Positions 1 through 35,238 of a stretch of DNA of 35,238 nucleotides are shown one piece after another. The notes below the pieces were generated by a model. It did no database searches and was not told where the DNA came from. It saw only the letters and a list, made by a program, of their open reading frames with translations. The stretch is from Nanobdellota archaeon (GTDB lineage: Archaea; Nanobdellota; Nanobdellia; Woesearchaeales; CG1-02-33-12): contig JAHJQG010000007.1 of assembly GCA_018819345.1 (NCBI GenBank), positions 1 through 35,238 of the forward strand. The letters are read 5' to 3'. A program made the position numbers and the translations under genes. How positions within the stretch are numbered: position 1 is the stretch's first letter; each line of letters opens with the position of its first letter.

Positions 1-2
1 AA

Positions 3-344
3 GAGATTAAGCCAGATGTTTTAAACATCTCAAGGTTCTGGCCAAGGCCTGGAACAAAAGCAGCAGATATGGAAGGCCAGATACATGGCAATATAACAAA
101 GCAGAGAAGCCAAGAAATGACAAAGGTTTTTAATAAAATAAACTTTGAAAGAAACAAGAAATGGCTCAACTGGAAAGGATATGTATTAGTTGATGAGATA
201 GGCCAAAAAGGCTCATTCATTGGCAGAAACTACTGCTATAAGCCTATTGTAATTAAATCAAAAAACAATCTCCTCGGAAAAAAAGTTAATGTAAAAATAA
301 CTAAAGTAACAAACCATACTTTAAGGGGAGGAATGATAAATTGA
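3..344 (+). CDS. tRNA methylthiotransferase (MtaB/CDKAL1-like radical SAM), C-terminal part with TRAM domain; 5' end outside window
   Basis: Open frame from the left edge: EIKPDVLNISRFWPRPGTKAADMEGQIHGNITKQRSQEM... then a TRAM-like GYVLVDEIGQKGSFIGRNYCYKPIVI; stop TGA 342-344. Confidence 0.8.
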   Translation, partial: EIKPDVLNISRFWPRPGTKAADMEGQIHGNITKQRSQEMTKVFNKINFERNKKWLNWKGYVLVDEIGQKGSFIGRNYCYKPIVIKSKNNLLGKKVNVKITKVTNHTLRGGMIN

Positions 345-346
345 AT

Positions 347-829
347 TTATTCTGCTGGAGAATAGTTTTCTTCTACTTCTTTTTCCAAAGTATTTTTACC
401 ATATTCTTCTGTTCTAATAAAATTGCTAATCCATCCACTTATATGTGATATTCCTTCAAAACATGCTGATCCTAAATCTCTTAATCCATTAATACCTTTT
501 TTAACTGGATTATATTTATCAGCAATTTTTGCACTTCCAAACACCAAAGCCGTACTTGCTCCAATTAGTGCTAAGTCACTAAGATATGGTTTTTCCAAAA
601 CATATTCTATAATCTTACTATAAAGATTTGTAGACCCTTCATAATGTTGTAAAAGACTATATTGAAAGCTGTTGGCTATATCTCTTCCCTTTTCAAAGCC
701 AAAATATGTTAAAGCTGATACTGGTAATACAAATGCAGCTTTGCATCCAAAGTCGTAGGCCCCCCTTGCTTTATTTTTAACTCCTGATGGAATATTTTTT
801 ACTTTTTCTATTAATTTTATTTTATTCAT
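347..829 (-). CDS. hypothetical protein, probable membrane segments
   Basis: 160 aa ORF; GGTG ribosome-binding site just upstream (GGTGTTAAAATATG); BRE/TATA-like AGAAAGATTTAAATAT on the minus strand at about 873-888. Confidence 0.7.
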   Translation of the reverse strand: MNKIKLIEKVKNIPSGVKNKARGAYDFGCKAAFVLPVSALTYFGFEKGRDIANSFQYSLLQHYEGSTNLYSKIIEYVLEKPYLSDLALIGASTALVFGSAKIADKYNPVKKGINGLRDLGSACFEGISHISGWISNFIRTEEYGKNTLEKEVEENYSPAE

Positions 830-986
830 ATTTTAACACCCTATTTGTTATCACTATCAGGTTACATATGTAATATTTAAATCTTTCTATTTTAAATTGT
901 AAACTAGGAGATGTTTAAATAATTAATTATCACACTTTATCATATAAAACAAAACCTTTAAATATAACTTGGGTTTAAAAAAAAAC

Positions 987-1823
987 ATGAAAGAGAGAGT
1001 AACACTAACACTTGACTCAAATATTCTAAAAAGAGTTGATTCTGGAGTAAATGGCTTTAAGATTAAAAACAGGTCTCATGCAGTAGAGCTTCTTATAATG
1101 AAAGCACTTGGGGAGCATGTTCCAAGAAAGGCTGTTATACTTGCAGGAGGCAAGGGAACAAGGCTAAGGCCAATAACCTATGAAATACCTAAAGCCTTAA
1201 TACCAGTCCATGGAAGAACAATTACAGAGCATTTATTTGACCTATTCAAGAAACATGATATAAAGGATATCATAATGGCTGTTGGCCATATGAAGGAAAA
1301 GATTGAAGAACATTTTACTGATGGCTCAAGATTTGGAATAAAACTAAGCTATATAGAAGAAAATGAGCCATTAGGAACAGCAGGGCCATTAAAGCTGGGA
1401 AAAAACATGCTTACTGAAACATTTATTGTCTCAAACGGAGATGAGCTTAAAAATATAAACATAGAAGAAATGTATGAATTGCATAAGGAAAATAATGCTC
1501 TTGTAACAATTGCACTAACAACTGTTGAGGATCCAAGCAAGTATGGGGTTGCAAGGCTTTCTGGCTCAAAAATCCTTGAGTTTGTTGAAAAGCCAAAAAA
1601 AGAGGAAGCACCCTCTAAACTTATAAACTCAGGCTTTTACATAATGGAGCCAGAGGTTATTGATTTAATACCAAAAGGCTTTGCAATGCTTGAAAAAGAT
1701 ATTTTTCCAAAACTAGCTAAGATGGGAAGGCTTTTTGGATATCCATTTAGTGGCCAGTGGTTTGACACAGGCAACATAGAGAGATATGAAAGAGCTCTAA
1801 AAGAATGGAAAGATATAAAATAA
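987..1823 (+). CDS. sugar-phosphate nucleotidyltransferase with N-terminal ribbon-helix-helix (CopG/Arc-like) domain
   Basis: N-terminus MKERVTLTLDSNILKRVDSGVNGFKIKNRSHAVELLIMKAL (RHH), then AVILAGGKGTRLRPITYEIPKALIPVHG (nucleotidyltransferase signature). ATG at 987 preferred over the TTG at 969. Confidence 0.85.
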   Translation: MKERVTLTLDSNILKRVDSGVNGFKIKNRSHAVELLIMKALGEHVPRKAVILAGGKGTRLRPITYEIPKALIPVHGRTITEHLFDLFKKHDIKDIIMAVGHMKEKIEEHFTDGSRFGIKLSYIEENEPLGTAGPLKLGKNMLTETFIVSNGDELKNINIEEMYELHKENNALVTIALTTVEDPSKYGVARLSGSKILEFVEKPKKEEAPSKLINSGFYIMEPEVIDLIPKGFAMLEKDIFPKLAKMGRLFGYPFSGQWFDTGNIERYERALKEWKDIK

Positions 1824-1851
1824 TCTATTCTCAATATAAAAGGGTGATAGT

Positions 1852-3180
1852 ATGAGTATATTCAAGGCATATGATGTCAGGGGAATTTATCCTGAACAGC
1901 TAAATGAAGAGATAGCTTACAAAGTTGGCAGGGCTTTTGTTGAGTTCTTAAAATGCAAGAATGTTGTTATTGGAAGAGATATGAGGCTAAGCTCTGATTC
2001 ATTGTTTAAGGCTCTTACTGATGGAATAACAGATCAGGGAGCTGATGTTATTGATATTGGGCTTTCAACCACACCAATGCTTTATTTTGCTGTTGCAAAC
2101 AATGGTTTTGATTCTGGTTTAATGATAACTGCATCACATAATCCTAAAGAATGGAATGGAATTAAGTTTACAAGAGAAAAGGCAATACCAATAAGCGAGG
2201 ATACAGGAATAAAAGAAATAGAAAAATTAGTTGAAAAAAATGATTTTAAAAAACCTAAAAAAGGCAGGATAATAAAAAAAGATGTTCTTGAAGATTATGT
2301 TGATTTTGTTTTAAGCTTTGTTAATTTAAAAAATATAAAGCCATTAAAGGTTGTTATGGATGCATCAAATGGCATGGCTGGAATGATAGCTCCGAAAGTA
2401 TTTGAAAAAACAGGAATAGATATTATCCCAATGTACTTTGAACTTGATGGCTCTTTCCCAAATCACCAGTCTAATCCATTGATTTTAGAGAATAGAAAAG
2501 ATATTATGAAAAAAGTTGTTGATGAGAAAGCTGATTTAGGTATTGCCTGGGATGGTGATGCTGACCGCTGTTTTTTCATTGATGAAAAGGGAAGATTTTT
2601 ACAAGGCGACTTTATAACAGGATTTTTGGCAGAGAGCATGCTGAAAAAATACCCAGATTCAATAATATTCTATGATCTTAGGGCAAGCTGGTTTGTTAAG
2701 GATATGATAGAAAAAAACAATGGAATACCAAGGATGTGCAGGGTAGGATATTCTTTTTTCAAACAATACATGAGGGATGAAAATGCTGTTTTTGCTGGTG
2801 AGGTGACTGGCCATTATTACTACAAGCATAATGATTTTTACACAGACAATGGAATGATTCCTGCACTCCAAATGCTTGAATTAATCTCCATAAAAAACAA
2901 GCCTTTCTCAGAAATACTTAAGCCAACTGAAAAATACTTTATCAGTGGCGAGATAAACTCAAAAGTAAGTGACAAGGAGGCTGTGATAAAAAAGCTTGAG
3001 CAGGAATTCAGCGACGGCAAAATCTCCCACATGGACGGCGTATCAGTTGAGTATGATGACTGGCATTTCAATGTTCGGCCCTCAAACACAGAGCCATTGA
3101 TAAGGCTTAATCTGGAGGCCAAGACAAAAGAAAAGATGGAAGAGATGAGGGATAAAGTATTAGAAATAATAAGGTCTTGA
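1852..3180 (+). CDS. phosphomannomutase/phosphoglucomutase
   Basis: FKAYDVRGIYPEQLNEE, phosphoserine loop TASHNPKEWNG, metal loop DGDADRCFF, C-terminal RPSNTEPLIRLNLEAK; RBS GGGTGATAGTATG. Confidence 0.92.
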   Translation: MSIFKAYDVRGIYPEQLNEEIAYKVGRAFVEFLKCKNVVIGRDMRLSSDSLFKALTDGITDQGADVIDIGLSTTPMLYFAVANNGFDSGLMITASHNPKEWNGIKFTREKAIPISEDTGIKEIEKLVEKNDFKKPKKGRIIKKDVLEDYVDFVLSFVNLKNIKPLKVVMDASNGMAGMIAPKVFEKTGIDIIPMYFELDGSFPNHQSNPLILENRKDIMKKVVDEKADLGIAWDGDADRCFFIDEKGRFLQGDFITGFLAESMLKKYPDSIIFYDLRASWFVKDMIEKNNGIPRMCRVGYSFFKQYMRDENAVFAGEVTGHYYYKHNDFYTDNGMIPALQMLELISIKNKPFSEILKPTEKYFISGEINSKVSDKEAVIKKLEQEFSDGKISHMDGVSVEYDDWHFNVRPSNTEPLIRLNLEAKTKEKMEEMRDKVLEIIRS

Positions 3181-3187
3181 ATCTTAA

Positions 3188-3808
3188 TCACTTATAAATA
3201 TCAGAAATAATCTTTGCTACCTCTCTCTTAGCATCATTTTCATGAGGCCTGTAATACAAATGACTTCTTGGTTTTATGCTTTGTATAAAACTATCTTTTA
3301 TTCCTGTATTATTTGATTCAACAAATTCAAGCCTGTCTTTAAGATTTCTATTCCTAAATGGGTTCAATATTATTTTCTTATCTTCGTAATCATGTGAATT
3401 TTTTGATTTGGAAGAATTAATCAATTGAAAACAATTATAAGATTTTTCAGGAATATTCATTCCCCAGGTTTTACTAATTGCACTATATAATGATTGTTCA
3501 TTGAGATTTCCAAGATATATTTCTCTATTTGACCTTATGAAATCCAGTTGTATTGAAAGGGCCATTATTTCATCTAGATTTAATGCAGGAATTTTTTTTC
3601 TTTTTTTCAAAAATTTTAATATTTTATCCTGGTTATCACCTTTAATAAAATCAAGAATCTTTTTTTGGTTTTTCATATCATTTAAGTCAAAGGAAATCTC
3701 ATCAAAAGGCATATCAAAGATAGAACTGTATATTTTTGGAAAGTAATCATTATTTAATCCATGATAAACCACATTCAAATAACCTTCACTTACTATTCCC
3801 CTTACCAT
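3188..3808 (-). CDS. hypothetical protein
   Basis: 206 aa ORF with minus-strand promoter motif CCGAAAGATTTAAATA (about 3831-3846). Confidence 0.65.
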   Translation of the reverse strand: MVRGIVSEGYLNVVYHGLNNDYFPKIYSSIFDMPFDEISFDLNDMKNQKKILDFIKGDNQDKILKFLKKRKKIPALNLDEIMALSIQLDFIRSNREIYLGNLNEQSLYSAISKTWGMNIPEKSYNCFQLINSSKSKNSHDYEDKKIILNPFRNRNLKDRLEFVESNNTGIKDSFIQSIKPRSHLYYRPHENDAKREVAKIISDIYK

Positions 3809-3922
3809 ATTAATTAAATTTAATCTAGAATATTTAAATCTTTCGGTTTTATGACTACTTATCAGTAAATAATAATTAACAGAAAACTTTCCTTATGAAA
3901 CCATTATTAAGTGGTGTCAAGT

Positions 3923-3937
3923 AGAAAGATTTATATA
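3923..3937 (+). promoter_or_regulatory. BRE/TATA promoter AGAAAGATTTATATA for the 3969 glycosyltransferase
   Basis: Matches the motif recurring in this window; about 31 nt before ATG 3969. Confidence 0.6.
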
Positions 3938-3968
3938 GGAAACATTATATTTAAAGAATTCAACTGAA

Positions 3969-5108
3969 ATGAAAATTGCAATTATATTAAGGCCAAATGA
4001 CCAGGCACCACCCCCAAGATATGGTGGCTGTGGAAGGGTTGTATATCTTTTAGCTAAAGGTTTGTTGGAAAAAAAACATAAGGTTATATTGTATACTGCT
4101 AAACCTTCTACCCTATCCAATTTTGGCTGTGAAATTGTAATGCCATTAGGAATTATAAAAGAAAAGTATGAAAATGATATTGGTGCCCATCGTTGGGTAG
4201 GTTATATTGCTAAGACTATTGACCACATAAAAAAGTTAGAATTGCAAGGTAAAGGCTATGATATAATAAACAATCATTATGACCCCATTGCTTTTGTTTT
4301 AGGAAGATATCTTAAGACCCCAATGTTAACTACAATCCATGGGGTAGCAAATGATGAAAACTTAAGAAGTTTCTACATATATCCTGATGAAAACTTTTCA
4401 GCACTTACTTGTATACAGCGAGATAAATACCCAAAAGATATGAATTTTGTTGGGATTGTACATAATTCTATTTCAGTTAATAAAATAGACCATCCATTTT
4501 CAGATAAAAAATGTGAATATCTTTTTTCAGTTAGTAGAATTAAAAGAAACAAGGGTCAGGCAAATGCAATAGAATTTTCAAGAAAAAGCGGTCTTGATCT
4601 TATTATAGCAGGAAATCTCATTGATAGATATTATTTTGATATGGAAATAAGACCCCATATTACAAGAGATTTAAGTGATTTAAAATCAAAAGAAAGAGAA
4701 AAATTCATCTGGAACATTCAGAATTACAGTCCTTCAAAGAATAAAAGAGAAATCATATATGTGGAAGAAGTAACTGAACAAGAAAGGGATCAGATAATGC
4801 AATATGCAAAAGCACTTTTATTTTTAGGAAAAGGGGAGGAATCTCATCCTTTAGTCACCTTGGAAGCTGGAATTGTAGGAACATCAATACTCGCGCTAAA
4901 CAGAAGTGTTATACCAGAAATAATTAAACCAGGAACAAATGGTTTTATTGGAAATACTATTGATGAATTAGTAGGATATGTTTCAAGATTAGATGAAATA
5001 GACCCAAGATATTGCCGTAGATATATTGAGGACAACTTCAACCCAGATAAAATGGTTGATGGATATATGGAATTATATAAGAAAGTTATAGACAATGCAA
5101 AAAGGTAA
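3969..5108 (+). CDS. glycosyltransferase family 4 (GT-B)
   Basis: MKIAIILRPNDQAPPPRYGGCGRVVYLLAKGL..., C-terminal GEESHPLVTLEAGIVGTSILALNRSVIPEII. Confidence 0.85.
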   Translation: MKIAIILRPNDQAPPPRYGGCGRVVYLLAKGLLEKKHKVILYTAKPSTLSNFGCEIVMPLGIIKEKYENDIGAHRWVGYIAKTIDHIKKLELQGKGYDIINNHYDPIAFVLGRYLKTPMLTTIHGVANDENLRSFYIYPDENFSALTCIQRDKYPKDMNFVGIVHNSISVNKIDHPFSDKKCEYLFSVSRIKRNKGQANAIEFSRKSGLDLIIAGNLIDRYYFDMEIRPHITRDLSDLKSKEREKFIWNIQNYSPSKNKREIIYVEEVTEQERDQIMQYAKALLFLGKGEESHPLVTLEAGIVGTSILALNRSVIPEIIKPGTNGFIGNTIDELVGYVSRLDEIDPRYCRRYIEDNFNPDKMVDGYMELYKKVIDNAKR

Positions 5109-5158
5109 GAGCCAGAATTAAAAAACCAAAGCTTTATATATAATAGATTTATCCTCTA

Positions 5159-5590
5159 TTGTTGGAGAAAAGGAAAGACGAAAGCAAAAGAGCTGTTTTC
5201 TCTATGAAAAATTTATTGGGGCGATGCTTATTGGCAAAGAAAATTAAACCTGTTCTGCCAAGCTTAAGGGAGAAAAAAAGATATTTGGTATTTGAGATTG
5301 TCTCTAAAAAGGACATAAAATCTTTTTCAGAAATTTCAAGCCTTATTTGGCAGTCTTCACTTAGCTTTTTAGGCGAAGTTGAGACAGCAAAAGCCGGAAT
5401 TTGGGTTTTGCCAGACAAATGGAACCCAAAAAAACAAAGAGGCATGATAAAAGTAAACAATAAATATGTTGATAAGCTAAGAACATCACTAACATTAATA
5501 AAGAGGTTTAAAAGACATCAAATAATTGTAAAAAGTGTTGGTGTTTCAGGAATAATAAATAAAGCAGATAAAAAATATCTTGCTATGTAA
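5159..5590 (+). CDS. rnp2: RNase P protein component 2 (Pop5/Rpp14 family); start uncertain (TTG 5159/5162 or ATG 5204)
   Basis: KPVLPSLREKKRYLVFEIVSKKDI...; gene-order context upstream of psmA; TATA (GCTTTATATA) at about 5131-5140 would place a leaderless start near 5159. Confidence 0.8.
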   Translation: MLEKRKDESKRAVFSMKNLLGRCLLAKKIKPVLPSLREKKRYLVFEIVSKKDIKSFSEISSLIWQSSLSFLGEVETAKAGIWVLPDKWNPKKQRGMIKVNNKYVDKLRTSLTLIKRFKRHQIIVKSVGVSGIINKADKKYLAM

Positions 5591-5619
5591 TAATAAACAA
5601 ATAAATATGGGGTGTTAAA

Positions 5620-6354
5620 ATGGAACAAATGCAGCATCAAATGATGGGTTATGATAGGTCAATTGCAATGTTTAGCCCAGATGGCAGGCTATTGCAGGTT
5701 GAGTATGCAAAGAAAACAGTTAGGCAGGGTTCAACCGCTGTTGGAATTGTATGCAAGGACGGTGTTTTACTGGTTACAGACAAGAGGATAGTTGATCCAT
5801 TGGTTGTATCAGATGCAATAGAGAAGATATTCCAGGTTGATGAGCATATTGTGGCAACAGCTGCTGGAATATTGTCTGATGCAAGGGTGCTGATTGAGAT
5901 GGCACAGCTGAAGGCACAGCAGCACAAAGTTACATATGACAGCCCAATAGACACATTGACGGTTGTAAAGGACATATGCAACATAAAGCAGATATGCACA
6001 CAGCAGGCAGGACTAAGGCCTTTCGGAGTCTCAATACTTGTAGCAGGCATTGATAATAAAACTCCCAAGCTGTTTGAGACAGACCCAACAGGAATATTCT
6101 TCCAGTACAAGGCAACAGCTATTGGCGAGAAAGAATCAGAAATAGAAGAGATATTGCATAAAAAATACAAGGACTCAATAACAATAGAGGAAGCATTCAA
6201 GCTTATAGTTAGCGCCCTTTGCAGGGTTTTGGGTAAGGAGTTTAATGCAAGCAGGATAGATGCAGCTTACATAAAGACAGATGAGAAAAAGTTCAGAAAG
6301 ATGACAAAAATCCAGATAGAAAAAACCTTTAATGAATCTAAATCAAGGAAATAA
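5620..6354 (+). CDS. psmA: proteasome subunit alpha
   Basis: YDRSIAMFSPDGRLLQVEYAKKTVRQGSTAVGIVCKDGVLL; GGTG RBS. Confidence 0.96.
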   Translation: MEQMQHQMMGYDRSIAMFSPDGRLLQVEYAKKTVRQGSTAVGIVCKDGVLLVTDKRIVDPLVVSDAIEKIFQVDEHIVATAAGILSDARVLIEMAQLKAQQHKVTYDSPIDTLTVVKDICNIKQICTQQAGLRPFGVSILVAGIDNKTPKLFETDPTGIFFQYKATAIGEKESEIEEILHKKYKDSITIEEAFKLIVSALCRVLGKEFNASRIDAAYIKTDEKKFRKMTKIQIEKTFNESKSRK

Positions 6355-6365
6355 AGGTGCTCATA

Positions 6366-7091
6366 ATGGCTCAAGGACAACAAACATATGGCAAGGAAAG
6401 ATTCTCTATTAATCTTGCAAGATTAAAAAAAGGCGGACAAAACTTTGAGGTTGTCATAAATTCAGATAATGCAATTGCATTCAAGCAGGGAAAAGATATA
6501 GCAATAGAGGATGTTATAACAAATGAAAAGATATTTGCTGATGCAAAGAAAGGTTTGCTTGCATCTGAAAAATTGGTGCAGCAATTATTTAACACAACAG
6601 ATGTCAAGGAAGTTGCAAAAATCATAATAAAGGATGGTGAGATACAGTTAACAGCTGAGTACAAGCAAAAATTAAGAGAGGAAAAGAAAAAGAGAATAAT
6701 TAATTTCATACATGCAAATGGAGTTGATCCAAAGACAGGATTGCCTCATCCAGTAACAAGGATAGAAAATGCATTTGAAGAGGCAAAAATACATATTGAT
6801 GAGTTCAAATCAGAAGAAAAGCAGATAGATGAGATATTAAAAAAACTAAGAGTTATTTTGCCAATAAAGTTTGAGATTGATGAAATTGAAATAAAAATTC
6901 CTGCATCTTATGCTGCAAAAATGTATTCTGTTGTAAAGAGTTTTTCAAAGATAATCAAGGATGAATGGCTTAATGATGGATCATGGAAATGTTTTGTTGA
7001 GATGCCTGCTGGCTTAAAACAGGATTTCTTTGATAAATTAAATAGCATGACTCACGGTGAGATTGAAACAAAAATATTAAAGACAAAATAA
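6366..7091 (+). CDS. ribosome assembly factor SBDS
   Basis: YGKERFSINLARLKKGGQNFEVVINSDNAIAFKQG..., HANGVDPKTGLPHPVTRIENAFEEAK; ATG 6366 after an AAAGGTG RBS. Confidence 0.95.
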   Translation: MAQGQQTYGKERFSINLARLKKGGQNFEVVINSDNAIAFKQGKDIAIEDVITNEKIFADAKKGLLASEKLVQQLFNTTDVKEVAKIIIKDGEIQLTAEYKQKLREEKKKRIINFIHANGVDPKTGLPHPVTRIENAFEEAKIHIDEFKSEEKQIDEILKKLRVILPIKFEIDEIEIKIPASYAAKMYSVVKSFSKIIKDEWLNDGSWKCFVEMPAGLKQDFFDKLNSMTHGEIETKILKTK

Positions 7092-7107
7092 ACAACAAGG
7101 TGAAAAA

Positions 7108-7818
7108 ATGGGAAAATTATTAGTAGAAGACAAAACAATAGTAACCCCTGGTGAAGAGCTCGCAGAAGGAATGGACTTCCTGCCTGCTGAGGGAACATTC
7201 AGGGACAAAGACAAAATAATAGCTTCAGGGCTTGGATTAGTGAATATCAATGGAAGAGTTATAAAAACAATTCCAGTTGCCGGGAGATATGCTCCAAAAA
7301 AAGGAGATACAATCATTGCAAAGGTTACAAACATATTAATGAGTGGCTGGATCCTTGATATAGGTTCTGCTTATTCAGCAGTGCTTTCAGTTAAGGAAGC
7401 CAAGGATTTTATAAGAAGGGATGAAGACTTAACCAGGTATTATAATATTGATGATTATATTGTCACAAATATAGTAATGGTTACGTCACAGAAACTGGTT
7501 GATGCATCAATGAAAGGCCCTGGAATGAGAAAGCTTATTGGGGGAAGAATCATAAAGGTCAATTCTAATAAGGTCCCTAGGATTATAGGTAAAAAAGGCT
7601 CAATGGTTAGTATGATAAAAAATGCAACGGATTGCAGTATAACTGTAGGGCAAAATGGAATTGTGTGGATTAACGGCTCACCTGAAAATGAGATTATTGT
7701 TGTTAAGACAATAAAGAAGATAGAGCAAGAAGCCCATATAAGCGGCCTGACTGACAGGATTAAAACATTTTTAGAAAAAGAGACCAACAAAAAAATTAAT
7801 ATTGAAAAGGTGGAATAA
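7108..7818 (+). CDS. rrp4: exosome RNA-binding subunit Rrp4 (S1 + KH)
   Basis: S1-like GDTIIAKVTNILMSGWILDIGSAYSAVLSVKEA; KH RIIGKKGSMVSMIKNATDCSITVGQNGIVWI; synteny. Confidence 0.93.
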   Translation: MGKLLVEDKTIVTPGEELAEGMDFLPAEGTFRDKDKIIASGLGLVNINGRVIKTIPVAGRYAPKKGDTIIAKVTNILMSGWILDIGSAYSAVLSVKEAKDFIRRDEDLTRYYNIDDYIVTNIVMVTSQKLVDASMKGPGMRKLIGGRIIKVNSNKVPRIIGKKGSMVSMIKNATDCSITVGQNGIVWINGSPENEIIVVKTIKKIEQEAHISGLTDRIKTFLEKETNKKINIEKVE

Positions 7819-8529
7819 ATGAGTTACACTAAAAGAAATGATGGAAGAAAGTTTGATGAAACAAGGCCTGTTGAGGCAAAAGCAGGTGTTATAAAAAGGG
7901 CTGATGGCTCTGCTTACTTTAAGATGGGAAAGACTGTAGCATATGCTGCTGTTTATGGTCCAAGAGAAATACATCCGAAATTCCTGCAAAATCCAAGAAA
8001 AGGAAAATTAAGATGTTTCTATAATATGATGCCTTTTTCTTCAATGGGGGAAAGGGTAAGGCCAGGAGCAAACAGGCGTGCAAAGGAAATAGCAATGGTT
8101 ACAGAAAAGGCGCTCTTGCCAGTTGTAGATTTAACAGAGTCTCCAAATTCAGTGGTCGATGTGTTTATTGAATTGCCGCAGACAGATGCTGGAACAAGAT
8201 GTGCAGGGATATGCGCAGCATCAATGGCCCTGGCAGATGCAGGAATTCCAATGAAAGATATGGTAGCAGCAGTTTCAATTGGAAGGGTTGATGACAAGCT
8301 TGTTGTTGACCTTGACTACAGTGAGGAAAGCTATGAAGACGGAACAGTAGCAGATATCCCAATTGCTGTAGTTTCAAGAACTGGAGAAATATCATTATTG
8401 CAGATGGATGGAGAGCTTTCAAGAGATGAGCTAAAACAAGCTCTTGAAATGGCAAAAAAAGCCTGTAGCAAAATAGATAAAATACAAAGAGATGCTTTGA
8501 AAAAGAAATATGAGGTTAAAAATGAATAG
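7819..8529 (+). CDS. rrp41: exosome catalytic subunit Rrp41
   Basis: RNase PH fold: NDGRKFDETRPVEAKAGVIKRADGSAYFKMGKTVAYAAVYGPRE...; synteny. Confidence 0.95.
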   Translation: MSYTKRNDGRKFDETRPVEAKAGVIKRADGSAYFKMGKTVAYAAVYGPREIHPKFLQNPRKGKLRCFYNMMPFSSMGERVRPGANRRAKEIAMVTEKALLPVVDLTESPNSVVDVFIELPQTDAGTRCAGICAASMALADAGIPMKDMVAAVSIGRVDDKLVVDLDYSEESYEDGTVADIPIAVVSRTGEISLLQMDGELSRDELKQALEMAKKACSKIDKIQRDALKKKYEVKNE

Positions 8530-9298
8530 AGAACAAAAAGATTATATTCTAAATTTTCTTGAAAAAGGAATAAGGTTTGATGGAAGAAAGTTAGATGAAT
8601 ATAGGCCAATAAAGATTGAAACAGGGTTTTCAGAAAATGCAGAGGGATCTGCAAGAGTGATTATTGGAGATACAATAGTTCTTGCCGGCGTTAAATTAAG
8701 TGTTGAGGAGCCATATCCTGACACACCTGACAAAGGGACAATGATGATTAATGCAGAGCTTATGCCATTATCAAGTCCTGATTTTGAGCCAGGACCTCCA
8801 GCAATACAGGCCATAGAGATTGCTAGGGTTGTTGATAGGGGTATTAGGGAGTCAGGTTCTATTGACACAAAGAAACTCTGCATCAAGAAAGAGGAGAAGG
8901 CATGGTGTATCTTAATAGATATATGCACACTTAATGATGATGGAAACCTCTTGGACGCATCTGCACTTGCAGTTATAGCTGCATTGCAGGACACAAAGAT
9001 GCCGTCATATAATGGCAAAGTCGTTGATTATAAGAAAAAGACAAAAGAGACATTGCCCTTAAACCTAAAAAAGATTCCTACAAGCTGCACAGTCAGCAAG
9101 ATTGGAAATCACTTTATTGTGGATCCAGTTCCTGAAGAAGAGGAAAAAGTTGAAGCAAGATTAACAGTTGAGGTTGAGGAAGACGGCACTTTATGTGCTT
9201 TACAGAAAGGCGGAGATAAGCCTCTGACAGCAGAAGATATTGACAAAATTGTAGGGATTGGAATAGAAAAATCAAAAGAGTTAAGAAAATTTTTGTAG
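8522..9298 (+). CDS. rrp42: exosome subunit Rrp42
   Basis: GIRFDGRKLDEYRPIKIETGFSENAEGSARVIIGDT...; ATG 8522 overlaps the rrp41 stop. Confidence 0.94.
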   Translation: MNREQKDYILNFLEKGIRFDGRKLDEYRPIKIETGFSENAEGSARVIIGDTIVLAGVKLSVEEPYPDTPDKGTMMINAELMPLSSPDFEPGPPAIQAIEIARVVDRGIRESGSIDTKKLCIKKEEKAWCILIDICTLNDDGNLLDASALAVIAALQDTKMPSYNGKVVDYKKKTKETLPLNLKKIPTSCTVSKIGNHFIVDPVPEEEEKVEARLTVEVEEDGTLCALQKGGDKPLTAEDIDKIVGIGIEKSKELRKFL

Positions 9299-9307
9299 GT
9301 GAGAATC

Positions 9308-9559
9308 ATGAGTGCTAAGAAATCCAATGAAGAAATACAATACACAAAGTATGAAATAGCAAGGATGCTTGGCGGAAGGGCATTGCAGATTGCAATGGGT
9401 GCTCCTTTCCTCATAAAGCTTAGCGAAGAGGACCTTGAAAATATTCATTTCAATCCTGTTGAAATAGCTAAACTAGAGCTTGAGAAAGGAGTTCTACCTA
9501 TAACAGTCAAGAGGCCTTTGCCTGAAAAGAAAAAAGAAATAAACCAAAGACTTAAATAA
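9308..9559 (+). CDS. rpoK: DNA-directed RNA polymerase subunit K (Rpo6)
   Basis: YTKYEIARMLGGRALQIAMGAPFLI...NPVEIAKLELEKGVLPITVKRPLP. Confidence 0.93.
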   Translation: MSAKKSNEEIQYTKYEIARMLGGRALQIAMGAPFLIKLSEEDLENIHFNPVEIAKLELEKGVLPITVKRPLPEKKKEINQRLK

Positions 9560-9590
9560 AATTTATTATAACAGTCCACTAAATTGTTTA

Positions 9591-10061
9591 ATGAGTTCTA
9601 TCTTATTTTGTGAAGAAGGAGGTTTTATTATAGCAATAAAAAAAGTAGATAAAATAAAAGTTGAATATGAAGGAAAACTAGAAGATGGAACAGTCTTTGA
9701 CAGCTCAGAAAAGCATGGAAAGCCTTTGGAGTTTGAGGTAGGTGCAAAGCAGGTCATAAAAGGATTTGAAGAGGCTGTTCTAGGAATGGAAAAAGGAGAT
9801 GAAAAAGAAATAACCTTAAAGCCATCTGAAGCTTATGGGGATCATAATCTTGAATTAGTGAAAAAGGTTCCAAAAGAGCATCTTCCAAAAGACAAGGAGT
9901 TAAAAACCGGCATGATGCTGCTTATGAAACTTCCAAATGGAGCACAGATTCCAGCAAAGATAGCAGAAGTTAGTGATAAGGAAGTTACTCTTGACTTAAA
10001 CCATCCTTTGGTTGGAAAGACCTTGGTTTTCAAGATTAAGATTGCAGATATTTCTTCTTAA
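9591..10061 (+). CDS. FKBP-type peptidyl-prolyl isomerase (SlyD-like); true start may be ATA at 9630
   Basis: KVEYEGKLEDGTVFDSSEKHGKPLEFEVGAKQVIKGFEEAVLGMEKGDEKEI; strong SD AAGGAGGT at 9616-9623 lies inside the ORF. Confidence 0.93.
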   Translation: MSSILFCEEGGFIIAIKKVDKIKVEYEGKLEDGTVFDSSEKHGKPLEFEVGAKQVIKGFEEAVLGMEKGDEKEITLKPSEAYGDHNLELVKKVPKEHLPKDKELKTGMMLLMKLPNGAQIPAKIAEVSDKEVTLDLNHPLVGKTLVFKIKIADISS

Positions 10062-10064
10062 TTT

Positions 10065-10139
10065 TTACATCAATGCACTAAATAAAGTAAGCAATACAAT
10101 CATGGTTGCAAGTATTAGATAAGAAATTTTTTTAATCAT
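10065..10139 (-). CDS. candidate 24-aa hydrophobic membrane microprotein (not in the ORF track)
   Basis: ATG 10139..TAA 10065 reads MIKKISYLILATMIVLLTLFSALM; starts 1 nt after the signal peptidase stop. Confidence 0.4.
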   Translation of the reverse strand: MIKKISYLILATMIVLLTLFSALM

Positions 10140-10140
10140 T

Positions 10141-10632
10141 TTAGTATATAATAGCTACGAGAACTCTTTTTATCTGATTAAATCTTATTTTCCCGGGATC
10201 AGGGCTCTGGTTGTTGTCCCCTTTAACAATGCAGTACCATCCTTCTTCATCACTGCCTATTTTTATTATTCTGTGGATTATTGTTCCATCAGCGTAGTCT
10301 GACTTATATGATATTATATCCCCTACATGTATATCATCAGCTGATTTTGGAATGATTTCTATTGCATTAGCTGTTTCATCAATTATTGGATCCATTGAAT
10401 TTGTGTCTGTGAATGAAGCCCACTCAGCATCTTTTAGGTTGATAATAACCCTATCATTGTATACTTTTATCTGGTCTTCCTTTATCCAGTCACCCGGGGA
10501 ATCTTTTTCTATACCATCCTGGAATAATGATAAAGGCCTTTCTAGAAAACTTAGCTCGCTGTATGCATCATTAAGTATTAATCCGAGCATGAATGCAAGC
10601 AATACAGCAATAATTTGTTTCCTGTTTAACAT
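10141..10632 (-). CDS. signal peptidase I, archaeal/eukaryotic (Sec11-like, Ser-His) type
   Basis: N-terminal TM, TDTNSMDPIIDETANAIEIIP (catalytic Ser), HVGDIISY, GTIIHRIIKI (His in place of Lys), GDNNQSPDPG. Confidence 0.88.
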   Translation of the reverse strand: MLNRKQIIAVLLAFMLGLILNDAYSELSFLERPLSLFQDGIEKDSPGDWIKEDQIKVYNDRVIINLKDAEWASFTDTNSMDPIIDETANAIEIIPKSADDIHVGDIISYKSDYADGTIIHRIIKIGSDEEGWYCIVKGDNNQSPDPGKIRFNQIKRVLVAIIY

Positions 10633-10667
10633 AATACCCCCAATCTAACTACTAAATAGTAACACCC

Positions 10668-10688
10668 ATATATAAATCTTTCTATTTT
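10668..10688 (-). promoter_or_regulatory. BRE/TATA promoter (minus strand AAAATAGAAAGATTTATATA) for the signal peptidase
   Basis: Plus strand reads atatataaatctttctatttt; same motif as other promoters in the window. Confidence 0.6.
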
Positions 10689-10722
10689 TTAATTATTAAG
10701 AAGTAGTAAACAAATCAAAGAA

Positions 10723-10926
10723 CTAGAGTTTATTATCAATTGTTTCTTTAGTTTCTCCGCTAATTTTTTTATAAGAATGCCTATGGTCCCATTCTGTTTT
10801 AGTATAATTTTTTTTATCTCTAAACCCATCTCTTGTGTGGGGCTCTCCAGAAATAAAATTATAGTAAAGTGATCTTCCGATTTCTTTTATTATTTCATAA
10901 AATGATTCAGGCTTTTTATATTCCAT
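10723..10926 (-). CDS. small hypothetical protein
   Basis: 67 aa ORF with its own BRE/TATA motif (10949-10968, minus strand). Confidence 0.55.
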   Translation of the reverse strand: MEYKKPESFYEIIKEIGRSLYYNFISGEPHTRDGFRDKKNYTKTEWDHRHSYKKISGETKETIDNKL

Positions 10927-10999
10927 AATCTCCTTAAAGCATAAGAACTATATAAATCTTTCTCTTTTAGTTACTGAATGGTAATTAAAGAATTATTAT

Positions 11000-11575
11000 T
11001 TAAGCCTTGAATAATTTTTCTCTAAGATTAATAATTGATTTATTAACCTCAATTAGTTCTTGATATACATTTAAAATTTTGTTAGTACTATTTAAACATT
11101 CAACCAATCCTAATTTTATATTTTTTGAATGTCTTATACTATCAATTTTGTTAAAATCTTCTAAGCAGTCTTTTCCATAATTAATATAATTTGTTATAAC
11201 CTGATAATCTTTAAGGTTATCATTGTAATACTTATCTATTAAAGAAGGATTAACTAAACCAACAAATGAAATAATTCTTCTAATTTCTTCTGGTTGTTTT
11301 TTAAAATTATCAATAATCTTATCAATGTTTTCTAGGTTTCCACTATTTAGTTTTAGTTCTTCTTTTGTTTTTGATAAATCTTCCTTTATTGTTTTAGAAT
11401 ATTCCTTACTTGATTTTAATAGTTTTTTTATATATTTTTCATGATTTTTTTTAAATTCTATCTTACTATAAACAAGAGTTACACCCTCATTAGAAATAGA
11501 AAAACCTATTTGAGGTTCATCAAAATCGTATTCAAAATTACTAATATCCCTATGAATAACATAAGTTTCAACCAT
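11000..11575 (-). CDS. hypothetical protein, predicted coiled coil
   Basis: 191 aa ORF rich in Lys/Glu/Leu heptad-like runs; TATA-like TTTTATAAA upstream. Confidence 0.65.
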   Translation of the reverse strand: MVETYVIHRDISNFEYDFDEPQIGFSISNEGVTLVYSKIEFKKNHEKYIKKLLKSSKEYSKTIKEDLSKTKEELKLNSGNLENIDKIIDNFKKQPEEIRRIISFVGLVNPSLIDKYYNDNLKDYQVITNYINYGKDCLEDFNKIDSIRHSKNIKLGLVECLNSTNKILNVYQELIEVNKSIINLREKLFKA

Positions 11576-11647
11576 CTTATGTTATGATTGCCCATCCTTT
11601 ATAAAACTTTTTATTTTAACTATAATAAAATAGTAACACTTAATAAA

Positions 11648-13537
11648 TTATTTAAGCCTGATGGCCTCTAAATTCCTTGGCGCAGATGTTTCTATTCTGT
11701 TGAGTTTGTGAATAGAGCTTGCGAGGTCAAGACATCTTGAGCTCTCGCCATGATTTACAATAACCTTTTTTGGCTTTGGCTCACACCTATAAACAAAATT
11801 AAGCAGCTGCTTTCTTCCGCTGTGGCCTGTGAAACCTTCGATGGTATCCACTTCCATTTTTATTTGTGTTATTTCCTTGCTTCCATCCACTGACATCTCT
11901 TTTTCTCCTCTTTGAATTCTTCTTCCAAGAGAGCCCTCTCCCTGATAACAGACAAAAAGCAGGGTGTTTTTTGGATTGTCAGCAAGCTGTTTTAAGTATT
12001 GTACAGAAGGACCTCCGACAAGCATACCTGATGTAGCAAGAATAATGCATGAGCCAGTTTCTTCTATAACCTGGGTTCTTTCCTTCTGAGAGCCAACTCT
12101 TTTAAATATCTCAGATAAAAATGGGTTCTGATCCTTATGAAAAATCTGCTTTCTTACAATACCATTCAAAAACTCAGGATATGCTGTATGGATTGCTGTT
12201 ATATCCCAGACGCTTCCGTCTATAAAAACAGGGACCTTTTCAATATTTCCATTTCTTATCATATTTTCAACTATTAATAAGACCTCTTGTGCTCTTCCAG
12301 AACCAAGGACAGGAACAAGAACCTTTCCCTTCCTGTCAATAGTCCTCTTGATTATGTCTGCAAACTCATCCTCACATTCCTTTCTTGACTGCAATATATT
12401 TTCACGACCCCCATAAGTGCTTTCTATCATCAGGGTTTCAAGTCTTGGAAATTTTGTGACTGCTGTATCAAGCAACCTTGTTTTTCCAAACTTCATATCT
12501 CCTGTATAGACTATATTATGCAGCCCATTACCTATATGCAGATGCACCATAGCAGAACCTAAAATATGTCCTGCATTATAAAGTGTTATCCTAATATCTG
12601 GTGTTATGTCGCTTACCTCATTATAATCAAGGCAGATAGTGTGTTTTACCATTTCCTTTATGTTATCAATTGTGAATATTGGCTCTTTTCCATTTGACCT
12701 CATTATCTTAACATAATCCAATAAAAGCAAAGCAGATACATCTCTTGTTGGTGCTGTGCAGTAAACCGGGCCCCTGTAACCATACTTATACAGGTAAGGT
12801 ATAAAACCACAGTGGTCAAGATGCGAATGTGTTAAAACAACAGCATCAAGGTCATTTATATTAAACTCAGGAGCCTCAAGATATGGATAAGCATCTTTAT
12901 CAGTGGCTATATTAACACCGCAGTCAAGCAATACTCTTGATTCTGGTGTCTGCAGAAAAAGGCATGATCTTCCAACCTGTCTTGCACCTCCAAGATAGCT
13001 TACTCTAATCCATTCATTCTTTTTTTCCCTTATCCAGCCATCATAAATCCTGTGGCCGATTTTATCAAGAAATTTTCTCCTGTAATCTGAATTTTGGTAT
13101 AAAACAGCCCTTATGTTTTCAATAAGCTGCGATCTTATTGCAGGCTTTCTCCTTATTAATGGAACCCACAAGGTTTTTTTCCTTATCTCCCTTAAAATAT
13201 CTCCTTGCTTTCCAATTGCAAGCCCGGGTTTTTCTGCCTCTATTATAACCCTTGAACGCTGCGGGTCAAATATTACCTTGTCAACACCAGCCTCTTCAGG
13301 AATAACATTCTTTATGAGTTTTTCAGCATCTTCTACATCAAGAGTTATTGCTGGATCTGGCCTTAGCTCAACCCTTTTTTTGATATTATTAACTATCTTT
13401 CTTATGAGCCCATTATTATCAAAAAAAAAGTCTTTGTCCTTTGTGTAAAGGACTATATTTGCTCCCTCAAAACAAGCATCACTTATCTTTTCCCCTGGCA
13501 GCTGACTTAGAATTTCTTTTATTATTACATTATTCAT
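11648..13537 (-). CDS. fttA: transcription termination factor FttA / aCPSF1 (KH + metallo-beta-lactamase + beta-CASP ribonuclease)
   Basis: N-terminal KH domains, LTHSHLDHCGFIPYLYKYG, GHILGSAMVHLHIG, beta-CASP TSGMLVGGPSVQYL and GFTGHSGRKQL; ATG 13537 after GGTG. Confidence 0.95.
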   Translation of the reverse strand: MNNVIIKEILSQLPGEKISDACFEGANIVLYTKDKDFFFDNNGLIRKIVNNIKKRVELRPDPAITLDVEDAEKLIKNVIPEEAGVDKVIFDPQRSRVIIEAEKPGLAIGKQGDILREIRKKTLWVPLIRRKPAIRSQLIENIRAVLYQNSDYRRKFLDKIGHRIYDGWIREKKNEWIRVSYLGGARQVGRSCLFLQTPESRVLLDCGVNIATDKDAYPYLEAPEFNINDLDAVVLTHSHLDHCGFIPYLYKYGYRGPVYCTAPTRDVSALLLLDYVKIMRSNGKEPIFTIDNIKEMVKHTICLDYNEVSDITPDIRITLYNAGHILGSAMVHLHIGNGLHNIVYTGDMKFGKTRLLDTAVTKFPRLETLMIESTYGGRENILQSRKECEDEFADIIKRTIDRKGKVLVPVLGSGRAQEVLLIVENMIRNGNIEKVPVFIDGSVWDITAIHTAYPEFLNGIVRKQIFHKDQNPFLSEIFKRVGSQKERTQVIEETGSCIILATSGMLVGGPSVQYLKQLADNPKNTLLFVCYQGEGSLGRRIQRGEKEMSVDGSKEITQIKMEVDTIEGFTGHSGRKQLLNFVYRCEPKPKKVIVNHGESSRCLDLASSIHKLNRIETSAPRNLEAIRLK

Positions 13538-13566
13538 TAAATGCACCTTTTATAATTTAAGAAAAA

Positions 13567-14205
13567 TTACTGTAAATCTGTTTTAATTTCTTTTTCAAGA
13601 ACTGTTTTAATGCCTTCTTTTGTTACTGTCACAACATCAATACCACTGCCTGTTGCAGAATCTCTCTGGAGAGCAGCATTAATACATTTAACAGCTAACT
13701 TTATTCCCTCATCTATTTTCATATCACTTTTGTATAAGGTTTCAAGAACACCATATGCCATCACAGAGCCAGAACCAGAGGATACATAGCTATCATGTTT
13801 TGTCAGTGAGCCATCAGCATAAATATCATAAAGATGAAATCCCCCATAATCACTTCCTGCAAACAGAAAGTGTGATATCCCTGGTATCATGGACATCTTC
13901 CTTATATTAGAATAAACAAGTCCTGCAAGCAGATTAACAGATTCCTTAACATTTGCTTTTCTTTCTGTTCTGATTTCTTTTAAGCTAAGCTCTGCCTTGA
14001 TTAACTTTACAAGCAGCTGGACATCTGAGACAACACCTGCTGTTGTCAAGGCCATATTATCATTTATTTTGTATATTTTCTGTGCTTTTTTATCAGTAAT
14101 AAAGTTTCCAGCAGTTGCTCTCTTGTCTGCTGCAAGAACAATACCATCTTTGCACATAATGCCTACTGTTGTAGTTCCGGTTTTCATAACATTCTGATTT
14201 TCCAT
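13567..14205 (-). CDS. psmB: proteasome subunit beta
   Basis: Propeptide then TTTVGIMCKDGIVLAADKRATAGNFITDKKAQKIYKI, GSGSVMAYGVLE. Confidence 0.95.
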   Translation of the reverse strand: MENQNVMKTGTTTVGIMCKDGIVLAADKRATAGNFITDKKAQKIYKINDNMALTTAGVVSDVQLLVKLIKAELSLKEIRTERKANVKESVNLLAGLVYSNIRKMSMIPGISHFLFAGSDYGGFHLYDIYADGSLTKHDSYVSSGSGSVMAYGVLETLYKSDMKIDEGIKLAVKCINAALQRDSATGSGIDVVTVTKEGIKTVLEKEIKTDLQ

Positions 14206-14352
14206 AGCATTAACACCTTCCAGAAATATTCTTTTATAGAATGAATTAATTGCTGTAAAGGATAGGACATATTTAAATCTTGCGGTTTTTGATTTTTATA
14301 ATTTGATTATAGGCTTTCTAAAACAGTTCTCAATATTCCAAAAAAATCTACC

Positions 14353-14366
14353 AAAAGATTTATATA
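14353..14366 (+). promoter_or_regulatory. BRE/TATA promoter AAAAGATTTATATA for eIF1A
   Basis: About 23 nt before ATG 14389, consistent with a leaderless transcript. Confidence 0.6.
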
Positions 14367-14388
14367 AAAAGCTCATTTTTTCTGTTTT

Positions 14389-14733
14389 ATGAGCAGAAAA
14401 AAAGAAGAAGCTGCAAAACAGGAAGAAATAAACCAGCAGATTATGAGGATAAAACTGCCTAGTGGCAAGCAAACCTTTGGCATCTTAGAGCAAAGATTAG
14501 GTGCAAGCAGGACAAAAGTAAGGTGCCTTGATGGCAAGACCCGTATTTGCAGGATTCCAGGCAGGCTAAAGAGAAGGCTCTGGGTAAGGCAGGGTGATCT
14601 TGTTATAGTTGAGCCATGGGAATTTGGCGGCGATGAGAAAGGGGATATTATCTATAAGTATAGGCCTGTGCAGGTAAGCTGGCTTCGAAGAAAGGGTTAT
14701 ATAAAAGAACTTGATTCCTTTGAAGAATTCTAA
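14389..14733 (+). CDS. translation initiation factor eIF-1A
   Basis: MRIKLPSGKQTFGILEQRLGASRTKVRCLDGKTRICRIPGRLKRRLWVRQGDLVIVEPWEF. Confidence 0.94.
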   Translation: MSRKKEEAAKQEEINQQIMRIKLPSGKQTFGILEQRLGASRTKVRCLDGKTRICRIPGRLKRRLWVRQGDLVIVEPWEFGGDEKGDIIYKYRPVQVSWLRRKGYIKELDSFEEF

Positions 14734-14785
14734 TTACTACTCTAGAATAAAAAACTTTATATATGAGCACTGTTATTTACATATT

Positions 14786-15439
14786 ATGGACAAAAAATAC
14801 TTTATAATTATAGCCATATTTTTTATAAATCTTATAGGTCTGACAAGCATAATATTTAATATAAAGGATTTTTTTGTTCCAGAGCTATTAGTACTGCTAT
14901 TGTTCCTTATATCAGCAGTTATAATCACCTATAATCTCTATAATCAAAGAAGAGCAGCATGGATTATGGCATTGCTTTTTTTTGCAGCATATTTCATCAA
15001 TATAACTTTCCTCTATTTTTATTCACAAAATCAGGCATTATTTGTTCTGCTTATGCTGACTACTATTATAGGACTTATTATGTCAATAGAGAACATTAAG
15101 GGAAAAATAAGGCCAAGGTCAGAATATGAAAGAGAAATTATGCATGAAGCTGAGGAACTTACTAAAGCAGAGAAACACCTTGAAGGAGAAATCCCTGATA
15201 TTATTGTTGAAGAGCTGAAACCATCAAAACACTTTGTTGAAACAAGGGTTAAAAAGCCAAAAAAGAGGAAAATAGCAGGAAAACCAATAAAGAGATATAT
15301 AGCAAGCAGGAAAGGCGTTAATTATCATGAACCAAAGTGCAGGTGGGCAAGGAAAATTCTGCCAAAAAGAAAAATAATATTTAAAAGCAAAAAAGAGGCT
15401 GAGGAAGACGGCCTCAAGCCATGCAAATGTGTAAAATAG
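14786..15439 (+). CDS. multi-TM membrane protein with C-terminal Ada-type zinc-binding-like motif
   Basis: ATG 14786 preceded by ACTTTATATATG; several TM segments; C-terminus YIASRKGVNYHEPKCRWARKILPKRKIIFKSKKEAEEDGLKPCKC. Confidence 0.75.
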   Translation: MDKKYFIIIAIFFINLIGLTSIIFNIKDFFVPELLVLLLFLISAVIITYNLYNQRRAAWIMALLFFAAYFINITFLYFYSQNQALFVLLMLTTIIGLIMSIENIKGKIRPRSEYEREIMHEAEELTKAEKHLEGEIPDIIVEELKPSKHFVETRVKKPKKRKIAGKPIKRYIASRKGVNYHEPKCRWARKILPKRKIIFKSKKEAEEDGLKPCKCVK

Positions 15440-15445
15440 AATTTT

Positions 15446-15904
15446 TTATTTTTCTCTAATAAAATAAATTATTAAACAAGCAATACCTATGCAAATACAG
15501 GAGTCTCCTATGTTGAAGACCGGCCAAATCCTGAAGTCAAGAAAATCTATTACAAAACCAAATAATAATCTGTCAATCAGGTTTGATACAGTTCCGCCAA
15601 GAATAAGCCCTGAAAATATTTGTAAGGACTTTTTTTCTTGAATCTTATCATAGTAAAGAAGTATTATTCCAATAACAATTATTGAAAACCATAGCAACAA
15701 GCTTGTTTTGCCCTGCATTATTCCAAAACCAGCACCAGAGTTAGTTACATAGGTTATATGAAAAATATTATTTATTACAGGAATTGAGTCTCCAAGATTC
15801 ATGCTGTTTCTGATAAAAAACTTGACTATCTGGTCTGATAAAACCACACATATGGAAACTAAAAAGAATGTAAAACCACTTTTTTTAAGAATTTTTTTTC
15901 TCAT
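15446..15904 (-). CDS. lspA: lipoprotein signal peptidase (signal peptidase II)
   Basis: VVLSDQIVKFF, TYVTNSGAGFG, GGTVSNLIDRLLFG, FNIGDSCICIG: SPase II motifs including both catalytic Asp contexts; four TM segments. Confidence 0.88.
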   Translation of the reverse strand: MRKKILKKSGFTFFLVSICVVLSDQIVKFFIRNSMNLGDSIPVINNIFHITYVTNSGAGFGIMQGKTSLLLWFSIIVIGIILLYYDKIQEKKSLQIFSGLILGGTVSNLIDRLLFGFVIDFLDFRIWPVFNIGDSCICIGIACLIIYFIREK

Positions 15905-15911
15905 GAAAAAC

Positions 15912-16364
15912 CTACTCTTTTGCAATTTTCTCCAGATTAGCAATCCTTCTGTTAAGATCATCAAGGATTAGTTTTATTGTATCCAGCTTGGCAGATATGA
16001 GTTCTAATTCCTTGTCAGCTGTAGTTGATTGCTGGGTTTGCTTAAATGATTCTATGCCTGATGGCTTATTTGCATCAAAACCCGTCTGGTCAAGCGCAGA
16101 TATATCCTGAGAACCAAAGCTTTCATGTGTTGGCAATCCTGATTTGTCAAAACCACTTTTTTCACTGCCAATCCCCAAGTTATCCTGTTGAATATTGGGC
16201 ATACCCTTCTCAGAATTAAACATATCGCTTTTTGGTATCCCTGTCCTGTCATAATCCATATTCTCTGTCTGAATTCCTAAATCATCATTTAAACCAATAT
16301 TATCTTCCCCTGCAGAATGTTCTTTCCAAAATTTAAGCTTGTCGAAAATGCTGATTTTAATCAC
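15912..16364 (-). CDS. hypothetical protein with degenerate internal repeats and C-terminal coiled coil; start may be ATC at 16355
   Basis: FDKLKFWKEHS N-terminus; repeats around DYDRTGIPKSDMF / GFDKSGLPTHESF / GFDANKPSGIESF; C-terminal ELISAKLDTIKLILDDLNRRIANLEK. Confidence 0.7.
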   Translation of the reverse strand: MIKISIFDKLKFWKEHSAGEDNIGLNDDLGIQTENMDYDRTGIPKSDMFNSEKGMPNIQQDNLGIGSEKSGFDKSGLPTHESFGSQDISALDQTGFDANKPSGIESFKQTQQSTTADKELELISAKLDTIKLILDDLNRRIANLEKIAKE

Positions 16365-17104
16365 CTCTTTATTGTTTGATTAATCTTATTAATAGCACTA
16401 TCTTTTGCCTTTTCAAACATATTCTTAACAAAAGATGTTGGAATTAACTTTATGAATTTAAATACAGCTGTTTCTGGATATACAATAATATTTTTCTTCT
16501 TGTACTCATTGAATATAAACAATGTGCCTTTCTTTTCAATTGCTTCACTAAATAAAACAGCAAAAACCACGGCCTTAAATTCCACAGGGTCACTAATGCC
16601 ATTAAGAGCAGGATCTATGCCTGTTTCACCCTTGTATAAACTAATTGGATCATTGGATTTCAGCACAGAATAAAGAAGATTTTTTGAGACTTTTTTACCA
16701 ATAAAATCAAGCTCTTCATCGTCAAAATCAAATGCTTTTATTTTAATTATAAACATCTTATAGTTATTGCCAAGCATTTTTTTATAATCCTGCTTTTTGA
16801 AACTATTTTGATATTCTGTAATCTGGCTTATTGTCAGAAATTCTGGTTCTTCTTCAAAATCTGTTGTAACAAAACCAGCAACAATCTTTTCATTATCCTG
16901 CAAAAGCATAAGTTTTGGTTTGGTTTCAAGATTATCTTTTAGTTCAACTGCATCCTGATAGGTAAAAAAGCCAAAAATGCTTGTTATCAAAAAAGCAATA
17001 ATCAATATCATAAGAACTGCCTTGATGAGTTTTGTAACAATCTTTAATATTACTATTGAAACTACAACAAAAATAATTATTGTTATTATCAAACCAGTAT
17101 CCAT
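16361..17104 (-). CDS. membrane-anchored hypothetical protein
   Basis: 247 aa ORF, N-terminal hydrophobic segments; GAGGTAAAATGG start context. Confidence 0.7.
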   Translation of the reverse strand: MDTGLIITIIIFVVVSIVILKIVTKLIKAVLMILIIAFLITSIFGFFTYQDAVELKDNLETKPKLMLLQDNEKIVAGFVTTDFEEEPEFLTISQITEYQNSFKKQDYKKMLGNNYKMFIIKIKAFDFDDEELDFIGKKVSKNLLYSVLKSNDPISLYKGETGIDPALNGISDPVEFKAVVFAVLFSEAIEKKGTLFIFNEYKKKNIIVYPETAVFKFIKLIPTSFVKNMFEKAKDSAINKINQTIKR

Positions 17105-17135
17105 TTTACCTCTTTTTATTTTTTAAGATTTGTTT

Positions 17136-17843
17136 TTATTTAAACCTTTTTGTTTTTATTGCTTTTAAGAGTGAATCATTTTTTCCATAAGGTTTTTTGC
17201 TGTAATATCTTTTTGCATGTTCGACTATCAATGCATGATACTCCTGATAAATCCTGAGATTTTTTGGAAGGTTGCTTTCAAATAATTTTTTGATTTCATT
17301 GTATTTTGCTTTTTGGCCAATAAAGCCAAGATTTGCAAAAACTCTTCTCGTGTAGGCGTCAACTACAAATTCCGGCACTTTAAATGCATAGAGCAGAATT
17401 GAGTCAGCTGTTTCATGGCCAATTCCCCACAACCCAAGCAGTTCATCTCTTGTTGGGGTTTTTCCTTTAAGATTGATGTAAAACTCTGCAAAAATCTTCA
17501 GTTTTTTTGCTTTCTGGTTAAAATATCCTGCTGGCTTGATGGCTTGCTTTAATTTTTCTAACTTAAGATTTTTTATTTCCTTTGGATTTAAAGCATTTAA
17601 TCCCTTCAAATTTAACAGTGCTTTTTCAACCTGCGGCCAGCTAGTGTTCTGCGTTAGGACTGCACCAATGCAAACCTCAAATCTCTGGATATTATTTTTA
17701 GGATAAGAATATTCTCCTAGATGATAACCCTTTATAGCTCCAGTTTTAGTTGGATTAGTTCCCTTACAGCCTAACAAAGGCCACCATCCCTGAGGCCCAT
17801 AAAGTTTAAGAAGCATATTATAGATTTGGTATATATTGTTCAT
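17136..17843 (-). CDS. HhH-GPD DNA glycosylase, endonuclease III-like / MagIII-like, without C-terminal 4Fe-4S cysteines
   Basis: VLTQNTSWPQVEKAL, LLGLWGIGHETADSILLYAFKVPEFVVDAYTRRV; no Cys cluster after HAKRYYSKKP. Confidence 0.87.
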   Translation of the reverse strand: MNNIYQIYNMLLKLYGPQGWWPLLGCKGTNPTKTGAIKGYHLGEYSYPKNNIQRFEVCIGAVLTQNTSWPQVEKALLNLKGLNALNPKEIKNLKLEKLKQAIKPAGYFNQKAKKLKIFAEFYINLKGKTPTRDELLGLWGIGHETADSILLYAFKVPEFVVDAYTRRVFANLGFIGQKAKYNEIKKLFESNLPKNLRIYQEYHALIVEHAKRYYSKKPYGKNDSLLKAIKTKRFK

Positions 17844-19312
17844 TTATGAAGTCTTCTCCTTATAATTGCTCTCTTAAGTTTAAATGCAATTATCTTATGA
17901 GGGAATTTTCTTCTTAGGATTTTTAAATTTCTATTTACCCATATCTTTCTCTTTCTATCTTTTCTTAGTATGTCCATTGTTTTATCAATAGCTTCTTGTT
18001 CTATCTCAAATCTATCCAAGGCAATGACTTTAAACTTTTGTTTTGCAATATCATTAACAAATACAGGATATGTATAAACCACAGGAATGAGCCCTGAAGC
18101 TAAAACCTCTAATAGATTATTACCAAAACCCTCAATTTCACTGAAATAGGTTGCAAAGCCCCTCAACTTGGCAAATATTATTGGGTATTCTTCAAACTTA
18201 ATATCTGTTTTTTTGTCAAGGTCTTCAGCAAACACCAAGAAAAATTTGTCTGTGTTATATTCTTTGCACAATTTTTTATGAAGCCTAATTATCTTACCTT
18301 TGGATCTATCTAGTCTATGGCCTGAAACCAAGAAATAGAATGCTTTAGTGTGTTTTCCTGTTTTTACTTTTTGCTTAAAAAGCTCAAAACAATATCTTAA
18401 TGCAAAATCTATTCTTTTTCTATCAACAATCCTAGTATGCTGAAGGCAGAATAATGCCTGTGATAAATTTAGATGCTTTTCCTTTAATAACTCTCTAATC
18501 TTAAAATCATCTAGAAATTTTTCAATTCTATCACTGAATTTATCTGATTCCAAATCATTATATGAATCAATAAAGGTTTCTGTTGTATTATACATTACAG
18601 TATGATTTTTATGCATTAAATCAAAATAGCCTGGCTTTATTTTGTCTAATTTAAGAAGATATTTTTCAGCTTCTTTAAACTGCAAACTGTTAATAAATAC
18701 AATATACTCTACAAAGGGACCAGGAACTCCGTAAAGAAGGTACTGTTCAACATCATTTGCAGGATGCTGAAAACTTTTTCTCTCGAGATGAGAATCATGC
18801 CACCATAGTATGTATTTTGGTGTCTTTTGGTCTTTTTTAATAGCATCTCTATAATATCTATGCAATGCAACAGATAATACAAAATTCACAGGATGACATG
18901 TATTATGTGCTATTAACACATCAATCTTATTTTTTGTTATAAAATCCCCAATAATAAGCTTTGCCCTTGATATTGCATTTTCAATTCTTTCACTTCTGTT
19001 TCCACCATAACCCTCTCCAAAACGTTTTATCATTAATTGGTTTGTTTTATTCTTGATCCATAGACTTGGCTTAATCATAATGTTTGACCCATGCTGCCTT
19101 GATCTGCCAACAAGGTAGAAAATATTTTTTTCCGGAACACTCAAGTAGTTAACCATAACCCTTTCAATCTGTTTCATTACAATGGAAACCCCATCATGGT
19201 AACCAAACTGGCAATGTATCATTCCATATCTTAAATTGGGAATATTTTTCTTTGTGAATTCCTTGATTTTAGAAATCTTTTTGACAGATTTTTTAGTAAA
19301 TATTTTCATCAT
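17840..19312 (-). CDS. glycosyltransferase (GT4-like)
   Basis: IHCQFGYHDGVSIVMKQIE, LIAHNTCHPVNF, FSEIEGFGNNLLEVLASGLIPVVYTYPVF; ATGA overlap with the downstream glycosylase. Confidence 0.8.
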   Translation of the reverse strand: MMKIFTKKSVKKISKIKEFTKKNIPNLRYGMIHCQFGYHDGVSIVMKQIERVMVNYLSVPEKNIFYLVGRSRQHGSNIMIKPSLWIKNKTNQLMIKRFGEGYGGNRSERIENAISRAKLIIGDFITKNKIDVLIAHNTCHPVNFVLSVALHRYYRDAIKKDQKTPKYILWWHDSHLERKSFQHPANDVEQYLLYGVPGPFVEYIVFINSLQFKEAEKYLLKLDKIKPGYFDLMHKNHTVMYNTTETFIDSYNDLESDKFSDRIEKFLDDFKIRELLKEKHLNLSQALFCLQHTRIVDRKRIDFALRYCFELFKQKVKTGKHTKAFYFLVSGHRLDRSKGKIIRLHKKLCKEYNTDKFFLVFAEDLDKKTDIKFEEYPIIFAKLRGFATYFSEIEGFGNNLLEVLASGLIPVVYTYPVFVNDIAKQKFKVIALDRFEIEQEAIDKTMDILRKDRKRKIWVNRNLKILRRKFPHKIIAFKLKRAIIRRRLHK

Positions 19313-19447
19313 TATATTATTGAATACCCTTATATAAAATCTTTTCTATTTAATAATTGTTATGTGCAATTTTCAAAAATCCTAAAAACTAAAAAGGGTG
19401 GTTGCTCAGATACATTTATAAAATAATTAGTATATATCAACTATAAT

Positions 19448-20092
19448 ATGAAATATTTGATTATCAATGCTGATGATTTTGGGTATAGCAGAATTTTCAA
19501 TGAGAAAATTCTTGAACTAATTGAAAAAGATTTTGTTTCATCAACTTCTGTTATGGTAGATTGGATTGATGAAAAACAAAAACATCAAGTGCAAAAATTG
19601 ATTGAATTATCAAAATCACACAATGTTAGTATTGGATTGCATGTTGATTTTAAAAACACAAACTTTGATAGAGAAATTCAGAGACAATATGATGTTTTTG
19701 TGAAAATATTTGGATTTGAACCAATACATATTGACTTGCATAAAATTGTTTATTTGCATGAGGGATATCCACACATCATCAATTTTTCTAAACAAAAAAA
19801 TATTCCATGCAAAAACCTTGGAGTTGAACCATTTACAAAATTTATGACTAAAGAGCTTATTTTTGATGGAACTAAAAAAGAATTCAATGAAATAGAAAAC
19901 TGGTTATCAACCTTAAAAGATAAGGAGTATTATACAATTATTTTCCATCCTGGAAAATTTGATCCTGACAGTAAATCAAGTCTTAATAAAGAAAGAGAAT
20001 CTGATGCAGAAAATATTATTAAAATTAATAAACTTTTATCAAAGTACAATATCAAACTTATAAGTTATTCTGATTTTGCAGCCCATCTTTAG
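19448..20092 (+). CDS. ChbG/YdjC-family carbohydrate deacetylase
   Basis: MKYLIINADDFGYSRIFN, SIGLHVDF, PIHIDLHK, YTIIFHPGKFDP. Confidence 0.85.
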   Translation: MKYLIINADDFGYSRIFNEKILELIEKDFVSSTSVMVDWIDEKQKHQVQKLIELSKSHNVSIGLHVDFKNTNFDREIQRQYDVFVKIFGFEPIHIDLHKIVYLHEGYPHIINFSKQKNIPCKNLGVEPFTKFMTKELIFDGTKKEFNEIENWLSTLKDKEYYTIIFHPGKFDPDSKSSLNKERESDAENIIKINKLLSKYNIKLISYSDFAAHL

Positions 20093-20209
20093 ATATTTTA
20101 ATTCTATAAGGCTTCGCACCTGAATACGGATTTTTGAAAACTATCCCTTCGATCAGTCGCCTTGCAGGCTTCCATATAACAGCAATTGCAGATGTAATAT
20201 GAAAAGACT

Positions 20210-21829
20210 TTACTTTAATTTAATGAATCTATGCCTTTCATCTAACTCTATTTTTATATCAGGTTTAATTTTCTCATAGCAAAGATAAGTGAATGGAATA
20301 TAAGGCCTTACAAATCTATTAATTTCTTTTCTGCTCATACCCTTGCCAGTTACCTTCCTGAGTTTGAGTTCTTGCTGGTATCTCCACTTTTTATGGAGCT
20401 CAATATTTTTTGGCATAAGCATAATAATGCAATCTAGGTATTTCCATAACTTCTGATAAGATTTTACATATTTAAGAACAATTTTAGCATGTTTAGGCTT
20501 ATAATCAAGATTCTTAATCTTATATTTATTTAAAATAGCTGACAGCTCATGAACAGATATATAAGGAATTCCTATACACCAGCCCTCAAATAAGATAAAA
20601 TCAGGTTTTTTCTTTATTTTTATTTTCTTATTCAGGACATCACCATATGCATTATAAAGGGATTTATCAAATATAGGTATGTTAAAATTTTTACCTTTCT
20701 TTATCCTTTGAAATGTATCCAATAACCTATTTACTTTATGTGTTCCTGGCATTCCTCTAGATATCTGGTAAAAGGGATTTTGCCTGAATTTTCTAGATAG
20801 TTCTAGTCTTTCCTTTCTGTTTTTATAAAAATCATCAATAGAAAAGGATTGTACATTATATCCCATTTGCTTTAAAATCTCCTTAAGAAAATTTACAAGC
20901 GTTGTTTTGCCTGTACCAATTCCACCCTGAATGCCAATAATTGTAGTTTTATTTTTGTGCTTGCTTATTATTCTATCTAATAAAGGAATTATAATCTTTT
21001 TAAATTCTGAAATAGAATAAAACTTTTTGTTCTTAGATGCTTTATATGCTTTGTATAATTCTTGTAGTCTTTCTTTATTAACTATATCAATAATTAATCT
21101 CATATCTTTAATTTTATAATCTGGTTTTACAGCTACAGCATATTTTGTTTCTGTATTCACAAAAAGACAGGTCTTAAAAGACTGTTTTTTTGCAGTCAAA
21201 ATATCCTTAATCATATCATTCCCAATATATAATGTCTCATCAGGTTTAATGCCTATTTTTTTTAATTTTCCTTTCAGAATAATAAATGCCTTTTGGTTTG
21301 GTTTTGAATAACCCAGTTTATATGACATAAACACAAGGTTTTTATCAAACAAATCATAAAGAGATTTTATATCTAAATCTTTGCTTAATAAACTATTCAT
21401 ATCCATTTCAGTATAAAACTGCGCATTTGATACTATGCCTAGTTTCAAACCCTTCTCTTTAAGTTTTTTCAAAGTTAGTATTACATTAGGGTATAGGGCT
21501 CTTTTGCCTGTCATGCAATTATGTTCATAAGCAATCTTAAACAAAAAATTTTTATCAAATCTATAATCAATTTTCTTAAGGATCATTACCCATATTTTTT
21601 CTATTTTTACCTCAGGTGACTTTATGCCCCTTGCCTTTTTGATTCTATGAATTCTATCTATTAAACTAACAAATAAATCTAAAAGTTCATTAGGTGTGGA
21701 TTTAAGCTTGTACTTCTTCTTAATTTTTGAAAATGCTTTTAGCAGCATTTCCTTTTTAGCTAGAGAATTCTCAAGATCTCCTTGCTTTAGTAATGTTCCA
21801 TAGATATCAAATATTATTGCTTTAATCAT
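20210..21829 (-). CDS. HAD-family hydrolase fused to P-loop D-glycerate 3-kinase-like domain
   Basis: N-terminus AIIFDIYGTLLKQGD ... LYIGNDMIKDILTAKK (HAD); C-terminus IIGIQGGIGTGKTTLVNFL (Walker A), FSIDDFYKNRKERLEL, RGMPGTHKVNRLLDT, FDKSLYNAYGD, FILFEGWCIGIPY (GLYK-like). Confidence 0.85.
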   Translation of the reverse strand: MIKAIIFDIYGTLLKQGDLENSLAKKEMLLKAFSKIKKKYKLKSTPNELLDLFVSLIDRIHRIKKARGIKSPEVKIEKIWVMILKKIDYRFDKNFLFKIAYEHNCMTGKRALYPNVILTLKKLKEKGLKLGIVSNAQFYTEMDMNSLLSKDLDIKSLYDLFDKNLVFMSYKLGYSKPNQKAFIILKGKLKKIGIKPDETLYIGNDMIKDILTAKKQSFKTCLFVNTETKYAVAVKPDYKIKDMRLIIDIVNKERLQELYKAYKASKNKKFYSISEFKKIIIPLLDRIISKHKNKTTIIGIQGGIGTGKTTLVNFLKEILKQMGYNVQSFSIDDFYKNRKERLELSRKFRQNPFYQISRGMPGTHKVNRLLDTFQRIKKGKNFNIPIFDKSLYNAYGDVLNKKIKIKKKPDFILFEGWCIGIPYISVHELSAILNKYKIKNLDYKPKHAKIVLKYVKSYQKLWKYLDCIIMLMPKNIELHKKWRYQQELKLRKVTGKGMSRKEINRFVRPYIPFTYLCYEKIKPDIKIELDERHRFIKLK

Positions 21830-23267
21830 TTTTGAAATAATCTATAAGAATTTTGTTATCAATATAAACATTTTTCCATGTTTTTTTCTTTAGTTTTTCT
21901 GCTTCTGTAATTATTTTTTTTAATCTTGTTGTATAAGAACTTATTGAGAAGTTTTTTAGTATGATCTTCTTATTGGAATTGATTATAGCAGAATTCTTTT
22001 CTTTTAAGAAATCAATCATTCTTTTCAACTGCTTCTGCCTCAATAAACCCTCATAGTTTATTTTGTCTAATAATCTTATTTGTTGATGATGGCTATATTC
22101 ACAGAAATCTTTTTTGTTAATTAAGATTTTATCATAGAAATGATTCATATTCAGACCATTTGCCTTTAGTTCTTTAAATATGTAGGAAATTCTTCTGCCA
22201 ATCACTTTTTTATTAGCTACCCAGGCTTCAAGAAAGGTAAAACCAAAACCCTCTTGTATTGATGTAGTGATTATAGCATCAGATATAGAAAATAAATCAA
22301 TCATCTTATTTTTATCTTTTGTGTTCCTTGCTGCAATCAATTTATGCCCAAATCCAATTGTGGCAGGCAGTTTTTTCTTTCTAACATAATCCTTGATTAA
22401 TTTTCCATAAGCCCTGTCTTTTTGGGAATTGCCCTCAAGGGTTATGAGCAATTGCCATTCATTCCTTATTGAGTTAAGAAGTTTTAGGATAACTATGCTC
22501 TCTATAATATTCTTTCTCCTTAAGATCTTGGTAGGGCATAGCAGAATTTTTCTATTCTTCTCAAATATATATTTATTTTCTTTTGCATAATTCTCAAGTC
22601 TTTTAATTAATTTGTTTGTTCTGTGTGGTTTTGATAAGAATAGCTCTGTGTCAACTGAGTTGGGATATAGGAATATATGATTTTCAGGAATACCTATTTT
22701 CTTAAGCATGGCTTTATCTCTTAAGTTTATGGTCATATAAAATATATTTTTGTAGATTGGATATGCAATCTTGCTTCCAAAGAGCCTGTCTTTTTTTCCA
22801 GAACAGTTAACTAATAATCTAAGTCTGTCTGGTCTGTTTTCTTCTGCAAAATCATGCAATTGAAGAAGAAGAATAAAATTCTTATCCTCCAGTTCTTTTG
22901 CTAATAATAGAAGTGCTGCTGCAAGATAAGAATTTTTAAAAAGATTGACATTATGGCAATGCAGCACACATCTATTGGATAGCTCAAGATTGTTTTTTAT
23001 GTTTTCTTTAAGCTTGTTAGCTTTCTTCATCAGCAGTTCTTTACTCTTAAATATATTATCATAATAGTCCACATCAGGAATATCAATAACCTTTATCTTC
23101 TTACTTTCTGGATGGAAAGTTCCTTTTTTTGAGGAATAGATGAGATTAAGCTTTATTTCTGGGTTAGTTTCAAGACTTTGTAAAATATTTTCTATTACTG
23201 TCCTTGTTCCGCTTTGTTTCATATGATAGTGGAGTGCATAGTAATTAAGCTTCATAATTTTATGCAA
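21822..23267 (-). CDS. glycosyltransferase family 4
   Basis: YYALHYHMKQSGTRTVIENIL, LCPTKILRRKNIIESI, ITTSIQEGFGFTFLEAWVANKKVIGRR; overlaps the HAD-kinase start by 8 nt. Confidence 0.85.
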   Translation of the reverse strand: MHKIMKLNYYALHYHMKQSGTRTVIENILQSLETNPEIKLNLIYSSKKGTFHPESKKIKVIDIPDVDYYDNIFKSKELLMKKANKLKENIKNNLELSNRCVLHCHNVNLFKNSYLAAALLLLAKELEDKNFILLLQLHDFAEENRPDRLRLLVNCSGKKDRLFGSKIAYPIYKNIFYMTINLRDKAMLKKIGIPENHIFLYPNSVDTELFLSKPHRTNKLIKRLENYAKENKYIFEKNRKILLCPTKILRRKNIIESIVILKLLNSIRNEWQLLITLEGNSQKDRAYGKLIKDYVRKKKLPATIGFGHKLIAARNTKDKNKMIDLFSISDAIITTSIQEGFGFTFLEAWVANKKVIGRRISYIFKELKANGLNMNHFYDKILINKKDFCEYSHHQQIRLLDKINYEGLLRQKQLKRMIDFLKEKNSAIINSNKKIILKNFSISSYTTRLKKIITEAEKLKKKTWKNVYIDNKILIDYFKND

Positions 23268-23379
23268 GAGCTAACTATATAAAAATGTTTCTTACTGAAT
23301 TTTTAACTTTATATATAAAGAATTGTTAAAAAACAAAATCCAAACAGACAAAGAGCATTTTGTTAATATGTTGTCAAGG

Positions 23380-23664
23380 TCAAATATTACTGCCTTTATG
23401 ATTTTCCCTCTTTTTTATATCTTCTAATATGCTCATTATATACTTTCTTGGTGTCTGGCTTACTCTGCTTCTTAGCTCTTTCATTTCTTTTGTTGGGTTT
23501 ATTCCTGTTTCTTTTTTGAATTCTTCTTGGCTTATCATTCCACCTATGAATCTTCTCTCAAAGTCATTTATTATCCTGGCCTTTTCCTCTCTTACAAGGC
23601 TTGCAATCCTATACTTGAGCCAGTCAGTCCTGCTTATCTTGTAATGCTGGGCCACATCATTCAA
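23380..23664 (-). CDS. small hypothetical protein
   Basis: 94 aa ORF, NDVAQHYKISRTDWLKYRIASLVREEKARIINDFERR...; no family recognised. Confidence 0.5.
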   Translation of the reverse strand: MNDVAQHYKISRTDWLKYRIASLVREEKARIINDFERRFIGGMISQEEFKKETGINPTKEMKELRSRVSQTPRKYIMSILEDIKKRENHKGSNI

Positions 23665-23761
23665 TAAAAGAATAAAGAATAAGGGGCTTGGTAATTAATG
23701 TACTTAAGATATATCTATCTTGTGGTATTGGTATATATAAAATTGTTAGTTGATTTGATGT

Positions 23762-24484
23762 ATGGAAGAAATTTTACCAGAAATTAATATTAAAGAAAAA
23801 TTAAAGGTTATTAAAGATAAGGGATTTATTAAATCATTAAGAAAAGATAATACGGGGGTAGGTTATACGTTAGAGACTTTCTTGGGTATTAAAGAAAACA
23901 ATATTGGTGAGCCTGATTTTACATATAATGGTCTAAAAGTAGAGCTAAAAGCACAAAGAAAGAAAGCGGGCTCAAGAGTTACCTTATCAACTAAATCTCC
24001 TATTTGGGATCCTTTGAGAGATAGAGATATCATAAATAAGCTTGGATATATTGATAAAAAAGGAAGAAAGGCATTAAAAATCACATTAAAAATTGATAGA
24101 TTTAATCCAAAGGAATTTAAATTAAATTTAGATGAGAAAGAAGATAAACTAGAAATAGTACATAAGAGTTTTGGTATTGTTTGTTATTTTAAATTTTCAG
24201 AATTGATAGATACTATTAAAACAAAGTTGTATGAAAACTTGTTATTAGTTTTAGCTGACAAAAAGAAGGAGGGGGAAGAAGAGTATTTTCATTATATTGA
24301 AGCAAACTTATTTTCTCATTTTGATGAAACTAATTTTAAAGAGTTGTTAATTGATGGAAAAATTGTATGGGAATTTAGAATGCACCTTAAAGAATCGGGA
24401 TTTGCTCGTGACCATGGTTCAGGATTGAGGATTGGTAGAAAATATTTAAGTAATTTATTCAAAAAAGAAGAGAAAATTTTATGA
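23762..24484 (+). CDS. MvaI/BcnI-like type II restriction endonuclease
   Basis: NTGVGYTLETFLGIKENNIGEPDFTYNGLKVELKAQRK (PD-(D/E)XK core), GFARDHGSGLRIGRKYL; TATA about 25 nt before the ATG. Confidence 0.8.
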   Translation: MEEILPEINIKEKLKVIKDKGFIKSLRKDNTGVGYTLETFLGIKENNIGEPDFTYNGLKVELKAQRKKAGSRVTLSTKSPIWDPLRDRDIINKLGYIDKKGRKALKITLKIDRFNPKEFKLNLDEKEDKLEIVHKSFGIVCYFKFSELIDTIKTKLYENLLLVLADKKKEGEEEYFHYIEANLFSHFDETNFKELLIDGKIVWEFRMHLKESGFARDHGSGLRIGRKYLSNLFKKEEKIL

Positions 24485-25765
24485 TTATTGTTTTTCTAAT
24501 ATAATTATCCATTCCTCATTCATTGTTACTGCGTGGTTTCCACTTATATTTGTAGGGCTGTTAAGTCTAGGCATTCTTTTATAAGGAATATTCCTTGTAA
24601 AAGTATTATGGTGTTTATAATTGTTTTTTGCTCTAAACAATTCTACGATTATTTTATCTGTTGGTATTTGAATTCCTTTAACAGTTCTATTGCCAACAAC
24701 AAAACATAAAAATGCACCTTTCTTGGTTACTCTATGTAGCTCTTTTACGCATTTGTCAAAATCAACATAAAAACTTAATACATCTCTTGCTCTTCTTGGA
24801 TCAATATCTGATATTTTCTTTAAAGTTTTCTTCAATGTAGGTGAACCCAACCCATTTTTTAAATTTCTAGTAGGGATTCCACCTAAACTTACTTTATCAA
24901 TATCTAAAACTGTTTTTTTATCATATCCCAACCACTGCAAAGATAGTCTAGAGAATTGACCGTAAGCTACTGTTGTCCTACTATCCCCGTAAGGGGGGGA
25001 AGTGACTATTAGATCAACTTCTCTGTCATTAACTGAAATTTTCTTCCTTGTATCTTCAGGCAGAATATGTAATTTACAATCTTTATTATACTCTTTAAAG
25101 TATTTTTCCATCTTATCAATATTTTCCATTGCCTTATTTCTAAATTCATTAATTGTATTTGGATTATGTCTTTTTAACATTAACTCATTCATGCGATATA
25201 ATTTATACTCTCTCTTTCTAGTGTTGGATACATTCCTTACTGTTTCAGAAAAAGCTACTGAAAAGAAATCTTTAATATCTTGATTATCAATTTGATTAAT
25301 GTTATTTTTTATTATTGTTAAATCAATTATAACTTGCGGTTTAAACCAAAAGCTTATATTAAAAAAATTAGGTTTTTCTATTTCTTTCTGTTTGAAATTA
25401 ATGTCCCTTTTATCATCTGCACACTTATTCATTAGTTTTTTAAACTCATCTAGTAACAGTTTATGTTCAATAGGTTTTGTTTTAACTTCCGAAATAAGTA
25501 ATGCTAATGGGTTAATGTCTACACCATAAGCTTTCTTAAAATTTTTGTGTAAAGTAGATTCTAAAAGGGCTGTGCCAGAGCCCATAAATGGGTCAAGTAG
25601 AACTTCTGCATTTTTTCCATAAGTTTCTATTAATCTCCTAGCTATTTGGGGTATCATCATAGCTGGGTAGGTATGAAATCCATGATTACTATATTTAGTA
25701 TAAGCATCTCTGAAATCCCAACCTTCATCTTTAAATTTTATTTTGTTTAAGTCTCTTAATTGCAT
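24485..25765 (-). CDS. DNA methyltransferase (SPPY type: N4-cytosine or N6-adenine)
   Basis: LLDPFMGSGTALLEST (SAM motif), DLIVTSPPYGDSRTTVAYGQFSRLSLQWLG; adjacent to the REase. Confidence 0.9.
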   Translation of the reverse strand: MQLRDLNKIKFKDEGWDFRDAYTKYSNHGFHTYPAMMIPQIARRLIETYGKNAEVLLDPFMGSGTALLESTLHKNFKKAYGVDINPLALLISEVKTKPIEHKLLLDEFKKLMNKCADDKRDINFKQKEIEKPNFFNISFWFKPQVIIDLTIIKNNINQIDNQDIKDFFSVAFSETVRNVSNTRKREYKLYRMNELMLKRHNPNTINEFRNKAMENIDKMEKYFKEYNKDCKLHILPEDTRKKISVNDREVDLIVTSPPYGDSRTTVAYGQFSRLSLQWLGYDKKTVLDIDKVSLGGIPTRNLKNGLGSPTLKKTLKKISDIDPRRARDVLSFYVDFDKCVKELHRVTKKGAFLCFVVGNRTVKGIQIPTDKIIVELFRAKNNYKHHNTFTRNIPYKRMPRLNSPTNISGNHAVTMNEEWIIILEKQ

Positions 25766-26003
25766 TTTTTCCTAACTCGGTTAACTCATATAACCTTCCT
25801 TTCCTAGTTCCTTCATTAAGGCATTTAACCATATCATTTTCTTTTAATTCCTTCAAAAACATACTTACATGATTTAATCTAATCTTAGTTCTATCTGCGA
25901 TTTCAGAAGGCGTAGGAGTATCATTTCCAATTGCTTGAATTATCTTTAGCCTATATTCACTTGATTTTAACAGTGAAATAGCATCTATCATCCCCTTCTC
26001 CAT
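25731..26003 (-). CDS. winged-helix transcriptional regulator
   Basis: LLKSSEYRLKIIQAIGNDTPTPSEIADRTKIRLNHVSMFLKELKENDMVKCLNEGTRKGRLYELTELGKNAI; overlaps the MTase start by 35 nt. Confidence 0.85.
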   Translation of the reverse strand: MEKGMIDAISLLKSSEYRLKIIQAIGNDTPTPSEIADRTKIRLNHVSMFLKELKENDMVKCLNEGTRKGRLYELTELGKNAIKRLKQNKI

Positions 26004-26010
26004 GCCTTTT

Positions 26011-26028
26011 ATATTAATACATTAATAT
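26011..26028. promoter_or_regulatory. candidate operator: ATATTAAT-AC-ATTAATAT
   Basis: Perfect 8-bp inverted repeat, 2-nt spacer, between the TATA box (26066-26073, minus strand TTTATATA) and the wHTH ATG (26003). Confidence 0.45.
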
Positions 26029-26306
26029 ATATGTTTAGCCACAATTTAGATACAATATGAATACATATATAAATCTTGTTATTTTTTATTATTATTACAT
26101 AACCTTAACTTCTTTATTAACTTTTAGAAGAAATTCCTGAAAATATTTCAATAAATCTGAAAAAAATAGGCAAGTTTTTGAATTATATATAATATCAAGA
26201 TCCTTGTTACATGCACCGAGTTGTACAAAGTATTAAGGGTATGACGCAGGGCACTCTTTCGTCAAGTGCGAATCGCAATAAAAATAAATACACTATGGTA
26301 GGAAAA

Positions 26307-27410
26307 CTACATAGGTTGATTATAAAAAGCATCTATCTTATTTGTTAATTTTGTTAATATACCTTCAATTTTAGAATCAATCTCTTTTATATTTAACTCA
26401 AAATCCTCCTCAAATAGTGCTTTTTCACCTTTATATCCCCCATTATTTTTATTATATAATGAATCATCTGCATTAACAAAATTGATAGAAAACCTAAAGA
26501 TACCCTTTCTTACATTAAATAAATTATTAACATCTTTAGTTACTTTAAACAATGATTTGAGAAGATTATGCAGAAATTTCTTATTTAATTCAACTTCTTC
26601 AATGTCTAGTTGGTAATAAATAACTCCCTTATGATAAACACGACAAATATTGATAGCATCTTTGAATCCTTTCATAGAGTAAGTTTTTAACCCAATTGGA
26701 ACTGATATCCCAATATTATGTTTTTCATATAACTCAAGTCCTTCAGAGAAGACTTTTGTAATAAAAGATTTAGGAATAAAAGCTTGACTTAATATATTGG
26801 TTAAACTCAATTTATCAGCGATAAATTCAAAATTATCATTAAATAATGTATATTTATTTGATTTAATATCTATTGGTATAGAAATAAATAATATTTTAGG
26901 GGTACTTATTATGTAATGTTCACTCAATTTACTATTAACTAATTTATTAACAATTAAATCAACTTGACTTAATTTTTTATCATCTGATTTTATATTGAAA
27001 TATCTCTCTCTTAAATCTAAACTATGTGAATCTAATTCATTTCTCAGACGTTCTTGATCATATATGTCAGAATCTAAATTATATTTCTGCTCGATTTCTT
27101 TTTTTAATTTATCCCTTCTCATAGGTGGAATGAAATGATTTGATACAAATACAAATTTTGAATAATCTTTGTCTTTTACTTTTTCCAAATCTTCATATAT
27201 TTTTTTATCCCAATCTTTTCTTAAGCTAAAATGAAAAACAACTTTCGCCTTGGATGTATTCAATAGTGCATCTTTCCCACCATCTTTTTTACCTACTCCT
27301 TGAGGCTCTATACCTCTGTATCCTAATCGTGAAAGAATTTCACAGCAAAATCTTTCAAATTCTATATTATCTGAATATTTTTCTAATTCATCAATAGTTT
27401 TGTGATACAT
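26307..27410 (-). CDS. PD-(D/E)XK / Mrr-like restriction endonuclease-fold protein
   Basis: EFERFCCEILSRLGYRGIEPQGVGKKDGGKDALLNTSKAKVVFHFSLRKDWDKKIYEDLEKV; the usual ExK/QxK position reads HxS. Confidence 0.6.
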   Translation of the reverse strand: MYHKTIDELEKYSDNIEFERFCCEILSRLGYRGIEPQGVGKKDGGKDALLNTSKAKVVFHFSLRKDWDKKIYEDLEKVKDKDYSKFVFVSNHFIPPMRRDKLKKEIEQKYNLDSDIYDQERLRNELDSHSLDLRERYFNIKSDDKKLSQVDLIVNKLVNSKLSEHYIISTPKILFISIPIDIKSNKYTLFNDNFEFIADKLSLTNILSQAFIPKSFITKVFSEGLELYEKHNIGISVPIGLKTYSMKGFKDAINICRVYHKGVIYYQLDIEEVELNKKFLHNLLKSLFKVTKDVNNLFNVRKGIFRFSINFVNADDSLYNKNNGGYKGEKALFEEDFELNIKEIDSKIEGILTKLTNKIDAFYNQPM

Positions 27411-27416
27411 TTTATA

Positions 27417-27968
27417 TTAATAAAGAACTCTTCCGGATACGATTATTGGTTTATCTAGAGCCTTTAATGAATTTTTATATACTAATTTTCCATTACTTCT
27501 TTTTTTGTAGTTTTTTATTATTTTTGTAAATATATCTAGAATATATTCTGTTTCTGAACCGAGGTAATATTCAAGAATTATACAGTAATTCTCAAAAATA
27601 ATCTTAAATACTGCAATATCATCAATCATAAACTGAATAATCTTATCTTCATGGAATTGTATGTCTTTCTGGTCTCTTTTCCAATTTGTTTCAATTTTAT
27701 TCATAAATTCTTCTCGTATCTTCAAAATATCATATTTTTCAACTTTTTTAGCTGTACTTAATTCAATTCTGTTATGAAAAGAACTTTGACTTTCCTTCTT
27801 ATATATTAATACTAAAAGGATAAAAGTAAATGTTCCAATTACAGTCAATGGTTTAAATTCTTTAGCTAACCAAGAATACAAACCATTTCCTAAAATACCC
27901 AAACATATTCCTATCATAATATCTATGTTTATTTTTCCTAGTAATTGCTTTTTTTCGTCTAATTTCAT
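27417..27968 (-). CDS. membrane protein with two N-terminal TM helices and a cytosolic C-terminal domain
   Basis: ATG 27968 (ATGA overlap with upstream gene); INIDIMIGICLGILGNGLYSWL, PLTVIGTFTFILLVLIYKK. Confidence 0.7.
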   Translation of the reverse strand: MKLDEKKQLLGKINIDIMIGICLGILGNGLYSWLAKEFKPLTVIGTFTFILLVLIYKKESQSSFHNRIELSTAKKVEKYDILKIREEFMNKIETNWKRDQKDIQFHEDKIIQFMIDDIAVFKIIFENYCIILEYYLGSETEYILDIFTKIIKNYKKRSNGKLVYKNSLKALDKPIIVSGRVLY

Positions 27969-28351
27969 TCTAGTGGAACCAATAAACCTATTGAACCTAA
28001 AACCATTAGGATAGAGAGTATTATTAAAATCCACGATATTAAAGTAATCTTAGGACTCTTCGATATCCCTAATATGAATATAGCTAGAATTATCACCATC
28101 CCAAATAAAAAAAACATAATAATATAATATCCTTTAACTGGTATTATTTGAGCAATTTTTGAAAAAAAGAATGAAGAAAATATAAGAATCGTAGCAATAC
28201 TCATCAGAAAGATTGTGTTTTTGACGATTCTTTCACTTAATGTTAAATCTTTTAAGATAACAGAAAGAATCATAAGTAAAAATCCAAATCCTATAACTAT
28301 TAAAGGGAAAATGCTAATGGTATCCATTTTATGATAGAGATATGATTTCAA
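27965..28351 (-). CDS. four-TM membrane protein, first gene of three-gene operon
   Basis: 128 aa, four hydrophobic segments; TATA-like CTTTAAATAGTTG just upstream. Confidence 0.7.
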   Translation of the reverse strand: MKSYLYHKMDTISIFPLIVIGFGFLLMILSVILKDLTLSERIVKNTIFLMSIATILIFSSFFFSKIAQIIPVKGYYIIMFFLFGMVIILAIFILGISKSPKITLISWILIILSILMVLGSIGLLVPLE

Positions 28352-28432
28352 CTATTTAAAGTTTTCTTGCCTTTCCACAAAAATTAGAAAGATTGCCTGA
28401 GTAATATTTCTTAACATTGGAATTCCGGTTAT

Positions 28433-28497
28433 ATGGGGTGGGGCTTTGATGCCGAACGTCTTTTTTTCCGACCGAAGTTTTATCACCACCACACCAT
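28433..28497. repeat. imperfect inverted repeat in GC-richer intergenic segment
   Basis: Arms ATGGGGTGGGG (28433-28443) and CCACACCAT-containing 28487-28497 pair at 9 of 11 positions. Confidence 0.4.
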
Positions 28498-28555
28498 TCT
28501 AAAAATGATTTATTATAGAAATATATTTATATAATATTATCCTTCTTACATAAAT

Positions 28556-29434
28556 ATGAAAAAACCAAGTTTATTTATTATATTTTTAATTTTTATAATT
28601 ATAAATATTATAATTGTTAAGGCAGATTGTCAAAAAGATGTAGCAGTTAATTATCAACTATTGGGTTTTAAAGAAGATGACTCAACAAAATTGAGTGAAT
28701 ACCAATTTCCAAATTTTAGACAAGATGATATTCTTAGACTAGGTAAATTTGAGGTAATTAATAGAGCTAATTGTACATATCCTAAATCAATTCTAAAAAT
28801 CATAATAAATTCACCAAGTAAAACTTTTGATCATTCTTTTTGTAGGCATGGTTTTGAAATACCAAAGCTTAGTCCAGGTGAAATATATTCATTAAAATTT
28901 GTGAATGTAAGCTGGAAAAAAATTGAAGAGGAAAATATTATCTATCCAAAGTTTAATTATATTGATTCAGATAGAAATATTCTAAATCTTTGTGGTATAG
29001 CCCTTTCCCCAGTTGGTTATTGGGACAGTGATGCACAGCTTGATGAAAAAGACCCAAAAAAATCTCTAAGTGGGGGTGTAGGCTATGGCGTTATAGACAA
29101 TGAAGGAAATTACCATGGATCTGATTTTAATGTACTTTCAAAAACCGAGCTTGAAGCTATAGAAAATACCAGACAAGCTTTAGATTTCGCTAGAACTAGC
29201 AATATTCGTGTAATAGTACTAACAGTTGTTGCTATTATAATTGCCATAGTTGGAGTAGTTTGTGAAGTAAAACTTGCTTGGGCTACAGAAAAAGCCCTAA
29301 GAAAAATTGGCAATAACCAAATCTCAGAATATAAAGGACTATTTGCAAATCTTAATAGAAACATAAAAGATATTGGTAAACAGATTATTATTGAATTAAA
29401 AAAGATATCAAAAATAAAAGTAAGAAGAAAATAA
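28556..29434 (+). CDS. secreted/membrane protein: signal peptide, Cys-containing ectodomain, one TM, basic cytosolic tail
   Basis: MKKPSLFIIFLIFIIINIIIVKADCQKD... and IRVIVLTVVAIIIAIVGVVCEVKLAW; TATA ATTTATATAA about 25 nt before the ATG. Confidence 0.75.
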   Translation: MKKPSLFIIFLIFIIINIIIVKADCQKDVAVNYQLLGFKEDDSTKLSEYQFPNFRQDDILRLGKFEVINRANCTYPKSILKIIINSPSKTFDHSFCRHGFEIPKLSPGEIYSLKFVNVSWKKIEEENIIYPKFNYIDSDRNILNLCGIALSPVGYWDSDAQLDEKDPKKSLSGGVGYGVIDNEGNYHGSDFNVLSKTELEAIENTRQALDFARTSNIRVIVLTVVAIIIAIVGVVCEVKLAWATEKALRKIGNNQISEYKGLFANLNRNIKDIGKQIIIELKKISKIKVRRK

Positions 29435-29776
29435 AGCAATTAAAGGAACCTAAGAAAAAGGTGGGTCGAAGCGAAGAGTAATCATATAAGGTAAAGGTAT
29501 TATACAAAAAGTAATATTAAGAACTTTAGTTTTGTTTGAGTTTTGTATGAGAAAATATATTCTTGTCTATAATGTGTGTAGGAATTGATTTAATCAAAAC
29601 CTTTAAGGCCTGAGTTATTCTGGTTTGGTTGTTAAGGGTTTTTGAGGATTTTGAGGGATTTTTGTAACTTTATTCATAATCTTAAAAATATGCCAAAAAT
29701 ATGTCATATACCAAAGATTAAATAATACCAAAAATAAAAAGGTTTATTAAAGAAAGAGCTTATCTTTTGTTATAAA

Positions 29777-30772
29777 ATGAATGTTGAAGAATGGTTTGAG
29801 AAATACAAATTCAAGTGTGATAGCTTTCGTGATATAAAACGGCTTGTAAAGATAAAGAAAGAAAAAAAGCTGAAGATTAGTGTATGTATCCCAACATTAA
29901 ATGAAGAGGCTACAATAGGAAAAATCATTACAACCATAAAGGAATCATTGATTGATAAGAATAAGCTGGTTGATGAGATTATAGTTGTTGATTCTGGAAG
30001 CACAGATAATACTGAAAAAATTGTAGTTGAAAGTGGTGCTAAGTTTTATTTAGCAGAAAAATTCTTGAAATCCACAGGCAGGGCAAAAGGAAAGGGAGAA
30101 AATCTCTGGAAATCACTATACCTTGCAGAAGGGGATATCATCTGCTGGATTGATGGTGATATCAAAAATATTCATCCACGGTTTGTATATGGCTTAATAG
30201 GGCCGCTTCTTACTCATGACAACATAAAGTTTACTAAAGCATTCTATCAGAGACCAATAAGGGTTGGGAAAGAGCTGAGGCCTTTGGGCGGCGGTAGGGT
30301 TACAGAACTGACAATAAGGCCTCTTTTCAATATGTATTTTCCAAGGTTAAGCGGTTTTATACAGCCATTGTCAGGAGAATATGCTGGAAAAAGAGAACTA
30401 TTAGAAAGAATACCCTTCTTTACAGGCTATGGTGTGGAAACCGCAATGTTGATAGATATTATAAAGAAATTTGGGCTTAGGGTTTGTGCACAGGTTGACC
30501 TCAAGAAGAGGATCCATAGGAATAGTTCTCTTGATAGTTTAAGCAAGATGGCTTTTGGAATACTGCAGGTATTTGCAAAAAGAGCCAACACTCTTGGAAA
30601 GCTGATACTAGTAACAGATATCAGGAATAGGTTTAGGATTATAGAACATACTAAAGATCGTGCATATAATCTGAAAAAAATAGTGATAAAAGAGAAACAA
30701 AGACCCCCAATAATTACAATCACTAAATATAGAAAAAAGTTCAAGAAAGAGCCTAGTTGGGTTTATGTATAA
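29777..30772 (+). CDS. gpgS: glucosyl-3-phosphoglycerate synthase (GT81 family)
   Basis: VCIPTLNEEATIGKIITTI, IICWIDGDIKNIHPRFVYGLIGPLL, YQRPIRVGKELRPLGGGRVTELTIRPLFNMYFPRLSGFIQPLSGEYAGKRELLERIPFFTGYGVE. Confidence 0.9.
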   Translation: MNVEEWFEKYKFKCDSFRDIKRLVKIKKEKKLKISVCIPTLNEEATIGKIITTIKESLIDKNKLVDEIIVVDSGSTDNTEKIVVESGAKFYLAEKFLKSTGRAKGKGENLWKSLYLAEGDIICWIDGDIKNIHPRFVYGLIGPLLTHDNIKFTKAFYQRPIRVGKELRPLGGGRVTELTIRPLFNMYFPRLSGFIQPLSGEYAGKRELLERIPFFTGYGVETAMLIDIIKKFGLRVCAQVDLKKRIHRNSSLDSLSKMAFGILQVFAKRANTLGKLILVTDIRNRFRIIEHTKDRAYNLKKIVIKEKQRPPIITITKYRKKFKKEPSWVYV

Positions 30773-30811
30773 AATTTCTATTATCTATAAAATTGTAATG
30801 GTAATGAGCTA

Positions 30812-32509
30812 ATGAATAAAAAACAGATTTTGTCAAAAATAAAAAATAAATTAGAGGTAATATATCTATATAATAATACAGACCAGATTTTTCTAAAGCT
30901 AAATAATATTATAAATAAATATTACAATAAACCAATAATTAAGAGTAAGAGAAAAAAATATGGAAATAAATTATTTTTATCAGAGAAAGATTCTATTTTG
31001 ATTACATACGGAGATTCTATAAAGACCAGCAAAGAAAAACCATTAAAAACCCTATACAGGTTTCTTAGGAAATATATCAAAAATACAATTACCGGGGTTC
31101 ATATTTTGCCATTTTTCCCTAGCTCTGATGATGCTTTTTCAATAGTTGATTATAGAAATGTTAGTCCAGAATTAGGAAATTGGAAAGATATCCAGAAAAT
31201 TGCAAAGGATTACCATTTGATGGCTGATCTTGTGTTAAACCATGTTTCCAAGGAGAGCAAATGGTTCAAGGGATTTCTAAAAGGGGATAAGAAGTACATG
31301 AATTATTTCATTGCTTTTAACAAAAAAATTGATACAAATTTGGTTTTCAGGCCAAGGACAAACCCCTTATTAACAGGATTTAAGACAAAAAAGGGATTAA
31401 AATATGTGTGGACAACCTTTAGTGATAATCAGGTTGATTTAAATTTTAAAAATCCAGATGTTTTGCTTGAGATTATTGACTTATTATTATTTTATCTTTC
31501 AAATGGAGTTGAGATTATCAGATTAGACGCAATAGGTTTTCTGTGGAAAGAACTGGGAACCTCATGCTTTAATCTGAAGAATAGTCATGAGATTGTTAAA
31601 CTTCTTCGGCTTATATTAAGTTATGTAGCACCCTATGCTATCTTAATCACAGAAACAAATGCTCCCTATAAATATAACATATCCTATTTTGGCAGGGGTG
31701 ATGAATCACATATGGTATATCAGGTCACTCTTCCCTTGCTTGTATTAGATGCATTCATAAGAGAGGATACATCTCATTTGCAGGAATTCTATAAAAGAAT
31801 AGAACCATTAAAAGCTGGGAATCTGTTCTTTAATTTCCTGGCCTCACATGATGGTATTAATATGATTAGTGCAAAGGGATTGCTTACAAAAAAACAATCC
31901 AGTAATCTTATCAATGAAGTAAAAAAGCATAATGGGCTTATTTCATATAGATCTGTGCCAGATGGAACCAAAGCCCCATATGAGCTGAATATAAATTATT
32001 TTGATGCAATAAATAACCCTAATAGGAAAACTCCTATTGCCAAAGAGGTAAAAAGATTCATCTCATCACAATCACTCATCATAGCAAACAATGGTGTGCC
32101 TGGTGTTTACATACATAGCTTGATTGGCTCAAGAAATTATCTGGCAGGAGTAAAGAAAACTGGAATAAAGAGAATGATTAACAGAGAGAAGATTAATTTT
32201 ACAAGACTAGAGAAACAGTTAAGAGATAAGAAATCAATAAGACACAATGTTCTAAAGAACTATTTGAGGCTGCTTGATATAAGAACAAAGATTCCAGAGC
32301 TTAATCCCTTTTATAAACAAAAGGTTATCTATTCAGATAAGAGATTATTCATTGTGTCAAGGCTCAGAAAAAATAAAAAACTAGTTGTAATAATAAATGT
32401 AAGCAATGATATAATTTCACTTTCCAGATATAAAGGCAGAACAGACTTATTATCAAAAAGAAGATTCAATGGAAAGGTTCAACCAAATGGGGTTTACTTC
32501 TTAAAATAA
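30812..32509 (+). CDS. GH13_18 glycoside phosphorylase (sucrose phosphorylase family; glucosylglycerate phosphorylase suggested by context)
   Basis: GVHILPFFPSSDDAFSIVDYRNV, IIRLDAIGFLWKELGTSC, ITETNAPYKYNISYFGRGDESHMVYQVTLPLLVLDAF, NFLASHDGI. Confidence 0.87.
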   Translation: MNKKQILSKIKNKLEVIYLYNNTDQIFLKLNNIINKYYNKPIIKSKRKKYGNKLFLSEKDSILITYGDSIKTSKEKPLKTLYRFLRKYIKNTITGVHILPFFPSSDDAFSIVDYRNVSPELGNWKDIQKIAKDYHLMADLVLNHVSKESKWFKGFLKGDKKYMNYFIAFNKKIDTNLVFRPRTNPLLTGFKTKKGLKYVWTTFSDNQVDLNFKNPDVLLEIIDLLLFYLSNGVEIIRLDAIGFLWKELGTSCFNLKNSHEIVKLLRLILSYVAPYAILITETNAPYKYNISYFGRGDESHMVYQVTLPLLVLDAFIREDTSHLQEFYKRIEPLKAGNLFFNFLASHDGINMISAKGLLTKKQSSNLINEVKKHNGLISYRSVPDGTKAPYELNINYFDAINNPNRKTPIAKEVKRFISSQSLIIANNGVPGVYIHSLIGSRNYLAGVKKTGIKRMINREKINFTRLEKQLRDKKSIRHNVLKNYLRLLDIRTKIPELNPFYKQKVIYSDKRLFIVSRLRKNKKLVVIINVSNDIISLSRYKGRTDLLSKRRFNGKVQPNGVYFLK

Positions 32510-32523
32510 ACTCAAATAATAAC

Positions 32524-32536
32524 AAAGTTTATATAT
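32524..32536 (+). promoter_or_regulatory. BRE/TATA promoter AAAGTTTATATAT upstream of the ileS leader
   Basis: Resembles the window's AAAGATTTATATA motif; about 25 nt before ATG 32558. Confidence 0.55.
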
Positions 32537-32557
32537 TTATTATAACTCTTCTTTCTT

Positions 32558-32632
32558 ATGAAATCCAATTTATACTTATTGTCTTTTAATATTAATTGCA
32601 TTATTAGTTTTATTTCTATTATTATTATGTAA
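32558..32632 (+). CDS. candidate leader peptide, 24 aa, isoleucine-rich
   Basis: MKSNLYLLSFNINCIISFISIIIM; 7 of 24 residues are Ile, all ATT; leaderless position relative to the TATA box. Confidence 0.4.
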   Translation: MKSNLYLLSFNINCIISFISIIIM

Positions 32633-32680
32633 ATATGCTGGCGTTTTCTAAGCTGGCAAACCATCACTAATAGAAATAAA
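32609..32680 (+). repeat. 13-bp perfect inverted repeat enclosing a second 7-bp hairpin
   Basis: TTTATTTCTATTA (32609-32621) and TAATAGAAATAAA (32668-32680); inner TGCTGGC (32636-32642) pairs with GCTGGCA (32652-32658) with two G-U pairs. Confidence 0.55.
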
Positions 32681-32720
32681 TATAAACAAATAAAAAAACA
32701 AGAACAAATGAGGATAAAAA

Positions 32721-35238
32721 ATGGACAAAAAATATGATTTTAGGAAAATAGAAAAAGAGATCTTGCTGTTTTGGAAGAAAAACAAGAAGCTTATCTATGA
32801 TTCTCTCCAGGAAAATCCAAAAGATAAAAAGCCATTATTCTCATGGCTTGAGGGGCCGCCAACAGCAAATGCTCCTCCTGGACTGCATCATGTTGAGGCA
32901 AGGGTTTCAAAGGACTTGGTTTGCAGGTATAATTTTATGAAGGGTTTTGCTGTTCCAAGAAAAGGGGGATGGGACTGCCATGGCCTGCCTGTTGAAATCC
33001 AGGTCCAGAAAAAACTAAATCTAAAAACAAAAAAAGACATCTATAAATTTGGGGTTGAAAAGTTTATTGATATATGCAAGAAAGATGTTTTCTCATTTGT
33101 AAAGGAATGGTCTGATATGACTGAAAGAATGGGTTTCTGGGTTGATTTAGATAACCCTTATGTTACCATGGAAAAAAACTACATGGAGAGCGAGTGGTGG
33201 GCATTAAAGCAGTTGTTTGATAAAGGCCTTATCTACCGTGGCTATAAAGTTGTTCCTTACAGTGTTGGCTGTGAAACACCATTATCAAGCCACGAAGTAG
33301 CACTTGGCTATAAAGATATTATAGAGGATACAGTAACCATTAGGTTTGAGGCAAAAGAAGATATTTATAAAAAATTTCCAGAGCTTGAAAAAAACAAGAA
33401 ACTATATTATCTAGTCTGGACAACAACACCATGGACTCTTCCAAGCAATCTTGCAATTGCAGTTAAGAATGATATAAATTATGTGATTGTTGAAACAGAT
33501 TTTTCAGACAAAAAAAAACAAAAAGCCTATTATGTTGTTGCAAAAGACTTACTGGAAAGGTATTTTCCTGATAAAAATAACAGGAAAGTAATAAAAACAA
33601 TAAAAGGAAAAGAGCTTGAAAATCTTGAATATATTCCTTTGTTTGATTATTTTAAAGACAAGGTTAAGAATTCATTTAAATTTATTCTTGCTGACTTTGT
33701 AACAACAGAAGAAGGAACAGGCCTTGTTCACCAGGCACCAGCTTTTGGTGAGGATGACTTCAATATCTGCAGGGAAAAAGGAATTGATTTTGTTAATCCA
33801 GTTGACCTTGAGGGCAAGTTCACTAAAGAAGTTAATGATTATAAAGCAAGGTTTGTAAAGGACTGCGATGAAGATATAATAAAAAGGCTTGATAAAGAAG
33901 GAAAACTGTTTGTAACCTATAAGGTCAAGCATACATATCCTTTCTGCTGGAGAACAGGCTGCCCATTAATTTATTATGCAATGGATGCATGGTTTATCTC
34001 TGTTTCAAAGTTCAGGCATAAGCTAGTTAAAAATAACAATAAGATTAACTGGTATCCTGAAAGCTTTAAGGATGGAAGGTTTGGAAACTGGATTTCAGAG
34101 GCAAAGGACTGGGCTTTATCAAGAAACAAGTTCTGGGGAACTCCACTAAACATATGGGTCTGTGAAAATGAAAAATGCAGCTATATGGAATCAATAGGTA
34201 GTATTGCTGAACTTGAGGAAAAAACAGGCAAAAAAGTAAATGATCTTCATATTGGCTCTGTTGATCCATTGACATATAAATGCCCAAAGTGCAGCAAAAC
34301 AATGAAAAGAACTCCAGAGGTTATTGACTGCTGGTTTGATTCAGGAGCAGCAACATTTGCACAATTTCATTATCCTTTTGAGAACAAGGAACTATTTAAA
34401 AAAAGGTTTCCATATGATTTTATCTCAGAGTCAATTGACCAGACAAGGGGCTGGTTTTACACTCTGCATGTTTTATCAACTCTCTTGTTTGATGATTTAA
34501 GTTATAAAAATGTTCCAGTTACTGGATTGCTATGTGATGAATATGGGGAAAAAATGTCAAAATCAAAAGGGAATATATTATTGCCTAATGATGTTTTTGA
34601 CAAAAGAGGAGTGGATTCTGTAAGGCTGCTTATGTGCTCTTATCCTCTTGGGAATAATGTTAAGGTTGGTCTTTCTGTATTTGATGAGCTGATAATTCCC
34701 TTTTTCAACATACTCTGGAATTCATATTATTATGCTGCAGATTACATCAATAACTTCAGGCTTAATAATATAAAAAATATTAATATTAAAAGAGTAGAGG
34801 ATAGATGGATAATATCAAGAGTAAACTCAACATTAAAAGATTTTGAGAAAAGCATGGAAAAATATGATTATGCACATGCAACAGAATCCATAAGGAATTT
34901 TGTGGTGAATGACCTCTCAAGAACCTATATCAAAATTATTAGGGACAGAACACAAGAACAGGATAAGGAACTGGCATTTAGTTTCAAGTATGTCTTTGAC
35001 AGATTAATAAAGATAATGGCCCCATTCACGCCATTTATCTCAGAGTATATTTATCAGGAGTTTTTAAAAGGAAAATCCTGGAGTGTCCACTTTGAAGAGT
35101 GGCCAAAGCATGAGAAAACAGATAAAAAGCTTGAGCAGGAATTTTTATTTGCTTCTGACATAACACAGGCAATTCTTGCAGCAAGGGAAAAAGCACAGGT
35201 TGGAATAAGGTGGCCATTAGGTAAAGTTGTTTTACACA
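32721..35238 (+). CDS. ileS: isoleucyl-tRNA synthetase, 5' part; runs off the right edge (missing from the ORF track)
   Basis: MDKKYDFRKIEKEILLFWKKN..., FSWLEGPPTANAPPGLHHVEARV, GWDCHGLPVEIQVQKKL, GEKMSKSKGN. Confidence 0.95.
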   Translation, partial: MDKKYDFRKIEKEILLFWKKNKKLIYDSLQENPKDKKPLFSWLEGPPTANAPPGLHHVEARVSKDLVCRYNFMKGFAVPRKGGWDCHGLPVEIQVQKKLNLKTKKDIYKFGVEKFIDICKKDVFSFVKEWSDMTERMGFWVDLDNPYVTMEKNYMESEWWALKQLFDKGLIYRGYKVVPYSVGCETPLSSHEVALGYKDIIEDTVTIRFEAKEDIYKKFPELEKNKKLYYLVWTTTPWTLPSNLAIAVKNDINYVIVETDFSDKKKQKAYYVVAKDLLERYFPDKNNRKVIKTIKGKELENLEYIPLFDYFKDKVKNSFKFILADFVTTEEGTGLVHQAPAFGEDDFNICREKGIDFVNPVDLEGKFTKEVNDYKARFVKDCDEDIIKRLDKEGKLFVTYKVKHTYPFCWRTGCPLIYYAMDAWFISVSKFRHKLVKNNNKINWYPESFKDGRFGNWISEAKDWALSRNKFWGTPLNIWVCENEKCSYMESIGSIAELEEKTGKKVNDLHIGSVDPLTYKCPKCSKTMKRTPEVIDCWFDSGAATFAQFHYPFENKELFKKRFPYDFISESIDQTRGWFYTLHVLSTLLFDDLSYKNVPVTGLLCDEYGEKMSKSKGNILLPNDVFDKRGVDSVRLLMCSYPLGNNVKVGLSVFDELIIPFFNILWNSYYYAADYINNFRLNNIKNINIKRVEDRWIISRVNSTLKDFEKSMEKYDYAHATESIRNFVVNDLSRTYIKIIRDRTQEQDKELAFSFKYVFDRLIKIMAPFTPFISEYIYQEFLKGKSWSVHFEEWPKHEKTDKKLEQEFLFASDITQAILAAREKAQVGIRWPLGKVVLH

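Follow-up and report, generated by a model that had tools for sequence, protein, structure and literature searches.

An isoleucine-codon leader with a covarying RNA fold upstream of ileS in Woesearchaeales: a candidate archaeal leader-peptide regulator

INTRODUCTION

Leader-peptide attenuation is a textbook bacterial device. Whether an archaeon might use something similar is a question raised by contig JAHJQG010000007.1, the whole 35,238-nt stretch of which was analysed here and is called the window. In it a short open reading frame (ORF) rich in Ile codons, overlapped by an inverted repeat, precedes ileS, the gene for isoleucine--tRNA ligase (IleRS). The host is archaeal, as the window encodes archaeal proteasome and exosome subunits, SBDS and aCPSF1/FttA. 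A preliminary description of this DNA had suggested that the Ile-rich ORF, the 13-nt inverted repeat and an inner hairpin form an attenuator, and each of these elements was indeed found in the sequence. From the comparison of genomes given below, we consider it likely that the region acts in cis as a leader which monitors charged tRNA-Ile via ribosome stalling and sets the expression of ileS accordingly. The elements, all on the + strand, are as follows.

32528..32533, + strand: P1 (promoter of the leader), TATA box TTTATA; the leader ATG follows 30 nt downstream
32558..32632, + strand: leader mini-ORF, 24 codons plus TAA, seven Ile; homologous ORFs in genomes G001-G004, G007 and G008
32609..32621, + strand: region 1, 5' arm of the outer helix, TTTATTTCTATTA; exact complement of 32668-32680, with covariation
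32636..32658, + strand: inner hairpin, TGCTGGC-N9-GCTGGCA; compensatory changes at 7/7 pairs
32668..32680, + strand: region 4, 3' arm of the outer helix, TAATAGAAATAAA; pairs with region 1, ATAG invariant
32681..32686, + strand: P2, probable second TATA box (TATAAA) for ileS; 12-nt offset from (G)ATAG, and see G122 below
32710..32713, + strand: SD-like GAGG of ileS, outside both helices
32721..35238, + strand, running off the window: ileS, isoleucine--tRNA ligase (TIGR00392, E 4.4e-262, above cut-off)

The leader ORF translates to MKSNLYLLSFNINCIISFISIIIM, and every one of its seven Ile codons is ATT. Region 1 overlaps leader codons 18-22 (Phe-Ile-Ser-Ile-Ile) and is the exact reverse complement of region 4 over 13 nt. 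The inner hairpin begins 4 nt 3' of the leader stop codon; its arms are TGCTGGC (32636-32642) and GCTGGCA (32652-32658), which form seven pairs including two G-U pairs. Region 4 contains a BRE-like GAAA (32673-32676). The gene 5' of the leader (30812-32509) encodes a GH13-type enzyme, with sucrose phosphorylase as best match below the curated cut-off, and sits between glycosyltransferase-like genes and ileS.

RESULTS

Conservation of the leader ORF

The sequences upstream of ileS from 129 genomes of the order (Woesearchaeales) were scanned with a strict rule, which called for a mini-ORF with (Ser/Gly)-(Ile/Val/Met)-Ile-(Ile/Met) at its end, near the stop codon. Such mini-ORFs were present in 20 of the 129 upstream regions versus 0.29 ± 0.65 in shuffled sequences. 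A conserved ORF rich in cognate codons, with its Ile run, is thus established upstream of ileS by comparison. The leader ORFs have 14-35 codons, Ile making up ~35% on average, and end in three to six Ile or Ile-like codons. When read codon by codon, 26 of 27 leaders end TCT-(ATH/GTC/ATG)-ATH-AT(H/G)...stop; the codon after TCT is ATC, ATT, GTC or ATG and is followed by at least two further Ile (or Met) codons. Third positions in the run vary freely while the residue hardly varies, run length changes by whole codons, and TAA, TAG and TGA are all used as the stop. Six other genomes of the same family (G001-G004, G007, G008) carry the leader 5' of ileS, with different sequence farther upstream in several of them. 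Among these leaders the indels in the ORF are of whole codons, whereas elsewhere they are not. This conservation of frame suggests that the leader ORF is translated.

The same conservation could be read as that of an arrest peptide, in which the nascent ..SIII(x) stalls the ribosome for a signal other than tRNA-Ile and acts on the same fold. The TCT Ser codon and the position of the run are nearly invariant, even in G032 and G052 where a clear region 4 is absent. However, the residues before the Ser vary widely, the number of Ile codons per leader ranges from 4 to 12, the downstream gene is invariably that of the Ile synthetase and, where region 4 exists, TCT is accounted for by pairing with its AGA. 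We regard an arrest peptide as unlikely.

The RNA fold

The 87-nt element has a fold z score of -3.27, with 2 of 200 shuffles folding as well. The preliminary description had asked for a dinucleotide-shuffle check of the 13-bp repeat: the repeat is real, but 7 of 1000 shuffles reach a 13-nt inverted repeat and it is only moderately rare by composition alone. That the leader is not a chance occurrence therefore follows from comparison, that is from the 20 of 129 mini-ORFs set against shuffles and from the covarying fold described here, rather than from composition.

A covariance model was built from 15 of the 20 mini-ORF leaders. Both helices covary, scoring 0.268 versus 0.117 ± 0.014 in shuffles for an alignment of 22 sequences which, being fitted to the model, favours structure, and 0.187 versus 0.115 ± 0.014 for a sequence-only MAFFT alignment of 15 sequences; these shuffles retain the relatedness among the sequences. 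In the 22 sequences, 11 of 21 pairs have changed on both sides, giving 36 double-change cells versus 8.7 ± 2.6 in shuffles. Sliding the partner by 1-3 columns lowers the paired cells from 86% to 39-51%. The inner hairpin, with compensatory changes at every pair, has 93.4% of its cells paired in the 22 sequences, and one pair of the outer helix is found as CG (16), UA (4), GC (1) and a single mismatch. Within the family of the window the arms are nearly invariant, although G007 and G008 have U changed to C in one arm and A to G in the other. The ATAG of region 4 is invariant in all 22 sequences, and the invariance of ATAG/CTAT exceeds what pairing alone requires.

The outer helix (regions 1:4) and the hairpin (regions 2:3) thus form, by comparison, a conserved structure with one arm overlapping the regulatory codons. 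The two are nested and compatible and not mutually exclusive, and no alternative pairing partner for region 4 was found by eye. Neither a U-tract terminator nor sequestration of the SD was found: the sequence after the stem is A-rich and the SD lies free of it, as the preliminary description had cautioned on both counts. An SD similar to the GAGG of ileS is present in most genomes of the same family. The U-run of the hairpin loop was considered as a terminator and dropped because it is absent in G048, G123 and G124. The preliminary description had also staked its reading on conservation of the mini-ORF and stem in relatives; the ORF, Ile run, hairpin and outer stem all proved to be conserved, with covariation.

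Given the excess conservation of CTAT and ATAG, it may be asked whether control is exerted on the DNA, TTTCTATC and GATAGAAA being half-sites for a regulator by the two promoters and the RNA fold a by-product. That the P2 TATA box keeps a rigid distance of 12 nt from ATAG would suit such an arrangement. Against it, the half-sites are spaced 52 to 66 nt apart with no helical phase, the inner hairpin covaries at all seven pairs, and an operator needs no Ile codons, in-frame run or leaderless start. An operator at these sites is quite unlikely in our judgement.

The leader promoter and a probable second promoter

In the great majority of the leader set, the distance from the first base of the TATA-type hexamer of P1 to the leader ATG is 29-33 nt, most often 30 nt. 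This spacing, established by comparison, agrees with a transcript start at the ATG itself. The leader ORF is thus probably read from a leaderless mRNA, and the preliminary description had argued for a leaderless start from the window alone. In most genomes P2 is a TATAAA whose distance from (G)ATAG is fixed at 12 nt. With the P1 spacing as a guide, transcription from it would in most genomes begin between -13 and 0 of the ileS ATG; in G016, G140, G269, G271 and G272 the P2 box is well upstream of ileS. The leader of G122 (L177) has seemingly decayed (MDVMYKNKRK*). That G122 has lost the leader and kept the P2 box, while G048 and G128 have kept the leader and arm and have no P2 box, is the reason for reading P2 as a separable promoter. 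It is a probable second promoter of ileS whose BRE overlaps region 4, and the weaker AATAAATATAAAC element, named in the preliminary description as a possible downstream start, appears to be this promoter. With a second promoter before ileS, some ileS mRNA may bypass the leader. An antisense promoter in region 4 was also considered and dropped because the BRE-like GAAA is on the plus side.

Could P2 be the working promoter of ileS, with the P1 leader RNA serving for transcriptional interference or as a separate small RNA? The implied starts of P2 close to the ileS ATG, and its presence in G122 where there is no leader, would fit. The leader and helix arms of G048 and G128, which have no P2 TATA box, argue otherwise, since the only ileS mRNA evident there must carry the leader, and in G032 the leader stop is ~15 nt before the ileS ATG. 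The chance of this arrangement seems as slim as that of the DNA operator.

Distribution of the leader

Altogether 29 genomes carry the leader, spread over 13 families of the order; G007 is counted among them though its contig starts inside the leader ORF. A search of 353 whole genomes with the covariance model matched 22 genomes, in all of them directly upstream of ileS; the element is nearly palindromic, and the sole extra match was to one already matched, read on the reverse strand. Of the 22 genomes, seven were new and found blind, and all seven have an Ile leader and a TATA box like that of P1. An eighth blind find came later (G130), having an Ile leader and a score similar to that of a weak match in G099, which is away from ileS and was set aside as chance. 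A second BLAST match in the window's own genome (C58:8815) lies inside an unrelated ORF and was likewise put down to chance. When ~99 other ileS loci were searched with the model, no match was found except G016 itself. No match was found outside the order in a class-wide search of 378 genomes drawn evenly, in which the stricter filters of Infernal may miss diverged copies.

The valS and leuS genes of the same genomes lack a leader and start shortly after an ordinary TATA box, and no cognate leader was found for sampled synthetases with an HGTP anticodon domain (His/Pro-type) in these genomes. Among the synthetases checked the leader is, by comparison, restricted to ileS; the leader and stem of the preliminary description are hence conserved in many families and upstream of ileS only. 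An ordinary uORF or a small hydrophobic protein (e.g. a type I toxin) unlinked to ileS regulation would account for a short, hydrophobic, AT-rich peptide but hardly for one genuine copy per genome, always adjoining ileS, in 13 families with diverged N-termini, and is highly improbable.

The position and completeness of the element vary. Its distance to ileS is ~130-300 nt in G016, G140, G269, G271 and G272. G032, G052 and G014 have the leader and no clear region 4. At L263 (G268) region 4 appears to be interrupted by an insert of ~67 nt, at about -116 to -50 of ileS; ATAG stands on either side of the insert, as in a target-site duplication. At L256 and L261 (G271, G272; family f36) the stretch between the leader and ileS holds a repeated, hairpin-like sequence, GATGCTGCCTCCCC...GGCGACGCAT, that may be a small mobile element, and G047 (L091) has a sequence related to it.

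The leader and the type of IleRS

A tree of the N-terminal half of IleRS has three deeply divergent types, namely the one usual in the order, one near bacterial IleRS that includes the family of the window, and that of G125, and leaders precede each of the three. A wider contig search, whose sequences were used for the tree, gave only bacterial IleRS and no further leaders. IleRS of the window family is about 48-50% identical to that of Clostridia and 36-43% identical to that of most of its own order, and ileS of this family is likely to be a horizontal replacement. The same scan gave no leader in other archaea whose IleRS is of the bacterial-like type. G125 (L309) and G124 (L174) belong to one genus and have homologous leaders and different IleRS types. 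The occurrence of leaders before three types of IleRS suggests that the leader outlasts gene replacement, and it seems that the leader stayed while ileS was exchanged downstream. Transfer of the leader itself is a conceivable alternative.

A model for control of ileS

The comparisons support the attenuator interpretation of the preliminary description, and from them we infer the regulation itself. The leaderless mRNA from P1 would begin at the AUG of the Ile-rich leader ORF. When charged tRNA-Ile is plentiful, the ribosome would finish the leader and depart, allowing region 1 to pair with region 4 around the inner hairpin, and with the outer helix formed less of the P1 mRNA would yield IleRS. 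When charged tRNA-Ile is scarce, ribosomes would stall on the Ile run and cover region 1, leaving region 4 unpaired and giving more IleRS. Extra IleRS is of use during a shortage of charged tRNA-Ile, and on the simplest reading the helix is therefore the low-expression state. P2 probably supplies basal ileS mRNA without the leader. A point against the model is that ribosomes could also stall at Ile codons 5' of region 1, which would leave region 1 unblocked.

The output step could lie at the level of termination, RNA processing or ileS translation. FttA (aCPSF1) terminates on U-rich RNA, which it prefers at about 30-36 nt behind RNA polymerase, and competition between FttA and the trailing ribosome has been proposed (PMC11616081, PMC8716108); such competition makes an output at the level of transcription possible. 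As a candidate for the output, FttA binding at region 1, which is U-rich, was weighed and rejected: region 1 would be covered in both states, by the ribosome or by the helix, thus FttA binding alone gives no switch.

If the model is true, then uncultured archaea with small genomes sense amino-acid supply via coupled transcription and translation, a leaderless ORF can act as the sensor, and the leader is a natural element for testing archaeal transcription-translation coupling. The chances are about even that it stands for a class of archaeal leader peptides that sense amino acids on leaderless mRNAs, with a helix that a stalled ribosome keeps open, no terminator or SD sequestration, and the ability to outlive replacement by foreign types of IleRS.

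DISCUSSION

No archaeal leader-peptide attenuator for an amino-acid or aminoacyl-tRNA synthetase gene was found in the literature searched, in which subscription journals were scarcely covered; a general statement that uORFs regulate genes in archaea too appears in a tool paper (PMC10219788). Control of ileS by charged tRNA-Ile, as proposed here, is shared with the ileS T-box, which occurs in Firmicutes and, in a translational form, in Actinobacteria (PMC1262725). The T-box, however, binds the tRNA directly and without a leader ORF, and a search of Rfam, T-box included, gave no match at the gathering threshold and none of relevance with E up to 5. A further parallel is offered by the Actinobacterial cys operons, where conserved cognate-codon leader peptides likewise occur without an evident terminator (PMC1262725), although these concern another domain of life, another gene and another amino acid, and the Ile leader has a covarying fold.

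With the bacterial attenuators (the trp, ilv, leu, trpS and leuS leaders and the Actinobacterial set, PMC1262725) the Ile leader shares a short ORF with a run of cognate codons, an RNA arm overlapping the codons of the run and a cognate amino-acid gene downstream. In contrast to them it is archaeal, with a leaderless start from a TATA promoter; its helices are nested instead of mutually exclusive, no terminator hairpin with a U-tract is present, and the 3' arm abuts a probable second promoter. The Ile leader thus fails two defining features of the classical output half of a bacterial attenuator and resembles it in the sensor half.
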